Assembly: GCA_944325555.1 (NCBI GenBank)
Contig: CALVAN010000003.1
Span: forward strand, 62,001 to 126,000
DNA length: 64,000 bases
Direction of reading: 5' to 3'
Source of the DNA: Candidatus Gastranaerophilales bacterium
GTDB taxonomy: Bacteria > Cyanobacteriota > Vampirovibrionia > Gastranaerophilales > Gastranaerophilaceae
Shown in pieces: positions 1 through 64,000 of this stretch (position 1 is the stretch's first letter; every line of letters starts with the position of its first letter). The translations under genes and the position numbers were made by a program. Under the pieces are notes generated by a model. The model was not told where the DNA came from. It did not search any database and saw only the letters and a list, made by a program, of their open reading frames with translations.

Positions 1-1
1 T

Positions 2-1237
2 GATGATTCAGGTTTGTTTAAAGATGAAGAACTTGCCCGGTTATATGATTTGGATGAAAATGACTGGAACAATGTTATAAATAGGCATTTGTTTTCTCCG
101 TATATTTTTGAAAACTACTACAAGCTTTTGATTACGCCGCAGCAGCGTGTTGATACAATATATGTGCTTTCAAAACTTGAAGAACAATACTGGCAGAATA
201 TTTTTGACAGGTTGCTTTATCTGTTAATCGGGTTAAAGGTCTTTTGTGCCTCGGATTTGATGCTGCTTGCCAAACTTACGGATAAAGAGTTTGAAAGAGC
301 AGATGCTTTGGGGATTTTTGATTATGATAACAAACTTATGACGGAGTTGTCCTGCAAAGAACTTTATCTTCTGGCAAAATACCCGGACCCCTTGCTAGAA
401 GAAACAGTGAAAAGGGGAATATATAAATCTCCTCAAAAGTACAAAAAACTTCTGTCGGATAAAAAATTGTTTTCCCGTGCTTCGGAATTTAAAAAGGCGT
501 TTGAAATAAGAAATATAAGTTTTGAGGGGCTTGAAAAATATAACGTCAAAATAAAGGATAAAGTTCGATATTTAAAATCAACGCAACCATTTTTGCCGCA
601 AACAACACTAAAACCTAAAGGATTTTGTATAGAAAAAATCCGCTCCGCTTGCGATAGCTCCAATATCTTCTTTTTGGCTCATGGTATTGCCGATGAAAAA
701 AGTTTAACCGACGTTTTGAAAATGGAACAAACCTCTGTTATAAGGGCATCTTATGTAAATCTGAAAAAAGGGAACACAAAGCTGTTTTATAAACAGGGCG
801 CAATTTTAAAGACCGCACAAGAGAACATACATGCGGGTTATTACAAGGATATGCAGACTTTTGAAAGGATTGATATCGATACACTTGTTTTTAAGTATCT
901 CTTTAATGAGGAAAACAAACTGTATAGAACTTATTTTTCTTCTCTTTTTAAAGAGGTTAGCGGCTTTGATGATGGTATGTATATTGATTTTTTAGAAAAG
1001 TATAAAGACAAAAGTTTTGAAGAAATAGAAGATAAGAACATAAAAGATAAAATCTTATGTTATTTGGATTCAATTCCCGTAAAATTTTATGAAAAAGACC
1101 ACAATCATAACGAAATTTTGATTACAAATCCTGAGATAATTGCATTGTTTGTGTACGATACGCCAAATTTTGATATTCCTGATTTTTTAATTGAGTTTGC
1201 TCAAAAGCAAAACTTACCCGTTTATGTTTTAGATTAA
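2..1237 (+). CDS. Hypothetical protein, 5' end outside window
   Basis: The reading frame is already open at the window edge (codons from base 2 read D-D-S-G-L-F-K-D), so the gene very likely begins upstream. The TTG at base 14 is only the first possible internal start. About 410 codons are visible. The product is mixed alpha-helical, Lys/Glu/Phe-rich, with no signal peptide or membrane segment in the visible part. I recognise no domain. It lies about 100 bp upstream of a tagged hypothetical gene on the same strand. Function unknown; real coding status is likely from the long uninterrupted frame. Confidence 0.75.
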   Translation, partial: DDSGLFKDEELARLYDLDENDWNNVINRHLFSPYIFENYYKLLITPQQRVDTIYVLSKLEEQYWQNIFDRLLYLLIGLKVFCASDLMLLAKLTDKEFERADALGIFDYDNKLMTELSCKELYLLAKYPDPLLEETVKRGIYKSPQKYKKLLSDKKLFSRASEFKKAFEIRNISFEGLEKYNVKIKDKVRYLKSTQPFLPQTTLKPKGFCIEKIRSACDSSNIFFLAHGIADEKSLTDVLKMEQTSVIRASYVNLKKGNTKLFYKQGAILKTAQENIHAGYYKDMQTFERIDIDTLVFKYLFNEENKLYRTYFSSLFKEVSGFDDGMYIDFLEKYKDKSFEEIEDKNIKDKILCYLDSIPVKFYEKDHNHNEILITNPEIIALFVYDTPNFDIPDFLIEFAQKQNLPVYVLD

Positions 1238-1340
1238 TTTAATTTTTGTAAATCTTTTACTAAATCGGTAACAAAAAAAATCTTGTTGAGGTATTTTGCT
1301 GATAAAGGTCACTTTTTATTTTAAAGTTAGGAGAGAAGAG

Positions 1341-2576
1341 ATGAAAATTCCCGGAATCGGTTTAGTAACATATAAAAAAAATCAGGCTGATAAAACAATA
1401 AACGGTAATATTAACAATCCTGCTTTTAAAGGTCGTGTTGATACCGAGATGAGAAACATACTCGTCGACCGTACAATAATTTGTAACAAGGGTCATTCAG
1501 GATATACAACATATTATAGTAATGAGCATAACGGTACAAAAACCGATGAATTGTACAGAATGGTTAACATATACAGACCCTACAGCTGGGAACAGACTAC
1601 TCCGTATTCGCCGTTAGGAACGCCTAATTTTACAACCTATAGTGCAATAGCAGGAGAAACAATGATTGACCAAAAATACGGTTCCGGACACAATAATAAT
1701 GACTTTGTCGAACCTCACGGATTTTGGTGCGAACTGCCCGAAATAAAACCAGACAGAGAGGCTCCTGATTATCTTGAAGAAACACCTTTCAGGCTGACAC
1801 CTCCTGTCCGCTATGAGAACGGGCGTCCTGTTTACAAAACCGGCGAAGCTATATATCAACAGAATGAGTACAGAAAAGAATATCAGAATCTCCATACAAA
1901 AATTTGGCAGGGAGCAATCGGAGAAATAGGCAAACCTTTAAACAGACTGGAATCATTGGAAGATAAATTATCAAAATTAGAAAGAATTAAAAAAGAAAAT
2001 GAGGTTAAGGACAATAAGAGTCAAAAGGAATATCAATCATATATAGATACTGCTGGTGAAAGATCCGTTAATTCCTGGAGCTCTAAAAATTCAAGATTTT
2101 TTGCCGATATACAGAGCTATTTTCTTAATAAAAAGCACAAAGAGTGGGAGCAAAATAATAAATTGGATTTAACCTTGAATGCCGAAATAAAAAGAATAAA
2201 AGAAGAAATACAAAAAATTAAAGAGGCAAAATCACGCGGTCAATACCTTGATTTGAGTACAAAAGAGTTGTACGAAAATTCCAATATCGTGGAAGCTGTT
2301 AATAATATGCCAAAGGTTGACTATAATAAAGCCAGACTTATTTCTCTACCGGACAGAACAGTTGGGTCATATTGGTTGTCCCAATTCAGCAAAAATCAAT
2401 ATATGGGCTTGACTGAGAAAGATGAAAAAACAATACGGGAACATATTGATAAAATAATGTATCCTGAAAGAGCAAACAGCCTTGAGGAAAGTCTTACAAA
2501 CAGAAAAAGTCTTCAGGAAAACGACACAACCGATACGTTAATTCATTTTTTAAAAAAAGATGACAGACGATACTAA
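1341..2576 (+). CDS. Hypothetical protein with N-terminal AFKG-type tag
   Basis: The ATG at 1341 is chosen over the upstream TTG at 1296 because AGGAGAG lies 5 bases before it. The 411-residue product has the short tag P-A-F-K-G-R at residues 27-32, a Tyr/Pro-rich middle, and a Lys/Glu-rich coiled-coil-like stretch at roughly residues 200-300. There is no signal peptide or membrane helix. The tag resembles those near the N-termini of neighbouring small proteins (2737, 3525, 5498). Translation could continue in the same frame for 28 more codons after the TAA at 2574, so homologues may be longer. Function unknown. Confidence 0.75.
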   Translation: MKIPGIGLVTYKKNQADKTINGNINNPAFKGRVDTEMRNILVDRTIICNKGHSGYTTYYSNEHNGTKTDELYRMVNIYRPYSWEQTTPYSPLGTPNFTTYSAIAGETMIDQKYGSGHNNNDFVEPHGFWCELPEIKPDREAPDYLEETPFRLTPPVRYENGRPVYKTGEAIYQQNEYRKEYQNLHTKIWQGAIGEIGKPLNRLESLEDKLSKLERIKKENEVKDNKSQKEYQSYIDTAGERSVNSWSSKNSRFFADIQSYFLNKKHKEWEQNNKLDLTLNAEIKRIKEEIQKIKEAKSRGQYLDLSTKELYENSNIVEAVNNMPKVDYNKARLISLPDRTVGSYWLSQFSKNQYMGLTEKDEKTIREHIDKIMYPERANSLEESLTNRKSLQENDTTDTLIHFLKKDDRRY

Positions 2577-2736
2577 AGGCAAATTTTTATTATATATTTT
2601 GAAAGGGTTTTTCTTGACGGCAGAACCAGAGAAATTTTAGATATGGAAAATGATGTTGATTAAAGCTCAGGTATGTAATGTCCGATAGCAAAAATTTTTA
2701 TGTTTGTTTTTCTTACATACAGGAGAATAAACAAAT

Positions 2737-3414
2737 ATGAAAATTAACACAAATCCCCGTTTGAACAGTCAAGTTAGCTTTAAAGGCGCTTTTGTGCTCA
2801 AACCGCAAAATGCACAGGTAAAAGAAGCTGTCCCGAATATTATAAAAAAAGGAAAACAGATATTTTACAATATTAAAAACGAGGGCGATGTTGTAATTGT
2901 TACAAAAGACAAATACGACAAGCGTGTAAGGGACTTTATCGAAGAAAACAATCTGAAATTTTCTTATTACCCTGAAATCTCAACCCAAAGCGGGCTGGAC
3001 GATGAGATTCCGTCGGGGTTAAAGGCATTGATTAATATAAAAAATAACTGCATAATTAAAGATTTGAATTTGTTGGATAAATTTTTATCAAGTACAAGAC
3101 CCCATCTTGGAAAACAAAGTGAGTATCTGCAAGATGCAATGAATACACTGCGATTAAATACGGAAAATGCCAAAATAATGATAGATGACAGGGGGATGTT
3201 TGTACTCCGTGACAATGCCAAACAGCGGACGATAAAGTCAACCGGCTTTAACAGCGGATGTGCTTATGTCTGTGTTATACCTGATTCTCTGGGACAGGAG
3301 GTAAAACGCTATCTTATCGGCAAAAACGGAAAAGAAATAATAAAGGAATTTAATACACCTAAAGAAATTTTGAGTTTTAATAAAACTTTCAAAAAAATCA
3401 GAGATTCGATATAA
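2737..3414 (+). CDS. Hypothetical protein with N-terminal SFKG tag
   Basis: A 225-residue protein starting M-K-I-N-T-N, with the tag V-S-F-K-G at residues 13-17. AGGAG lies about 10 bases upstream of the ATG. The rest is soluble-looking and mixed alpha/beta, with no catalytic motif that I recognise, no signal peptide and no membrane segment. It lies between two other tagged genes on the same strand with gaps of 110-160 bp, so the three may be separately transcribed. Function unknown. Confidence 0.75.
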   Translation: MKINTNPRLNSQVSFKGAFVLKPQNAQVKEAVPNIIKKGKQIFYNIKNEGDVVIVTKDKYDKRVRDFIEENNLKFSYYPEISTQSGLDDEIPSGLKALINIKNNCIIKDLNLLDKFLSSTRPHLGKQSEYLQDAMNTLRLNTENAKIMIDDRGMFVLRDNAKQRTIKSTGFNSGCAYVCVIPDSLGQEVKRYLIGKNGKEIIKEFNTPKEILSFNKTFKKIRDSI

Positions 3415-3524
3415 AAAGTTATAAAATTGTTCAAATTTTGTAAAAATTAATAAAACTTTTGATAAAAATATGTTTTTTAGGTGTATTCTTAGTATTGTGT
3501 TCAATTATTTAGGAGAGAAAAATT

Positions 3525-3812
3525 ATGTCAGTACAACCGCTTAGACCCGTGTCTTTTAAGGGAAGAGTCAATGTGTTACAAAATCAGACAGTATATGGTC
3601 TGGATACGGATAAAATTTTGGCAATGGAATCAAGAGGTAATGATCGAACTTTAGTTAAATACGATTTTCCCAAAGAAGTTCGTCACAACGGTTATACAAC
3701 AAAGGAACCGATTACACTTGATATAAAACAGGATATTAATACTATTTTGAATGCTTATAACGCAGCAAAAAATTCGGATGTTGTTGTTGATATAGCAGAT
3801 TACAATGCATAG
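3525..3812 (+). CDS. Small hypothetical protein with N-terminal SFKG tag
   Basis: A 95-residue protein with P-V-S-F-K-G-R at residues 8-14 and a strong ribosome site (AGGAGAG) 8 bases before the ATG. The remainder is a small basic/acidic mixed domain ending in an acidic tail, with no membrane helix. It is followed at once by a strong bidirectional terminator and faces trpB. It is the shortest member of the tagged set in this window. Function unknown. Confidence 0.7.
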   Translation: MSVQPLRPVSFKGRVNVLQNQTVYGLDTDKILAMESRGNDRTLVKYDFPKEVRHNGYTTKEPITLDIKQDINTILNAYNAAKNSDVVVDIADYNA

Positions 3813-3821
3813 TTAATAAAG

Positions 3822-3855
3822 AAAGAGAGGTTTGTATAAACAGAACCTCTCTTTT
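3822..3855. terminator. Bidirectional intrinsic terminator
   Basis: An 11-bp perfect stem (AAAGAGAGGTT at 3822-3832 with AACCTCTCTTT at 3844-3854) and an 11-base loop, with T-rich ends on both strands. It sits between the convergent ends of the small tagged gene and trpB and can serve both. Confidence 0.85.
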
Positions 3856-3861
3856 GGCTAA

Positions 3862-5073
3862 TTAATTGTTCTTTTTCATATGTTCCATTACAAAATCGAC
3901 ATCTTTGTCACCACGCCCAGATAGGTTGACAAGAATTTTTGTATTCTGGTTTTCTTTAGCATATTTGATTGCAAAAGCTATTGCATGAGCGCTTTCCAAT
4001 GCGGGGATTATACCCTCTGTTCTTGATAGTTCAAAAAAAGCTTGCATTGCATCTTCATCGGAAACTGTTACATAGTTAGCTCTGCCAATACTTTGCAGGT
4101 AACAGTGTTTTGGGCCAACTCCTGGATAATCAAGCCCGCTTGCAATAGAATAGGCATTAGCAGGATTACCGTTTTCATCCTGCAGCAATTTACATCTAAA
4201 TCCGTGAATAATTCCGTCTGTTCCGTATGTTAAACTTGCTGCATTGTCACCGGTTTTAATTCCCCTGCCAAGAGGTTCCACTCCATATATTTTAACCTGT
4301 AGGTCCTCCAAAAATGCATCAAACAAACCGATTGCATTTGAGCCTCCGCCAACACAGGCCACAATAGAATCAGGCAGGGTGTTTGTTAATTCCAAAAATT
4401 GTTTTCGTGCTTCTTTACCTATTACGGATTGAAAATGCTCAACTATCATCGGGAAAGGATGAGGTCCGACAACGGAGCCTATGGCGTATATTGCTGTATC
4501 GTATTCTTTGAGGTATGCACTAAAAGCTTCATCTACCGCTTCTTTTAATGTTCTTTTTCCGCTTTGAACACTTATAACATTTGCACCTAAAATTTTCATT
4601 TTATCTACATTTGGCTTTTCTTTTTGTATGTCAACTTCACCCATATAAATATCGCATTCAAGCCCCATTAACGCAGCAGCAGTAGCCGTTGCTACACCGT
4701 GCTGTCCAGCACCTGTTTCTGCAATAATTTTTGTTTTACCGAGCCTTTTGGCTAACAGAGCTTCGCCCAGTGAGTGATTTATTTTGTGGGCACCGGTGTG
4801 ATTTAAATCTTCCCTTTTAAGAAAGATGTCTGCTCCGTATTTTGCGGACAAATTTTTGGCATGATAAAGTGCACTTGGTCTGTCTACGTAGTGTTTTAAG
4901 AGATAGTTTAATTCTTCATTAAAGTTTGCATCATCTTTTAATTCTAAAAATGCATCAGCTATTTTTTTAAACTCTTTTTTTAGATTTTCGTCAAGGAATA
5001 CTCCGCCATAGCTGCCGAAAAATCCGTCTTTATCTGGGAATATATTTATTTTTTGTTGTGTATTATTTTGCAT
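3862..5073 (-). CDS. trpB: Tryptophan synthase beta chain
   Basis: TrpB condenses indole with serine to give tryptophan, using pyridoxal phosphate, in the cytoplasm. The 403-residue length is normal for the family. The PLP lysine is K97 in the G-A-H-K-I-N motif, the catalytic glutamate lies in E-T-G-A-G-Q-H-G at 119-126, and the phosphate-binding G-G-G-S-N loop is present. The start overlaps the end of trpR by 11 bases, so the two are one operon. No trpA follows: the next gene is convergent. TrpB may therefore act with a distant TrpA or salvage free indole. The N-terminus and motifs match the classic TrpB1 type. Confidence 0.96.
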
Positions 5074-5338
5074 TTTGTGTTCTTTCTATAATTTTTTTTG
5101 TTATTGAATTTTGGGTTTTTAAAATTTTTGCGCCTCTTGTTACTTTGCAAAGACTAACCTGCAGCTTGGCTGATATTTCTCTTTGCGTGAACTCTTTGCC
5201 TGCCAGCATTTTCAGGATACGCCATCGTTTGGAAAGAGTTGCTATTTCTGCTGGAGTAAATAGTTCTTTAAAAAAATTGGTAATTTCTTTTTTATTCATT
5301 AGGTTTATGGCCTGTGCAATTTCTTCAATAGTTTGCAT
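5063..5338 (-). CDS. trpR: TrpR-like tryptophan-responsive repressor
   Basis: A 91-residue all-helical protein matching the Trp repressor family. It contains S-K-R-W-R-I-L, corresponding to the region around Arg54 of E. coli TrpR, a Q-R-E-I helix-turn-helix, and V-T-R-G-A-K-I-L-K, corresponding to I-T-R-G-S-N-S-L-K around Arg84. The spacing and retained arginines favour true TrpR over the looser YerC/YecD relatives. It is the first gene of a trpR-trpB operon with an 11-base overlap, an arrangement reminiscent of the chlamydial trpRBA operon. Two near-identical palindromes in its promoter suggest autoregulation by tryptophan. Confidence 0.85.
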
Positions 5339-5350
5339 AATTCCGCCTCT

Positions 5351-5407
5351 TTGTTTCTGTATATAGAAACAATATTATAATTTTTTGTTTCTGTCAATAG
5401 AAACAAA
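5351..5407 (-). promoter_or_regulatory. Two palindromic operators over the trpR-trpB promoter
   Basis: The palindromes GTTTCTGTATATAGAAAC (5353-5370) and GTTTCTGTCAATAGAAAC (5387-5404) share both arms and differ only in the centre; the flanking TT/AA and TTT/AAA extend the symmetry. Their centres are 34 bp apart, just over three helical turns. On the minus strand one overlaps a TTGACA-like -35 box, and the stretch between them holds TATAAT. This layout suits repression by a dimer encoded by the first gene, trpR. The binding protein is inferred. Confidence 0.75.
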
Positions 5408-5497
5408 GACGGGTGATTATTTGTTAAAATGTGTAAAACTATTTAAATACAAAGCTCTTTTAGCGCAATTAAAATATTCAGGGGGCTTAATCTATAT

Positions 5498-6238
5498 ATG
5501 AATACAATTGGCAATCATAAAGATATATCTTTTGCAGGAAGGTGCAGGTATATTCAAGATGCACAACTAGTTTGTCATTTGATAGAAAAAAACTTTCCTC
5601 GTATTTCAACGACCAAAATACAGCCTTTTATAAATAACTTACAAAAGAAAAATAAGAATTTGTATTCAAGGTGTTTTCTCTATAATCAGCTCAGAGGAAA
5701 CTATTTTAGAGTAAATAATAAACAAGAAGAAAAAATAGCAGGAATTTTTTTCTGGTATCGTAATCTTGTTGCCAGGTTAAACTATCTGCGTGTAAATAGA
5801 TTTTATAAGGATAATAACAAAGACTTTGATAATATTTCACAAGTGTTAAGACTAATGAAAACATATCATCTCGGAAATTGCTATGAATCAGCTAAAACTG
5901 CAGAATTGATACTAAAAATGAACGGGTATAAAAATGTCTGCACCGGAAACCTTTTATGTGGTAAATTACCGATTGAACATACTGTTTGTGTTTTTAACCG
6001 TGACGGTAGTAAAGTTATCGGAATTGAAAATAATAATACGATAGTTATTGATCCTTGGGCGGGATGTGTAGATTTTGCAAACAATGTTTTTAAACAATAT
6101 AAAAATATGTTCAAGGATAATTTTGGTTGTTTAAATAAAGGAAAAATTAGTTTGACGGATTTTTCGTCGAGCAAATTGTCACAAGATGCACTTGAAATAA
6201 TAAAACAACGAAATCCCGAATTGATATTTAAACATTAA
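5498..6238 (+). CDS. Hypothetical tagged protein, possible papain-like cysteine peptidase fold
   Basis: A 246-residue protein with the tag I-S-F-A-G-R at residues 10-15. The C-terminal half carries a spaced Cys-His-Asp set: G-N-C-Y-E-S (C128), I-E-H-T-V (H161) and I-D-P-W-A-G (D185). That order and spacing, including the D-P-W after a beta strand, resembles papain-fold peptidases and transglutaminase-like effectors. No signal peptide or membrane helix is visible. GGGGG lies about 15 bases upstream of the ATG. Enzymatic activity is an inference from the triad only. Confidence 0.7.
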   Translation: MNTIGNHKDISFAGRCRYIQDAQLVCHLIEKNFPRISTTKIQPFINNLQKKNKNLYSRCFLYNQLRGNYFRVNNKQEEKIAGIFFWYRNLVARLNYLRVNRFYKDNNKDFDNISQVLRLMKTYHLGNCYESAKTAELILKMNGYKNVCTGNLLCGKLPIEHTVCVFNRDGSKVIGIENNNTIVIDPWAGCVDFANNVFKQYKNMFKDNFGCLNKGKISLTDFSSSKLSQDALEIIKQRNPELIFKH

Positions 6239-6278
6239 AAATCAGTATATTGGCAAAATATTGGTTATAAAACAAATA

Positions 6279-6659
6279 TTATGATTTTTTAGAATGATGC
6301 ATATTTTTAACTATTTTATCTTCTGTCTTTAAAATATCAAATTCTTTTAAGCTAAGGAATTGCGATAGTTCTGTTCGACCCTGTAAACCTTTGAAAGGGT
6401 GCGAAAATTTGATAGATGAAGTAATATTGTACTGAAGACCAAGACGGTATCTGCCTATTTCATCAGTTGTAATAATAATCTCAGAATCATTTGAACCCCA
6501 CTTGCTTATATTTTTAATTTGCTTTTCAAGTTGTTCAGAAAGCCTTTGAGAATCTTTATATCTGGCAGAACACGTAGTTAGTTGTTTGTAGAGTTGATAT
6601 TTTACTTGTTCAGAGATAGATGCTTTAAAGTTTAACGGTGTATGATTCTGAATTTTCAT
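6279..6659 (-). CDS. Small hypothetical protein with N-terminal NFKA tag
   Basis: A 126-residue protein beginning M-K-I-Q-N-H-T, with P-L-N-F-K-A at residues 8-13, a variant of the S-F-K-G tag. The rest is predicted helical with many charged residues and a basic C-terminus. It converges with the gene ending at 6238 and has no terminator-like structure between. No known domain recognised. Confidence 0.65.
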   Translation of the reverse strand: MKIQNHTPLNFKASISEQVKYQLYKQLTTCSARYKDSQRLSEQLEKQIKNISKWGSNDSEIIITTDEIGRYRLGLQYNITSSIKFSHPFKGLQGRTELSQFLSLKEFDILKTEDKIVKNMHHSKKS

Positions 6660-6688
6660 TAAAAAAATGTCCTTAATATAATGTCTGA

Positions 6689-6842
6689 GTGGGACCTCGC
6701 TTGTAGGAGTGGTACACGGAGTGCGAGTGGCGCCGAGTCTAGCATCTTACGGAAGTGACCCCATGCACTTGTTGCGGGTACCCTTGTTGTATAGCCAATA
6801 TTGTACTTGTTTATTGTACCCGTTCAATAAGTTGTCGGGGTT
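6689..6842 (+). ncRNA. Candidate structured non-coding RNA
   Basis: A GC-rich island (57 of 95 bases G or C in 6688-6782) stands out from very AT-rich flanks, with no open frame of use. The 3' half folds into a long hairpin: CCCC (6759-6762) with GGGG (6837-6840), ACTTGTTG (6767-6774) with CAATAAGT (6825-6832, one G-U), and CGGGTAC (6775-6781) with GTACCCG (6816-6822). The 5' half has CTCGC pairing with GCGAG and a small hairpin around 6743-6757. TATAAT at 6677-6682 would place a start near 6689. I could not match it to SRP RNA, tmRNA, RNase P or a known riboswitch. Strand is inferred from the promoter. Confidence 0.5.
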
Positions 6843-7135
6843 AGTTGACTATATGAAATTTTTGTAAAAACTAAAACCAAAAAATAAATTTTTTTGCTTT
6901 TAAAAATTTTTTTTACAGTTGCTATATTTTGGTTTTTGCAATTTTGAAAAGTTTTTTCCAATTGTTTTTATCTACTAACAATTGAATCTCTGCAGGGGTC
7001 TTTGGACGCTGAAACATTAATTTCAATCAAAAATTGTATTTAAAATCCCTGTTTGAATATGTTAAGATATGTTAAATTTGTGTTTGACAAATACTCTATG
7101 TGCAAAAAAATGAAATAAAGAACTGATGGTGTGGT
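6843..7135 (+). other. AT-rich intergenic region with one inverted repeat
   Basis: No gene is visible. CAATTGTT (6959-6966) and AACAATTG (6977-6984) form a perfect 8-bp inverted repeat, possibly an operator for the downstream phospholipid operon. The region just before the ATG at 7136 has no good ribosome site. Confidence 0.4.
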
Positions 7136-10100
7136 ATGGAAGCTGTAAAAGAACTGTTTAATAAGAATTTTGTAAATCTGTTTTTAGGGCAATTGTTGAC
7201 TCATCTGGGGGATGCTACCATCCAGATAATTTTAATGGCAATACTGGTTAACAGTGTGGAAAAACCCGGTGGTTTGATAGCGCTTATGCTTTTTTGCTTT
7301 GTGTTCCCGTCGTTGATAGTCAGTGTTTTTGCCGGCAGCATAGTCGACCGTTTTTCACGTAAAAAAGTAATGATAATCAGCTCTTTATACAGAGGTTTAA
7401 TTTTAGCGCTTTCGATTGCGTTTTATTTCTTGTTGGCAAATGATGCCTCTCTTGTACCGATGATAAAGATATACGGGGTTGTCTTGAGCCTTTTAATCGG
7501 TATAGGTACTGCATTTTTGTACCCCGCAAAAATGGCATCCGTTCCTAATGTTGTGAATATTCAGGCATTAAAACCCGCCAACGCTCTTATTTCCGGTTCG
7601 GGCACCTGGGCATTGACCTTTGGCGGTCTTATTGCCAGCACGGTGCTGCTGCATATCGGTATATTGAATATGTTTTATCTGACTTGTGTTATGTATTTTG
7701 CGGCTCCGTTGTTTTTGTGGTTTGTAAGTTTAAGGCACGATGAGGATACTGAGTCATCAAGTTTTGATGTAATAAAAGATATAAAACAAACGGCAGCTTT
7801 TCTTGATAAGCATAAAAAAGCGCTCAATATGATAATGCTTGCGGTTGTTGTGTCTTTGATTTCCGCAACTTTTTATAACGCAATGAATACTCTGGCAACA
7901 GATGTTTATCAGGTTAGTGTACAGGGATTGGCAAAACTCAAATGGATGCTCGGCTGCGGTACTTTCTACGGTGCGTGTGTAATGATTTTGTTCGGCAGAC
8001 GCCTTAAGACAACCAAAACACTTGTTGCCGCATTTTTGGGCTTGTTTGTGTTTTTAATCACCGCTGCTTTTTGCACAACGTTTTTTAAAGCAAGATTGTG
8101 GCTCGGGGTTATAGGGCTTTGTGCTTCGGTTTTAAAAATTACCGTGGATACAATTTTGCAAAAGGTATCACCTAACTTTATCAGAGGTAAAATATTTGCA
8201 TTTGCCTCTATGTTGGAAACTTTTGTTTCGCTTGTCGGTATAGGCTTTGTTTCCGTATGTGCCGATATTATACATCCGCTTGCTATATTTCACGGCATAG
8301 CCGTATTGTCGGCAGTAATGGTCGTTTTGATTCTTGCTTTGAACAAAGATTTCAGATACTTTGTGCTCCGAATTACACTCGGGCAGATTTTCAAATGTTT
8401 GTTTGTTTATAAATTTGAAGGTGTGGATAATATCCCCAAAAAAGGGAAAGCTATTCTTGCAGGCAACCATACCGGACATCTGGATCCGTTTATTTTGCAA
8501 CTGGCAACAAAACGTAACCTGTGGTTTGTGACAGGCCCTGCTGCTTTTAAAGTTCCGGTGATAAGACATATGCTCAAGTGGTTTAATGTGTTGCCTCTGA
8601 ATTTTGGTGTGGGGTTGGAAGCTATAGAATCAGGCGTTACCAAGCTTAAACAAGGTGAACCCGTGATAATTTTCCCCGAGGGAAAATTCACTTCCGACGG
8701 AAACCCCGGAAGATTCCACAGAGGAGTGGCAATTATGGCCAAAGAAGCTGATTGCCCGATTATTCCGTTTGCTATAAGAGGCGGTTTTGAAGCGTGGGGA
8801 AAATTCAGAAAAAATCCTAAATTATTTACAACAATAATTATACAATTCGGCCAGCCCATAACGGATTTGTCCGCAGATGAAAAACAAATTACAAAAGAAC
8901 TTGAACAGCGTGTCAGATTTATGAAAAGGTCGCTTGACAGCAGAGCTTTTTATAAAATTAAAGATACACAGTACACAAACTTCCTCGATATAATGAAACA
9001 GTACAGCGATACTTACGGGCAGACAAAAGCCGTGTCGCTTAAGGTAAAAGACGGGTATGAAGAGATAAGTTATGTCGATTTGAGCAGAAGGGCTAAAAAG
9101 TTTGCCAATTATTTAATTGAAAATACGGATATTCAAAGAAAGGACAGAATAGCTATCCTTTGTGAATCACGTCCCGAGTTTGCGGTAGGTATTTTTGCAT
9201 CAATTCAAACAGGAGCAATAACGGTGCCTCTGGATGTAAAATTGACGGTGCCTGAACATACCCATATACTTTCGGATTGTACGCCGAAAATTTTGATGTG
9301 CTCAAGCCACTATCTTGACCACGCAATCGAATTGAAAAATAATGTTCCTTCCATTCAGCATATTTATGTTCTTGATGATGAAGAAAGACAGCATCCCGAG
9401 ATACTTTCGGTTTCAAAACTCGAGGCGGATATTGAAAAGAGCATAGGACGTCCCCGTTCAATGGACGAAACTGCCTTAATCGTTTATACCTCTGGTACAA
9501 CCGGCAACCCCAAGGGGGTAATGATTAGTTTTGGCAATATATATTCGCAGATGAAGGATTTTGAAAAACTGTTTAAACTTTCAAAGGACAACACTTTATT
9601 GTCTATTCTTCCTTTGAACCACCTTCTTGAACTTAACGTAGGATTCTTTGGAATGCTGTTTATGGGTGCAAAAATTGTTTATATAAAAACACTGAACCCC
9701 AAAGAGCTTGCAGCGGCAATGAAGGAAAAACAAATTACAAATATGATAGTTGTTCCTCTTGTGGCTAAAATGCTTAAAAACAGCGTTGATAAGCAGCTTA
9801 AAAAGAAACCGCAGCACGTACAAAAGATTTTCAAAATAATGTATGCGGCTGCAAAATATATGCCGAGATTTGTAAGAAGAATTATGTTTAAGTCGATTAT
9901 AGACGGCTTGGGCGGCAAATTCGAATGTTTTATCTCCGGTGGTGCTCCGCTGGACGTAGAAATTGCGGAATTTTTTGAAAGAATCGGCGCCCCCGCATTT
10001 GAAGGCTACGGGCTGACGGAAACCAGTCCGGTAATTTCCACAAACCGCTATGAGGCTCACAGAATCGGCACTGTCGGCAAACCGTTGCCTTCTGTTTCTG

Positions 10101-10642
10101 TCAAACTGTCAGAACAGGGTGAACTTCTTGCAACAGGCCCCAATGTTATGCAGGGCTATTATAACAAGCCCGAAATGACAGCCGAAGTTATTGACGAGGA
10201 CGGCTGGTTCCATACGGGCGATATAGCTGAAATCGATAAGGACGGATTTATAAAAATCACGGGAAGAATTAAAAACATGATTGTTTTGGGCGGCGGCAAA
10301 AAAATCTTCCCCGAAGAAGTTGAAGCAGTGCTCGAGCAATCACCTTTAATAAAAGAACTTTGTGTTCTTTCTTTGAAGATAAAATCCGGTAACAAAGCAG
10401 GTACGGAGGAAGTGGGCGTAATTATTGTTCCCTCGGACGAGCTTGCGCAAAAATCGGATGAAGAAATACAAAAGGAACTGGAAGCAGAGGTTAAAAAACT
10501 TTCGTCAGCAAACCTTGCAGCTTACAAAACACCTACTGTCGTGGTGTTCAGAAGAGAAGATTTGCCCAAAACTTCGACCCAGAAGGTTAAAAGAAAAGAC
10601 CTGCTTGCGTGGTATGAAAACAGCATTTTAACCAATGCGTAA
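7136..10642 (+). CDS. aas: Fused lysophospholipid transporter, acyltransferase and acyl-ACP synthetase (LplT-PlsC-Aas)
   Basis: A 1168-residue three-part protein for taking up and re-acylating lysophospholipids at the inner membrane. Residues 1-405 form a 12-helix major-facilitator transporter like LplT. Residues about 410-610 are a PlsC-type acyltransferase, with H445 and D450 in the N-H-T-G-H-L-D box and F-P-E-G near 513. Residues about 630-1160 are an AMP-forming acyl-ACP synthetase, with Y-T-S-G-T-T-G-N-P-K-G near 784-794 and G-Y-G-L-T-E near 957. In E. coli LplT is separate from the two-domain Aas. The start has only a weak ribosome site. First gene of a five-gene lipid cluster. Confidence 0.92.
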   Translation: MEAVKELFNKNFVNLFLGQLLTHLGDATIQIILMAILVNSVEKPGGLIALMLFCFVFPSLIVSVFAGSIVDRFSRKKVMIISSLYRGLILALSIAFYFLLANDASLVPMIKIYGVVLSLLIGIGTAFLYPAKMASVPNVVNIQALKPANALISGSGTWALTFGGLIASTVLLHIGILNMFYLTCVMYFAAPLFLWFVSLRHDEDTESSSFDVIKDIKQTAAFLDKHKKALNMIMLAVVVSLISATFYNAMNTLATDVYQVSVQGLAKLKWMLGCGTFYGACVMILFGRRLKTTKTLVAAFLGLFVFLITAAFCTTFFKARLWLGVIGLCASVLKITVDTILQKVSPNFIRGKIFAFASMLETFVSLVGIGFVSVCADIIHPLAIFHGIAVLSAVMVVLILALNKDFRYFVLRITLGQIFKCLFVYKFEGVDNIPKKGKAILAGNHTGHLDPFILQLATKRNLWFVTGPAAFKVPVIRHMLKWFNVLPLNFGVGLEAIESGVTKLKQGEPVIIFPEGKFTSDGNPGRFHRGVAIMAKEADCPIIPFAIRGGFEAWGKFRKNPKLFTTIIIQFGQPITDLSADEKQITKELEQRVRFMKRSLDSRAFYKIKDTQYTNFLDIMKQYSDTYGQTKAVSLKVKDGYEEISYVDLSRRAKKFANYLIENTDIQRKDRIAILCESRPEFAVGIFASIQTGAITVPLDVKLTVPEHTHILSDCTPKILMCSSHYLDHAIELKNNVPSIQHIYVLDDEERQHPEILSVSKLEADIEKSIGRPRSMDETALIVYTSGTTGNPKGVMISFGNIYSQMKDFEKLFKLSKDNTLLSILPLNHLLELNVGFFGMLFMGAKIVYIKTLNPKELAAAMKEKQITNMIVVPLVAKMLKNSVDKQLKKKPQHVQKIFKIMYAAAKYMPRFVRRIMFKSIIDGLGGKFECFISGGAPLDVEIAEFFERIGAPAFEGYGLTETSPVISTNRYEAHRIGTVGKPLPSVSVKLSEQGELLATGPNVMQGYYNKPEMTAEVIDEDGWFHTGDIAEIDKDGFIKITGRIKNMIVLGGGKKIFPEEVEAVLEQSPLIKELCVLSLKIKSGNKAGTEEVGVIIVPSDELAQKSDEEIQKELEAEVKKLSSANLAAYKTPTVVVFRREDLPKTSTQKVKRKDLLAWYENSILTNA

Positions 10643-10661
10643 ATATTGAAAGGCTGAAATT

Positions 10662-11318
10662 ATGGCACTACATCAGTTAAAATATCCGTACAGAAAATTC
10701 ATATTACCGTTAGCGAAAAAAATCTCTTTTATTAATCCCGATGTTTTCAGCTGGATGGCTTTTGGTGTTACTTTTGTAACCGGATACTGCTTTTATGCGG
10801 GCAATGAAAACCCCGTGCTCTTTTTATTGATAATACTTTTAATCTTTTTAAGAATGACACTTAACACACTGGACGGTGTTGTCGCAATACAAAGGGGCGA
10901 TGACAGCAAAATCCACGGCAAAATTATAAACGCTCTGCCGGACAGATACGGAGATATATTTATTGTAGGCGGTATTTTGCTCAGCCCTATTTGTAATGAT
11001 GTTATCGGATTGCTGGGGCTTGCTACAATGTTTCTTGTAAGTTATGCGGGAATGCTCGGTAAGGCGCTCGGAGTTTCGTGGCAGGGACACGGCCCTCTGG
11101 ATAAAGTCGAACGTCTTGTTTGGCTGATAATATTTGCGTTTTTGCAATATTACGGATATACGCATAATGCACCTGTTCTTAAGGTCTGCGGGTATCATCT
11201 TTCTTATTTGGAAATATGTATGCTTCTTTTCTTTGTCCTTGGGCAGATTACGGTGCTTCGCAGAGTAGGCGGCATATATAAGGAAGCAAAATCGGTTGAA
11301 GAAAATTCAAACAAATAG
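10662..11318 (+). CDS. CDP-alcohol phosphatidyltransferase, YnbA-like
   Basis: An integral membrane enzyme of 218 residues that would transfer a phosphatidyl group from CDP-diacylglycerol to an alcohol. The family motif is present but altered: N68-x2-D71-G72-x2-A75-I76, then G86-x3-N90-x3-D94. So the first and third aspartates are Asn and the usual Arg is Ile; an extra Asp follows at 98. From memory, Asn at these two places also occurs in YnbA-type proteins, which pair with a CdsA-like YnbB as here. The substrate is unknown. It lies 20 bp after the Aas fusion and 12 bp before the CDP-diglyceride synthase. Confidence 0.85.
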   Translation: MALHQLKYPYRKFILPLAKKISFINPDVFSWMAFGVTFVTGYCFYAGNENPVLFLLIILLIFLRMTLNTLDGVVAIQRGDDSKIHGKIINALPDRYGDIFIVGGILLSPICNDVIGLLGLATMFLVSYAGMLGKALGVSWQGHGPLDKVERLVWLIIFAFLQYYGYTHNAPVLKVCGYHLSYLEICMLLFFVLGQITVLRRVGGIYKEAKSVEENSNK

Positions 11319-11330
11319 ATAGGAGAAAAG

Positions 11331-12287
11331 GTGGAACATTTTGTATTTACACACAACGTAAAAGTTGCAATTGTACTTTTGTATGCGTTTGTGTTTTTGC
11401 TTTTTGGTATAGTTAAAATTGCGCAGATTGCAACCAAAAAAGATTTGGATAATATTTGGATAAGAGTAAAATCTTTCTTTTTTATTTGTTTGTTTTTTAC
11501 GGCTGCGTTTTGTTTTAACAAAATAGTGGCATTTTTGTTTTTGATGCTTATAAGCTACCTTTGCTTAAAGGAATTTTTCTCTCTTATTCCGACTCGGAAA
11601 ACCGACAGAAAAGTTTTGTGGTGGGCTTATTTGTCCATTCCTGCGTCTTATTATATTGTTTATATACAGTGGGCAACCTTGTTTTATCTGTTTATTCCTT
11701 TGTATATGTTTATTCTTATTTCCGTTCGTATGGTTATGTCAAGCAATACAGAGGGCTTTTTAAAGAACCTTGCAGTTATACAGTACGGCTTGATGACTAC
11801 GGTTTACGCTCTTGGGTATCTGGGGATGATTGCCGTTGTTCCCATGCAGTACAACCCTAAGGGCGGATGTCTGGGGCTGCTGTTTTATATACTTGTTCTT
11901 ACTGTTGCAAACGATTTTATACAGATGTTCTGCGGAAAAGCACTGGGCAAGCATAAAATTATCCCCAAAGTCAGCCCGAACAAAACCTGGGAAGGCTTTA
12001 TCGGCGGGGTAATAGGTACAACCATATTATCCGTTGTGATGGCTTACTTCTTAACACCGTTTACGCTTTTGCAATCCGTATTCGGCGGTGCGGTGCTTGC
12101 AATATTCGGTTTCTTCGGTGATGTTACAATGTCCGCAATCAAAAGAGATTTGGGCGTAAAAGATACAAGCACCCTCATCCCCGGACATGGCGGAATATTA
12201 GACAGGCTGGACAGCTTATTGTTTACGGCTCCTTTATTCTTCCATTATTTTGCGTACCTTAACTCAATAGTTTTTGCAAGAGGATAA
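11331..12287 (+). CDS. Phosphatidate cytidylyltransferase (CdsA/YnbB-like)
   Basis: Makes CDP-diacylglycerol from phosphatidate and CTP in the inner membrane. The 318-residue protein has about eight membrane helices and the full CDS signature near residues 267-293: S-A-I-K-R-D followed by K-D, then P-G-H-G-G-I-L-D-R-L-D. The start is GTG at 11331 with AGGAGA 4 bases upstream. It sits between a CDP-alcohol phosphatidyltransferase and a PlsC acyltransferase, so the cluster can acylate, activate and transfer. It is probably a paralogue of the housekeeping cdsA (E. coli YnbB is the parallel), though it could be the only copy. Confidence 0.92.
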   Translation: MEHFVFTHNVKVAIVLLYAFVFLLFGIVKIAQIATKKDLDNIWIRVKSFFFICLFFTAAFCFNKIVAFLFLMLISYLCLKEFFSLIPTRKTDRKVLWWAYLSIPASYYIVYIQWATLFYLFIPLYMFILISVRMVMSSNTEGFLKNLAVIQYGLMTTVYALGYLGMIAVVPMQYNPKGGCLGLLFYILVLTVANDFIQMFCGKALGKHKIIPKVSPNKTWEGFIGGVIGTTILSVVMAYFLTPFTLLQSVFGGAVLAIFGFFGDVTMSAIKRDLGVKDTSTLIPGHGGILDRLDSLLFTAPLFFHYFAYLNSIVFARG

Positions 12288-12291
12288 CTTT

Positions 12292-12948
12292 ATGTTTTAC
12301 AAATTTTTGAAATATATAACTTTTACTTTTTTTATAAAACCTTTTATCTACCTCGTTTTTGGTGTGAATGTATCAGGAGCGGACAATTTGCCTAAAGTTA
12401 GCAGGGAAGCTTCCATAATAGTGGCAAACCACAACAGCCACTTTGACACTTTGATTTTGATGAGTTTATTTTCGGGCTCTCAGATATTAAAAATCCATCC
12501 AGTTGCGGCTGCTGATTATTTTTGCGATACAAAGTTTAAAACCTTTGTGTTTACAAAACTTCTCGGTGTTATTCCGATTTCTCGCAAGGTCAAAAAAGCA
12601 AGCAAAGAAGAACTGTTTAAAGATATAAATGAGCCTTTGAGAGCGGGAGAAACCATAATTATTTATCCCGAAGGGACAAGAGGTAACGACAATACTCTTG
12701 CGGAGTTTAAATCGGGCGTTGCTCATATAGCAAAAATGAATCCCGATGTTCCCGTTATTCCATGCTATATTAACGGACCTGACAGAATATTGCCCAAAGG
12801 CAGCTTTTTGTTTGTGCCTTTTATTGCTGATGTCTATATATCGGAACCCGTATATTACGACAACACTTCAACAAAAGAATTTACTGAGAGAATCCGTGCA
12901 GAGGTTGAAAAGCTGAAGGAAGAACACAAAAGAAGAGAAGAATTATAA
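12292..12948 (+). CDS. 1-acyl-sn-glycerol-3-phosphate acyltransferase (PlsC family)
   Basis: Acylates lysophosphatidate or a related lysolipid. The ATG at 12292 is preferred over the upstream TTG at 12274 because AGAGGA lies 7 bases before it. It is a 218-residue protein with one N-terminal hydrophobic segment. The catalytic box is N-H-N-S-H-F-D (H47, D52) and the substrate-binding box Y-P-E-G-T-R lies near residue 120. The start lies just before the cds stop is read through (gap 4 bases), so the two are translationally linked. It gives the operon a second acyltransferase besides the Aas fusion. Confidence 0.92.
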   Translation: MFYKFLKYITFTFFIKPFIYLVFGVNVSGADNLPKVSREASIIVANHNSHFDTLILMSLFSGSQILKIHPVAAADYFCDTKFKTFVFTKLLGVIPISRKVKKASKEELFKDINEPLRAGETIIIYPEGTRGNDNTLAEFKSGVAHIAKMNPDVPVIPCYINGPDRILPKGSFLFVPFIADVYISEPVYYDNTSTKEFTERIRAEVEKLKEEHKRREEL

Positions 12949-12973
12949 AGTATTTAAAATAAGGATAAATAAA

Positions 12974-13690
12974 ATGACAGAACCGAGAAGAGAAATTAAA
13001 ACACGTGATACAAAATGGGCGCAGGCTCTTGCCTCTTTTGTTGCAACAAAAACCAATATTACACCTAACGCAATTTCCGTAATGAGTGTGTTTTGCGGCT
13101 TGCTTGCATTTGTTGCATATTGCGGGTATGTGGTGCCTCAAATGCCTCAAAAACTTTATTTTCTGCTGCCGATTGTTGCCATAATCGGTATCCAGAGCCG
13201 TCTTATCTGCAATTTGATTGACGGTATGGTTGCTATCGAGGGCGGCAAAAAATCTGCTGTCGGCGGTATTTATAACGAATTTCCCGACAGATTGTCCGAT
13301 ACTTTGATTATAGTCGGTGCAGGTGTTGCCGGTGCAAGCTGGATTTCTCTTACACTCGGGCTTTTGGCTGCCCTGTTTGCGATGTTTACTGCTTATACCA
13401 GGGTATTGGGCGGGGCAATCGGAGCAAATCAGTATTTTATAGGACCTATGGCAAAACAGCACAGAATGGCGCTTTTAACGGTTGTTAACCTAATTTGTAT
13501 CGGCTCAATCCGGATTCCTGATATCAATATTTATGCTTATCCGATTGCCTTGGCTATTATTGCGCTCGGGTCTTTGATTACCGTTTACAGAAGGGTAAAA
13601 CATATTGCCGACGAATTGCGCTCAAACGCCGCACAAGAGCAGGAAACGGTTAACAGCGCAGAAAACCCCGAACAAGCGCAGCAAGTGTAA
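12974..13690 (+). CDS. CDP-alcohol phosphatidyltransferase, second copy
   Basis: A 238-residue membrane protein paralogous to the gene at 10662. It shows the same altered motif: N80-x2-D83-G84-x2-A87-I88, G97-x3-N101-x3-D105, with an extra Asp at 109. The shared N, I and N changes show both copies belong to one subfamily. There are about six membrane helices and a hydrophilic Ala/Gln/Glu-rich tail. AAGGATAAATAA precedes the ATG. Last recognised enzyme of the lipid operon; headgroup substrate unknown. Confidence 0.85.
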   Translation: MTEPRREIKTRDTKWAQALASFVATKTNITPNAISVMSVFCGLLAFVAYCGYVVPQMPQKLYFLLPIVAIIGIQSRLICNLIDGMVAIEGGKKSAVGGIYNEFPDRLSDTLIIVGAGVAGASWISLTLGLLAALFAMFTAYTRVLGGAIGANQYFIGPMAKQHRMALLTVVNLICIGSIRIPDINIYAYPIALAIIALGSLITVYRRVKHIADELRSNAAQEQETVNSAENPEQAQQV

Positions 13691-13759
13691 CAAACTCAAT
13701 TAAAAAAGGAAGAATTGTAAAATAAAGACTCCGAAACCCGTTAAAGAAAAAGGAAAACC

Positions 13760-14086
13760 ATGGAAAATCTGCATACGTCAATATTAACAATAAAAGCTTT
13801 AAAAATCGTTATTCTCATAGCTATTGTACTTGCAGTGTTTTTGATAAAACTGGCATCAATTCGAAGCAAAAAACGCATTGTCTACTACGAGGACAATTAC
13901 GCCACCGAAGTAGAAAAAGAAAAAATAAAAAAATCCATAGAAGAATATACAAAACAGCTTGAAACTGCGCAAACAAACGAGCAAAAGGCAGAATTGTACT
14001 GTCTCCGCAGTAAAGCGTATTATTCGCTTGGTTTGCATTCTCAGGCAATGGAAGACATAAATGCCGCAATTGCATTATGTCCGTAA
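13760..14086 (+). CDS. Small membrane-anchored TPR-like protein, probably shifted near its end
   Basis: A 108-residue protein with one N-terminal membrane helix (residues about 13-33), a basic stretch, a short Lys/Glu-rich helix and one TPR-like unit ending D-I-N-A-A-I-A-L-C-P. AAGGAAAACC precedes the ATG. The frame stops right after C-P at 14084, but the +1 frame continues 30 codons to 14174 (N-K-S-E-L-N-I-Y-D-H-I...) as a good continuation of the TPR. So the natural product may be about 138 residues, through a natural shift, a recent mutation or a sequence error. Confidence 0.65.
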   Translation: MENLHTSILTIKALKIVILIAIVLAVFLIKLASIRSKKRIVYYEDNYATEVEKEKIKKSIEEYTKQLETAQTNEQKAELYCLRSKAYYSLGLHSQAMEDINAAIALCP

Positions 14087-14204
14087 TAAATCGGAATTGA
14101 ATATCTACGACCATATCAGATATAACGACTGTGTAAACAAGATTACGGAAATAACGGGTAACAATATAAATTAACCGGTTAAACAAAAACAGAAAGGAAA
14201 ACAA

Positions 14205-14798
14205 ATGAAAAAGATTTTACTGGTTTTAATGTCAACACTGATTTTGACAGGCTGCGTAAGCCAGACAACCACTGTCACAATTGATGACAAAGCGGGCGCA
14301 ACCATTGAGAAAAAGTTCAGCTTTGGTGCCGCTTCCTCCACTATGACGACTGACAAGCTGTCCATGACAGCAGGTGACAAATTTCTTGAAAGTGTCAGAA
14401 AACAAAACCCTGAATCTCTTATGAGATATAAAACAGAAACGGATTCCGGCTACGTGGCAGTTATAAAAAAAGAAAATATCGCTAAAGAAGATATTTTTGC
14501 AAGCGAAGCTTTCTTTAAACCCAAAAACAAAAAGAACCTCGACTGCAAAACTTCCAGAAACCATACAGAATGCAAGGCTGATTTTTCAGTAAACATTAGA
14601 AGCGAAGAACTAGACAAAGTTCTTGCTGAAAACGGACTTAAGTATGAGGATCTTGCACCCTATACTTTAACAATAAAACTCCCCGTTAAGGCGGAATCAC
14701 ATAACGCAAAATTCTTTGATTTAACAAACAATTTATATACCTGGGAAATCCCTGCCGGAGTGGAAACACCCGTAAAATTTGATTTTGTTATCAAATAA
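14205..14798 (+). CDS. Lipoprotein, LppM/DUF3153-like
   Basis: A 197-residue protein with a lipoprotein signal: M-K-K, a hydrophobic core, and the lipobox L-T-G-C with Cys17. The mature part starts with a Thr-rich strand and resembles the LppM domain seen in cyanobacterial and actinobacterial lipoproteins, ending in V-K-F-D-F-V-I-K. It has a canonical ribosome site (AAAGGAAAAC) and is followed by a strong terminator, so it may end the transcript that began with the lipid genes. Family assignment is by overall appearance and is moderate. Confidence 0.75.
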   Translation: MKKILLVLMSTLILTGCVSQTTTVTIDDKAGATIEKKFSFGAASSTMTTDKLSMTAGDKFLESVRKQNPESLMRYKTETDSGYVAVIKKENIAKEDIFASEAFFKPKNKKNLDCKTSRNHTECKADFSVNIRSEELDKVLAENGLKYEDLAPYTLTIKLPVKAESHNAKFFDLTNNLYTWEIPAGVETPVKFDFVIK

Positions 14799-14810
14799 AT
14801 TTTCTGCTTA

Positions 14811-14848
14811 AAGCCGGACGATATAATACATTGTCCGGCTTTTATTTT
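14811..14848 (+). terminator. Intrinsic terminator
   Basis: AAGCCGGAC (14811-14819) pairs with GTCCGGCTT (14833-14841), followed by a T-rich run. It lies 13 bases after the lipoprotein stop codon. Confidence 0.85.
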
Positions 14849-14866
14849 AAACAAGGAACATAAAAT

Positions 14867-15994
14867 ATGAAAAAACTTAAATCATTTCTGCTTTTATTGG
14901 GTATGTTTTTAACGATGGCAGCCTTTGCCTTCAACAGATGTGAAGCGGCAACCGCAAGAATAGGTATTGATCCTTCAAAATTGCCGCATAAATTATTGCT
15001 GGGTGCAAGTGTAAGTGCGTACCAATACGGCGGCCGATGGGGGCTTTTTGAACTGAATACCAACAAAATCATGACTCTGCCGATATATTCCGATGTTAAA
15101 ACTATTCCCGGTGAGCCTGAATATATTGCATATACTGACGGAAGCGGATACTGGGGTATTATAGATTGCAGAGGAGATTGGGGAATAGAAATATCTCAGC
15201 CTATATATGAAACCATAGAAGATCTGCCGTATTATTACTTTAAGGTGTCCCGTAACGGCAAATACGGCTGGCTCGAAAAACAGAACGGTAATGTTGTTCA
15301 AGAGCCTTTTTATTCGGAAGTTAACTTTATAAACAATTCTTTGTTATTTTGTGTGTGCACCGACAGCGGCTGCGGAATAGCCAGAGCAAAAGATGCTAAG
15401 GTGGTAAAACCGGTTAAATATCCCGGAGAATTTCAATATGCGGGTTCGGATGAATATTTTATTTACTACAGCGGCGGCGGATACGGTGTTGTTGACATAA
15501 TGGATGCGGTTATCGCACCTCCAAAATACAGAGGGGTGAAAAATGTTACATATGACGCAATTTATATCACGGACGGAGGGAAAAAACTCGGTCTGCTCCG
15601 TATGCGTGACGGCAAGCAAATTGCACAGCCAATTTATGACAAAATAAGCAAGCTCGAAGAACCCGGATTTTATAAGGTTAAAAAAGACGGAAAATGGGGT
15701 GCAATCGATTATGACGGGAAACTTATTTTTGAATGTAAATACGGCCCTCTTGAAATGAATAAAATGGTGCGAAACTACCCCGATAATCAAAAATTTAAAG
15801 ATGCTATAAATTACAACTACTATTATGACAGATATTTGGAAGCATACTATTATCTTGACTTTTTGGAGGCAAATGGACGTTATGCGGAAAATATTCTTAA
15901 AAAGATATTAAGTGATGAAAATAAATCTCAGGAAATAAAAGACAAGGCAAATGAATTGATCAACAAATACGGCGTGGACAGAAGCAAGCTGTAA
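14867..15994 (+). CDS. Exported WG-repeat protein
   Basis: A 375-residue protein with a cleavable signal peptide (about residues 1-27, ending near C-E-A-A-T). It contains at least five WG-type repeats, seen as R-W-G-L-F, Y-W-G-I-I-D, Y-G-W-L-E, Y-G-V-V-D and K-W-G-A-I-D, each followed by a P-x-Y/F segment. These form a beta-propeller-like fold known in many bacterial surface or periplasmic proteins. The C-terminal 90 residues are helical and lack the repeat. Binding partner unknown. A terminator upstream makes it a separate transcript. Confidence 0.85.
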   Translation: MKKLKSFLLLLGMFLTMAAFAFNRCEAATARIGIDPSKLPHKLLLGASVSAYQYGGRWGLFELNTNKIMTLPIYSDVKTIPGEPEYIAYTDGSGYWGIIDCRGDWGIEISQPIYETIEDLPYYYFKVSRNGKYGWLEKQNGNVVQEPFYSEVNFINNSLLFCVCTDSGCGIARAKDAKVVKPVKYPGEFQYAGSDEYFIYYSGGGYGVVDIMDAVIAPPKYRGVKNVTYDAIYITDGGKKLGLLRMRDGKQIAQPIYDKISKLEEPGFYKVKKDGKWGAIDYDGKLIFECKYGPLEMNKMVRNYPDNQKFKDAINYNYYYDRYLEAYYYLDFLEANGRYAENILKKILSDENKSQEIKDKANELINKYGVDRSKL

Positions 15995-16036
15995 TAAAAT
16001 AAAATTACATATATCATAATGCGGAGCTTTGTAATT

Positions 16037-16978
16037 ATGCACTCTTTAAAAGATACCGGCAGAGATTTTTGTTTGGAAACACAAAAGAGCAAGGATAATT
16101 TTTTTAATAAAAATATTATTGCTCTCAATATTGCAAGAAATGCCCTGCGATATGTTATAAAAGCTTATGCAATAAAAGAAATCTGGCTTCCCTATTACAC
16201 CTGTCCGGTGGTATGGCAGTCCGTAAGAAAAGAAAATTGTAAAATGAACTTTTATCATACGGATAAAAGTTTTATGCCGGCAACGGATTTTCCGCCTGAT
16301 GCTTTTATCTTATACACAAACTATTTCGGGATATGCGCAAAAAATGTCAAAACCCTGGCAGAAAAATATAAAAATCTTATAGTGGATAATGCGCAGGCGT
16401 TTTATATGCCAAAATACGGCATTGCATCATTTAATTCCGTACGAAAATTTTTTGCTGTTCCCGACGGTTCGATTTTGGAGTGCGATAAAGAACTTGAAGA
16501 AAAAATTGATACGGCTAAATCATACAATTGCTGCTCCTATCTTTTGAAAGATACTGATACGGCTATAAATTACGGGGATGAGGAGTTTTATAAAAATGAG
16601 TTGTTTCTTAACGGGGAACCTGTTAAATATATGTCGAATTTGACACGCAGTTTAATATCCGGCATGAATCTTGATTCTGCAAAACAAAAAAGGCTGGATA
16701 ATTTTAAGGTTTTGCACAATGCACTGGCAAACTCCAATGAACTTAAGTTTGAACTTGACCTTGATGATGTACCGATGGTTTATCCGTATCTGATAAAAAC
16801 GGACGGGTTAAGAGAATACTTAATTAAAAACGGGATTTATGTTGAAACTTATTGGAATAAACTTTCTGACAGGTATTCGGAAGGGTATTTTCAAAAATAT
16901 CTGCTGCCGCTTCCGCTTGAGCAAAAATATACAACAGCTGATATGCGGCGTATTATTGAAACGGTAGAACATTATTAA
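16037..16978 (+). CDS. DegT/DnrJ-like PLP-dependent aminotransferase
   Basis: A 313-residue protein related to sugar aminotransferases of the DegT/EryC1/StrS group. The PLP-ring Asp region is seen as V-D-N-A-Q-A, where the family has D-A-A-Q/A-H, and the Schiff-base lysine is likely that of S-V-R-K-F-F. It is shorter than typical members (about 360-400) and may be a divergent family. The ATG at 16037 is chosen because GGAG lies 10 bases upstream; the ATG at 16019 has none. No polysaccharide genes are adjacent, so the substrate is unknown. Confidence 0.7.
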   Translation: MHSLKDTGRDFCLETQKSKDNFFNKNIIALNIARNALRYVIKAYAIKEIWLPYYTCPVVWQSVRKENCKMNFYHTDKSFMPATDFPPDAFILYTNYFGICAKNVKTLAEKYKNLIVDNAQAFYMPKYGIASFNSVRKFFAVPDGSILECDKELEEKIDTAKSYNCCSYLLKDTDTAINYGDEEFYKNELFLNGEPVKYMSNLTRSLISGMNLDSAKQKRLDNFKVLHNALANSNELKFELDLDDVPMVYPYLIKTDGLREYLIKNGIYVETYWNKLSDRYSEGYFQKYLLPLPLEQKYTTADMRRIIETVEHY

Positions 16979-17039
16979 GTTATGAGTAATCATTTACAGG
17001 TGTTATAATAAACCAATAAACAACCTTAAAGGGAAGAAT

Positions 17040-17489
17040 ATGAAAAAGAATTTGTTTGTATGTTTAATATGCTTGTTCTGTCTGTTTATTGCCGGTTGTG
17101 CGGCTGCACATAATCCTGTATCGGCGTCACAGCCGGAAGATGCTGCCGCTCTTTTTGAAACAAACATAGGCGAGCCTGACTTTAATACATATATGAGGAA
17201 CCTTCAAACCAAAGTAAAAGAAAACTGGGAACCGCCTAAAGGAACTAAAAGCACAAGAGTTGTTTTGCTTTTTAAGGTTGACAAAAAAGGTAATATATTA
17301 AACCCCAAAGTGCTTAAATCGGGCGGGGAAGAGTATGATAAAGCGGCTCTTGAGGCTGTAAAAAAATCCTCTCCGTTTGAGCCGCTGCCTAAAGAATACA
17401 AAGGCAAAACCGTGGAGGTACAGTTTTCTTTGGATTATAATGTGTGGAACAGATCCGGCAGAAAAGATAATAAGTGGGAAAAAATCTGA
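17040..17489 (+). CDS. Lipoprotein with TonB C-terminal domain
   Basis: A 149-residue lipoprotein: a signal peptide with the lipobox I-A-G-C (Cys20), a short linker, then a TonB C-terminal-like domain from about residue 52. It shows Y-M-R-N-L-Q-T-K-V-K-E-N-W, V-D-K-K-G-N-I and a final strand ending V-E-V-Q-F-S-L-D-Y. The family usually binds outer-membrane receptors or peptidoglycan-related partners, but this one lacks the long Pro-rich spacer and inner-membrane anchor of true TonB. GGGAAG precedes the ATG. Confidence 0.85.
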   Translation: MKKNLFVCLICLFCLFIAGCAAAHNPVSASQPEDAAALFETNIGEPDFNTYMRNLQTKVKENWEPPKGTKSTRVVLLFKVDKKGNILNPKVLKSGGEEYDKAALEAVKKSSPFEPLPKEYKGKTVEVQFSLDYNVWNRSGRKDNKWEKI

Positions 17490-17576
17490 AATAATTGTAA
17501 TATAACAAGTGGTTAAGCGGGTTGCGCTAAGTTTTAATTTATATCAACAAAAATATTTCTATAATCCTGTTTTGTG

Positions 17577-17740
17577 AAGCCATTTTTCAGGCTTCGCCTC
17601 AGCTCAGCCGAAAAAGAAGGCAAATCCGCTGTTTTGGTCGCTCGCATTTAACGGCGTTTCGGTGTGGGCTTTCAGCCTCGGCTCGAACCTTGGGCAAAGC
17701 TTCGCTTTGCGTGGGGTCTGTCACTATTCTTTATAAAAAA
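17577..17740. repeat. Hairpin-rich non-coding repeat block
   Basis: Contains GAAGCC/GGCTTC and CAAAGC-TTC-GCTTTG (17695-17709) hairpins. The latter, with about 30 following bases up to the A-tract, recurs at 18216-18260 with few changes. No coding potential. Part of the repeat field on the 3' side of tRNA-Ser. Confidence 0.6.
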
Positions 17741-17750
17741 AAGTAAGTAG

Positions 17751-17963
17751 GTTGGGCTTTCAGCCCAACAATATAAAATCTCAAATTAGATTTGTAGGTT
17801 GGGCATACCTGCCCAACGGTAATTGGGGCTATTAATCGGAGGTGGACTTTTCTTTGAGTTTGTAATTTTATGTCCTAATAAAATATGCGACAAGTTTAAG
17901 AATACAATATCATACAACTTCCGTCCGCCTGTAATATGGTATTGTTGGGCAGGTATGCCCAAC
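17751..17963. repeat. Three REP-like palindromes
   Basis: GTTGGGCT-TTC-AGCCCAAC (17751-17769) is a perfect hairpin. GTTGGGCATACCTGCCCAAC (17798-17817) recurs as its exact reverse complement at 17944-17963, so the pair brackets about 125 bp in inverted orientation. GTAG precedes the first two copies and CTAC follows the third. A fourth partial copy lies at 56943-56960. No transposase is near. Confidence 0.75.
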
Positions 17964-18033
17964 CTACTTTTATTATTAAGGCAACAAACCGGGCATTAAA
18001 TTACACAAATCAACCTGGACAAAAAACTACATT

Positions 18034-18473
<440 letters not shown>

Positions 18474-18508
18474 TTGACTTTTATTTTATAACAAAAAATT
18501 TTTATTAC

Positions 18509-18856
18509 CTAAACTTTTTTCTTTTCCACTCCTGGAACATCTTTTATGATAAACGGGCGCACAAAAGCAAACGTTCCGTATAAAGATGTTGCAAGACCTG
18601 CTAATGACAATATTTTTGAAGTTTTAGAAAACTTCTGTGCGAGCAATCCGCCTGCCGTCAAAAGAGTTGTACCTGTCATAATGCCTAAATAACCTTTAAA
18701 TATGGTTCTAGGAACAACAATGGTGTCTGTCATATCAGCAGAATTTTTTGCAGCTGTATGGAATTTTTCCAGAAAAGTTTCTTTTTTCTTGGGTTGAGGC
18801 GTTTGTGCAGGTGCAGTAACCTGTTTAAAACTTGGGGTGATGGTGTTAATTCTCAT
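18509..18856 (-). CDS. Small membrane protein with N-terminal SFKQ tag
   Basis: A 115-residue protein beginning M-R-I-N-T-I-T-P-S-F-K-Q, a variant of the tag at residues 8-12. A Pro/Lys linker follows, then two hydrophobic helices (about residues 52-72 and 80-98) and a basic tail. It lies directly upstream of tRNA-Ser in the same direction. No known domain recognised. Confidence 0.65.
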   Translation of the reverse strand: MRINTITPSFKQVTAPAQTPQPKKKETFLEKFHTAAKNSADMTDTIVVPRTIFKGYLGIMTGTTLLTAGGLLAQKFSKTSKILSLAGLATSLYGTFAFVRPFIIKDVPGVEKKKV

Positions 18857-18902
18857 AGTAAAAACCTGTTTTTTAGTTTATACTATGATTTTAATACATA
18901 AA

Positions 18903-19787
18903 TCACTGTCTGCAAGCCGGTTTGTCGCATTCGTCAATAACTTTTCCAAACAAAAGCCTTAATCCGCCGAATCTTTTGCGTAAAGTCTTGCGAACTCCGC
19001 AGGAAATTGCATTTGCATTTGTTGCTAGCCCCTGTACCTGACACATAGTTGCATCCACATGCGGAAGAACTTCGTTTACTCCGGTTGTAGTGCCTGTCAA
19101 ATTAGCGCTCAAGTTTTCGAGATTTTTTGTGGAAGCCTCAAGATTGGATACGGCATTTTCCAAACTTTTTTGCTGTATGGATTTGTTGAATTTTGTAGTC
19201 ATATTATCCAGATTCTGCGTTGCTTTAGACAGATTACCCGTTGTTGTGTACAGGTTCTTTTGATTTTCTTTTAAAATGTCGTTTACCGATTCAAAAACCA
19301 TACTCAATCCCTCGAGGGCAGCATTAAGGTTCTCGGTGCTTTGCGCAAGGTTATGCCTGATTGCTTCAAGGTCATCCGGATTCTGGTTTGACATAAAGGT
19401 ATCAATATCAACGGTTGCTTTACCCTCGAGTATAGAACCGTTAGAAATCATCACATTTGAAGGCTCTTTCGGGTAAACAAGCTCTAAAAAATCCTGCTCT
19501 TTGTCGTGATGTTTCTCTTTTTTTAACATAACAGTAGTGTTTTCGGGCAAAAGCAGATTTTTGGGATATAAAACAAGCCTTATCAGCGTGTGGTTAAAGT
19601 CGTCACTGTGCCGCTGTTCACGAGCCTTTCCGACAACAAGCCCCTTGTAATAAACCGGCAGTTTTTCGTGTATTGGGCGCAGCTCTTTAAATTTTGCCGT
19701 AACATACGTGTAGGTAGTTAATTTGTAAATGTAGAACCCTAGCCCTGCAAGGATTATCAGGGCAAAAATATAAAACAGTTTTTTCAT
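18903..19787 (-). CDS. MCE-domain lipid-binding protein (MlaD-like), solitary
   Basis: A 294-residue protein with one N-terminal membrane helix and an MCE-like domain (about residues 35-115: V-Y-Y-K-G-L-V-V-G-K-A and L-L-L-P-E-N-T-T-V). A long Asn/Leu-rich helical region follows, as in MlaD/Mce proteins that form lipid tunnels. It resembles the MlaD at 42118 in layout but is separate from any permease or ATPase. It may swap into the Mla transporter or serve another one. The C-terminus has several Cys residues. Confidence 0.75.
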   Translation of the reverse strand: MKKLFYIFALIILAGLGFYIYKLTTYTYVTAKFKELRPIHEKLPVYYKGLVVGKAREQRHSDDFNHTLIRLVLYPKNLLLPENTTVMLKKEKHHDKEQDFLELVYPKEPSNVMISNGSILEGKATVDIDTFMSNQNPDDLEAIRHNLAQSTENLNAALEGLSMVFESVNDILKENQKNLYTTTGNLSKATQNLDNMTTKFNKSIQQKSLENAVSNLEASTKNLENLSANLTGTTTGVNEVLPHVDATMCQVQGLATNANAISCGVRKTLRKRFGGLRLLFGKVIDECDKPACRQ

Positions 19788-19845
19788 AGTTCAAATGATA
19801 AAACCGTTTTGAAATTACAAAAATTGCCTTTAGCGGCTAATTCTT

Positions 19846-21975
19846 TTAGAAGCTCAGATTTATCTGGAACAGATTCAAATATTTTTCCATGGATTCTTTG
19901 TCAAAGGTCAGAACAGTGTTTTTTACACCGTTAAAATACCTTACCCCATCCTCTTTCATACCGATGGATTTGTAAAGAGCAATGTTGTAGGGTTTGTCCG
20001 TTGCAAACTTTAACGTGTCGTTGCCTGTTTCAAGACAATAGCTGACCATTCTTGCGATAACGGCTTTTGCACTGTTTTTTATGGTACGTTCTTTGCCCTG
20101 ATTCCAGGGGGCTGTGTTAAGGCTTCTTCCCCAGACACAACCGTCATCTTGAACCTCGATATTTGCCAGCGCCTGTATTTTGTCATCGGCTTTAAGCACA
20201 AAATATACGGCATCGGGGTACAGCCTGCCTGATTTATACGGCGGAAGAATTTCGGCATCCGGATATTTGTCCTGCTTCCATTCCTTTTTCAGTTCCTGCG
20301 AAAGTTTTTTGTATTCGTTCTCGTCACTGTAAGGCAAAATATCTTTTATTTCGCCAAACACGGAGTACCCCTCTTTGACGTTTTGAAGATAAACGCTCTG
20401 ACCGTCTTTTAAAATATTCCACGGAAGTTTTACGTTTTCCTGCGGAACGAACTTCATAAGTTTGGGGTCTTTGTCCTTTAAACGTTCCGTGAGCATAGCC
20501 CGTCTTTTGGGAAGCATTTGCATATAGTTAGCAAAATCTCTGTCCTCTTTCGGGGTAATTGTGTAAGACCCGTCAGCCATCGAGGCAATTTCTTTTTGCA
20601 GATCATCGGGCAAATCAAGTTTTGATACATCAAAACGTATTCCGGCTTTTTTAATCCTGTCAAATGCGTCATTTATCTGTTTTTCCGTAGCCGACATAAC
20701 TATACGTACATAGCCGTCGCCGTTGTCGCCAAAAACATCACCGGGTGTGAAGGCAATTTGTGACTTGTGTAAAACATATTTAAAAAACTCATCGGAATTA
20801 AAATCCGGCGGAATCTTTGCCCACAGGTAATATGTTCCCTGTGTCGGCTTTGCGTCGCTGCCGAGTTCGTGCAGTCTTTTTATTGCAGTATTTTTGCGGT
20901 TTCTGTAGATTTTGTTTACTTTTTGGATATACCCTTCTTCATCCTTAAGAGCTTCTGCCGCAGCAGTTTGTACGGGGATGTAAACGCTTCCGCCCGAAAG
21001 GTATTTTGCATTCAAAAGATTGTCAATGTTTTCTTTGGAGCTGACGGCAAAAGCTACTCTTAGCCCGGGCATGCTCTGAGCTTTAGAAAAAGTATGGATT
21101 TCAAACGCCACATCTTTTGCTCCGTCTGCCTGCATAATGCCTGCAGGCTTTTTGCCGCTGTGAGTTATTTCGCTGTTATCCATATCGTGTACAATCAGTA
21201 TGCCGTTTTCTTTTGCAAATTTCACCGCATCTTCAAAAGTCTTTTTCGGAGCAAAAGAGCCTGTAGGGTTGTGCGGGTAGTTTAAAATCATTATTTTGGC
21301 ATCTGTCGGCATTGTAGAAAAATCAGGCAAGTAACCGTTTTGCGGATAAAGTTTGTAGGGCACTTTGGTTAAATCGTGGCGAGTGATTAAATCGTCATAC
21401 AAAGAATATCCGGGGTCAGGGACAAGCACCTTGTCGCCGTATTCCGCATAAGCGGTAAAAATATGGTCAATTGCATCAGAAGAACCTGATGTGACCATAA
21501 TTTCTTTTCTTGGATCAATTGTTACGCCGAAACGTTTTTTAAACCAGTCAGCCGCTGTATGGAAGAAATAGCCGTCGCCTTTGGGGTTGTTGTATCTGTG
21601 CGACCACAGGTCGTTAACTTTGTCTTTAAGCGCCTGTTTGGCTTTTTCGGGCGGGGTTAAATCAGGGTTGCCCATGGAAAGGTCAACAACAGCTTTGTCA
21701 CCGTGTAAGTAGCGGGCTTTTGAAATCTCCGCAATGTATTTTGATATTTTGTAATCCCCCGAAGAAAGCCTTTTGGCGGGTTTTATTGTTTTGTGTTTTT
21801 CCTGCTCGTTTTGTTTTTTACGTGTGCCGTAAAAACTTACAAGTGCAAGATTGGCACTGACTGCAGGAAATTCTGCGTACTGAGGCGTGCGATTTTGTAC
21901 AACTTGTTTTTTTCTGGCAGATCTTAAGCTATGGTTACGGTTGTGCAGTAATGGGGCAATTGTATATATTTTCAT
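19846..21975 (-). CDS. Class I aminotransferase fused to a GNAT-like domain
   Basis: A 709-residue fusion. Residues about 70-470 form a fold-type I aminotransferase: N-P-T-G at 236-239 and the PLP lysine K298 in S-K-A-x3-P-G-L-R. Overall it resembles LL-diaminopimelate or related aminotransferases. Residues about 540-700 look like a GNAT acetyltransferase, with a C-terminal Y-K-S-I-G-M motif typical of that fold. The N-terminal 60 residues are basic, and contain V-S-F-Y-G at 46-50, another possible form of the tag. It overlaps the preceding tagged gene by 4 bases. Substrate unknown. Confidence 0.82.
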   Translation of the reverse strand: MKIYTIAPLLHNRNHSLRSARKKQVVQNRTPQYAEFPAVSANLALVSFYGTRKKQNEQEKHKTIKPAKRLSSGDYKISKYIAEISKARYLHGDKAVVDLSMGNPDLTPPEKAKQALKDKVNDLWSHRYNNPKGDGYFFHTAADWFKKRFGVTIDPRKEIMVTSGSSDAIDHIFTAYAEYGDKVLVPDPGYSLYDDLITRHDLTKVPYKLYPQNGYLPDFSTMPTDAKIMILNYPHNPTGSFAPKKTFEDAVKFAKENGILIVHDMDNSEITHSGKKPAGIMQADGAKDVAFEIHTFSKAQSMPGLRVAFAVSSKENIDNLLNAKYLSGGSVYIPVQTAAAEALKDEEGYIQKVNKIYRNRKNTAIKRLHELGSDAKPTQGTYYLWAKIPPDFNSDEFFKYVLHKSQIAFTPGDVFGDNGDGYVRIVMSATEKQINDAFDRIKKAGIRFDVSKLDLPDDLQKEIASMADGSYTITPKEDRDFANYMQMLPKRRAMLTERLKDKDPKLMKFVPQENVKLPWNILKDGQSVYLQNVKEGYSVFGEIKDILPYSDENEYKKLSQELKKEWKQDKYPDAEILPPYKSGRLYPDAVYFVLKADDKIQALANIEVQDDGCVWGRSLNTAPWNQGKERTIKNSAKAVIARMVSYCLETGNDTLKFATDKPYNIALYKSIGMKEDGVRYFNGVKNTVLTFDKESMEKYLNLFQINLSF

Positions 21976-22331
21976 AATATTTTATCGAAATTTTCTTGTG
22001 CTCTTTCAAACGCTTTTTGCATAAATTTAACGGGACTTCTCAATCCTAATTTTGCAATAATATTATTTTTATCCTCAGTATAAGCAACAGTGAGTTCTTT
22101 AGTGTTGTCGAAAACACCTGCGCACAGGTCTTTTTTACGAATTTTTGAGACACGCACATCATAGTTCGAGTTTACGACTTTGCGTATAAAACTGTCGTAT
22201 TCTTCAAGCGCTTTAGTGCGTAATGCACCAGGCATTTTTTGAAATCTTTCGTTTATAATGTTGGCGGCAAAGCTTGATATTATTAATCTGCCCTGAAAAG
22301 ACGGTTTGTAATTTTGAATATTTGAGGTCAT
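21972..22331 (-). CDS. Small hypothetical protein with N-terminal SFQG tag
   Basis: A 119-residue protein with K-P-S-F-Q-G-R at residues 9-15. The rest is a compact alpha/beta domain with a helical C-terminus. Its stop overlaps the aminotransferase start by 4 bases (ATGA type), so the two are translationally coupled, and a tagged partner next to a tagged enzyme suggests a joint role. No known domain recognised. Confidence 0.7.
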   Translation of the reverse strand: MTSNIQNYKPSFQGRLIISSFAANIINERFQKMPGALRTKALEEYDSFIRKVVNSNYDVRVSKIRKKDLCAGVFDNTKELTVAYTEDKNNIIAKLGLRSPVKFMQKAFERAQENFDKIL

Positions 22332-22401
22332 AAAGCTTTCTCTCGTGATTTTGTATTATACAACTTGCATTAAGTTTGTGAAAAAAATTTTTTGTTAATT
22401 C

Positions 22402-23256
22402 CTAAATCTTGTTTAATAAATTTTTACATTGTAAAAACAGTTCTTTCAGCCCTTCTTCAATCGTAGTAAATTTAAAATCCGTCAATTCTTCAAGCAAAAC
22501 GGAATTATCTCCCGTGTATTCAAAATTCAATCCTTCGGCTTTGAACGTAACAGGAACTTCGTATCCGCTTATTTTATTAACCGTTTGAGCTATTTCTAAA
22601 AGAGATACGCTTTTTGTGGGCGTGACATTTATCACTCTATGTTTTGGAAATTGCGTTATGAACGAGTCCACAATTTGGCATAAGTCATTTATGTACAAAT
22701 AGTCAAAAATTACGTTTTGATTTATAACAATCGGCTCTTTTTTTAAATTCTGCATAACTGCGTATGTAGGGAATCTGGTTTCTTTTTCATATTTTCCGTA
22801 ACAGGCGAATATATTAAGACAGAGCATATCCTCTCTTGATTGTGCAAGCTGAGCTATGTGCATTTTTGATTTTCCGTATTGGTCTTGCGGAGTTACATCT
22901 CCTATTTGTGATTCTTTAACTTTGTGCAATTCTCTGTTTTTTGCATAAGCAGCACCCGAGCCGAAAAGCAAAAGTTTGGTGTCCTGATTTTTTGCGTCTA
23001 AAATATTTTTAACCATTTTCAGATTGTCAGCTTCACAAGTTGCAGGGTCGATGCAGTCTCTTACACCGCCTGTTGAAGCACAGTGAATGACAAAATCGAT
23101 TTTGTTGTCAGAAAAAAAATTTTTTACACTTTCAAAGTCAGTCAAATCCAGCTCAAAGCTTCTCGGACAAAGAATATTATATTTGCCTTCAAAATACTCT
23201 TTTAAATTTTTTCCGACAAAACCGCCGGAGCCCGTAAGCAAAATATTTTTTATCAT
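22402..23256 (-). CDS. NAD-dependent epimerase/dehydratase (extended SDR)
   Basis: A 284-residue nucleotide-sugar epimerase or reductase. The N-terminal Rossmann motif G-S-G-G-F-V-G lies at residues 8-14 and the catalytic Y-x3-K is Y-G-K-S-K near 135. The S of the triad lies in L-F-G-S-G-A. The length and C-terminal substrate region fit the extended SDR group acting on sugar nucleotides. It is not in a sugar cluster here, so its substrate cannot be given. Confidence 0.88.
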   Translation of the reverse strand: MIKNILLTGSGGFVGKNLKEYFEGKYNILCPRSFELDLTDFESVKNFFSDNKIDFVIHCASTGGVRDCIDPATCEADNLKMVKNILDAKNQDTKLLLFGSGAAYAKNRELHKVKESQIGDVTPQDQYGKSKMHIAQLAQSREDMLCLNIFACYGKYEKETRFPTYAVMQNLKKEPIVINQNVIFDYLYINDLCQIVDSFITQFPKHRVINVTPTKSVSLLEIAQTVNKISGYEVPVTFKAEGLNFEYTGDNSVLLEELTDFKFTTIEEGLKELFLQCKNLLNKI

Positions 23257-23365
23257 AGGTCTATGATAACAGGGCTGTGCAGTTTTAACAATAACTCTAA
23301 TAAATAATGAAAAAGAGATGATTGCTCATCTCTGATTAAGAAGTTTATTGTATGAAAAGAATTTT

Positions 23366-23521
23366 TTATACTGTTGTAAAAGTTATTGCATACAAAGCAA
23401 CTATGGCAACAGCACTCAACATAATCCATCCGTTTATAACTGGATGTTGATTTGCGATGACATCTGCAAGTGTAAGTTTTTTTTCTTCTAATTCACTAAA
23501 ATCCGCAGGATTAAATTTCAT
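23366..23521 (-). CDS. Small single-span membrane protein (51 residues)
   Basis: The frame starts M-K-F-N-P-A-D-F-S-E-L-E, is acidic and helical for about 28 residues, and then has one hydrophobic helix near the C-terminus (W-I-M-L-S-A-V-A-I-V-A-L). AGAAAGAG lies about 5-12 bases upstream of the ATG. Codon use and the amphipathic-plus-membrane layout look real. It occupies an otherwise empty 470-bp gap. No family recognised. Confidence 0.5.
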   Translation of the reverse strand: MKFNPADFSELEEKKLTLADVIANQHPVINGWIMLSAVAIVALYAITFTTV

Positions 23522-23729
23522 ATAAACTCTTTCTAAAAATTACAATTTTAGTAGTCCTTATATGATGATTGTAGCTTGTTTATTTATAATTACATCAACT
23601 GTTTGACGGATAATTAATTGTAATACTGATTTTTTCTCCTTCTGTGCTCATACTACGGAAGGATTGCAAATAATGATATAAGTATTAAAATATCTTTAAT
23701 TAAAATAAATATTATGAGAATTTATAAAT

Positions 23730-26006
23730 ATGAAAAAAATTGAATTTTTTAACATTCTTGCGGATACTTTTTCGTCTTCAAAAGTAATAAATCTTATTGC
23801 ATTTGTTCTTTTTGTGCTTTTGATGACAGCGACGCTGGGAGCAAGATATTATTTGTTCCAGAGTATTATAGCTGATGACGGAACCAGTAAGAAGGAAATT
23901 ATTGCACCTAAAACAATAAAAGTTGTTGATACTTTTAAAACGGAACAAAATAAAAAAGAAATTGCCCAGAAGGTTGAACCGATTCTTACTCCTGCGGAAG
24001 ATACCTACATAAAAAACAACTATGCAACTTTAATTAAAGCTATTGAAACAATCCGTGCAAAAGATGCTAATTACAATCAAAAAAAATCAGACATGATGCT
24101 TTTGTTTGATTTTGACGGAGAGTACAACAGAGATTATGTGCTTAACTATTTGATAAACTCATCCGATGAACATTTGCAAAACACGTTTGCAAAAGCTAAA
24201 AAAACACTTACAAATGTTTTAAATCAAGGTGTTACAGAAAAAGACTTTGAAAAAAACAATCTTAATACAATGATTTTAAGAAATTCCCATTTTGAAACCT
24301 CTAAGGGCGAAATAAGAGTAATCTCTGCTTTATTGGAACAGGTTATTGTTCCCAACATGGTGTTTGATGAAACAGCTACCGAGCTTGCGAAAAAAAATGC
24401 AATAAACTCTGTTGCCCCTACCGTAGTTAAGTTTGAAAAAGGTGACAGAATTGTTTTTGCAGGTGAGCCTGTAACGAGAGTAAAAAAAGACGCATTACAA
24501 AAGGCAGGATACAATATTCTGGAATTAAACCCTAAAGGCGTTGTAGGTATAATTGCACTTGTATCTTTCGGTGTATTAACTCTTATTTATTATCTTTTGT
24601 ATTACGAAAAACAGTATGTAACCAAAAATTATCTTGCGGTATTGGCAATACTCGCTATTTTAATGTCTGCCCTAGCAACGGTATTACCTTCAGGAACCTC
24701 CTTTTACTTTTTACCGTTTCCTGCTATTGCTGTTTTACTTTCTGTAGTTACTAATCCAAGAGTGTCAGTTATTGCCAGTATTATTTTGATAACAGTAATA
24801 GCACTTTCGGAACAAATTCCCATACAGCCGGTATCTGTTTTTATAATAGTTTGTATTATTGCTGCAATTGCAACATCTAAAATAAGATACTCAAGAAGAT
24901 TTGACCTTATTAAAATCGGCGGAGAAGTCGGATTTGCAATGTTATTTGCTATTTTAATTATCTTTTTAATAGAAAACTCAATAAATCCGATTGATTCCGT
25001 TATAGTTTGGACAAATACCCTTATAGGCACCGTAAACGGTCTTTTAAGCGGTATTATTGTGCTTGGTATTATTCCGCTGTTTGAAAGTATGTTCAAACTT
25101 GTTACCCCGTACGGACTTGCTGAACTTGCTGATAACAACCAGCCGCTTTTAAAACGTTTACAGTTTGAAGCACCCGGAACATTTGCTCATTGTTTAATGG
25201 TTGCAAACCTTTGTGAAACAGCTGCCGAAGCAATAGGTGCCAATCCTGTTCTGGCACGAGTTGGTGCTTTGTATCACGATATCGGAAAATTAAAAAGACC
25301 TTTGTTTTTTGTTGAAAACCAAACATATTTCGGAATAGAAAATCCGCATCATAAACTTAATCCCAGATTGAGTAAAATGGTTATTACAGCACACCCCAAA
25401 GATGGTATTGATCTTGCTAAAGAATATGGACTTCCTCAGGTTGTACAAAGCTTCATCATACAACATCACGGTGATTCTGTAGCAAGTTATTTCTACAATC
25501 AGGCAAAAATGGAAGAAGGCGAAGATAAAGTTACGGAAGAACAATTCCGTTATACTGGACCGCGTCCTAATATGAAAGAAACCGCAATTCTTATGATTGC
25601 CGATTCTGTTGAGTCTGCGGCAAGAACTTTAAAAGATCATTCGCAAGAAGAGCTTGATGCAATGATTAATAAAATAATTCAAACAAAACTAAATGATGGG
25701 CAATTGTCTGACAGCCCTCTAACCTTGAAGGATTTAAAGACAATAGCATCAGTATTTAGCAAAAACCTCAGAGCAGCTCATCACCAAAGAATCAAATATC
25801 ACGAAAATATTATTCAAGAGTTGGAAGAAAAAGCTTTGAAAAAGAAATTTGTTGCTCCTGATAAAATAATTACTGATGATGAAGAAAAAATAGAAAAGAA
25901 AATCCAAAAACATCTTCAAAAAACAGAAGAAGCTTCTAAAAACGGAAATAATGATAATACCGAGGAAAAGCAGGAAGATAACGAAAATTACAATGAACAA
26001 GACTAA
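23730..26006 (+). CDS. pgpH: 7TM-HD phosphodiesterase, PgpH/YqfF family
   Basis: A 758-residue membrane protein of the family that in Listeria and Bacillus hydrolyses cyclic di-AMP. After an N-terminal helix comes an extracellular 7TMR-HDED-type domain (about residues 50-260), seven membrane helices (about 265-465) and a cytoplasmic HD domain with H-C-L-M-V-A-N, L-Y-H-D-I-G-K and I-Q-H-H-G. The C-terminal tail is highly charged. Its end overlaps ybeY, and PgpH-YbeY-DgkA is a common gene order in Firmicutes and cyanobacteria. No cyclase is visible in this window. Confidence 0.93.
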   Translation: MKKIEFFNILADTFSSSKVINLIAFVLFVLLMTATLGARYYLFQSIIADDGTSKKEIIAPKTIKVVDTFKTEQNKKEIAQKVEPILTPAEDTYIKNNYATLIKAIETIRAKDANYNQKKSDMMLLFDFDGEYNRDYVLNYLINSSDEHLQNTFAKAKKTLTNVLNQGVTEKDFEKNNLNTMILRNSHFETSKGEIRVISALLEQVIVPNMVFDETATELAKKNAINSVAPTVVKFEKGDRIVFAGEPVTRVKKDALQKAGYNILELNPKGVVGIIALVSFGVLTLIYYLLYYEKQYVTKNYLAVLAILAILMSALATVLPSGTSFYFLPFPAIAVLLSVVTNPRVSVIASIILITVIALSEQIPIQPVSVFIIVCIIAAIATSKIRYSRRFDLIKIGGEVGFAMLFAILIIFLIENSINPIDSVIVWTNTLIGTVNGLLSGIIVLGIIPLFESMFKLVTPYGLAELADNNQPLLKRLQFEAPGTFAHCLMVANLCETAAEAIGANPVLARVGALYHDIGKLKRPLFFVENQTYFGIENPHHKLNPRLSKMVITAHPKDGIDLAKEYGLPQVVQSFIIQHHGDSVASYFYNQAKMEEGEDKVTEEQFRYTGPRPNMKETAILMIADSVESAARTLKDHSQEELDAMINKIIQTKLNDGQLSDSPLTLKDLKTIASVFSKNLRAAHHQRIKYHENIIQELEEKALKKKFVAPDKIITDDEEKIEKKIQKHLQKTEEASKNGNNDNTEEKQEDNENYNEQD

Positions 26007-26520
26007 GGAAATTAACATCTTTATAGAAAACACTTATGAAAGTTTTCCGCAGCCGTTGAATCTTGAAAAAACAACACAAGATGCGGTTGAGATGGTAAAC
26101 AGGTTTTTAGAGAATAAAGAACTGGTGGAAAAGTCTTGCTTAAACGGATATGATTTTAATCTTTTGTATTTTGATATAGTACTTTGTGATGATGAAAAAA
26201 TACACGAAATTAACAAAGAATACAGACAAAAAGATGCCCCAACAGACGTTATTACCTTTGCAATATTTGCCGACAGCAATGAGGATGAGCGGTTCATTTT
26301 TGATAATGAAATAAATCTCGGAGAGATAATTATTTCACTTGACAGAACGCTTGCTCAGTCAAAGGATATGCAGCACGGTAACAACTCTTTTAACAAAGAA
26401 TTATATTTTTTAATTGCTCATGGTATACTACATCTGTTAGGATATGATCATCAAGATGAAGAATCGTTGACGGAAATGTGGAATATCCAACAAGAAATGA
26501 TCGATTTTGACAAAGAATAA
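25993..26520 (+). CDS. ybeY: Endoribonuclease YbeY, 16S rRNA maturation
   Basis: A zinc-dependent RNase for 16S rRNA 3'-end processing and ribosome quality control. The zinc motif H-G-I-L-H-L-L-G-Y-D-H uses H143, H147 and H153 counted from the ATG at 25993. That ATG is preferred over the upstream in-frame ATG at 25951, which would add 14 residues of PgpH-overlapping basic sequence. The 175-residue length fits, with a slightly long N-terminus. It overlaps pgpH by 14 bases. Confidence 0.95.
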   Translation: MNKTKEINIFIENTYESFPQPLNLEKTTQDAVEMVNRFLENKELVEKSCLNGYDFNLLYFDIVLCDDEKIHEINKEYRQKDAPTDVITFAIFADSNEDERFIFDNEINLGEIIISLDRTLAQSKDMQHGNNSFNKELYFLIAHGILHLLGYDHQDEESLTEMWNIQQEMIDFDKE

Positions 26521-26530
26521 GCGGATAAGT

Positions 26531-26911
26531 ATGTCTAAATTTACCTCAAGCGGATATAAAAAAAGTTTGTCGTATGCTTTGCAAGGGCTTAGTGTTGCAT
26601 ATAAATCACAGAGAAACTACAGATTCCATCTTCTGATAGGTTTTCTTGCTATTATCGGAGGTATTATTCTAAATTTTAAATGCATTGAATATTGTGTTTT
26701 GATACTTTCCATCAGTTTTGTTATAACGGCTGAGCTTTTTAATTCGGTAATCGAATTTGCACTCGACGCTCTTTATAAAAATAAGTATTCCAAAATGGTT
26801 AAAATGGCAAAGGATCTTTCTGCCGGTGTGGTTTTGATTGCTGCTATGACAAGTGTTTTGATTGGCTTGATGCTTTTTGGCAGAAAACTTTTAATTTTGT
26901 GGCTGTATTAA
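26531..26911 (+). CDS. dgkA: Diacylglycerol or undecaprenol kinase (DgkA family)
   Basis: A small integral membrane kinase of 126 residues with an amphipathic N-terminus and three membrane helices. The conserved motifs are E-L-F-N-S-V-I-E and K-D-L-S-A-G-V-V-L-I. The ATG at 26531 is preferred over a TTG at 26507. Its position after ybeY is typical of the undecaprenol kinase branch of Gram-positive bacteria and cyanobacteria, so it may recycle the bactoprenol carrier. Actual substrate cannot be read from sequence. Confidence 0.93.
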   Translation: MSKFTSSGYKKSLSYALQGLSVAYKSQRNYRFHLLIGFLAIIGGIILNFKCIEYCVLILSISFVITAELFNSVIEFALDALYKNKYSKMVKMAKDLSAGVVLIAAMTSVLIGLMLFGRKLLILWLY

Positions 26912-27037
26912 TTTTCTTATCTCTGTAATGGGAACAGTTTTGTAACAAATTTTACAATTTTGTAGTTTTTATGCAAAAATCGGTGTTGTTTTGTTTTTAT
27001 AACAGCGTGTGGAAGTTTAAGGAATGAATTTAGTGTC

Positions 27038-27409
27038 ATGACCTCACCGGTTTCATCAATACCAGTACAATCTCAACCAATCGGAGCATATTCGCTCAAC
27101 GGCAGCAATGATTTCCGTGCCGGTCATTTTGTTGTGAATCCGCCGCCGATAAAAAAATACTCTTTTTATGATGAAATTTATGTTGATCCGAATTTTTACA
27201 AACAACTTATAAATCCAAGAAGCAAGGCATTTTATTCAAAAAATCTCCTTCAGCAAAAAGAAACACAGCCTAAAAAAAATAAAACCAACGGAATGTTAAA
27301 AACAGCTGCGTTTTTAGCCGGAATTTTTCTTGCTTATGTATATCGTGCTAATATAAAAACATTCTTGGGTACGGTTTATTCAAAAATAAAAAACATGATA
27401 AAAAAATAA
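27038..27409 (+). CDS. Hypothetical membrane-anchored protein
   Basis: A 123-residue protein: a Pro/Ser-rich N-terminus with D-F-R-A-G at residues 25-29, a possible diverged form of the tag, a Tyr-rich central stretch, a basic linker and one membrane helix near residues 90-105, ending in a Lys-rich tail. The ribosome site is weak. No domain recognised. Confidence 0.6.
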   Translation: MTSPVSSIPVQSQPIGAYSLNGSNDFRAGHFVVNPPPIKKYSFYDEIYVDPNFYKQLINPRSKAFYSKNLLQQKETQPKKNKTNGMLKTAAFLAGIFLAYVYRANIKTFLGTVYSKIKNMIKK

Positions 27410-27466
27410 TTGAAATCCGACATTTAAAGGGTAAAATTACAAAATTATCAAGTCATAATTAAAAGT

Positions 27467-28210
27467 ATGAATTCATCACAGCAAAACAATCCTGACAAAA
27501 ACAATCAAAAAAAAGAATTTTTCCAGTTGACAGGTCATCAGCTTTCGGTCAACATACATCGTTATGAAAAAGTTTTGAACAAACCGCAGGTTACTATATT
27601 TAACAAAAAACAGCTTGATGAGATAGAAGAAGAAAAGAAAGAGAAGCTTTTATTAAAACGTCTGAATGCAACAGATACTGCAATGATTGAGGAATGTGCT
27701 TACAAGGTTATTGATGATCCGGAACTTAAACTGGAAAAGCGTCTTGAGGATTGTGAAAAAGCTCTTGCGGAAGTTAAAGAAAAGCTTACCGTTGCACAAA
27801 CCATTCAGGATACAAAAGCGCAAAAAGAACTTACTTATAAAAAAACTGTACTGGAAAAAAATCTTTCATCGCTTCAAAAACAATACAGCGAACAAAACTT
27901 TGAAACGGGGGTTGTCAGCGTATTTACAAAAATGCTGTTACTTCCGCAAAAAATAAAAACAAGTTTTACAAAAACAATAAAGCGGATTTTAATTCACTCT
28001 GAATTTTTAAAACGATTTAAGCCGCTTGCCCGTGCTCTTGCTGTCAGGGAAACTATATGGAAATTGAATAAAATAAACAAGTCTGTTGATGAGTTGGTTA
28101 AAATGAAAGTACCCTTCGGCGAGCAGGAAGAAAAATACGAAACCCTTGTAAATCATTTGCACAGGGCCGGAGCTTTGCATTCTCAAATATTGAAAGAATT
28201 AAAAAACTGA
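27467..28210 (+). CDS. Hypothetical coiled-coil protein
   Basis: A 247-residue cytoplasmic-looking protein, very rich in Lys and Glu, with a long coiled coil at about residues 70-150 and no membrane segment. It converges with trmFO and overlaps its end by 12 bases. No known domain recognised. Confidence 0.7.
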   Translation: MNSSQQNNPDKNNQKKEFFQLTGHQLSVNIHRYEKVLNKPQVTIFNKKQLDEIEEEKKEKLLLKRLNATDTAMIEECAYKVIDDPELKLEKRLEDCEKALAEVKEKLTVAQTIQDTKAQKELTYKKTVLEKNLSSLQKQYSEQNFETGVVSVFTKMLLLPQKIKTSFTKTIKRILIHSEFLKRFKPLARALAVRETIWKLNKINKSVDELVKMKVPFGEQEEKYETLVNHLHRAGALHSQILKELKN

Positions 28211-29515
28211 TTTTATATATTCTAATGAACGTTTTGATAACATTTCGTTTTTAAGTTTTTTATTCTTCTTTATTTTTCTGTCCACATCGAGGTCGGCAAC
28301 AATTCCCCAGTTAGAATTTATCGGCTGGAAGTGTTTTTGCTCGCAGGTGGTAATATATTTCATCAACGCCCCCAGCATTGTTATGTCAGGCAGTGTGATT
28401 AAATCCTCACCCTTTAAATATTTTGCCATATTTATTCCTGCAAGCATTCCCGTTGCGATTGATTCAGTATAACCTTCTGTGCCGGTGATTTGTCCCGCAA
28501 AGAAAATATCTTTTCGCTTTTTACACTGCAGAGTCGCCTCAAGCAGCATGGGGCTGTTTATAAAAGTGTTGCGATGCATTACACCATATCTTAGTATATT
28601 GGCATTTTCCAACCCCGGAATAGAATGCAAAAGTTCCTTCTGGCTTCCCCATTTGAGATTTGTTTGGAAGCCCACAAGATTGTACATCGTAGCGGAAACA
28701 TTATCCTGTCTTAATTGCACTACTGCATAGTTTTCTATACCGGTTCTTTTATCAACAAGTCCGACAGGCTTCATCGGTCCGTATCTTAGTGTATCCACGC
28801 CTCGTGAAGCCAGAACTTCTATAGGAAGACAGGATTCAAAAAATTTGGCATCTTTTTCAAATTCCTTAAGCTCAATCTTTGGTGCATTAATCAGAATCTC
28901 ATAAAATTTTTCATACTCCTGCTTGTTCATCGGGCAGTTTATGTAAGAGGCTTCGCCCTTATCATAGCGGCTTGCATAAAAAGCTTTGTCAAAATCAATG
29001 GAATCTTTTTCTACAATAGGCGCAATTGCATCAAAGAAATGCAAATGCTCGGAACCGCCAAAGTTTTTTATATCTTCAGCAAGAGTATCTGATGTAAGAG
29101 GACCGGAAGCAATAATTACGGGAGTATCCTTAGGTATTTGCGTAACTTCTTCTCTTATAATATTAATTTTCCCGCTTTCTTTAAGCAGGTTTTCGACTTT
29201 TTGGGAAAACAAGGTTCTGTCTATTGCAAGAGCATTGCCTGCCGGTACGCTTGATTCTTTAGCAACATTTATAAGATAAGAACCCAGTGCTTCCATTTCG
29301 TGTTTTAAAAGTCCGCTGGCATTGGTTGCGTCTAATGACCCCAGGCTGTTACTGCAAACAAATTCGGCAGGTTTGTCAGTTGTGTGTGCGCCGGTGGTTT
29401 TTATAGGGCGCATTTCATAAAGGTCAACCTCAACCCCCTGCTTTGCCAGTTGTAATGCCGCTTCACTTCCGGCCAGTCCTGCACCTATAACTTTTACTCT
29501 GACATTGTTTTCCAT
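28199..29515 (-). CDS. trmFO: Folate- and FAD-dependent tRNA m5U54 methyltransferase
   Basis: Methylates U54 of tRNA using methylenetetrahydrofolate. A 438-residue protein with the FAD motif G-A-G-L-A-G-S-E at residues 11-18, the family hallmark C-S-N-S-L-G-S near 54-60, and a late G-T-E-G-Y-T-E-S motif. TrmFO replaces SAM-dependent TrmA in Firmicutes and cyanobacteria. Its start overlaps the stop of the HD-GYP gene by one base, so the two are co-transcribed. Confidence 0.96.
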   Translation of the reverse strand: MENNVRVKVIGAGLAGSEAALQLAKQGVEVDLYEMRPIKTTGAHTTDKPAEFVCSNSLGSLDATNASGLLKHEMEALGSYLINVAKESSVPAGNALAIDRTLFSQKVENLLKESGKINIIREEVTQIPKDTPVIIASGPLTSDTLAEDIKNFGGSEHLHFFDAIAPIVEKDSIDFDKAFYASRYDKGEASYINCPMNKQEYEKFYEILINAPKIELKEFEKDAKFFESCLPIEVLASRGVDTLRYGPMKPVGLVDKRTGIENYAVVQLRQDNVSATMYNLVGFQTNLKWGSQKELLHSIPGLENANILRYGVMHRNTFINSPMLLEATLQCKKRKDIFFAGQITGTEGYTESIATGMLAGINMAKYLKGEDLITLPDITMLGALMKYITTCEQKHFQPINSNWGIVADLDVDRKIKKNKKLKNEMLSKRSLEYIKSVF

Positions 29516-30519
29516 TACTGAGCCATTTCTTCATAAGACTCAAGGTCATTGTAATTGTACATATTAACGAACTGGTACAAAAGCTGCGGGGTGAATTTTT
29601 TAGAGCCTACTTCCAGCATTATTCTTAATGCATCTTTTGTATTTTTGATTCTTGTCGGGGTTCTGTTTGACGTCAAATCGTCAAAAAAGCTGCACATACC
29701 AATAATTCTTGCCATTTCACTTATTTGTTCACCTGACAATTTAAACGGATATCCGGAGCCGTCGTTATTTTCGTGGTGTTCAAGTGCGACAAGACAAATA
29801 TCCTCAGGCATGGACATTTCGTATTTAAGAATTTTATAACCTATTTGGGTATGTGTTTGGAAAACCTTTGTATCTTGCTGGGAGAGTACGGTTTTTTCAA
29901 GAATCTCTTTAGGCAGTTTTGTCATACCTATATCGTGCAATAAAGCGGCTTTGGTAATTTTTTCCAGATAATCTTCATCAAGGTTAAGTTTGTATCCCAG
30001 TGCCGTTGCAAGTATTGCGGTATTAAGAGAGTGGCAGTCATAGTAGTTTCCGAGCAGTTTTAGCTGAGAGCAGTATTTTACTTCAGGCAAAACTGCATGA
30101 ACATCATCTATAATTTTGTCTTTAATTTCTCCTATCATTTGTATTGCATCTTGTTTTGCATTTTCTTGCATAGCAAACATTGTTGTTGCAAAATAAGATT
30201 TCATATCAACTTGAGCCTGAGCTTTGATTTTAGATTTACGGTTAACGGTTTTATCAAAGATAATTTCTTTTGGTTTTGCTTTTTCAAAATCAGCTGTGTC
30301 CGAAATATCTTGAGGTTCTTCAAAGTCTTGTGTTTTTTTATTTTTTATCTTTTGTTGTTTAGGAGTATCTTTATATAAATTTTCGTACTGGCTGATTTGC
30401 AAAAGTTTTCCGGAAGTCAGAATTTCGCCTGCATTAACAAGTTTTTCCCCGTTATCATTATATAAATCAAAGGGGAGCATTTTAAATTTTACTAACTCTT
30501 CTACATCAATCTTTTCCAT
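29515..30519 (-). CDS. HD-GYP domain protein
   Basis: A 334-residue protein. The C-terminal half (about residues 150-310) is an HD-GYP phosphodiesterase domain, with A-L-L-H-D-I-G-M and H-H-E-N-N-D-G-S-G-Y-P. Proteins of this class usually hydrolyse cyclic di-GMP. The N-terminal 60 residues resemble the small beta domain that often precedes HD-GYP, followed by a Lys-rich linker. No receiver domain or membrane helix. Sole c-di-GMP-type protein in the window. Confidence 0.88.
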   Translation of the reverse strand: MEKIDVEELVKFKMLPFDLYNDNGEKLVNAGEILTSGKLLQISQYENLYKDTPKQQKIKNKKTQDFEEPQDISDTADFEKAKPKEIIFDKTVNRKSKIKAQAQVDMKSYFATTMFAMQENAKQDAIQMIGEIKDKIIDDVHAVLPEVKYCSQLKLLGNYYDCHSLNTAILATALGYKLNLDEDYLEKITKAALLHDIGMTKLPKEILEKTVLSQQDTKVFQTHTQIGYKILKYEMSMPEDICLVALEHHENNDGSGYPFKLSGEQISEMARIIGMCSFFDDLTSNRTPTRIKNTKDALRIMLEVGSKKFTPQLLYQFVNMYNYNDLESYEEMAQ

Positions 30520-30553
30520 ATAATTATAATTATATGCAACTTAAAACCATTTG

Positions 30554-30594
30554 CCAACAATTTGTTTATATGAAATTCAAATTGTTGGTATAAT
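30554..30594. promoter_or_regulatory. Inverted repeat abutting a -10 box in a divergent promoter region
   Basis: CCAACAATTTG (30554-30564) and CAAATTGTTGG (30578-30588) are perfect 11-bp arms, and TATAAT follows at 30589-30594. The site lies between the divergent HD-GYP and metallo-hydrolase genes, about 40 bp before the latter. It may be an operator; no regulator is linked. Confidence 0.55.
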
Positions 30595-30630
30595 ATAGAA
30601 GGTTCAAACAACAAAAAGGGGACATTATCT

Positions 30631-31308
30631 ATGACATTGCTGCAATATATCGGGCATAGTGCGTTTTATATAAAAAATGACGACGGCGGAGTTTTAATTG
30701 ATCCTTTTATCTCGGGCAATCCAAAGGCTGTTTTTGACATAAATAACAACAAAATAACGGATATTTTTGTAACACATGCACATTCCGACCATCTTGGCGA
30801 TGCAATACCTTTGTCAAAGGCATTAAAAGCGCCTATTAGCGCAATTTTTGAGCTGGCAAATTATTGTGCGTCAAAAGGTGCTTATTCAAAAGGTATTAAT
30901 ATGGGCGGAAAAATCAAATATCCGTGGGGCAGCGCAAAATTTTTACCTGCTTTCCACAGCAGCGCAACACCCGAAGGAACTTATGCAGGAATGCCCGCTT
31001 CAATCCTGTTTGAAATAGGCGGAATAAAAATTTACCATGCAGGTGATACCTGCCTGAACTCTGAAATGAAAACAATTGGTGAGGTTTACAAACCTGATAT
31101 TGCTCTTTTGCCTATAGGTTCAACCTTTACCATGGATATAGATGATGCTGTTATTGCTGCACAATGGCTCGGGGTGAAACAGGTTATACCTATGCATTAC
31201 AATACATTTGAACTTATTAATACAGATGCTTCAATCTTTAAAAATAAAACGGAAAAGCTGGGTATAAAATGCATGCTCTTGAGCCCCGGAGAAGGAATAA
31301 ATATATAG
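30631..31308 (+). CDS. Metal-dependent hydrolase, beta-lactamase fold (UPF0173-like)
   Basis: A 225-residue cytoplasmic metallo-beta-lactamase-fold protein with the metal motif H-A-H-S-D-H-L-G-D near residues 50-58, further histidines in A-F-H-S-S-A, H-A-G-D-T and P-M-H-Y-N-T. The lack of extra domains and the P-M-H-Y ending place it in the small YtkL-like hydrolase group. Substrate unknown. AAGGGGA precedes the ATG, and it is followed after 2 bases by the DUF3326 gene, forming an operon. Confidence 0.9.
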   Translation: MTLLQYIGHSAFYIKNDDGGVLIDPFISGNPKAVFDINNNKITDIFVTHAHSDHLGDAIPLSKALKAPISAIFELANYCASKGAYSKGINMGGKIKYPWGSAKFLPAFHSSATPEGTYAGMPASILFEIGGIKIYHAGDTCLNSEMKTIGEVYKPDIALLPIGSTFTMDIDDAVIAAQWLGVKQVIPMHYNTFELINTDASIFKNKTEKLGIKCMLLSPGEGINI

Positions 31309-31310
31309 CT

Positions 31311-32297
31311 ATGGACAAAAAAGTTGCTTTAATGACAGTTCCGACAGGTATCGGTGCTTCCATCGGCGGCTATGCCGGAGATGCAAGTCTTTATGCACAA
31401 AAAATAGCTGCTCATATACCTTTAATAGTCAATCCAAATATCGTTAATGCTGCGGTGTTTTCAGGTATTACGGGAAATATGTATTATGTTGAAGGGCTCG
31501 CAATAGAAGAATTTGTCAAAGGACATATAGGTCTAAAACCTTCTTCAAACAATAAGATAGGCGTAATATTTGACAAAGCTATAAGCCAAAAGGTCTTAAA
31601 CATTCACCTTAATACAATAAATGCCGTGAAAACCGTATATGGTATTGATGTAATCGGCTATGAAATAAGCGATGAACCTGCCGGAGTTGAGTTTTTTACA
31701 ACCCCTGACGGCGCTTCCTCGGGTAAAGTTAACAACCCGGAAACTCTTTTAGAAGCAGGTAAAAAACTTTTGAAAAAAGGTGCTGAAGTTATAGCTGTGG
31801 TATGTGCGTTTGAAGAACCTCCGGAAGATGACTATGAAAACGGTGACGGTGTGGATATTGTAGGCGGTGTGGAAGCAATAATTTCACACTATTTAACAAA
31901 AAAGCTTTTATGCCCGTGTGTGCACGCTCCCGCTTTTGAAGATGTAACAATAACTGATAAGATTGTTAACCCAAAGGTCAGCGCTGAATACATAACTCCA
32001 ACATTTTTGCCCTGTCTTTTATTCGGTTTAAAAAATGCCCCTTTGCTAATCGATTTAAAAAATGCAGCAGAGGAAGAAAAACAAAATTGCATAACGGTGA
32101 ATAATTTGCATTCCGTATCTGTCCCGTACAACGCTCTTGGCTCAAGTACGGTTCTTGAAGCTTTGGCAAAAAATATACCTGTTTATGCAATAAAAGAAAA
32201 CAGTTCAGTTTTAAATGTTGACAAAAACAAACTCGCTCTAAATTCCGTAACGGAGCTTGCAACTTACGAGGATTATTTAAAAATATTGGAAAATTAA
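31311..32297 (+). CDS. DUF3326 family protein
   Basis: A 328-residue soluble protein matching DUF3326, a family of unknown function found mainly in cyanobacteria and plants. It contains V-P-T-G-I-G-A-S-I-G-G-Y-A-G-D near the N-terminus, and a conserved C-A-F-E-E-P-P-E-D and V-D-I-V-G-G-V-E. The ATG at 31311 is preferred over an upstream start inside the hydrolase gene. It is followed 1 base later by a pilin-like gene. Useful as a lineage marker. Confidence 0.85.
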   Translation: MDKKVALMTVPTGIGASIGGYAGDASLYAQKIAAHIPLIVNPNIVNAAVFSGITGNMYYVEGLAIEEFVKGHIGLKPSSNNKIGVIFDKAISQKVLNIHLNTINAVKTVYGIDVIGYEISDEPAGVEFFTTPDGASSGKVNNPETLLEAGKKLLKKGAEVIAVVCAFEEPPEDDYENGDGVDIVGGVEAIISHYLTKKLLCPCVHAPAFEDVTITDKIVNPKVSAEYITPTFLPCLLFGLKNAPLLIDLKNAAEEEKQNCITVNNLHSVSVPYNALGSSTVLEALAKNIPVYAIKENSSVLNVDKNKLALNSVTELATYEDYLKILEN

Positions 32298-32298
32298 T

Positions 32299-33198
32299 AT
32301 GACTAAAAAAGCATACAATCTTGCGGAAATGGTACTTGTTATTGCAATAATCGGATTTATTGTAATGCTGTTGTACAAAACAATTGATCCGTCTTACAAA
32401 GCAGTACCTTTGGCTTATTCCAGAGTGTTTACCTCGCTTGAAGATGCTGTTTATAACTCTTATCAAAAAATAAGAGAAAAAAATAAAATTTTCCCGGGAG
32501 CAGACGCTAATCCCGATCCTTACAAATCAGCTCAGCAGTTATGCAGGCTTATCGCTACTGATCCTTTACAAGCAGATGATTCTGGCTATATAAACACGGT
32601 TGTTTACAACTGCGGTGAAAATTTTAAAACGGTACCCGAATATATGACAAGCAACATGTTTAATGATAACAATATGGCTTTTGTTGCTTCAAATTCCATG
32701 AAATTTTATATTTCGCCTCTGCAGCAGGTGAAAATTATAAATGCAGTAAGTCCTAAGCAGAAGATAGCTTTGAGATATTTTATTGTATGGGTAGATTTAA
32801 ACGGGAAAAAACGTCCCAACAGTGCTTTTAAAAATAAAAAAGGTATTATTGATATAGTCCCGTTTATTGTCACAACTACAGGGGCTGTCTTACCTGCAGG
32901 TTATCCCACTACGGATGTAAGATATTTTTCAGCATACGTACAATATCCGCTGGATAACAAGCCTATGTCTTCTCAATCCCGCTCTTATTATGATGCGCAA
33001 ACAGCCGCTTTTAACGGAAAGGAATATCCGTTCTTTGATGAATTTTCTATCCGTGATTCTATTTTGAGGCAGCATCAGGGCACGGCTTTAGAGATAAAAT
33101 CTTTCAATCCTCAAAGTTTTGGTTACGACAAACCCTGTAAATTAAAGAAAGAAACGGATGATCCTTTGTGCAAGGTTGAAATAAACGACAGATTTTAA
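32299..33198 (+). CDS. Type IV pilin-like (pseudopilin) protein
   Basis: A 299-residue protein with a class III signal: M-T-K-K-A then Y-N-L-A-E-M-V-L-V-I-A-I-I-G, with the Glu at +5 after the probable cleavage site, then a hydrophobic helix. The leader ends in Ala rather than Gly. The rest is a globular domain with Cys residues suggesting disulphides. It may be assembled by, or secreted with, a type II/IV system located elsewhere. Its stop abuts that of the convergent TPR gene. Confidence 0.82.
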   Translation: MTKKAYNLAEMVLVIAIIGFIVMLLYKTIDPSYKAVPLAYSRVFTSLEDAVYNSYQKIREKNKIFPGADANPDPYKSAQQLCRLIATDPLQADDSGYINTVVYNCGENFKTVPEYMTSNMFNDNNMAFVASNSMKFYISPLQQVKIINAVSPKQKIALRYFIVWVDLNGKKRPNSAFKNKKGIIDIVPFIVTTTGAVLPAGYPTTDVRYFSAYVQYPLDNKPMSSQSRSYYDAQTAAFNGKEYPFFDEFSIRDSILRQHQGTALEIKSFNPQSFGYDKPCKLKKETDDPLCKVEINDRF

Positions 33199-34824
33199 TT
33201 ACAGCAATTTTATATTATTCATCGCCTCTTTATGGTTTGGATTTGCTTCAAGCACTTTTTGATATTGTATTTTTGCCTCTTCTTTTCTTCCGGCTACTTC
33301 ATAAGCCAGAGCAAGGTTGTATCTGATATCAATATTTTCTTTATCCAATGCGACCGCTGTTTCCAACGATTTTATTGCATTTTCGTGATCCCCGTCTTTT
33401 GATTGTAAAGTTCCTAACAATGCATGGGCACGGGCGTTTTTAGGGTCAATAAAGATTGCCTCTTTATAATATCTTTTTGCCTCTATGAAATTTTGTATTC
33501 CCATATAGATATCACCGAGAGCCTCGTAATAAAGGCTGACCTCAGGAGCAAGCTCTATAGCTCTTTTACACTGTTTTACGGCTTCTGAATAGTTTTTTAT
33601 AGAGTTATTGGCAAGTGCCAGTTTATAGAATATTTCCGGATTTTCGTTATTATACTGCATTGCCTCATTGAATTTTTCAAAAGCCTGTTTTGTTTTGCCC
33701 TGATTGAGCAAATAAACTGCTTCTTCAGTCAAAATAGAAGAAAGGTTGCTGTGTATAACTTTTATGTCAGAAGGTATTGCCACCTCGATAGCATCGTGGC
33801 AGACTTTTTTTGCCATATCAAAATTTTTGTTCATACAATACGCCATTGCCAGCGTTTGGCTCAGCAGCAAATTTGTTGGATCCTGTTTTATTGTTTCAGT
33901 AATCAATCCAATACTGTCGTCTATTTTCCCCGTATATATATAAATTTTGGCTATGTAATTTTTCAGCGTATAAACATCCGCATTTGGCAGCTCAATTGCT
34001 TTTTGCGCATATCCCAGTGCTTCTTCATACATATGCAGGTGGAACAACAAGTCTATAATTTCTTCGTAATACTTATAATTGTCAGGTTCCAGATTAATAA
34101 GCAATCTGGAATAATAAAGAACATTATCCGTATCTTTAAGTTTTAAATAGATTCTGCGCATATCTTTTAAAACTTCGATATTTGCGGAATTTTTTTCCAG
34201 TACCTTTTTATAAACACTTATTGCCTTTTCGTACTGCCCCATTGATGAATACAAGCTGCCGAGAATTTCATAATATTCCAGTTTCTCATTTTCGTTATCG
34301 ACAAGGCTGACCAGTTGTCTATACAATTTCAATGCGGAATCTTTTTGTTTATTGTTGTAATAAATTAAAGCAAGTGCTTTCATTGCGTGCAAATCGTATT
34401 TGTCCTTGCTCAAGATATAGCTGTAATAATAAACAGCCTTTTTGTTCTGGTGTGTGTCACGATACAAATCCGCAATTTGAGAGTACAAACTTATATCATC
34501 AGGGAATGCTTTTATTAAAACCAGCAAATTGGATATTGCATCATATTCTTTTTGAATCGATATATAAATTTTAACAAGCAGTCTGCGCAAATCATGGTGA
34601 TACGGATTCTGGTTTAAATATTTTTTTGCCAGTTTTTGCGCAGTATTATAATCAGCATTGTTAATCAATGCTTCAACCTGTTGATATACTTCTTCCGGCG
34701 AAATTTGCAAATGCTCTCCATTTGTGTTTTGAGTTGAAACTCCTTCCTTGAGTTTCATAAAAACATATAAAATCCCCAGAATAAGAAATATTAATAATAT
34801 TATTAATACCGAATTATTAGACAT
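33199..34824 (-). CDS. Membrane-anchored TPR repeat protein
   Basis: A 541-residue protein with one N-terminal membrane helix (about residues 6-24), then at least ten tetratricopeptide repeats across about residues 40-540. Examples are Y-Y-Y-S-Y-I-L-S and A-L-A-Y-E-V-A-G-R-K-E-E-A. TPR proteins are scaffolds for complexes. A short N-terminal anchor is typical of those at cell-envelope machines. It lies 15 bp upstream-to-downstream of the HIT gene in the same direction, so may share its transcript. Confidence 0.88.
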   Translation of the reverse strand: MSNNSVLIILLIFLILGILYVFMKLKEGVSTQNTNGEHLQISPEEVYQQVEALINNADYNTAQKLAKKYLNQNPYHHDLRRLLVKIYISIQKEYDAISNLLVLIKAFPDDISLYSQIADLYRDTHQNKKAVYYYSYILSKDKYDLHAMKALALIYYNNKQKDSALKLYRQLVSLVDNENEKLEYYEILGSLYSSMGQYEKAISVYKKVLEKNSANIEVLKDMRRIYLKLKDTDNVLYYSRLLINLEPDNYKYYEEIIDLLFHLHMYEEALGYAQKAIELPNADVYTLKNYIAKIYIYTGKIDDSIGLITETIKQDPTNLLLSQTLAMAYCMNKNFDMAKKVCHDAIEVAIPSDIKVIHSNLSSILTEEAVYLLNQGKTKQAFEKFNEAMQYNNENPEIFYKLALANNSIKNYSEAVKQCKRAIELAPEVSLYYEALGDIYMGIQNFIEAKRYYKEAIFIDPKNARAHALLGTLQSKDGDHENAIKSLETAVALDKENIDIRYNLALAYEVAGRKEEAKIQYQKVLEANPNHKEAMNNIKLL

Positions 34825-34839
34825 TGTAATACCGATTTA

Positions 34840-35172
34840 CTACCCCGGAGGCCATTTTAACGGTCTGCCGGATAAAATATGTATGTGCAGGTGGAAAACT
34901 GTTTGACCTGCTGATTCTCCCGTATTTATAACAGTTCTGTACTCTGTTATTCCCAATTTGGTTACAACATTTTTTACAGCAGTCAATAGCGCTGACATCA
35001 ATTTTTCGTCATCAAGTTCGTTTAATGAAGCATAGTGCTTTTTTGGTATTACAAGCACATGAGTCGGAGCTTGCGGGCTAAGGTCGTTAAATGCCACAGT
35101 ATATTCGTCCTCATATACGAGATTTGAGGGTATTTCCTTATTGGCTATTTTACAAAAAATACAATTTTCCAT
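34840..35172 (-). CDS. HIT-family nucleotide-binding protein (HinT-like)
   Basis: A 110-residue purine-nucleotide phosphoramidase-type protein with C-I-F-C-K-I-A at residues 4-10 and the histidine triad H94-L-H96-I-H98 followed by L-S-G-R. Length and motifs are typical of the HinT branch of the family. It lies 57 bp from tRNA-Arg, same strand. Confidence 0.94.
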   Translation of the reverse strand: MENCIFCKIANKEIPSNLVYEDEYTVAFNDLSPQAPTHVLVIPKKHYASLNELDDEKLMSALLTAVKNVVTKLGITEYRTVINTGESAGQTVFHLHIHILSGRPLKWPPG

Positions 35173-35229
35173 ATCTGTCCTGTGTTCCTCTTTGTATTTA
35201 TTATAATGTATTATAGCAGAATTTAAAAG

Positions 35230-35303
35230 TATGCCCGGGGAGATTCGAACCCCCGACCTTCAGCTTCGGAGGCTGACGCTCTATCCGACTGAGCTACGGG
35301 CAC
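35230..35303 (-). tRNA. tRNA-Arg (anticodon CCG)
   Basis: Acceptor GTGCCCG/CGGGCAT with a G-U first pair, D-arm with GCTCAG, anticodon loop CTCCGAA, T-loop TTCGAAT, discriminator A and no encoded CCA. Its 5' flank carries three tandem copies of its own first bases. Confidence 0.93.
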
Positions 35304-35610
35304 AGATTAAGAAAAATATCACATAATTTATTGTAGCTCAGTCGGATAAAAATCTAAAGTCTTTGTTGTACTTTAACTCCGTTAAAGATACAACGGTGAG
35401 CTACGGACACAGATTAAGGAAAATATTACACAATTTATTGTAGCTCAGTCGGATAAAAATCTAAAGTCTTTGTTGTACTTTAACTTCGTTAAAGGTACAA
35501 CGGTGAGCTACGGGCACAGATTAAGAAAAATATCACATAATTTATTGTAGCTCAGTCGGATAAAAATCTAAAGTCTTTGTTGTACTTTAACTTCGTTAAA
35601 GGTACAACGT
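35291..35610. repeat. Three tandem 107-bp units containing the tRNA-Arg 5' end
   Basis: GTAGCTCA occurs at 35333, 35440 and 35547, an exact 107-bp period. Each unit starts with GAGCTACGGxCAC, identical in position to the first bases of tRNA-Arg, which is the first copy. Each has a hairpin (GTTGTACTTTAAC with GTTAAAGxTACAAC) and an inverted copy of the D-arm, so GTAGCTCA...TGAGCTAC closes an outer stem. Only a few substitutions separate the copies. Confidence 0.9.
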
Positions 35611-35917
35611 CAAAAACTTAATTGTCATCCTGAGGAGCGAGTGAAACGAGCGAGCTCAGGATCTTACCAACAGTGAAAGAGAACAATAACACCGGTAAGA
35701 TTCTGAACACATACGATTGAAAAAGAATTCAAAAGTTTGATGCTTCAGAATGACAGCTCGCTTTTTTACCTTCGAGGAAGATTGTTGTCGGCAGGCTAAA
35801 GTTTGATCTACTGCTGTCAATCCTCTCCCGCCGGAGAGGGGAAATAAGATTTTGTTTTGGGTTTTTCGCTCAATACTGCGTAAGTAGTAAAGCGGCTTTG
35901 CCGCAGGAACTTGGTTA

Positions 35918-35997
35918 CAGACTCTTAGTATTTACGCACAAAATTTTCGTTAAGCGAAGCGGTTAGAAAATTTTGAAGATAAATACCATAGAGTCTG
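35918..35997. other. Three-tier hairpin, 24 paired bases per arm
   Basis: CAGACTCT (35918-35925) pairs with AGAGTCTG (35990-35997), GTATTTA (35928-35934) with TAAATAC (35980-35986), and AAAATTTTC (35940-35948) with GAAAATTTT (35966-35974). The nested arms suggest a folded RNA or cruciform. No coding frame explains it. Confidence 0.7.
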
Positions 35998-36026
35998 TTT
36001 TGATTAGCGTTTTTTTCTTTCTTTTG

Positions 36027-36070
36027 GTTCATTTTCTTTCTTTTGATCGCAAAAAAGAAAGAAAATGAAC
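36027..36070. other. Perfect 18-bp hairpin
   Basis: GTTCATTTTCTTTCTTTT (36027-36044) and AAAAGAAAGAAAATGAAC (36053-36070) form a perfect stem with an 8-base loop in the repeat region after tRNA-Arg. Could stop transcription from either side or be an RNA element. Confidence 0.7.
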
Positions 36071-36322
36071 ATAAGAAAAAATAAAAAATAAAAACTAACC
36101 GACAACACCGGTAAGATTCTGAACTCATACGATTGAAAAAAAAACTCAAAAGTTTGATGCTTCAGAATGACAGCTCGCTTTTTTACCTTCGAGGAAGATT
36201 GCTGTCGGCAGACTAAAGTCTATTCTGCAACTTTGTACAAAATATATCCTGCAAGCCACTTGACTGATAGTTACTCTAACGTACTAAAATTAATACAAAC
36301 ATAAAAATAAAAGGAAAAATAA

Positions 36323-36892
36323 ATGAAAAAAATATTATTAATTCTGCTCTCCACAATTTTTGCAGCAGGAATCGCATCTTATAACATTGTTAATGCAGCA
36401 CAAACAAAGACAGGAGGCCTTATGGACAAAAAAATTCTCGTGGCATATTTTTCCTGGAGCGGAAACACAAAATCCATTGCACAAAAAATCCAAGCCCAAA
36501 CCGGCGGTGATATCTTTGAAATCACACCCGTTACACCGTACCCGAGTGATTACAATGAAACTGCCTACGGCATAGCAAAAGAACAAAAAGAAAAAGGCAT
36601 ACACCCGCCGATACACAATAAAGATGTAAGTTCTTATGACATAATTTTTGTTGGAACTCCCGCATGGTGGTACACAATGGCTCCGCCCGTAATGACATTT
36701 TTAGCCGAAAACAATTTTGAAGGCAAAACAATTGTGCCTTTTGTCACGCACGGAGGCGGCGGCGGTTATACCATAGACAAGGATATGGAAAAACTAGCCA
36801 AAGGCGCTAAAGTTCTTTCTCCGTTTGTTGTGTACGGCAAGGGCGGCGCCGGTGTTGATAAAGATATAACCGAATGGCTTAACCGCATATAA
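36323..36892 (+). CDS. Flavodoxin-like protein with possible exported and cytosolic forms
   Basis: A 189-residue protein with an N-terminal signal-like helix (about residues 3-26, ending near V-N-A-A-Q), followed by a flavodoxin domain. The FMN phosphate loop is S-W-S-G-N-T-K, and T-P-A-W-W and T-H-G-G-G are the later FMN loops. AAGGAAAA serves the ATG at 36323. A second strong site, AGGAGG at 36412-36417, lies 4 bases before an in-frame ATG at 36422 (Met34), which would give a cytosolic 156-residue flavodoxin. Typical of the Flavodoxin_4 group. Confidence 0.88.
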   Translation: MKKILLILLSTIFAAGIASYNIVNAAQTKTGGLMDKKILVAYFSWSGNTKSIAQKIQAQTGGDIFEITPVTPYPSDYNETAYGIAKEQKEKGIHPPIHNKDVSSYDIIFVGTPAWWYTMAPPVMTFLAENNFEGKTIVPFVTHGGGGGYTIDKDMEKLAKGAKVLSPFVVYGKGGAGVDKDITEWLNRI

Positions 36893-37024
36893 AAAATTTA
36901 TAAAGAATTTGACTGATAGCACTTATCAGGTATTAATATATTGTTGAAAAATATAATCCTGCTCATATAAAACAAGCGGGATTATATTTCAACAGTTTTA
37001 AACAACAACGGAAATATTGATAAC

Positions 37025-38263
37025 ATGAACAGAGTAGCAGCAGTTTTCAGAGCATTAAAATATCGAAATTTCAGATTATTTTTCCCGGGATTAATGGTGG
37101 CACAAATAGGCATATGGATTCAAAACATTGCGATAAGCTGGGTTGTGTATGATATGACAAAATCCCCGTTTATTATGGGGACAATAATGTTTTTAGGAGC
37201 TTTGCCTTTGTTTTTGCTGACACCTTTTGCCGGTGTTTTAATTGACAAATTCAGCAAACACAAACTTTTGATGCTGATACAAATTTTGTATATGATACAG
37301 GCATTTTTGATATCAATGCTTACACTTTCTCATCACGTACAACTGTGGAGCATAACCCTCTTGGCTGTATTTTTGAATATTGTTGCCGCCGTAGACGGAC
37401 CTTTAAGACAGTCAATGTATGTTGATCTTGTTGATGACAAACACGACCTCGGCAATGCAATTGCCCTGAACGCAACTTGCTTTAACGTTGCACGTCTTGT
37501 AGGACCTGCGGTTGCAGGGGTGCTGCTGGCTTCTGTGGGTGCAGGCATGTGCTTTTTTATAAACTTTTTATGTTTTATTCCGGTAACCATACTGGTTACA
37601 CAGTTGCGATTTAAAGAGGAAAAAAGCGGAAATATTCAGAACGAAACTATTTTGGAAGGTTTGTTTGAGGGCGTGGATTATGTTTCCAAAAGTCCTTCCA
37701 TTGCCATTTTGCTTATTTATATTGCTTTAATCAGTTTTCTTGCAATGACTTATCCGATGCTTATGCCTATATATACAACAGAAGTTTTGCATGAGAATGC
37801 CCAAACGCTGGGGCTGCTAATGAGTATAGCCGGAGTCGGGGCACTGTTCACTTCGGTTGTATTGGCAGCTAAAAGCACAATAAGAGGTCTTAATATCCTT
37901 CTTGCCCTTGCCAGCCTGTTTTTCGGTACGGGGTTTGTTATGCTCGGCACCACACATACGGAAACGGTTGCTCTTGTTGCAATGTTTTTAATAGGGTTAG
38001 GCACAATAGGTGCGCTGACGCCTGCCAGCACGTTGATACAATCTGTTGTAAATAATGATATGCGTGGTCGTGTTATGAGTCTGCATTTTATCTGTTATCT
38101 GGGAACACTTTCCATAAGCAATTTCTTTGCAGGTTCAATTACTCATGCTCTGGGTATTTCAAGGGCATTATTACTGCTCGGGTGCGTATTAATGGTTATA
38201 TCGTTTATCTTTTTAAATAAACTCAGAAAAATAAACTATGTACCGATATACGAAAAAGAATAA
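37025..38263 (+). CDS. MFS exporter (MFS_3, EntS-like)
   Basis: A 412-residue inner-membrane transporter with 12 predicted helices. The loop-2 motif G-V-L-I-D-K-F-S-K-H-K is the family signature (G-x3-D-R-x-G-R/K-K). The length and sequence resemble the enterobactin exporter type. Substrate unknown. A strong terminator follows. Confidence 0.88.
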   Translation: MNRVAAVFRALKYRNFRLFFPGLMVAQIGIWIQNIAISWVVYDMTKSPFIMGTIMFLGALPLFLLTPFAGVLIDKFSKHKLLMLIQILYMIQAFLISMLTLSHHVQLWSITLLAVFLNIVAAVDGPLRQSMYVDLVDDKHDLGNAIALNATCFNVARLVGPAVAGVLLASVGAGMCFFINFLCFIPVTILVTQLRFKEEKSGNIQNETILEGLFEGVDYVSKSPSIAILLIYIALISFLAMTYPMLMPIYTTEVLHENAQTLGLLMSIAGVGALFTSVVLAAKSTIRGLNILLALASLFFGTGFVMLGTTHTETVALVAMFLIGLGTIGALTPASTLIQSVVNNDMRGRVMSLHFICYLGTLSISNFFAGSITHALGISRALLLLGCVLMVISFIFLNKLRKINYVPIYEKE

Positions 38264-38288
38264 TCAATGCACATACCAAACAACACAT

Positions 38289-38327
38289 ATCACACATAAC
38301 TTTTAGGGCTGTGTGTGATTTTTTTTA
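38289..38327 (+). terminator. Intrinsic terminator
   Basis: ATCACACA (38289-38296) pairs with TGTGTGAT (38312-38319), followed by nine T residues; it lies about 25 bases after the MFS stop. Confidence 0.8.
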
Positions 38328-38350
38328 TTCAATATGTTGATAAAAAACTG

Positions 38351-39535
38351 CTATTCTTCGGCATCTTGCTGCTCATTATAAGCGTTGAGCAATTCGAGCA
38401 GTTCTTTTGAATCTTCAATGAGTAAGTCTGCATTTGGCGAGAATAATGAATCACCGCTTGGGTAAACAATATGCCAAGCTTCTGCCCCGCCGTTTAGCCC
38501 TTCTTTTTTTATTAAGTAATACGGGGTAAATTTATCTTCTTTTGCATTTTCAGCGGAATCTTTTGTGCTTAGAATCCATCTTTCTTGATCATCATCGTAA
38601 GAAAGAGAGTAGTTTTCTTTTTCTCCAAGAGCGTCTTTTAATGCTGCTTTGAATTTTCTTACCGAGGTCTTTTCATCGGCAAATTCGTCAAAAATGGGTA
38701 CAGCGCTTGTACCTTCAATTTTTCGTTCGTATTTCCCGTCGGCACTGACTACCGACATACTTCCGTCAGGTCTGATGTTAAAAGATTTAAAAGGTACAGG
38801 CCCGTCTATGGTCATTGCCGGCATACGGCTTAGTACAACCATATCGTTTTCTTTGTCATATTTAAAAGAATAGTTTTTATCATACTCAGCCTTACGGAAC
38901 ATTTCCTTCCTGACTTCATTTATGTATTTTTTAACCGTTTTGCTGTTTTCTATAAAAGGTTTTTCCGTATGCGTAACAAATTTGCCGGTACCGTCACCGT
39001 TGTCTATGTGGGTGTTTTCCGGCGGAACAAAATCCGGTCCGCCGATAAGAGCAGCCGAACCGTCGTTTTGTAATCTGTAAACATTATGTTTTGGCGAATA
39101 ATTGAGTTTTTTATCTTTTTTATGTACTAAAATAACTTCATCTAATTCCACATCATATCTTGGAAAATAATCTTTTGATTTTAAATCTCTTGCAAATTTC
39201 TGCTCAACAGGCATCGGGTTTTTGTCTGCTTTTTTGGCACTTAGTTTGTTAAGAACATAATCAAAAACCAAGCCTGTTGCAATACCTGTGCCTAAAAGCA
39301 CACCTGCTTGCGGTAAGACGCTTTTAACTTTTTTCACAAGAGAAAAAACGTTATTTTTGCTTGCTGCAATAAAAATATCAGTGCCTGCGGCAGCAGCTCC
39401 TGCCAAAGTTCCGACTGTTGTACAGAGTCTTTTGCATCCACTGTCTTGGATTTGCTTATCGCTCGGTACTGTCGTTCGCTGCGCTATGCTTTTGCTCACT
39501 TCGTACCTCGCTTTCCGGATTTCATCCGTCCGCAA
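38351..39535 (-). CDS. Hypothetical protein with membrane segment, 5' end uncertain
   Basis: A 394-residue frame. Residues about 36-110 include a Gly/Ala-rich membrane hairpin, and the rest is a Lys/Asp-rich soluble domain with no recognised motif. The first 30-35 residues are unusual: Arg-rich, from GC-rich DNA resembling the hairpin-rich non-coding sequence upstream. The start may therefore be an insertion junction, with the original N-terminus lost. The ATG at 39535 has no good ribosome site. Confidence 0.6.
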   Translation of the reverse strand: MRTDEIRKARYEVSKSIAQRTTVPSDKQIQDSGCKRLCTTVGTLAGAAAAGTDIFIAASKNNVFSLVKKVKSVLPQAGVLLGTGIATGLVFDYVLNKLSAKKADKNPMPVEQKFARDLKSKDYFPRYDVELDEVILVHKKDKKLNYSPKHNVYRLQNDGSAALIGGPDFVPPENTHIDNGDGTGKFVTHTEKPFIENSKTVKKYINEVRKEMFRKAEYDKNYSFKYDKENDMVVLSRMPAMTIDGPVPFKSFNIRPDGSMSVVSADGKYERKIEGTSAVPIFDEFADEKTSVRKFKAALKDALGEKENYSLSYDDDQERWILSTKDSAENAKEDKFTPYYLIKKEGLNGGAEAWHIVYPSGDSLFSPNADLLIEDSKELLELLNAYNEQQDAEE

Positions 39536-39670
39536 ATCCGCTCCACTGCGTTACGGTCTGTCAAAATTTACCCTAAAAACAACAGTGTTTAGTCGTATTC
39601 CTGCGGCATAGCCGCTTACACTGCTTATGCAGTTTTTATTTTTGAGTCCGCCCGCAGGCGAAAATTGTGC
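39455..39670. repeat. GC-rich hairpin cluster at the 5' end of a gene
   Basis: Contains short hairpins such as GCGGCATAGCCGC and ACTGCTTATGCAGT. Composition is far richer in G and C than the flanks. It spans the start of the hypothetical gene ending at 38351 and contains no plausible own gene. Confidence 0.5.
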
Positions 39671-39730
39671 TGACATTCTTGTATTTGTTACGTAATTCGA
39701 TGACAGAAATAAATTTTTTTAAACATAAAT

Positions 39731-41614
39731 TTAACCAATCTGCACATTAGGGTTAAAAAAGTTATACACTGCCTTTGCCGCACGGGTGTGGATTTTTTCT
39801 TTAAGCTGTTCATAACTTGCCTGAGAAATCTTTTTTACATCCTTAAATTCACGCATAAGTATTTCTTTGTTTTCCTTAGACAAGCCCTTTATTTCATCAA
39901 GCACGGATTCAGTGGCTTTCTTGCCTCTTAACTGCCTGTGGAAAGTTATTGCAAATCTGTGTGCCTCATCTCTTATTCTCTGGAAGAAATAAAGTGCGGG
40001 AGAATTTATAGGAAATATTACAGGATTTGACTCATGCGGTTTGAAAATCTCTTCCAATCTTTTAGCCAGCGAAACAACATCGGGATGAAAATCGTGCGCA
40101 TCAAAAATTTCCATAACAGAAGAAAGCTGTCCTTTGCCGCCGTCTATTATTATTAAATCGGGCATAGGCAGAGTTTCCGTAAGTTTTCCGAAATATCTTC
40201 TCTCAACCACCTCTTGCAAAGATTTAAAGTCATCCGGTTTGGATTCCGTTGATTTAACCTTAAATTTTCTGTATCTGGATTTTTTTGGCAGCCCGTTTTC
40301 AAACGTAACCATTGATGCAACAGTGTTTGTCCCCTGAATATGTGAAATATCAAAGCATTCCACAACATATGGGAATTTTGACAGCCCGAGTTTTTCTTGA
40401 ATATAGCTTCCGACTTCGTTGTAATCTCTCTGGATTTCCGTAAGCTTTTGGAGTTTAACTTTTTCAAAATAAAACTTGGCGTTCTTTTGCGCCAGATTCA
40501 AAAGCTCGATGTTTCTTTTAGTCGGGGAATCCGTTATTTTAACTTTTTTAGACGCAACCGATTCCAACCATTTTGTATAAAGTTCAATATCGTCTTTTTC
40601 AAGAACACGGGGAATAACAACTGTGTTCGGAATATCAAATTCAGGTGTCATTGTGTAATACTCTTTTAAGAAGGTTGAAAGAACTTCTTCTTCACCGGAA
40701 AGACTGTTCTCTCCTGTCTCTGCTTCCATGGTTTCCGTATTTGAAAATTGAAAATCCTTTTTGTCCGTAAGCCTGCCCTGACGTATTTGCAACAGCGATA
40801 CGACAAAGAGATTCCCTTCGCTGTATATTGCAATAATATCCTGATTAATATTTGTGTTTTCAAATACAACCTTTTGATGTTCCATTGTTTTTTGAACATC
40901 CAGCCAGCTGTCACGGTACCTTGCCGCTTTTTCAAAATCCTCTGTTGCCGCATATTTTTCCATCTCTTTTTTTAATGCGTCAACTAGTTCTTTCTGTTTA
41001 CCGGTCAAAAACAGTTCGACATTTTTTAAGATTTTTTTGTATTCTTCCGGCGTAATCAGCCTCTGGCAGGGAGCCATGCAGCGCCCTATGTGGTAATACA
41101 AACACGGGCGGTCTTTAAATTTTGGGTTTTTGCACTGTTTTAAGGGAAACAACTTTTTTATCAAATCAAGGGTTGCATACATTGCTCTTGAATCCGTATA
41201 AGGACCGAAATATTTGCCCTTAATTTTGTTTTTGTTTGCTTTTCTTGCAACGATAATCCTCGGGTATTCTTCTTCCGTGATAACAAAGTAGGGGAATTTT
41301 TTGTCGTCTTTTAAAAGCACATTGTACTTGGGCTTGTGTTTTTTGATAAGGTGAGATTCCAGAATAAGAGCCTCAACCTCGCTGTCTGTAACAATAAATT
41401 GTATTTTTGCAATCTGCGGCACCATTACCCTGAGTTTAGGAGAATCGTGGTGTTTGTTAAAATAGCTGTAAACTCTTTTTTTCAGGTTTTTGGCTTTGCC
41501 AACATAAATGATTTCGCCGTTTTTATCAAAATACTGATAAGAACCGCTTAACTCAGGGATTATGGATAAAGTTTGTTTTACTTCTGTCGGAAGATTGGAT
41601 TTTTGAATACTCAT
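39731..41614 (-). CDS. uvrC: Excinuclease ABC subunit C
   Basis: Makes both incisions in nucleotide excision repair. A 627-residue protein with an N-terminal GIY-YIG nuclease domain (G-S-Y-Q-Y then I-I-Y-V-G-K-A-K-N-L-K-K-R near residues 24-47), a Cys-containing region around 155-180, a UVR motif, and a C-terminal RNase H-like UvrC domain with E-C-F-D-I-S-H and I-I-D-G-G-K-G-Q. The final helix-hairpin-helix region is short but seen. Normal family length. Confidence 0.96.
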   Translation of the reverse strand: MSIQKSNLPTEVKQTLSIIPELSGSYQYFDKNGEIIYVGKAKNLKKRVYSYFNKHHDSPKLRVMVPQIAKIQFIVTDSEVEALILESHLIKKHKPKYNVLLKDDKKFPYFVITEEEYPRIIVARKANKNKIKGKYFGPYTDSRAMYATLDLIKKLFPLKQCKNPKFKDRPCLYYHIGRCMAPCQRLITPEEYKKILKNVELFLTGKQKELVDALKKEMEKYAATEDFEKAARYRDSWLDVQKTMEHQKVVFENTNINQDIIAIYSEGNLFVVSLLQIRQGRLTDKKDFQFSNTETMEAETGENSLSGEEEVLSTFLKEYYTMTPEFDIPNTVVIPRVLEKDDIELYTKWLESVASKKVKITDSPTKRNIELLNLAQKNAKFYFEKVKLQKLTEIQRDYNEVGSYIQEKLGLSKFPYVVECFDISHIQGTNTVASMVTFENGLPKKSRYRKFKVKSTESKPDDFKSLQEVVERRYFGKLTETLPMPDLIIIDGGKGQLSSVMEIFDAHDFHPDVVSLAKRLEEIFKPHESNPVIFPINSPALYFFQRIRDEAHRFAITFHRQLRGKKATESVLDEIKGLSKENKEILMREFKDVKKISQASYEQLKEKIHTRAAKAVYNFFNPNVQIG

Positions 41615-41636
41615 AGTGTAATTTTAGCATAATTTT

Positions 41637-41659
41637 CCCCCTGCATAACTTGCAGGGGG
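41637..41659. other. Perfect hairpin upstream of uvrC
   Basis: CCCCCTGCA and TGCAGGGGG form a 9-bp stem around a 5-base loop. A T-run follows only on the plus strand, whereas genes here run on the minus strand, so it may be a pause or stability element between 41684 and uvrC. Confidence 0.6.
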
Positions 41660-41683
41660 AATTTTTCAAAACTATTTAAAGTC

Positions 41684-42097
41684 TTAATATTTTATTTTGC
41701 AGTATTTGTCGTTATTCTGTACTGATTGCATATACATTGACTCTGCTGAAAACGGGTCGCAGTTGCCTGCCAGGGTATTATTTATATGCTTAATTGCGGC
41801 TTTTGTGTATTTTTTGAGTACACTGTCAGGCAGATAGCAGTCGTTGTGCGAATATCTTATATGGCACATTTTGTTTTCTCTGCCGTAAACCTGTAAACTG
41901 CCGTCATTGGATTTTGCGGGCGTGCATTTTGCAGCTTTTTCCCAAATAGGCAGCATAACTTTAGCCTGCTCTTTAGCGCCCTGAGTGTATCCCTGCCAGA
42001 AGATATCATCTGCGGTTTTATCTTTAGCAATTGCAACAGAGCAAAGAGCCGTTGATAACAGTGCTATGGTCAAAACTTTTTTTATAGTCTTTTTCAT
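41684..42097 (-). CDS. Exported hypothetical protein
   Basis: A 137-residue protein with a cleavable signal peptide (M-K-K-T-I-K-K, hydrophobic core, V-A-I-A-K near 23). The mature part has six or more Cys residues, suggesting disulphides in the periplasm. The ATG at 42097 is preferred over 42112 because GGAG lies 6 bases before it. It lies 20 bp after mlaD in the same direction, so it may be a soluble partner of the lipid transporter, though it lacks a known lipid-binding domain. Confidence 0.75.
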   Translation of the reverse strand: MKKTIKKVLTIALLSTALCSVAIAKDKTADDIFWQGYTQGAKEQAKVMLPIWEKAAKCTPAKSNDGSLQVYGRENKMCHIRYSHNDCYLPDSVLKKYTKAAIKHINNTLAGNCDPFSAESMYMQSVQNNDKYCKIKY

Positions 42098-42117
42098 ATT
42101 TTCTCCAATCATTCATT

Positions 42118-43482
42118 CTAGAACATCAACCTGAACAACAGGAATCTCTTGTTCAATTTTTCCGAAAACTTACGCAGGTTTTTAGAGGTTTCGTTGACGT
42201 TGTTTATTGTGTCATTGAGTTCTTCTTTTTTATCCGTTGTAAGGCTGTTAACCGTTTCTAAAGTACAGGACAGATCGTCAAGTGCTTTGTTAAACTTGGT
42301 GACTGTAGTATTAATCTGTTCTTTTAATACAGGGTCTTTTGTCATCGTGTTAACATATTCGGAAATTTCAGAAATATTCTTGCTTGCGGCGTTTAAATTG
42401 TCCATTGTTTCTTTTGTTTTAGGATCTTCAAGCACCTTATTCAGGTTCTGTGACAACCTGTCGATTGATTTTGTCGTGGACATCAAGGTGTCTTTAAAGT
42501 CCTCATCCCCGATAATGTTGTTTATGTTATCAGTAAGAACTATGATTTTTGCCGACAATTTGTCTGTTGTAACCATCAAAGCATCAAGATCCTTTTTGGA
42601 AGAATCAAGCAATGCCTGAGTTTTGTCAAGAGTTGAATTAGCTTTTATTGTCAGCATATCAACATTGCCCACAATATTTTTAAGGTCTGCAATAATATCG
42701 TCAGACATAAGAGCGCTGAGTTTTTCGTTAGTTTCAGCCAGTGCCATGGCTGCTCTGTATTGCAAATCCATAAAGTCGGAGAGTCTTAAAGGCTCTATAA
42801 CGGTAAACCTTGAGGTAGACTGCGGATAAGCAAGTTCCATTTTTGTATAAGGTTTTAAGAATAAATAATGTTTTGAATCAGCGGTTTGCACCTTTGCCTG
42901 CAATCTGTCGGGCAGCTGAAGCCCCGGAAGTGTAATAATATATCCTACTTTATATGCAGAAGGAGTTTTTATTTCTTCCTGAATGTTTATAGGAAGCGTT
43001 TTTGTTTGTATAATTTCTATTTTTTTTACTTTACCAACGTCATAGGGTTTGTTGCTCAAAATCATCTGTACTTTATCATTGGCGTGCAGTACCTGCGAGC
43101 GTTTATTTATAGGCAGATAAATTGTTCTGAGTTTAGGCGGAGTAATCTCAAGGAACTGTTCGCCTATGATACCGGATTGCTGTATAGAAATTGTAGATGC
43201 GTTAGGAATTGTAATATCCGGTTCTGTTATAACGAATTTTACTCTTACATAAGGATCATCCGGGTTAGTTAAAACAGGAGTAATATCTTCTACCTGACCT
43301 ATTCTTAACCCCATTAACTGAACAGCCGATCCGGGGCGCATCCCGTTTATGTCCTTAAAATCAACAAAGAGTCTTTCTCCTGCTGATAATGCCCTGCCTT
43401 TTATCCACAATATTGAAAAAATCAATATTACCAAAGCTGACAATGTTAACAAACCGACTTTAAATGAGGATGAAAAACGCAT
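42118..43482 (-). CDS. mlaD: MCE-domain substrate-binding protein of the Mla lipid transporter
   Basis: A 454-residue protein, longer than E. coli MlaD (183). It has an N-terminal membrane helix, an MCE domain (about residues 38-130, with G-A-V-Q-L-M-G-L-R-I-G-Q-V-like sequence), and a long helical C-terminal region of Asn/Thr/Leu-rich repeats, as in cyanobacterial and plastid MCE proteins. It binds phospholipids and passes them between the membranes. Third gene of an mlaE-mlaF-mlaD operon. Confidence 0.9.
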   Translation of the reverse strand: MRFSSSFKVGLLTLSALVILIFSILWIKGRALSAGERLFVDFKDINGMRPGSAVQLMGLRIGQVEDITPVLTNPDDPYVRVKFVITEPDITIPNASTISIQQSGIIGEQFLEITPPKLRTIYLPINKRSQVLHANDKVQMILSNKPYDVGKVKKIEIIQTKTLPINIQEEIKTPSAYKVGYIITLPGLQLPDRLQAKVQTADSKHYLFLKPYTKMELAYPQSTSRFTVIEPLRLSDFMDLQYRAAMALAETNEKLSALMSDDIIADLKNIVGNVDMLTIKANSTLDKTQALLDSSKKDLDALMVTTDKLSAKIIVLTDNINNIIGDEDFKDTLMSTTKSIDRLSQNLNKVLEDPKTKETMDNLNAASKNISEISEYVNTMTKDPVLKEQINTTVTKFNKALDDLSCTLETVNSLTTDKKEELNDTINNVNETSKNLRKFSEKLNKRFLLFRLMF

Positions 43483-43497
43483 TTTTATAAAATTCCT

Positions 43498-44241
43498 TTA
43501 ATTTTCTTTTTCTTCTTCGTCGCTGCCAGCAACTTTCATGGGGCCTTGTATGCTGGCGTTAATAAACTGTTTTGTATATTCATTTCCGCCTTCTATCATA
43601 TCCTGCGGTGTGCCGGAATATACGATTTTAGTATTATATAACATAATCACTTTAGTCGCACACCTTTGAATGGTGGATAATTGGTGCGTAACAATAACGG
43701 ATGCGGGGTTAAATTCGTCTTTAAGTCTTACTATATAATCCTCAATCATTGTTGATGACACAGGATCCAAGCCCGCTGTAGGTTCGTCATAAAGAATTGT
43801 TTTAGGATCGGTTACAACAGCACGTGCAAAACTTACACGTTTTTGCATACCGCCCGAGAGTTCATGGGGCATTTTTTCTTCTATCCCCTCAAGACCTACC
43901 AGTTTTAATTTTTGATCCACTATTTCTTTTAACTGTGCATCTGTATATTTGTTTTTAAACTCTTTTCTCTCCTTAAGAGCAAAAGCAATGTTTTCAAAGA
44001 CATCTAACGAGTCAAACAAAGCCGAATACTGAAAAACCATGGCAATATCCCCTGGGGAAACAATAATCTCGCCGCTGTCAGGCTTTGTCAGGCCGCAAAT
44101 GAGTTTTAATATGGTACTTTTACCCGCACCGCTTAAGCCGACTACGGCAAGGATTTCTCCGTCTTCTACTTTAAACGAAATATCATCTAAAACAGTTCTG
44201 CCTTTAAATGATTTTTTTAAATGTCTTACATCTATACTCAT
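43498..44241 (-). CDS. mlaF: ABC transporter ATPase of the Mla lipid system
   Basis: A 247-residue ATPase. Walker A is G-L-S-G-A-G-K-S-T near residues 36-44, the signature is L-S-G-G-M-Q-K-R, Walker B is T-I-L-Y-D-E-P, followed by T-A-G-L-D-P, and the H-loop is I-V-T-H-Q. The extended A-x-R-E/K-like region fits the MlaF branch. It energises lipid movement with the MlaE permease, whose gene is directly upstream in the operon. Confidence 0.95.
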   Translation of the reverse strand: MSIDVRHLKKSFKGRTVLDDISFKVEDGEILAVVGLSGAGKSTILKLICGLTKPDSGEIIVSPGDIAMVFQYSALFDSLDVFENIAFALKERKEFKNKYTDAQLKEIVDQKLKLVGLEGIEEKMPHELSGGMQKRVSFARAVVTDPKTILYDEPTAGLDPVSSTMIEDYIVRLKDEFNPASVIVTHQLSTIQRCATKVIMLYNTKIVYSGTPQDMIEGGNEYTKQFINASIQGPMKVAGSDEEEKEN

Positions 44242-44285
44242 TGTGTTTGGTTCCTTGTATGGAATGATTATGTTTGTCTAACTAA

Positions 44286-45113
44286 TTAGAAAAAGAATAT
44301 TGTCGCAAAGATATAGTCAATTATGCAAATCGCAACAAATGACCATACCACGGCTTTGGTTGTTGAAAGACCCACGCCCTTTGCTCCGCCGTAAGCCAGA
44401 TAACCGCAGGTACTGCTGATTATGGCTATAGCCGCCCCAAAGCAGGCGGATTTACCCAGTGATACAAAAATATCTTTCAAATAAAGTCCCTGCCACAGTG
44501 AGCTTATATAATTAAGCCTGCTGATATGTGCGCTTAAATAGGCGGCAACGCCGGAGCAAATGAGCCCGAAAGTCGATGCAACAATCACAACAATCGGCAT
44601 CATTACAAAACCCGCAACAACACGGGGGATAAAAAGATATTCGATAGGGTTAACCTTTAAAACCTTTAGTGCATCAATCTGCTCTGTTACTCTCATTGTT
44701 GCAATTTCCGAGGCATAAGAAGACCCTATCATAGAGATAATTGCAAACCCCGACATTATAGCGCCGAGTTCCCTTGTTGTGACAACCGCCATTAAAGCCC
44801 CGACAAATTTTTCGCCGCCCTGTTTAACCATCTCGGGTGCCACCTGCATTGAGATAATAACAGAAACCATTCCCACAATGGTTAGCGTAATGGGCAAAGA
44901 ATCAACCGCAAACCTTGAGCACTGGTCTATAATGAGTTTCCATTTCATTTGTCTTTGCACAAGTGCTTTTATTGTCAGATATATTACCTGCCAGGTTCTT
45001 ATTCCCATTTCTCCGAGTGTTTCAAAAAAATCCTGCGTTTGATTAAGCAGCATTTTCCCGAGAGCATAGGTTGCACTTTGTTTAAAGATTTTAATTACTC
45101 CGGATTTGTTCAT
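44286..45113 (-). CDS. mlaE: Permease of the Mla lipid transporter
   Basis: A 275-residue inner-membrane protein of the MlaE/YrbE family. It has an amphipathic N-terminus, five membrane helices and the conserved motif T-R-E-L-G-A-I-M-S-G, with E-Q-I-D-A-L-K-V-L-K later. First gene of the operon, with mlaF 44 bp behind and mlaD next. A terminator for the preceding gene lies about 95 bp upstream, so the operon has its own promoter. Confidence 0.95.
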   Translation of the reverse strand: MNKSGVIKIFKQSATYALGKMLLNQTQDFFETLGEMGIRTWQVIYLTIKALVQRQMKWKLIIDQCSRFAVDSLPITLTIVGMVSVIISMQVAPEMVKQGGEKFVGALMAVVTTRELGAIMSGFAIISMIGSSYASEIATMRVTEQIDALKVLKVNPIEYLFIPRVVAGFVMMPIVVIVASTFGLICSGVAAYLSAHISRLNYISSLWQGLYLKDIFVSLGKSACFGAAIAIISSTCGYLAYGGAKGVGLSTTKAVVWSFVAICIIDYIFATIFFF

Positions 45114-45206
45114 GAAATATATTGTATCAAAATTTATGCTATTTTGTAATACTTATATTTATGTATAAAATGAACGGGAGAAGGTGCTGAGAAAATTCTA
45201 TTGCGC

Positions 45207-45235
45207 AAAAAAAAGGGATTCAGTAATTGAATCCC
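45207..45235 (-). terminator. Intrinsic terminator
   Basis: On the minus strand GGGATTCA and TGAATCCC form a stem with a 5-base loop, followed by eight T residues. It ends the transcript from the endonuclease IV-like gene at 45553. Confidence 0.9.
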
Positions 45236-45552
45236 GTCGAATCTTTTTTGATTCCTCGTGTGTGTGTAAGTAAGTGTAAGTGTGTAGGTTAGTGTGGTAG
45301 GTCAGTGTGTGTATGTTATGTTGAAAAACTTATTAATCTCTTTTTAATCTCTCAAGTGATAAATCTTTTTCTCTCAATCTCTTTATCTCTCGTATATATA
45401 TAAAGTATTTACTTCTTAAATAATTGCCTTTTTTGCTTAATTGCGCTTAATGTTTCTTAATAAACGCTGCGAAATGCAGTGAAGGCACGCTGCACAGCAA
45501 CACAAAAATTAAACTAACCAACCACGGCGATATTACGGATAACAAAAAATTC
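45236..45552 (-). other. Low-complexity 3' untranslated region
   Basis: Read on the minus strand, a purine-rich GAGA/AAGA stretch (about 45340-45400) is followed by a G-poor ACAC-rich stretch (about 45255-45320), then the terminator. No gene. The C- and A-rich, G-poor tract could be a Rho-loading site. Confidence 0.5.
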
Positions 45553-46383
45553 TTACAGATTCAAATAATATTCTTTTAAAAGCACCGCATCCTCTTCCAT
45601 AACAGGGCTTTCGCAAACAACAACACCTTTTACATCGAATTTTTTAAACGCTTTCATCAAATCTTTATAGTTCATATCGCTTTCTTTTAGCATAAGGTGT
45701 TTTTTTTCGCCCTTTTCTCCGTACTCAATTCCGGCAATATGTGCATGGAAATTTTCAAGAGCATAGCTGCCTATTTCTGTGCCTATGGTTTCAAAAATCC
45801 TGCAAAATTCATCATAAGTATTGTACAGCCCGTTTGTTCTTGCATGCAGATGAGAAAAATCAACACAGGGCAAAACCTGTTTAAAATCTTTGGAAAGCTT
45901 TACTATTTCTTCGAGGTTGCCCCATTGTGTAGGTTTGCCGGTGGTTTCGGGGCGCACCCATATATCGTTGCCCTCTTCGTCAAGCGAAGAACATATTTCT
46001 TCCATTGATTTTTCAACTTTTTTGTAGACCTCATCAGGCTGCATTCCCATATAAAATGCGGCGTGGTAAGTAACGGAATACGCACCGAGCTCCTTACCCA
46101 TTCTTGCCGTATCAAGAACACGTTTTATGCTGGCTTCTATTTTATCCTCTTCTTTGGAGTTCAGATTTATATAATACGGTCCGTGAGCGGTTAAAACCAT
46201 ATTTTTTTCAGCTGAAATTTCTTTAACAAGTTTTTGATTAGGCGGACTCATTCGTACCCCGTGGACAAACTCAAGTTCCATTCCGTCCAGTTTTAAATTT
46301 TCGAGAATTTCAAAAGCCTTTTCATATCCGGCGCTGCCGTTACATATCGGTTGACCCGCCGTTACAAATTTAAGTTTGTCCAT
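45553..46383 (-). CDS. Endonuclease IV-like TIM-barrel protein
   Basis: A 276-residue protein of the AP endonuclease 2/xylose isomerase-like TIM-barrel group. Metal-binding motifs are A-H-G-P-Y-Y-I-N near 64-71, E-T-T-G, C-V-D-F-S-H-L-H-A-R, F-H-A-H-I-A-G and C-E-S-P, which match the endonuclease IV pattern of His, Glu and Asp ligands. It could nick DNA at abasic sites or be a sugar isomerase-like relative. It lies 21 bp after the formyltransferase and shares its direction. Confidence 0.85.
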   Translation of the reverse strand: MDKLKFVTAGQPICNGSAGYEKAFEILENLKLDGMELEFVHGVRMSPPNQKLVKEISAEKNMVLTAHGPYYINLNSKEEDKIEASIKRVLDTARMGKELGAYSVTYHAAFYMGMQPDEVYKKVEKSMEEICSSLDEEGNDIWVRPETTGKPTQWGNLEEIVKLSKDFKQVLPCVDFSHLHARTNGLYNTYDEFCRIFETIGTEIGSYALENFHAHIAGIEYGEKGEKKHLMLKESDMNYKDLMKAFKKFDVKGVVVCESPVMEEDAVLLKEYYLNL

Positions 46384-46404
46384 TTATTAAAAAATCCTAT
46401 TAGC

Positions 46405-47346
46405 CTACCTGCCGAATTTTTCCCCGATTCTGGGGTTAAATTTTTCTATAAAACTTTTTGTATCCGCAATCATATACGAGCCAAACTGCATAGATTTTAT
46501 ATACAATATTCCGTCACCGGTTGCAACGCCTATGTCGTCTTTTATTCTGCAAATTGTGCCGGGTTCTTCTTTAACCTTTTTTTCAACGGCTTCCGCTGTA
46601 TAGATTTTTACAAAAATCCCTCTGAAACTTGTCATTGCAACGATAAAAGGATTCAATGCCCTTACAAAGCGCTCAATATATTTTGCATCTTTTGTCCAGT
46701 CAATGTAATTGCGTAAATTTTTTGAATCTATAGATGGTGCTTTTTTAAATTCGCCCTGGGGTTGAGGCAAAGAAATTATATTGGAATTATTTTCATACTG
46801 TTCCAAAAATTCGGCAAGAAGCTCGGAGCTCAAATAATTCATACGGTTAAACAGTGTTCCCATTGTTTCGTGTTTTTCAATAGGCACTTTTTTTTGCGCA
46901 ATTATGTTGCCGGTATCGAAATTTTCGTCCATAAAATGAAGAGTTATACCGGTTTCCTTTTCACCGTTAATAAGCACATGACTGTATGGATTAGCCCCTC
47001 TGTATTCAGGCAGAAGTGAAGGGTGGCAGTTAACAAAACCGTCTTTTGTTGTTCTTAAAAATTCCGGCGGAAATTTTTTGTTATAAGAGCAAACAACTGC
47101 AATATCTGCATTCAGCTGTTTTATTGAGTGAATAAAATCCATTTCATCCAAACGGTCTTTGTATAAAATTAGCGGCAATTTAAGACTGTTTGCAAAACCG
47201 CACATAAGCTCAAACGTACCCTCGTTTCTGTGCGGCGGAACAACGCCCACGATATTAAAACCACGGGAAACAAGTCCGGAAAGGCAAACTAATGCCATAT
47301 CCGGCATGCCTATAAACAGTATTCTTTTCTGGTATTTGTTATTCAA
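46405..47346 (-). CDS. Formyltransferase-family protein (Fmt fold)
   Basis: A 313-residue protein with the formyltransferase fold: I-G-M-P-D-M-A near residue 12, the catalytic set N-K-K-F-P, C-H-P-S-L-L-P-E-Y-R-G-A-N-P, and F-D-T-G-N-I. It has an Fmt-like C-terminal domain. The N-terminal nucleotide/THF loop differs from typical Fmt, with Y-N-K-K-F-P in place of A-Y-G-x-I-L-P, so it may formylate an amino sugar or be a divergent methionyl-tRNA formyltransferase. Start ATG at 47346. Confidence 0.82.
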   Translation of the reverse strand: MNNKYQKRILFIGMPDMALVCLSGLVSRGFNIVGVVPPHRNEGTFELMCGFANSLKLPLILYKDRLDEMDFIHSIKQLNADIAVVCSYNKKFPPEFLRTTKDGFVNCHPSLLPEYRGANPYSHVLINGEKETGITLHFMDENFDTGNIIAQKKVPIEKHETMGTLFNRMNYLSSELLAEFLEQYENNSNIISLPQPQGEFKKAPSIDSKNLRNYIDWTKDAKYIERFVRALNPFIVAMTSFRGIFVKIYTAEAVEKKVKEEPGTICRIKDDIGVATGDGILYIKSMQFGSYMIADTKSFIEKFNPRIGEKFGR

Positions 47347-47392
47347 TAGCGTGTCCGTTCAGTTTTTTACACATCTATTATACCATTGATTG

Positions 47393-47420
47393 TTGTAATT
47401 AATAAAAAATGTATTATAAT
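47393..47420 (+). promoter_or_regulatory. Promoter giving a near-leaderless TPM transcript
   Basis: TTGTAA (47393-47398), 16 bp, then TATAAT (47415-47420). The ATG at 47428 lies about 7 bases after the -10 box, so transcription would start at or beside the start codon. No ribosome site precedes that ATG. Confidence 0.55.
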
Positions 47421-47427
47421 ACTTCTT

Positions 47428-48144
47428 ATGTTTAAACGTTTTGTACTGTTAGTTGTTCTGTTTCTGGTGACGTTATGTCCTGTGTTTGCTGATTCACGGT
47501 ATAATTTTAATGCGTTTATTGCGGACAATGCCAACCTTTTGGACGAAAATGCAGAAAACTCCATAAACACGTTTTTGTGGGATTTGCAAAGAAAGACGGG
47601 CACGGATATTGCCGTTGTCACGGTGAAATCTCTTGACGGACGAAGCGTTGAAGAAACAGCCTTAAACATCGGCAGAAAATATAAGCTCGGTAAAAAAGGC
47701 AAAGATAACGGTGCAGTGGTGCTGGTTGCCCCCAATGAACGCAGGATGAGGATAGAAATCGGTTATGGGCTGGAGGGCACAATAACAGACGGGCGTGCAG
47801 GCAGAATCCGTGATGAAGATATGCTCCCTTATTTTAAAAAGGGCGACTATCAAAGCGGAATCTGGCGAGGAACTTATACACTTGCCAGTACAATTGCAAA
47901 AGCGGAAGGCTACACTCTCAGCACCACAGGCAACATACCTAAAGCTCCGGCAAACAGCACGAATGATGACTTCTGGCTATTTTTATTAGTAATAATATTT
48001 GTAATGATAAGATTCGGTATTATTCCTGTTCCTTTCTACTATGGAGGATACAGAGGTTCGGACTATGGTGGCGGTTTTGGAAGCTTCGGCGGTTTTGGCG
48101 GAGGCGGCGGCTTCGGCGGCGGCGGTGCGTCGGGCAGCTGGTAA
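47428..48144 (+). CDS. TPM-domain membrane protein (YgcG-like)
   Basis: A 238-residue protein: signal peptide (about residues 1-19, ending V-F-A-D), a TPM domain (about 25-160, with L-L-D-E-N-A-E and I-E-I-G-Y-G-L-E-G), one membrane helix, and a Gly/Phe-rich tail of F-G-G-G-G repeats. TPM proteins are often encoded beside LemA, as here, and the domain is linked to phosphatase-like or chaperone activity in plants (TLP18.3). The ATG at 47428 is chosen for the signal peptide; the ATG at 47386 precedes the promoter. Confidence 0.88.
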   Translation: MFKRFVLLVVLFLVTLCPVFADSRYNFNAFIADNANLLDENAENSINTFLWDLQRKTGTDIAVVTVKSLDGRSVEETALNIGRKYKLGKKGKDNGAVVLVAPNERRMRIEIGYGLEGTITDGRAGRIRDEDMLPYFKKGDYQSGIWRGTYTLASTIAKAEGYTLSTTGNIPKAPANSTNDDFWLFLLVIIFVMIRFGIIPVPFYYGGYRGSDYGGGFGSFGGFGGGGGFGGGGASGSW

Positions 48145-48173
48145 TTTAACTTTTATTTGGGAGAATTTTATTA

Positions 48174-48905
48174 ATGAAAAAACTTGATAATTTTATTCAG
48201 GACATAAAAAAGGTCTTTAATCAGAGGTTAAAAAGCATTTTTATTTACGGCTCAAAAGCAAATATTGATACGGATAAGCTTTCTTCCGATATCGATATTA
48301 TGGTTGTTGCAGATAGCGTAACGGGCGATGACCTGAAAAAATGTGCGCCTATTGTAAAAAAATGGATGGGCATAGGCTGTCCCTGCAGGATATTTGATAA
48401 AGAGAAAAACCCTCTGCCTGTCTTTATGGGAGAGCGTGAGTGGTTCAACTCGGCTGATGTTTATGCAATGGAGTATTCTGATATAAAAGACAATCACAAA
48501 ATACTTTACGGCGAAAATCTTATATGTTCGCTGAATATAAAAAAAGAGGATTTAAGGCTGCAATGTGAAGCTGAAATGAAAAACCTTTTAATGCGTTTTC
48601 GAAAACATTATCTTTTGTTTGCCGATAACCCTAAAGAAATCAACAATGCTCTTTTTGCCGTCACAAAAACTATAAACGCAATCTTTAAAGCGATTTTGAG
48701 ATTAAAAGAAATAGAAGTTTCAAAATCTGCTTACGCTAACCTGAATAAAATTTGCGAAATCTTTGATGCGGACAAGCAGTTTTATGAAAAGCTGCTGTGT
48801 GCAAAAGACAGACACTGCAAATTTTCAAAAGCTGAAACCTACAAACTTGTTGATGAGGCGATAATGCAGCTGGAAAAACTTTTGGAATACATAAACAATA
48901 TGTAA
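48174..48905 (+). CDS. Nucleotidyltransferase-domain protein
   Basis: A 243-residue protein with an N-terminal nucleotidyltransferase fold: Y-G-S-K-A near residues 26-30 and S-S-D-I-D-I-M-V near 38-45. The two aspartates are the metal ligands. The C-terminal half is an all-helical HEPN-like region. It resembles MNT/HEPN-type enzymes in one chain. It sits between the TPM and LemA genes in one operon; target unknown. No adjacent antitoxin. Confidence 0.82.
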   Translation: MKKLDNFIQDIKKVFNQRLKSIFIYGSKANIDTDKLSSDIDIMVVADSVTGDDLKKCAPIVKKWMGIGCPCRIFDKEKNPLPVFMGEREWFNSADVYAMEYSDIKDNHKILYGENLICSLNIKKEDLRLQCEAEMKNLLMRFRKHYLLFADNPKEINNALFAVTKTINAIFKAILRLKEIEVSKSAYANLNKICEIFDADKQFYEKLLCAKDRHCKFSKAETYKLVDEAIMQLEKLLEYINNM

Positions 48906-48926
48906 AATTAAATAAAAGGAGAAAAA

Positions 48927-49502
48927 ATGAAAAAAACAGTATGGATTGTATTAGGAGTCTTGCTTCTTCTAATCATAATGGTAGCAGGCTCATTTATCGG
49001 CGTTTACAACAGACTCCAGCTTATGGACGAAAACGTTAATGCCCAGTGGGCGCAGGTTGACAACCAGTTGAAAAGAAGAAACGACCTTATTCCGAACCTT
49101 GTTGCTACCGTAAAAGGTTATGCCGCACACGAAAAATCTCTGTTTACCGAAATTGCGGAATCACGTGCCAAACTCGGCGGTGCAATGAACAAAAACGATA
49201 TGAAGGCAATACAGCAAAGCAACAGCGACCTTTCTAACGCACTGTCAAGACTTTTGATGGTGGTTGAAAGGTATCCCGATTTAAAGGCTGACAAACAGTT
49301 TATTAATCTTCAAGATGAACTTGCGGGAACGGAAAACAGGCTTGCTGTGGCAAGAAAAGACTATAATGAAAGCGTAAAACAGATAAACGCAACCGTAAGA
49401 ACTTTTCCGACTTCGATTGTTGCGGCAATGTCAGGTATAAAAGCAAGAGAATACTTTGAAACTCCGGAAGCAGAAAAGAAAGCACCGGAAGTGAAGTTTT
49501 GA
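48927..49502 (+). CDS. lemA: LemA family protein
   Basis: A 191-residue membrane-anchored helical protein with one N-terminal helix and the family motifs Y-N-R-L-Q-x-M-D-E-N-V, W-A-Q-V-D-N-Q-L-K-R-R-N-D-L-I-P-N-L and the R-x-Y-N-E-S-V-x4-N-x2-V-R-T-F-P region. Length is standard. AAAGGAG lies 7 bases before the ATG. A strong terminator follows. LemA and TPM proteins commonly occur together; their job at the envelope is unclear. Confidence 0.95.
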   Translation: MKKTVWIVLGVLLLLIIMVAGSFIGVYNRLQLMDENVNAQWAQVDNQLKRRNDLIPNLVATVKGYAAHEKSLFTEIAESRAKLGGAMNKNDMKAIQQSNSDLSNALSRLLMVVERYPDLKADKQFINLQDELAGTENRLAVARKDYNESVKQINATVRTFPTSIVAAMSGIKAREYFETPEAEKKAPEVKF

Positions 49503-49532
49503 TATTTGATTTTTGATATCAGGTTATACAAG

Positions 49533-49558
49533 AAAAGAGGGCTTATGCCCTCTTTTTT
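49533..49558 (+). terminator. Intrinsic terminator
   Basis: AAAAGAGGGC (49533-49542) pairs with GCCCTCTTTT (49547-49556) around a TTAT loop, with T residues following. Ends the TPM-nucleotidyltransferase-LemA operon. Confidence 0.9.
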
Positions 49559-49684
49559 ATTAAGGGTGTAAAAATAAAATGTAAAGTGTAAAAGGAACAA
49601 AACAAAATGCAGCCAAGAACATTTGTAAGATTCTGAACACAAACGATTTATGAAAGCAAAAATTAACAAATAAAAAAATAAAAA

Positions 49685-50137
49685 TTATTGATATTTCGGA
49701 TTATCGGTTGTTAAATAACCGTCCTCATCCAGCCATAATTGAATCGGAAAAGACTCCGCTTTTCTTTTTATGGTAATTGTGCAATTATCGGATTTTGAGC
49801 AGTTGCCGGTTATATCAAATATCCACAAATAATTTTTTTCAACAATAATATTACCGTTTCTTGTTGAAGTTTTCATAACTTTTGCAAAACATGCGGCAAC
49901 CCCGTTTGATGTTAATTCACAAGGCCTTTTTGAATATTTTATCGCCTTAGTGTAGGCTGATACTGCCTTTTGTAAGAAAAACAATCTGTTCTGGTAATCA
50001 GATGAATTTTCCTGCGAGGAAGCAAAAACATTATCATTTTGAACGGCAAAGACTGCAGTATTTTTATCGGAAATGTTTGAGATAGCTATTGTTGCGAATA
50101 CAAAAAACAAACTTGCCATAAAAAAGATTTTGCGCAT
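49685..50137 (-). CDS. Exported hypothetical protein
   Basis: A 150-residue protein with an N-terminal signal or anchor (about residues 5-20) and a mature domain with four Cys residues (C-E-L, A-A-C-F, N-C-S, N-C-T) that may form disulphides. The end W-L-D-E-D-G-Y-L-T-T-D-N-P resembles minor-pilin or periplasmic proteins, but no prepilin motif is present. AAGGAGTATAT precedes the ATG. Function unknown. Confidence 0.7.
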   Translation of the reverse strand: MRKIFFMASLFFVFATIAISNISDKNTAVFAVQNDNVFASSQENSSDYQNRLFFLQKAVSAYTKAIKYSKRPCELTSNGVAACFAKVMKTSTRNGNIIVEKNYLWIFDITGNCSKSDNCTITIKRKAESFPIQLWLDEDGYLTTDNPKYQ

Positions 50138-50269
50138 ATCAATATACTCCTTTTGGATACAATATAGCGGCGATACCGCTTGTTATCCTACAATTATAAT
50201 TGATAAAACACCTTCGGTCAAAAGCACGTATAAGTTTGCGGGGTAAATATAATTTTTCGCCAAATAATT

Positions 50270-50307
50270 TGTAAAAACAAAAGCGGCATGAAAGCCGCTT
50301 TATTTTT
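50270..50307. terminator. Intrinsic terminator beside tRNA-Leu(GAG)
   Basis: AAGCGGC (50281-50287) and GCCGCTT (50294-50300) form a stem with a 6-base loop and T-rich tails on both strands. It lies immediately past the tRNA 3' CCA. Confidence 0.8.
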
Positions 50308-50308
50308 A

Positions 50309-50393
50309 TGGTGTCGACGGCGGGACTTGAACCCGCACGGGTTTCCCCACACGCCCCTCAAACGTGCGCGTATACCGATTCCGCCACGTCGAC
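50309..50393 (-). tRNA. tRNA-Leu (anticodon GAG)
   Basis: Acceptor GTCGACG/CGTCGAC, D-arm, anticodon loop TTTGAGG, long variable arm, T-loop TTCAAGT, discriminator A and encoded CCA. A partial copy of its 5' end lies 92 bp upstream. Confidence 0.95.
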
Positions 50394-50494
50394 ATCAATA
50401 TTTTATTTTCAAATGTCTTGCGTATACCTCCCCTCTCCTCGAAATGACATTTAGTCATTTCTCGTCGGCAGAGTGCCACGTCGACATCAATATT
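50383..50494. repeat. Duplicated tRNA-Leu(GAG) 5' end with hairpin
   Basis: GCCACGTCGACATCAATATT occurs at 50383-50402, where it includes the tRNA 5' end, and again at 50475-50494. Between them is the hairpin GAAATGAC-ATTTA-GTCATTTC (50441-50461) followed by CGGCAGAGTGCCAC, a junction also seen at tRNA-Leu(CAG). Confidence 0.85.
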
Positions 50495-50580
50495 AAATTT
50501 TCAACAAAAACTATATTACTATAAACATAATTTTTGTAAAATTCTTTTTATTACCTCTCTCAAAGAGAGGGAGGGAAAAC

Positions 50581-50854
50581 TGCCGATGAAGGGTCGGCTT
50601 GCAATGTAGGCGAAGAATGAGCCGTACAGTGCAGGATACTCGAAGAGTAAACCACCGTTGTTCGTAAGAACAACAGGGGTGAAGAGTCCAAGTATCAGAC
50701 CTTCTTTGTTTTAAAATTGCCGAAGAAGGGTCGGCTTGCAATGTAGGCGAAGAATGAGCCGTACAGTGCAGGATACTCGAAGAGTAAACCACCGTTGTTC
50801 GTAAGAACAACAGGGGTGAAGAGTCCAAGTATCAGACCTTCTTTGTTTTAAAAT
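50581..50854. repeat. Two tandem 137-bp units in phase with the tRNA-Leu(CAG) 3' end
   Basis: TGCCGAxGAAGGG occurs at 50581, 50718 and 50855, exactly 137 bp apart. The third is the true tRNA 3' end. Each unit includes GTTGTTC-GTAA-GAACAAC and a long shared spacer. The two units are almost identical. Confidence 0.9.
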
Positions 50855-50935
50855 TGCCGATGAAGGGACTCGAACCCCCATGAGTTTCCTCGCACGCACC
50901 TGAAGCGTGTGCGTCTACCATTTCGCCACATCGGC
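50855..50935 (-). tRNA. tRNA-Leu (anticodon CAG)
   Basis: Acceptor GCCGATG/CATCGGC, D-arm GCGAAATGG, anticodon loop TTCAGGT on a 5-bp stem, long variable arm, T-loop TTCGAGT, discriminator A, no encoded CCA. Copies of its 3' and 5' ends flank it on both sides. Confidence 0.94.
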
Positions 50936-51327
50936 AAAGTCCAAAATTTGTTATCAAAGTTCAATAAAAGCGCCTCAATGGCGAAGGTACTCACTGGCGT
51001 TCGTACACCTCTCGAAAAACGATACTCAATCGTTTTTCTCGGCAGAGTGCCACATCGGCATTTAAAAAATCAAAGTACAATCCTTTGTGGCGAAGCAGCT
51101 GCGCTGCGGTTCCAATAAGCAGGGCAAAAACAATACTCAATTGTTTTTGCTTGTTTTTTTAGCTTTTTGGTTCCTGCCACATCGGCAAAGTCCAAAATTT
51201 GTTATCAAAGTTCAATAAAAGCGCCTCAATGGCGAAGGTACTCACTGGCGTTCGTACACCTCTCGAAAAACGATACTCAATCGTTTTTCTCGGCAGAGTG
51301 CCACATCGGCATTTAAAAAATCAAAGT
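50925..51327. repeat. 152-bp direct repeat with four copies of the tRNA-Leu(CAG) 5' end
   Basis: The segments 50925-51076 and 51176-51327 are identical, 251 bp apart. GCCACATCGGCA, the tRNA 5' end, occurs at 50925, 51049, 51176 and 51300. Hairpins GAAAAACGAT-ACTCA-ATCGTTTTTC (51014-51038, repeated at 51265) and GCAAAAACAAT-ACTCA-ATTGTTTTTGC (51124-51150) share a loop, and their stems differ by paired changes. Confidence 0.9.
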
Positions 51328-51417
51328 TCAATCTTGAATCAGCAACCGAATCAAGTATATCTATAATAAAATCAATTATTCTCTACGTCAATAAAAATTT
51401 CATGCTATTCTATAAAT

Positions 51418-51930
51418 ATGATTGAACTTCTGATTTTATACAGCTTAAAAAATCGGGAACGTACCGTTTATTCCCTGCGGTCGGATATTATAGAAAAATT
51501 CGGCTGCTTTACAAAACCCAGTATCGGAACAATTTACCCTGCTCTAAAAAGACTTTTGCAGGCAAATGTCGTAACTATGAGAAATGACTATTCGCAGGGC
51601 GGCAAAAAATCCACATATTACGGCTTGGCAATGCATTGGACAAAAAAATTTCATGACCTGTTTTTTACACAGTTGAGTGAAAACCCGACCCAGTTTTTTA
51701 CTGAAGTTCAATCCCGTATTGCCGTAATGTCTTTGTTGGATGATGAACTTAAACAAACTTTTATAAACGATATCTCAATCAAAATGGAATCTTTCCTTCT
51801 TGATTTACAAAATGCTCTCGAGGATGAGTATATTAATTATGACAAATACCAGCTTGCGCTTTTGAAAAAAAATATACAAGAGGTGGAAAACTTTAAATCA
51901 CTTATTCAAACTCTTGAGGAGAATGACTGA
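51418..51930 (+). CDS. PadR-family transcriptional regulator
   Basis: A 170-residue regulator with a PadR winged helix at residues 1-75 (L-I-L-Y-S-L, S-I-G-T-I-Y-P-A-L-K-R-L) and a helical dimerisation C-terminus. It represses neighbouring genes in many bacteria in response to small molecules. Its stop overlaps the start of the radical SAM gene by 1 base, so they are co-expressed; whether it controls that gene is open. No palindrome of note was seen at its promoter. Confidence 0.85.
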   Translation: MIELLILYSLKNRERTVYSLRSDIIEKFGCFTKPSIGTIYPALKRLLQANVVTMRNDYSQGGKKSTYYGLAMHWTKKFHDLFFTQLSENPTQFFTEVQSRIAVMSLLDDELKQTFINDISIKMESFLLDLQNALEDEYINYDKYQLALLKKNIQEVENFKSLIQTLEEND

Positions 51931-53213
51931 TGAGCGCAATAATCTCAGAGGTGCTGAAAGACTCTATTGCCGAGGAACTGGGGTTCCAAAAATGCGATAA
52001 AATAATTTCCGTTAACGGTGAAAAACCGCAGGATATGATTGATTATCGCTATATGATGTGCTGTGAGAAGGTCGACATAGAAATCGAGCGTACAAACGGC
52101 GATACGGAAATTTTTGAAATTGAAAAAGATTTTGATGATGATTTGGGCATTGTTTTTGAATCAGCAGTGTTTGACAGAATAAAACCCTGCACAAATCATT
52201 GTATTTTTTGCTTTGTTGACCAGCAGCCCGAAGGGCTTCGAGAATCTTTGTACATAAAAGATGACGACTACAGGCTTTCGTATTTACAGGGGACCTATGT
52301 TACACTGACAAACCTTACGCAAAAAGATCGAGAACGCATAGAAAAACTTCATCTGGGACCTTTATATGTATCCGTTCATACAACCAATCCGGAACTCAGA
52401 GTAAAAATGCTTTCAAATCCTAAAGCGGCAAATATTCTTGAAGATTTAAAATGGCTGAAAAAAGCAGATATCCCTATCCATGCACAAATTGTGCTGTGCC
52501 CGGGTTACAATGACGGGGCGGAGCTTGAAAGAACTTTAAGTGATTTTGAAAAGTTCAAATCAATCATTCAATCTGTTGCGATTGTTCCTGTGGGAATTAC
52601 AAAATTCCACAAAAACAATCTTAAAACTTTAACAAAAGAAAACGCACTGCATGTGATTAAGCAGGTGGAACATTTTAACGCAAAGGTAAAAAAACATCTT
52701 GCAATGGCAAGTGACGAATTTTTCTTAAAAGCGGATTATCCGATACCTGATAAGAAATATTACGGCAGTTTTTCTCAATTAGAAGACGGCGTCGGTGCTT
52801 TAAGGCTTTTGACGGATGATTTTGAAAAAAGGAAGAAAAAACTTCCTAAAAAGTTAAAAACACAGTTGGAACTTACCTTTGCCGTTGCTCAAAGTTCGGT
52901 AAAAATTTTTAAAGATATAGTGAATGAGTTAAACTGTATAGAAAACTGTCATTGCGAAATTGCAGAACTTAAAAACGGATTTTTTGGGGATAATGTTACC
53001 GTTGCCGGACTTATAACCGGTCGGGATTTAATCAATCAATTAAATGGAAAAAATATCAAAAAACTTGTTATTCCGTCTATTATGCTGCGCCCCTTTACTA
53101 ATGATTTTTTGGATAACATAACTGTAGAACAGGTTGAGCGGGAATTATCATGCAGGGTGATTGTGATAAAAGACATTTATTCAACAAAAGAAATTTTTCA
53201 GCTTTTGAAATGA
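51930..53213 (+). CDS. PDZ-radical SAM-DUF512 protein
   Basis: A 427-residue protein with a short PDZ-like N-terminus (about residues 1-70), a radical SAM iron-sulphur motif C87-x3-C91-x2-C94 (C-T-N-H-C-I-F-C-F-V-D), and a C-terminal DUF512 domain ending in a barrel-like region. This family is common in Clostridia and cyanobacteria, with unknown substrate. It carries all three cluster cysteines, so it should be active. Co-transcribed with the PadR gene. Confidence 0.92.
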   Translation: MSAIISEVLKDSIAEELGFQKCDKIISVNGEKPQDMIDYRYMMCCEKVDIEIERTNGDTEIFEIEKDFDDDLGIVFESAVFDRIKPCTNHCIFCFVDQQPEGLRESLYIKDDDYRLSYLQGTYVTLTNLTQKDRERIEKLHLGPLYVSVHTTNPELRVKMLSNPKAANILEDLKWLKKADIPIHAQIVLCPGYNDGAELERTLSDFEKFKSIIQSVAIVPVGITKFHKNNLKTLTKENALHVIKQVEHFNAKVKKHLAMASDEFFLKADYPIPDKKYYGSFSQLEDGVGALRLLTDDFEKRKKKLPKKLKTQLELTFAVAQSSVKIFKDIVNELNCIENCHCEIAELKNGFFGDNVTVAGLITGRDLINQLNGKNIKKLVIPSIMLRPFTNDFLDNITVEQVERELSCRVIVIKDIYSTKEIFQLLK

Positions 53214-53348
53214 TAACTAAAAAATACCGTATTTTACTTGAATAAAATTCTGCTGAATTGTTACAAATATATTAAATATATCAAAAATGTTTAGTATTTT
53301 ATTTTCGCTTTAAGTACAATAAATACAACAGAATAAAAAGGAAATGTT

Positions 53349-54629
53349 ATGGATAGATTTGTCGGAATTATCGGTATTTTAGTTATTTTAGGCATAGCTT
53401 ACGGGCTGTCCAATAACAGAAAAGCTATTTCGTTAAAAACGATAATTCCTGGATTTATCCTGCAAGTGCTTCTTGCTGTATTTGTATTAAAAGTTCCTCT
53501 CGGGCAGAAAATTTTTCATTATATCGGGATGTTTATACAAAAAATCCTTGATTTTTCAAACGAAGGCGGCAATTTTGTTTTTGGCGTTTTAACCAACAGC
53601 CCGAATCGAATGGAAGAACTTTTCGGAGCCGGCACGGGGTTTATCTTTGCGCTTAAATTGATCCCGACTATTATTTTTATATTAATTCTTGTAAATATTC
53701 TGTATTATTACGGGGTAATGCAGCGTGTAGTTGAGTTTTGTGCCAAAATAATGTACAAGCTTATGAATGTTTCAGGTGCAGAGTCCTTGTCAAACATTGC
53801 TTCAGCTTTTGTTGGTCAGGTAGAGGCACAAATTATGATTAAACCTTACCTTGCCACAATGACCATGTCCGAGCTTCTTGCTTCCATGACAGGTTCAATG
53901 GCTTGTATTGCAGGCGGGGTTATGGCAATGTATGTCGGGATGGGTATTCCCGCAGAATATCTGCTGGCGGCTTCCATTATGGCGGCACCGGGGGCGCTTG
54001 TTATTTCAAAAATCGTGTATCCTGAAACAGAAGAATCCCAAACCAAAAACGAAGTTAAGGTAGAAATCAAAAAAACACATGTAAATCTCATAGATTCCAT
54101 TGCACATGGTGCTTCTGACGGTATGAAGGTTTCCATCAACGTTATAGCAATGCTTATTGCTCTGACGGCTTTAATTTCTATGGTTGATTGGTTTTTAGGT
54201 CATTTGGGGCTGTTTCTTGTTAAATATCTGCATATGAATCTTTCCTTTATTCATATTGATTTGGCACATCTTTCTTTAAAAGAAATTTTAGGTGCCATAT
54301 TCTCTTTGTTTGCAATAGTTATGGGGGTACCGTTAGATGAGGCGGTTAATGTAGGGTCTTTGATGGGTACAAAACTTGTATTTAATGAGTTTATTGCATA
54401 TCTGGATCTTACTGCATTAAAACCAGTGTTGAGCGCTAAAAGTATTATTGTTGCCACCTTTGCACTTTGCGGTTTTGCAAATCTCGGCTCTATTGCAATT
54501 CAAATCGGCGGTATAGGAGAACTCGCACCGAACAGAAGAAAAGATCTGGCAAAATTAGGTGTAAAGGCTCTTGTCTGCGGCACGCTTGCCTCTTATCTTT
54601 CTGCCTGCATAGCCGGTATTCTGTTATAA
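53349..54629 (+). CDS. Concentrative nucleoside transporter (NupC/CNT family)
   Basis: A 426-residue membrane protein with about ten helices, importing nucleosides with Na+ or H+. It has family motifs V-G-Q-V-E-A near residue 160 and S-x-A-P-G-A-L, and ends G-F-A-N-L-G-S-I-A-I-Q-I-G-G. AAAAAGGAAATGTT precedes the ATG. It lies 16 bp before lpxK, so may share its transcript by chance of position. Confidence 0.92.
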   Translation: MDRFVGIIGILVILGIAYGLSNNRKAISLKTIIPGFILQVLLAVFVLKVPLGQKIFHYIGMFIQKILDFSNEGGNFVFGVLTNSPNRMEELFGAGTGFIFALKLIPTIIFILILVNILYYYGVMQRVVEFCAKIMYKLMNVSGAESLSNIASAFVGQVEAQIMIKPYLATMTMSELLASMTGSMACIAGGVMAMYVGMGIPAEYLLAASIMAAPGALVISKIVYPETEESQTKNEVKVEIKKTHVNLIDSIAHGASDGMKVSINVIAMLIALTALISMVDWFLGHLGLFLVKYLHMNLSFIHIDLAHLSLKEILGAIFSLFAIVMGVPLDEAVNVGSLMGTKLVFNEFIAYLDLTALKPVLSAKSIIVATFALCGFANLGSIAIQIGGIGELAPNRRKDLAKLGVKALVCGTLASYLSACIAGILL

Positions 54630-54645
54630 TTTACATTAGAAAATA

Positions 54646-55719
54646 ATGGACATAAAAGTACTTTTAACAAAATTTCATTACAAAAAGCATTATACGCCTG
54701 CGGAAGCTGTTGGCGGAGCTTTTTTATATGCGCTTCTCGCTTTTCCGTCGCTAGTTTATTTAATAATTGTTAAAGTGCGCAACTTTTTGTACAGAAAAAA
54801 AATAATAAAAACATTTAAACCTCATATTTATACAATTTCTGTGGGAAATCTTACAACGGGCGGAACGGGGAAAACACCGATTACTGCGGAAATAGCCAAC
54901 TACTTTGCAAAGAAGGGTGAATATCCTGCAATCCTGTCACGTGGTTATGGCGGAGAGCTTTCTAACAAGGAAGTTAATGTTATTTCTGACGGCGAAAAAA
55001 TTAATTACACCTCAAAACAATCGGGAGATGAACCTTTCTGGCTGGCACAACATTGTAAAGGGACAACCGTTTTAACTTGCTCTAGCAGAGTAAAAGCTGC
55101 ACAGTTTGCAAAAAGCAAACTTCACTGTACAAAACTGATTCTTGATGACGGGTATCAGCACCAAAAGCTTGAACGTGATTTGAACATACTGGTAGTTGAC
55201 AGCGAAAAACAGTTTTCAAACGGCTGTGTTTTGCCTCTCGGAGCGTTAAGAGAACCAATGTCAGAAATAAAAAGAGCTGACAGAATAATAGTTGTTAACA
55301 AAAACTTTAATGATAAAAAAGCAAAAACTTTTGCCCGATATTTAAGAAAAAAATACTCAATCCCGTCTTTTGTATGCAACATGGAACCCGATGAAATTTA
55401 TAATATTGTCACCGGAGAACCGCTTGATGGGGCAAAAGCAGTGATTGCTTTCAGTGCCATTGCACAGCCCGAACAGTTTTATAAGTATTTAAGACGGTTT
55501 GATGTTATGGCAACAAAGGATTTTCCTGATCATCACATTTATGGCGGTGCTGATTTAAGAGAGCTGGGAATTTTAAAAAACAAATACGGCGCAGAAGCAA
55601 TGATAACAACTGAAAAAGATGCAGTAAAACTAAAAGACATTGCCGAAGCAAAAGATGAGATTTATGCACTTAAGCTTAAACCGTCGCTGGATTTGAGAGG
55701 GCTTTTGGATGAACAATAA
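54646..55719 (+). CDS. lpxK: Tetraacyldisaccharide 4'-kinase
   Basis: Phosphorylates the lipid A precursor at the inner membrane. A 357-residue protein with an N-terminal membrane helix and the P-loop G-G-T-G-K-T-P near residues 72-78, plus S-R-G-Y-G and D-D-G-Y-Q-H conserved motifs. It shows this organism makes lipid A and therefore has an outer membrane. The next gene overlaps its end by 11 bases. Confidence 0.95.
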   Translation: MDIKVLLTKFHYKKHYTPAEAVGGAFLYALLAFPSLVYLIIVKVRNFLYRKKIIKTFKPHIYTISVGNLTTGGTGKTPITAEIANYFAKKGEYPAILSRGYGGELSNKEVNVISDGEKINYTSKQSGDEPFWLAQHCKGTTVLTCSSRVKAAQFAKSKLHCTKLILDDGYQHQKLERDLNILVVDSEKQFSNGCVLPLGALREPMSEIKRADRIIVVNKNFNDKKAKTFARYLRKKYSIPSFVCNMEPDEIYNIVTGEPLDGAKAVIAFSAIAQPEQFYKYLRRFDVMATKDFPDHHIYGGADLRELGILKNKYGAEAMITTEKDAVKLKDIAEAKDEIYALKLKPSLDLRGLLDEQ

Positions 55720-56785
55720 AAAATTAAAAATTCTTGTAATGCGCTACAGATTTATAGGCGATACACTGCTTACCGTACCGTTTTTAAGAAATTTAAGATA
55801 CGCATATCCGGATGCTCAAATTGATATGCTTGTGGCACCCGTATCGGGTGAAATTATTGAAAAATGCCCGTATGTTGATAATTTTATCTATTTTGATACC
55901 ACAAAAAAACATCGCTACGAAAACAAAGAAGGTGTTGAAAAGAAAACCTTCTGGACATATGTAAAACAGCTTAAAGAAAAGAAATATGACAAAGCCTATG
56001 TGCTCAAACGTTCTTTTTCGAGCGCATTTTTGGCTTTTGCGGCCGGAATAAAAGATAGAATCGGGTTTGACACTGAGAGTAGAGGCTTTTTACTGACAAA
56101 AAGGGTGGAATATAGAGAAAATCGCCATGAGATAGACTGTTTTTTAGATGTGTTGAAAGCTGATGACATTGAAATAAAAGACAATTACCTTGAAAATTGG
56201 ATTGAAGACGGTGAAACACAGCAGGTTCAAAATGTTCTCAACGATTGTATTGCGCCTGAGAACAGAGAACTGAAAAAAGTTATTGTGCATGCAACCAGCG
56301 GAAACCGCAAAAAAGAATGGGAAAAACAAAAATGGGCACAGGTTGTGACGTGGCTTGCCAATGAAAAAAATGTACAGGTGCTTTTTAACGGTACAAAAAA
56401 TGACTCTCAAACCTATGAAGAAATAATGTCTTATGTTAAAGACGATTTAAAAATTAAACCGGTTAATTTATGCGGAAAGTTTGATTTGCGCCATACACTT
56501 GCTTTTACAAAGCTGTGCGACTTTATTGTCGGTTGTGATAGCGGGAATCTCCATATTGCGGCATCTGTAGGGGTTCCGGTAGTTGCAATTTTCGGCCCGA
56601 TGAACCCTGTTAAGTGGAAACCGGAAACGAAAAATTCAGTTATTGTTAAAACAAACTTGCCCTGTCAGCCGTGCGGATTGAAGAAAAAACACGCCTGCAA
56701 AAGAGATTGCCAATGCATAAAAGATATCAGTGTTGATATGGTAAAATCCGCAGTGGATTCTTTGCTTACTCTTAGAACAATGTGA
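55709..56785 (+). CDS. Glycosyltransferase family 9, heptosyltransferase-like
   Basis: A 358-residue GT-B glycosyltransferase. It begins R-Y-R-F-I-G-D-T-L-L-T-V-P, and has D-F-I-V-G-C-D-S-G-N-L-H-I-A-A and A-I-F-G-P-M-N-P typical of the ADP-heptose:LPS heptosyltransferase group. The C-terminus has several Cys residues (C-Q-P-C-G, C-K-R-D-C-Q-C) that recall the core heptosyltransferases. Following LpxK suggests lipid A-core assembly. Confidence 0.9.
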   Translation: MNNKKLKILVMRYRFIGDTLLTVPFLRNLRYAYPDAQIDMLVAPVSGEIIEKCPYVDNFIYFDTTKKHRYENKEGVEKKTFWTYVKQLKEKKYDKAYVLKRSFSSAFLAFAAGIKDRIGFDTESRGFLLTKRVEYRENRHEIDCFLDVLKADDIEIKDNYLENWIEDGETQQVQNVLNDCIAPENRELKKVIVHATSGNRKKEWEKQKWAQVVTWLANEKNVQVLFNGTKNDSQTYEEIMSYVKDDLKIKPVNLCGKFDLRHTLAFTKLCDFIVGCDSGNLHIAASVGVPVVAIFGPMNPVKWKPETKNSVIVKTNLPCQPCGLKKKHACKRDCQCIKDISVDMVKSAVDSLLTLRTM

Positions 56786-56942
56786 GCACGTTCGTTTTAC
56801 TCGTTCTTGAAGACTGTAATTGGTTTTAACCCGTAGGCAAAAATCCTGCTGTAATTCTGAAAAACCAAATTTTGAAGTCTTTGTCAGTAGTGTGTGTGCA
56901 GAATCTTACCAAACTTGATGTTGGCATTGATTGCTGTTTTTT

Positions 56943-56960
56943 ATTGTTGGGCAGGTATGC
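56943..56960. repeat. Partial copy of the REP-like palindrome
   Basis: ATTGTTGGGCAGGTATGC is identical to 17941-17958, followed by a different arm. It lies in the non-coding gap between the heptosyltransferase and the HD gene. Confidence 0.7.
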
Positions 56961-57015
56961 TCGAGCTACAAGCTGCAATCTTTAATTTGTAATGCTTTTA
57001 ATATAAAATATTGGT

Positions 57016-57894
57016 ATGGATAAGATTCAAACTCGTTTTTTTGAAACTTTAGACTCAATGGAACAACAGGACAGCTGTTTTTTGGCAGCCGATTTAACAG
57101 TGTTCGGCTTTTGTATTGAACTTTCTTATCCGAGAGAAGATTTTGTTAAAGATGTCAAAGAAATTTTAAAAAATCTTTCGCCGCAGCAGCAAATTGCGGA
57201 AACAAGGCCTTTTAACTTTGTAATTGACAATGTCTTTTTCAACGGCTGTCCGACACCTGATAACAATGGCAACGCTGCGATAAATGACTGCGTTAAAAAG
57301 TTTGTTTTAAATAATAAAATTTCGGTAAAAAATAATATCGAACTTTCTGCTTGTATAGATGCAATAACTAAAGCGCTGCCTGAGTTTTTGTCGTTAATCG
57401 GAAAGATACAGCACCTTACACATGATTATACTGTTGATGTGCATACCTTGAAGGTTTTGCAGGGGGTTATGTCTGATAAAAGATACAAAACGCTTTCGTC
57501 TTCTGACAGAAGAGTTTTGCAGCTTGCAATACTTCTGCACGATTTAACCAAAAAGGAAGGCGAAATAGACAAAACCCACCCGGAATGTGCGGCTCTTGCT
57601 GCAGCGGAAATTTTAAAACGGGTTGATATTGCTCAAAATTTAAAAGACAGGATTGTGCTGATAATAAGACAGCACGACTGGCTGGAACGTTACAACAAAG
57701 GCATAACCTCAGCTGATGAGTTTGCGCACATATTAAAAGACGGCAACAATTTTTTGATGGAGTGTATTTTTGCAAAATATGATTTAATAGCGGTACAGCG
57801 AAGCGGATTTTTCTATGAACGGTTTAAGGATGTGTTATCTCAAGGCGAGTTGGAAATAAGCCTGTTGATTAACAAAGGGCTTTCCGTTGCATAA
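57016..57894 (+). CDS. HD-domain protein
   Basis: A 292-residue soluble protein. The HD phosphohydrolase region spans about residues 130-230, with H-T-L-K-V-L, L-L-H-D-L-T-K, T-H-P-E-C-A and I-R-Q-H-D. It resembles the HD domain of CCA-adding/tRNA nucleotidyltransferases and dGTPases, but has no polymerase head. The N-terminal 120 residues are of unknown fold. Its end is 1 base from the convergent DUF3137 gene. Substrate unknown. Confidence 0.85.
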   Translation: MDKIQTRFFETLDSMEQQDSCFLAADLTVFGFCIELSYPREDFVKDVKEILKNLSPQQQIAETRPFNFVIDNVFFNGCPTPDNNGNAAINDCVKKFVLNNKISVKNNIELSACIDAITKALPEFLSLIGKIQHLTHDYTVDVHTLKVLQGVMSDKRYKTLSSSDRRVLQLAILLHDLTKKEGEIDKTHPECAALAAAEILKRVDIAQNLKDRIVLIIRQHDWLERYNKGITSADEFAHILKDGNNFLMECIFAKYDLIAVQRSGFFYERFKDVLSQGELEISLLINKGLSVA

Positions 57895-57895
57895 A

Positions 57896-58873
57896 TTACA
57901 ATCCTATATTTTGCTCAAGTTTCAACGTGTCGATGAGTTCCAGAATTGACGCAAACTCGTCAGCCATTGTCTTAAACTGTTTGTAATCCGCAACGGGGCG
58001 CCACAGTTTGCCGACTTTAAACAAATCTCTGCCAGTAGAAATTGCAATGAGTATGCCCTGTTCAGATATTGAGGCTTCTATTTTTGACGCATTAAACGCA
58101 AGTTTTATATTTTTAAATCTTTCCATAAACGCAGTTGTCAAAACATATCTGGCTTCTATCTGGTCGTTTGAATAAACGTTGTAAGACTTTTCAAATTCCA
58201 CATCTTCAAGGTTTACCTGCTCCAAGCCCTGCGGCGTAATATCTATAAGATTATCCTTTTTGATAAGGGTTAAACCTTTGTATTGCCTTGGCGGTTCCAG
58301 TGCAACAAGCACGCCTTTGAATCTTACCGTATAAGTTCTGTTTTTGCCCGAGCCTGTTTCTTTGCCCAATTCGGTTTCCCACATTTTTACATCAACATTT
58401 TTATATTTTCCGCTAAAATTGTCATCACCGGATTGTCTGTTGTAATCTCCGAACAATCTTGCATTATAAATAAAATTGTCTGTAATACATTTTTTGCTGC
58501 TCCATTTGAATTTTGGTAAGGACTTTAAAAGTATGGGCATGACCTTCCCTTTTATTGAATTTTCAAAGTCTTTGGCAATAATAGACGGAGCAGCAACCAG
58601 TCCTAAAAATATAAGCCCCGGTACAGCCATAATATAGCCCATCAGGTCGCTTCTGTCATCGGGGGATAAACTTTGGAAGGTATTCATTAAAAACAAATCA
58701 GTGTATTTATAAATAACCGGAAACAACCCTGCAACAATAAGTCCGCAAATAAGGCAAATAACGGCTTTTTTCAACGCTTCTTTTCTCTTTTGTTCAAAAG
58801 GCGCAACAACATCCAGCAGCATGTTGTAATAAACTTTATCAAAATTTTTTCTGAATTCTTCGACACTTTTCAT
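57896..58873 (-). CDS. DUF3137 family membrane protein
   Basis: A 325-residue protein with two N-terminal membrane helices (about residues 36-60 and 78-100) and a large C-terminal beta-rich domain. It matches the DUF3137 family, which is often encoded near lemA in other genomes; here lemA is 8 kb away. Galanin-like function has never been shown; role unknown. Start ATG at 58873. Confidence 0.82.
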   Translation of the reverse strand: MKSVEEFRKNFDKVYYNMLLDVVAPFEQKRKEALKKAVICLICGLIVAGLFPVIYKYTDLFLMNTFQSLSPDDRSDLMGYIMAVPGLIFLGLVAAPSIIAKDFENSIKGKVMPILLKSLPKFKWSSKKCITDNFIYNARLFGDYNRQSGDDNFSGKYKNVDVKMWETELGKETGSGKNRTYTVRFKGVLVALEPPRQYKGLTLIKKDNLIDITPQGLEQVNLEDVEFEKSYNVYSNDQIEARYVLTTAFMERFKNIKLAFNASKIEASISEQGILIAISTGRDLFKVGKLWRPVADYKQFKTMADEFASILELIDTLKLEQNIGL

Positions 58874-58942
58874 AATAAAAGATATTACAGTGTTTTTGCT
58901 CTTGCTTAAACCTCTAAAAATATTAGATGTTATAATAATCCT

Positions 58943-60073
58943 ATGTTCATAAAGTCAATAGAGCTAAAAAATTACAGAAACTACAAAGACCTTAAGCTTG
59001 AATTTTCAAAGGAAAAAATCCTCTTGATAGGCAAAAACGCACAGGGCAAAACAAATTTGCTTGAGGCCATGTATTATTTGTCCTGCTTAAATTCTGCAAG
59101 GGCAAAAACGGACAGCGAGCTTATTATGTGGAACGAACCCGCCGCAAAGTTAAAGGCATTGGTTTTAAAAGAAGATTTTGAAAAAGAACTTGAGGTCTTG
59201 ATTAACCCACCAAAGCGTAAAGAGCTAAAGGTTAACGGGATAAAAAAATCAAAATCGGCGGAGTTTTGCACAAATTTGAGCGTTGTGTCTTTTTCCGTAA
59301 ACGACCTGCTGCTATTAAGAGGGGTGCCTGAGGACAGACGCAGCTGGCTTGATATGGCAATAAGCCAGATATATCCGGCTTATCCGGACAGGTTGTCAAA
59401 GTATAACAAAATCCGCACGCAAAAAAACAACCACTTAAAAGACATCAAAGGCAATATAAACGCAGACACGTCGCTGCTTGAGGTTTTTAATACCCAGTTG
59501 GCTGTTTCGGGCAGCAACATTATATTTTTAAGACTCAAATTTTTAAAAGAACTGCAAAAAATTGCTATGGAAAAACATATGCAAATTGCGGCATCAGAGA
59601 TTTTAACCACTTTTTACAACTCAACGGTGCTGGGGGATATCGATTTTTCGCTACAATCGGATTTTGCGGTTGAAGACATTGCGCAAAAGTTTGAAGAAAA
59701 ATTGAAAGAAAGACAGCTTGAAGAAATAATCCGTGCTCAGGCGCTTGTGGGGCCGCACAGGGATGATGTTTCTTTCTTTATTAATGATATTGAGGCAAAA
59801 AAGTTTGCTTCGCAGGGGCAGCAAAGAACAATCGTCTTGAGCCTCAAGCTTGCGGAACTTGAACTTGTTAAAGAAAAAATCGGAGATACGCCTGTTTTGC
59901 TTTTGGATGATGTGCTGGCAGAGCTTGATGACATAAGGCAGAACTATTTGTTGAATGCAATCGGCAATAACACGCAAACTATTATAACCTCTGTCGACAC
60001 GCTGCATTTTGCAGAAGAATATTTAAAAGATGTGGAGATATTTAAAATTTCTAACGGAGAAATTGTCGACTGA
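58943..60073 (+). CDS. recF: DNA replication and repair protein RecF
   Basis: An SMC-like ATPase that loads RecA at gapped DNA. A 376-residue protein with Walker A G-K-N-A-Q-G-K-T-N-L-L at residues 30-40, an N-terminal Y-R-N-Y motif, a signature-like L-L-R-G and the D-E-L/D-D-V-L-A-E-L-D Walker B near 320. Length is standard. It is not next to dnaN or gyrB in this window. Confidence 0.96.
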   Translation: MFIKSIELKNYRNYKDLKLEFSKEKILLIGKNAQGKTNLLEAMYYLSCLNSARAKTDSELIMWNEPAAKLKALVLKEDFEKELEVLINPPKRKELKVNGIKKSKSAEFCTNLSVVSFSVNDLLLLRGVPEDRRSWLDMAISQIYPAYPDRLSKYNKIRTQKNNHLKDIKGNINADTSLLEVFNTQLAVSGSNIIFLRLKFLKELQKIAMEKHMQIAASEILTTFYNSTVLGDIDFSLQSDFAVEDIAQKFEEKLKERQLEEIIRAQALVGPHRDDVSFFINDIEAKKFASQGQQRTIVLSLKLAELELVKEKIGDTPVLLLDDVLAELDDIRQNYLLNAIGNNTQTIITSVDTLHFAEEYLKDVEIFKISNGEIVD

Positions 60074-60162
60074 CTAGCAGACGTCAGAAATAAGATAGTA
60101 GGTTTGTTTTTTTTAATGTGTGTCCTAATGACTACGCAGAGAAAGAAAAAGCGGGAAACAAA

Positions 60163-60261
60163 ATGCTAACAGAAAAAGACACAGATAATACAATGTCAAA
60201 GAATTACATGAGGCGTATGGAATTCTTGTCAAAAGAATATGGATTAATAAAAATCAGATAA
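60163..60261 (+). CDS. Possible small protein (32 residues)
   Basis: A frame reading M-L-T-E-K-D-T-D-N-T-M-S-K and ending K-E-Y-G-L-I-K-I-R, followed at once by a terminator. The ribosome site is weak (GCGGGAAACAAA). It may be a real small gene or a remnant. Evidence is thin. Confidence 0.25.
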   Translation: MLTEKDTDNTMSKNYMRRMEFLSKEYGLIKIR

Positions 60262-60268
60262 ATCCAAA

Positions 60269-60298
60269 ATACCGCTATATTTAATAGCGGTATTTTTT
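60269..60298. terminator. Bidirectional intrinsic terminator
   Basis: ATACCGCTAT (60269-60278) pairs with ATAGCGGTAT (60284-60293), followed by TTTTT. Lies between recF and the convergent gene at 60320. Confidence 0.88.
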
Positions 60299-60319
60299 AT
60301 GATAATTACGTATCTGTTA

Positions 60320-60886
60320 TTAATAGACTAGCCCCATCTTTTGAAGTGTCTGATAATCCTTATTATTTTTGTTTGAGAATGCTGTAATTCCGTCAGCATT
60401 AGCGAGAAATGCATCATTTACATTAGCATTTGCCGGTGTGTATACTGCTTTGGAAGCAGGAGCATACATAGGTTTATAGATTCCAGCACCTGTTACATAG
60501 TTTTTTGTAAGAACTGCTGTTTCGCTGCCTGAAACGCCATTATAAGAAAGAGCCTTGCCTTGTTTTGTTATTACTTCTTTAAAACGAGGTCCTGAAAAAT
60601 CATAGGCTTGTGTAACAGTTGTGCCTGATGGCAAGCGTTTTGTAATTACTCTATACGGAGCCGTTTTGTCAGCAAAACGAACAATATTATCGCTGAGTAT
60701 AGTTGCATTTTGTTTGCCAGCCGAAGCTATAAACTCATCTGCCTGAGGAGAACGAAGCAAAGCACCTACATCCATATTACCTACGTTTATTTTTCCTGCA
60801 GCGACTTCAGATGTTTTTACAGCACCTGCTTTAGTAAAATTAATAGCTTTTCCACCCAATTTCATGATTCCATTTAAAATAGACAT
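60320..60886 (-). CDS. Hypothetical protein
   Basis: A 188-residue soluble protein, Ala/Val/Lys-rich, with no signal peptide, membrane helix or recognised domain. It starts M-S-I-L-N-G-I-M-K-L-G-G-K-A. A ribosome site (AGGGAAGG) lies 9 bases before the ATG. A pentanucleotide repeat lies about 85 bp upstream and may affect its expression. Confidence 0.7.
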   Translation of the reverse strand: MSILNGIMKLGGKAINFTKAGAVKTSEVAAGKINVGNMDVGALLRSPQADEFIASAGKQNATILSDNIVRFADKTAPYRVITKRLPSGTTVTQAYDFSGPRFKEVITKQGKALSYNGVSGSETAVLTKNYVTGAGIYKPMYAPASKAVYTPANANVNDAFLANADGITAFSNKNNKDYQTLQKMGLVY

Positions 60887-60970
60887 ACTTAAATACCTTC
60901 CCTTATTTTAATTAACACTTACATTAATAATAAAAAAATTTAGCTCGAAATTATTGCTACACAAGTAATC

Positions 60971-60990
60971 TATCCTATCCTATCCTATCC
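60971..60990. repeat. TATCC pentanucleotide tandem repeat
   Basis: Four exact copies of TATCC (60971-60990), about 85-105 bp upstream of the hypothetical gene at 60320-60886. Such short tandem repeats change copy number by slippage and can alter promoter spacing. Confidence 0.8.
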
Positions 60991-61105
60991 TGTATTATTA
61001 TTGGTTTTACGTACATTTAAAACTCAAGTTTATATTACTTAATATATGCAAGAATGACGCTTTATTTATTGGCAGACTAAAATTTGCCCTACAACTTCTA
61101 TATAA

Positions 61106-61137
61106 AAAACAGGGCGGATTTTAATCCGCCCTGTTTT
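61106..61137 (-). terminator. Intrinsic terminator
   Basis: A 15-bp perfect stem (AAAACAGGGCGGATT at 61106-61120 with AATCCGCCCTGTTTT at 61123-61137). It lies past the coiled-coil gene on the minus strand, with T residues following in that direction. Confidence 0.9.
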
Positions 61138-61164
61138 CTGCTGTTATAATATTCAATCTCAAAA

Positions 61165-61761
61165 TTACATAGGATAATTAGCCGCAGTGTAATCTTCCTG
61201 CTGCTGGCTCTGCATTTGTGCATTGCTGTTTGAACCGGCGCTTGTTTTAAGTTTTTCCAAATACAATTGACCGTTTTTAACAATAGTCTGGAGCTGTGTT
61301 AAATCACCTTCAATATTTGCAAGCACCTGTTCTGCATAGTTTTCGGCACCTTCTTTAATATGGTGGGCTTCGTCTTCTGCCTGCACTTTTATTCTTTTAG
61401 CTTCTTCTATTGTATTATCTCTGAGCTGCTGGCATTCGGAAAGAACCTGTTCTTTAATTCTTTCCGCTTCTCTTTGAACCTGTCCGAGCAGTTCTGATTC
61501 GCTGAGGATTTTTTCAGCTTCGTTTCTTGCTTCTGCAATTACTCTTTCTGCACGCTGTTGAGCTTCAAGCTGAATTTCTTCACGTCTTCTTAAAATAGAT
61601 TCCGCTTCTTTTATATCTTCGGGGATAGAAGCATCTATTCGGTCTAAAATGGCTTCCATCTCTGAACTTTTAACCATGACAAAACCCGGCAGGAAATGGA
61701 ACCCCTTGTCTAATATTAAATTGGCTCTGCCTAAGAGTTCTTTAATTCTAAGTTGTGTCAT
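61165..61761 (-). CDS. Coiled-coil protein, DivIVA or ATP synthase b-like
   Basis: A 198-residue protein whose middle (about residues 55-155) is an almost uninterrupted Glu/Arg/Ala-rich coiled coil with repeats such as Q-R-A-E-R-V-I-A-E-A and Q-A-E-D-E-A-H-H-I-K. The N-terminus is not strongly hydrophobic, which argues against a membrane ATP synthase b subunit. Cyanobacterial DivIVA-like division proteins have this look. Gln-rich tail. It follows coaD with an 18-bp gap. Confidence 0.75.
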   Translation of the reverse strand: MTQLRIKELLGRANLILDKGFHFLPGFVMVKSSEMEAILDRIDASIPEDIKEAESILRRREEIQLEAQQRAERVIAEARNEAEKILSESELLGQVQREAERIKEQVLSECQQLRDNTIEEAKRIKVQAEDEAHHIKEGAENYAEQVLANIEGDLTQLQTIVKNGQLYLEKLKTSAGSNSNAQMQSQQQEDYTAANYPM

Positions 61762-61779
61762 AATTGTTTTTACCTTTCG

Positions 61780-62259
61780 TTATATATTATTAAAATATTT
61801 TACCACACTTTCGGGAACAAATTTCGAAATGTCCCCGCCGTATTTTGCAATTTCTTTAACAGTGCTTGAGGAAATAAAGTTGTATTTTGGTTTTGTTATT
61901 AGAAATACGGTAGTAATGTTTGGAGCAAGCGAGTTATTTGTCTGTGACAACTGCATTTCGTATTCAAAATCAGATACAGCCCTCAACCCTCTGATTAAAA
62001 TATCAGAACCAACCTGCTTTGCATATTCGATAGTAAGACCATCAAAGCTGTCCACTTCGACATTATCCAGATCCATCTCTTTTAAAGCATCTTTTATCAG
62101 AGCAACTCTGTCTTCTGTCGGCAGCAGACCTTTCTTGGCATCATTTTTAAGAACGGCAATAATCACTCTGTCAAACATCTTTGATGCTTTGTGCAGAACA
62201 TCCAAGTGACCTTTTGTTATAGGATCAAAACTTCCGGGATATATTGCTGTTTTTTTCAT
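61780..62259 (-). CDS. coaD: Phosphopantetheine adenylyltransferase
   Basis: Catalyses the fourth step of coenzyme A synthesis. The 159-residue protein has Y-P-G-S-F-D-P-I-T-K-G-H-L-D (T/H-x-G-H motif near residues 14-18), R-G-L-R-A-V-S-D-F-E-Y-E and the I-S-S-S-T-V-K motif. Length is standard. Co-directional with the coiled-coil gene. Confidence 0.96.
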   Translation of the reverse strand: MKKTAIYPGSFDPITKGHLDVLHKASKMFDRVIIAVLKNDAKKGLLPTEDRVALIKDALKEMDLDNVEVDSFDGLTIEYAKQVGSDILIRGLRAVSDFEYEMQLSQTNNSLAPNITTVFLITKPKYNFISSSTVKEIAKYGGDISKFVPESVVKYFNNI

Positions 62260-62371
62260 TTTGTTACCATTTGTATATCTGATAAATATAATTATATTAT
62301 CTCAATATTAAAATATTGCGATTTTATACAGAATTGTTTATTATTGTTACAAATCAATATAATATTTTTGG

Positions 62372-62377
62372 TATAAT
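62372..62377 (+). promoter_or_regulatory. Probable -10 box for the glycosyltransferase gene
   Basis: TATAAT at 62372-62377 places transcription start near 62384, which excludes translation starts before it and supports the TTG at 62412. A TTACAA-like -35 (62347-62352) lies at a slightly long distance. Confidence 0.5.
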
Positions 62378-62411
62378 TATTTTTGAGGACACATATACAG
62401 AGGACAGAGGT

Positions 62412-63779
62412 TTGATAGAGAGAATAGTTTTATCTATATTAATTGCTTCTTTATGGTTATTCCTTTTTATATTTCAAAATTTTATGTCTACATTCTGGGC
62501 AATAATCTTTTTGTGTGCATTTATGATTTCGTATGTTGTGTATATGCAAATTGCGTCAAAGCACCAGAAAATAAAACGTAAAAAACAGCCTGATGAGCTA
62601 AATTGGAATTACAAGCCTTTTGTTACGGTTATGATACCGGCACATAATGAACAGGATGTTATTGAAAAAACTGTTGAAAACATTCTTGAGATGGACTATG
62701 AAAAATTCGAAGTCATTGTTATAGATGATAGAAGTTTGGATAACACTGCAGAAAAACTTAAAGAGCTTGAACAAAAATACGAAAAAGTAACAGCTATGAT
62801 TCGTGACAAAGATGCTTTCCCCGGTAAATCGGCTGTTCTTAATGATGCTATGAAAATAGCAAAAGGTGAAGCTATACTTGTTTTTGATGCAGATGCACGT
62901 GTAAAACCCGACTTTTTAACAAAACTCGTTCCGTTGCTAGAAAAAGACAGCGTTGGCGCAGTTCAGGCAAGAAAAGTAATTATAAACAGAGAAGAAAATT
63001 TTCTTACCCGCTGTCAGGATAATGAATATGCACTTGATACTCATTTTCAGGTCGGCAGAGATTCCATTAAAGGAGCGGTTGAATTAAGAGGCAATGGGGA
63101 GTTAATAAAAAGAGAGGCCTTGGAAGATATACATGGCTGGAATAACTACACAATTACCGATGACCTTGATATGTCAACACGACTTCACATAAAGGGATGG
63201 GATGTCAGATTTTGCGCTGATGTTTGTGTATATGAAGAAGCTGTTGTTAAATTTATACCTCTTCTAAAACAGCGCAGACGTTGGGTTGAAGGCAGTATAA
63301 GAAGATATCTTGAACATTGCTGGGGGGTATTATTTTCTAAGGACATGTCTTTGCGGGTAAGTATAGATATGATTGCCTATATTACTGAATTTATATTACC
63401 TTTTTGGATGATTTCGGAAATTTGTTTTCAGGCATTTAAATATGTAAAAGATTCGCCCAATTGCGTTTCTTCTTCGCTGCTTGTGTCGGTTATGGTTTGT
63501 GCCTTTTTTACAATCGGGCTGCTTTTCAGCGTAAGAAAATACAACCATCTCTCAAGATGGCAAAGCGTTATTCAGGCGGTACAAACCGGTATTTTCTTGT
63601 GTTGTGTGTGGTTTCCGGTTGTAGTATTTATTGTTTTTAAAATTATTTTCTTCAAAAAAACAATGGACTGGGGTAAGACAACGCACGGTGTAACAAAAGT
63701 TGCGCAAGATCCCGTGTATCCGGATGAACCTTCGAAGGAAGAAGCAAAAGAAGAAGAGTTTGCGCAGCCTATAGCATAG
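62412..63779 (+). CDS. Membrane glycosyltransferase, GT2 processive type
   Basis: A 455-residue protein with an N-terminal hairpin of two membrane helices, a GT2 catalytic domain and three C-terminal helices. Motifs are V-I-D-D-R-S, F-D-A-D, T-D-D-L-D and Q-R-R-R-W, as in poly-GlcNAc or cellulose-like synthases. It probably makes a surface polysaccharide. The TTG at 62412 has AGAGGA 7 bases upstream and is preferred to the TTG-like start at 62316, which lies before the probable promoter. A Glu-rich tail ends it. The next gene follows after 8 bases. Confidence 0.88.
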   Translation: MIERIVLSILIASLWLFLFIFQNFMSTFWAIIFLCAFMISYVVYMQIASKHQKIKRKKQPDELNWNYKPFVTVMIPAHNEQDVIEKTVENILEMDYEKFEVIVIDDRSLDNTAEKLKELEQKYEKVTAMIRDKDAFPGKSAVLNDAMKIAKGEAILVFDADARVKPDFLTKLVPLLEKDSVGAVQARKVIINREENFLTRCQDNEYALDTHFQVGRDSIKGAVELRGNGELIKREALEDIHGWNNYTITDDLDMSTRLHIKGWDVRFCADVCVYEEAVVKFIPLLKQRRRWVEGSIRRYLEHCWGVLFSKDMSLRVSIDMIAYITEFILPFWMISEICFQAFKYVKDSPNCVSSSLLVSVMVCAFFTIGLLFSVRKYNHLSRWQSVIQAVQTGIFLCCVWFPVVVFIVFKIIFFKKTMDWGKTTHGVTKVAQDPVYPDEPSKEEAKEEEFAQPIA

Positions 63780-63787
63780 CGGTGATT

Positions 63788-64000
63788 ATGGACGATTCTA
63801 AATCTAAACCTCAAAAAGAAACAATAAAGGGCGGAGATTTTTTGGAAATTGAACCCCAAAAACTTGTCTATGAGGGAGCTGCTCTTGCAAAACTTGAGGG
63901 CTATCCGATTTTTATTGAGGGCGCATGCCCCGGGGATAAATTAAAAATAAAAATTACAAAGGCCAATAAAAATTTTGCTGCTGCCGTTATAGAAGAAATA
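63788..64000 (+). CDS. rRNA/tRNA uracil-5-methyltransferase, start only
   Basis: Only the first 71 codons lie in the window; the frame is open at the edge. The visible part is a TRAM-like domain: I-K-G-G-D-F-L-E-I, L-V-Y-E-G-A-A-L-A-K-L, then I-E-G-A-C-P-G-D, which is the standard start of RlmD/TrmA-type SAM-dependent enzymes. TrmFO at 28199 already handles tRNA U54, so 23S rRNA is the likely target. Confidence 0.7.
   Translation, partial: MDDSKSKPQKETIKGGDFLEIEPQKLVYEGAALAKLEGYPIFIEGACPGDKLKIKITKANKNFAAAVIEEI

Follow-up and report, generated by a model that had tools for sequence, protein, structure and literature searches.

Covarying hairpins in duplicated tRNA ends of a Gastranaerophilales genome form a family that is most likely mobile at the DNA level

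The tRNA-Leu genes, their stubs and the hairpins

The window analysed here is a stretch of 64,000 nucleotides from a Candidatus Gastranaerophilales genome, and it contains two intact leucine tRNA genes on the minus strand, tRNA-Leu(GAG) at 50309..50393 and tRNA-Leu(CAG) at 50854..50936. Next to both genes, on the same strand, their ends are repeated in partial form; these copies are here called stubs. On the 5' side of tRNA-Leu(CAG) there are three units of 124-127 bp, all of which begin with nt 1-12 of the tRNA itself: unit 1 (type A, 124 bp, 50937..51060), which opens with TGCCGATGTGGC, unit 2 (type B, 51061..51187) and unit 3 (51188..51311), which is of type A like unit 1. Two 137-bp tandem units on its 3' side, in each of which the tRNA 3' end is repeated, occupy 50576..50849, and tRNA-Leu(GAG) has a 92-bp 5' stub unit at 50394..50485, starting with GTCGACGTGGC. 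A putative sigma-70-like promoter (TTGACG-17-TATTAT, 51363..51391, minus strand), recognised by its match to the consensus, was found upstream of the whole array, so that the 5' stubs probably lie within the tRNA precursor.

As the first-pass annotation had reported, hairpins lie beside tRNA-Leu(CAG) and tRNA-Leu(GAG), and all three that it named were found in the sequence at the positions given. The nearest 5' stub of tRNA-Leu(CAG) carries ACTCTGCCGA-GAAAAACGAT-TGAGT-ATCGTTTTTC-GAGAGG at 51008..51048, and an identical copy lies in the outermost 5' stub at 51259..51299; the stem-loop GAAAAACGAT-ACTCA-ATCGTTTTTC is present at 51014-51038 and again at 51265-51289. The type B stub, a type also seen in two relatives (G018 and G022), carries GCAAAAACAAT-TGAGT-ATTGTTTTTGC at 51124..51150. 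The hairpin in the 5' stub of tRNA-Leu(GAG) spans 50432..50474 and reads ACTCTGCCGA-CGA-GAAATGAC-TAAAT-GTCATTTC-GAG-GAGAGG, with tandem G.A mismatches beneath the stem and GAAATGAC-ATTTA-GTCATTTC at about 50442-50462. All these features are on the minus strand, the strand of the tRNA genes; the loops there read TGAGT, TGAGT and TAAAT, and appear as ACTCA or ATTTA on the other strand. The flanks ACTCTGCCGA...GAGAGG are common to three of the four window hairpins. The GCAAAAACAAT hairpin has flanks unrelated to CTCTGCCGA/GAGAGG and sits in a GGAACC...GGAACC unit.

Between the GAAAAACGAT and GCAAAAACAAT hairpins, the exchange of an inner G-C pair for A-T had been noticed before, together with an extra outer pair, and both observations are correct; a second two-sided difference, G-C versus C-G at the 10th pair from the loop, had been overlooked. 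All window hairpins fold better than shuffles, with z of -2.4 to -3.8 as RNA and -4.2 to -4.8 as DNA. The two copies of the GAAAAACGAT hairpin are parts of one 158-bp duplication with 99% identity, so there are only three independent hairpins in the window, and the GAAAAACGAT and GCAAAAACAAT hairpins lie in different stub types and therefore do not represent a simple before and after of one site. The above-chance evidence is supplied by the hairpin family, not by the window.

Stubs were present at 23 of the 42 tRNA genes in the genome (5' stubs at 15, 3' stubs at 13), whereas the ends of other tRNAs, searched in the same flanks as a control, were found in 10/1510 and 4/1598 cases (<1%). A genome of another genus that carries the hairpin element had stubs at 13 of 31 tRNA genes, and an element-free genome of another family had them at 0/32 genes on the 5' side and 3/32 on the 3' side. 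At least 9 nt of the own tRNA occurred inverted in 8 of the 15 5' stubs, compared with 3.1% for other tRNAs, and the longest such copy, 16 nt, belongs to tRNA-Arg(CCG) in the window. Two 107-bp 5' stub units of this gene (35304-35517) lack a CTCTGCCGA element, and in each of them tRNA nt 7-22 recur in inverted form, over 16 nt. At 18294-18383, tRNA-Ser(CGA) has a 3' stub unit of 90 bp in which the T-arm is repeated in inverted orientation. Element-free stubs hold other hairpins at the equivalent place. Inverted tRNA arms in stubs would be the expected trace of template switching at the tRNA-gene hairpin. Contigs of several genus members (seven loci) end in or beside the orthologous tRNA-Leu stub array, so that tRNA-end arrays break short-read assemblies, and copy numbers are therefore lower bounds. 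No published description of tRNA-end arrays was found in a literature search of incomplete coverage.

A dispersed element family with covarying stems

The pattern CTCTGCCGA-N15-45-GAGAGG gave 86 matches in the genome, a few of them being one element counted twice, and 0 in the reversed control; the exact-flank family pattern was (S)ACTCTGCCGA-[stem-loop-stem]-GAGAGG(TAG). Genome counts are based on pattern searches and individual stretches, and all genomes compared are metagenome-assembled. The element was found in 38 of 59 relatives, namely in each of the 22 further members of the genus that were sampled, in most genera of the family and in few genomes further out. When a stricter pattern was run against 84,980 named species, almost all of the hits among the matches listed belonged to Candidatus Gastranaerophilales or to unnamed rumen or gut genomes. 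Fifty-eight non-redundant contexts share the foot alone, and outside it the conserved letters are (S)A before and TAG after. The invariance of the foot in alignments is a consequence of the search pattern, and a loop-based scan recovered related feet which themselves co-vary (CTCTG...TAGAG, CTCCG...TGGAG and CTCCATTGA...GAAATGGAG). The element ends with ACTCTGCCGA and GAGAGGTAG, GTAG lies 3' of the hairpin, and the complementary strand starts CTAC. Loops are conserved (TAAAT, TGAGT, TAAGT, NGT) and stems are not.

Several candidate identities were rejected. A two-step origin, with a hairpin entering an empty CTCTGCCGAGAGG hairpin, is not borne out, as no empty form occurred in any genus member and only 2 matches were seen in family f7; an empty foot ACTCTGCCGAGAGG was likewise absent from the genus. 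The element is not an integron attC site, because the GTTRRRY/RYYYAAC core ends are absent. With regard to a viral or plasmid origin, phage and plasmid collections gave 0 exact matches to the element, and the aligned pieces mapped to the tRNA gene only; there was no strict viral match, and a loose viral scan gave chance matches, one contig passing the hairpin filter. A kink-turn (UGCC plus tandem G.A) was considered from sequence, but the bulge length departs from the standard 3 nt.

Covariation was scored against shuffles, which ignore relatedness, and against slid partners, a control which does not. Across the 25-nt core of 49 distinct elements, two-sided changes occurred in 10 of 10 stem pairs (161 such cells), 94.6% of cells were paired compared with 72.5% after shuffling, and the covariation score was 0.591 against 0.173 ± 0.014 (0/500 shuffles), with slid partners at 0.166 or below. 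The 29-nt core of 36 elements gave a score of 0.334 against 0.097 ± 0.012. With more copies in the test, covariation was far above the background set by both controls, and the earlier proposal that the fold is kept through compensatory change holds at the scale of the family.

The stem pairs that are not Watson-Crick (n = 150) comprised 74 G.A/A.G, mostly tandem, 27 G.G and 26 (17%) wobble pairs, while wobble accounts for 82% of such pairs in tRNA acceptor stems. Tandem G.A/A.G pairs (CGA...GAG, GGA...GAC) were seen under many stems, and a single G.G mismatch recurs in the TAAAT-loop class. The ratio of one-sided to two-sided changes failed as a discriminator, because tRNA acceptor stems behave alike.

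Orientation, orthologous sites and alternative explanations

Functional RNA structure is conventionally proved by covariation, and the first-pass annotation had argued from the paired changes to a function at the DNA or RNA level. The covariation and the kept fold stand, but function does not follow here from covariation alone. Whole hairpins, loop included, are swapped between species at orthologous stubs: the tRNA-Leu(GAG) stub has CGAGAAATGAC-TAAAT here, ACAAAAACGAT-TGAGT in G016 and CGAGAAAGTGAC-TAAAT in G018, and the tRNA-Leu(CAG) stub has GAAAAACGAT-TGAGT here and CGAGTAAGTGAC-TAAAT in G012, with the other stub type in G018 and G022; in G004 the tRNA is present without a stub. The orientation of the element is set by the tRNA arm and not by transcription, as it was on the tRNA strand in 86 of 86 cases in 5' stubs (forward, at the D-loop) and on the opposite strand in 16 of 16 cases in 3' stubs (reversed, at the T-loop). 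Moreover, template switching in replication can create hairpins and multi-base compensatory changes and keep hairpins perfect, with the loop retained (PMC8794818), and the stubs hold inverted tRNA arms. A constraint on the hairpins at the DNA level is more likely than one at the RNA level.

An RNA function is the less likely reading. In its specific form, the hairpins would be a structured RNA element in the tRNA precursor, acting in processing, in insulating the truncated tRNA half or in termination, with the covariation produced by selection for the RNA fold; we consider this unlikely. Strong covariation and conserved loops would suit such an element, as would an array placed between a promoter-like site and the tRNA, and the tandem G.A and G.G mismatches, which are conserved and not random. 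The tRNA-Leu(CAG) stubs also persist in most readable genus members, which could mean selection. However, the element is asymmetric and yet lies reversed in all 3' stubs, and many copies lie away from tRNA genes without strand bias: outside tRNA genes and the long repeat described below, the gene 5' of the element was on the same strand in 10 cases and on the opposite strand in 12. The scarcity of wobble compared with tRNA stems also speaks against it, as does the Rfam search, in which no family exceeded its gathering score and the matches were to tRNA only.

Mutational maintenance alone is a quite improbable account. Arm-to-arm template switching would then perfect the palindromes and make new stems, giving covariation with neither selection nor transposition. 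Such switching is documented for hairpins and for compensatory changes with the loop kept (PMC8794818), and the inverted tRNA-arm copies in the stubs and the few wobble pairs agree with it. That one foot recurs in 58 unrelated contexts is left unexplained, however, and the recurrent G.A and G.G mismatches persist though correction should remove them.

The genome also contains a dispersed repeat of about 180 nt, in which the same site holds the hairpin element in some copies and lacks it in others. A copy of this non-coding repeat in the window (6682-6857, TGTCTGAGTGGGACCTCGCTTGTA...GTTAGTTGACTATATGAAA) has no element, and the repeat gave no Rfam match at other loci. At several loci it was seen to have at least two fixed sites, either filled or empty and with differing hairpin stems, and it is therefore itself a mosaic of nested hairpins. 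The single gene for a REP-associated tyrosine transposase (RAYT) in the genome (L344:1477-2013; NF047646, 143 bits, cut-off 80) lies between two same-orientation copies of the repeat in a composite-like arrangement, one copy carrying the element and the other not. This repeat-flanked arrangement was absent from most other Y1 transposase loci of relatives.

RAYT genes were found in 18 of 59 relatives, compared with 38 of 59 for the element, and the presence of one did not follow that of the other. Mean element counts in the genus were 38 with RAYT and 31 without, and the element lay near 3 of 28 transposase loci, close to the expectation from element density. A role of RAYT as the mobiliser was not supported, as neither co-occurrence nor counts nor proximity linked it convincingly to the element across relatives. 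That the element is a REP proper mobilised by this RAYT is very unlikely: the one RAYT flanked by the long repeat, with the element in one copy, and the GTAG at the element's end would favour it, but this GTAG lies 3' of the hairpin where REPs have it 5' (PMC8266576), counts are similar with and without the transposase, and only those 3 of 28 loci have an element nearby.

Interpretation and known systems

We conclude that the hairpins are probably a short, non-autonomous, REP/SDR-like palindromic DNA element, which has spread through Gastranaerophilales and settled in duplicated tRNA ends. The family is most likely mobile at the DNA level, the movement being what we infer, and the element looks like spreading palindromic DNA rather than a tRNA regulator. 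It is about 45-50 nt long; its foot is asymmetric and fixed (ACTCTGCCGA ... GAGAGGTAG), its loop is preferably one of a few and its stem varies freely. Copies lie in loops that palindromes already had: forward in the D-loop where a tRNA 5' end has been duplicated, reversed in the T-loop where a 3' end has been, and also at fixed sites of the longer dispersed repeat. The stubs would represent local tandem duplications, either of the leader and the tRNA 5' end or of the tRNA 3' end and the terminator, often with an inverted tRNA arm as left by template switching at the tRNA-gene hairpin. Movement may take place as folded single strands of DNA, with foot and loop as the recognised parts, and stems may stay paired through the need for recognition, through arm-to-arm template switching, or both. 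No strict case of a clean empty and filled site was found, the element replacing 5-7 nt of loop at several sites, and target-site duplications at element sites were not consistent.

A more far-reaching proposal, which we regard as possible though doubtful, is that the element, as a folded DNA single strand, enters other hairpins at their loops, above all in tRNA D- and T-arms, its stem being rewritten as a perfect palindrome with each move or by template switching. Only foot and loop would keep its identity, and the same process would multiply tRNA-gene ends. If so, most tRNA genes of this clade would stand in arrays of partial, partly inverted copies of themselves.

Here a large bacterial family covaries strongly, most likely as a result of template switching or of mobility at the DNA level, and it can serve methods that rely on covariation both as a warning and as a test set. 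In the arrays of tRNA ends, essential genes have been rearranged recurrently and across a clade.

Among known systems, REPs and REPINs with TnpA-REP/RAYT are GTAG-tagged palindromes (PMC3733652, PMC8266576). The element resembles them in being a short extragenic palindrome in tens of copies, with variable stems, an unpaired tag at one end and a RAYT in the genome. It differs from REPs in the opposite polarity of the tag, the unpaired GTAG not being directly 5' of the hairpin foot, in its longer foot (ACTCTGCCGA/GAGAGG), in its location in tRNA arms and in a RAYT presence that does not track copy number. The small dispersed repeats (SDR) of cyanobacteria, reportedly described by Elhai et al. 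in 2008 (cited in PMC3733652), are said to be very small and of hairpin type; judged by description only, the element is like them as a very small dispersed hairpin repeat, in a related phylum. Repetitive or double hairpin elements are also known from mitochondria of sponges (PMC2800124) and of Allomyces (as cited in PMC2800124). Like the present element, these are dispersed and without coding capacity, and their mobility is inferred; in the sponge elements, however, stems are conserved and loops vary, whereas here loops are conserved and stems vary. As for the stubs, the 3' repeats of E. coli tyrT (rtT RNA) are tandem units, each with the end of the adjacent mature tRNA. The tandem units described here carry the end of the adjacent tRNA in the same way, but unlike those of tyrT they flank 23 of the 42 tRNA genes, occur on both sides and contain hairpin elements as well as inverted tRNA arms.
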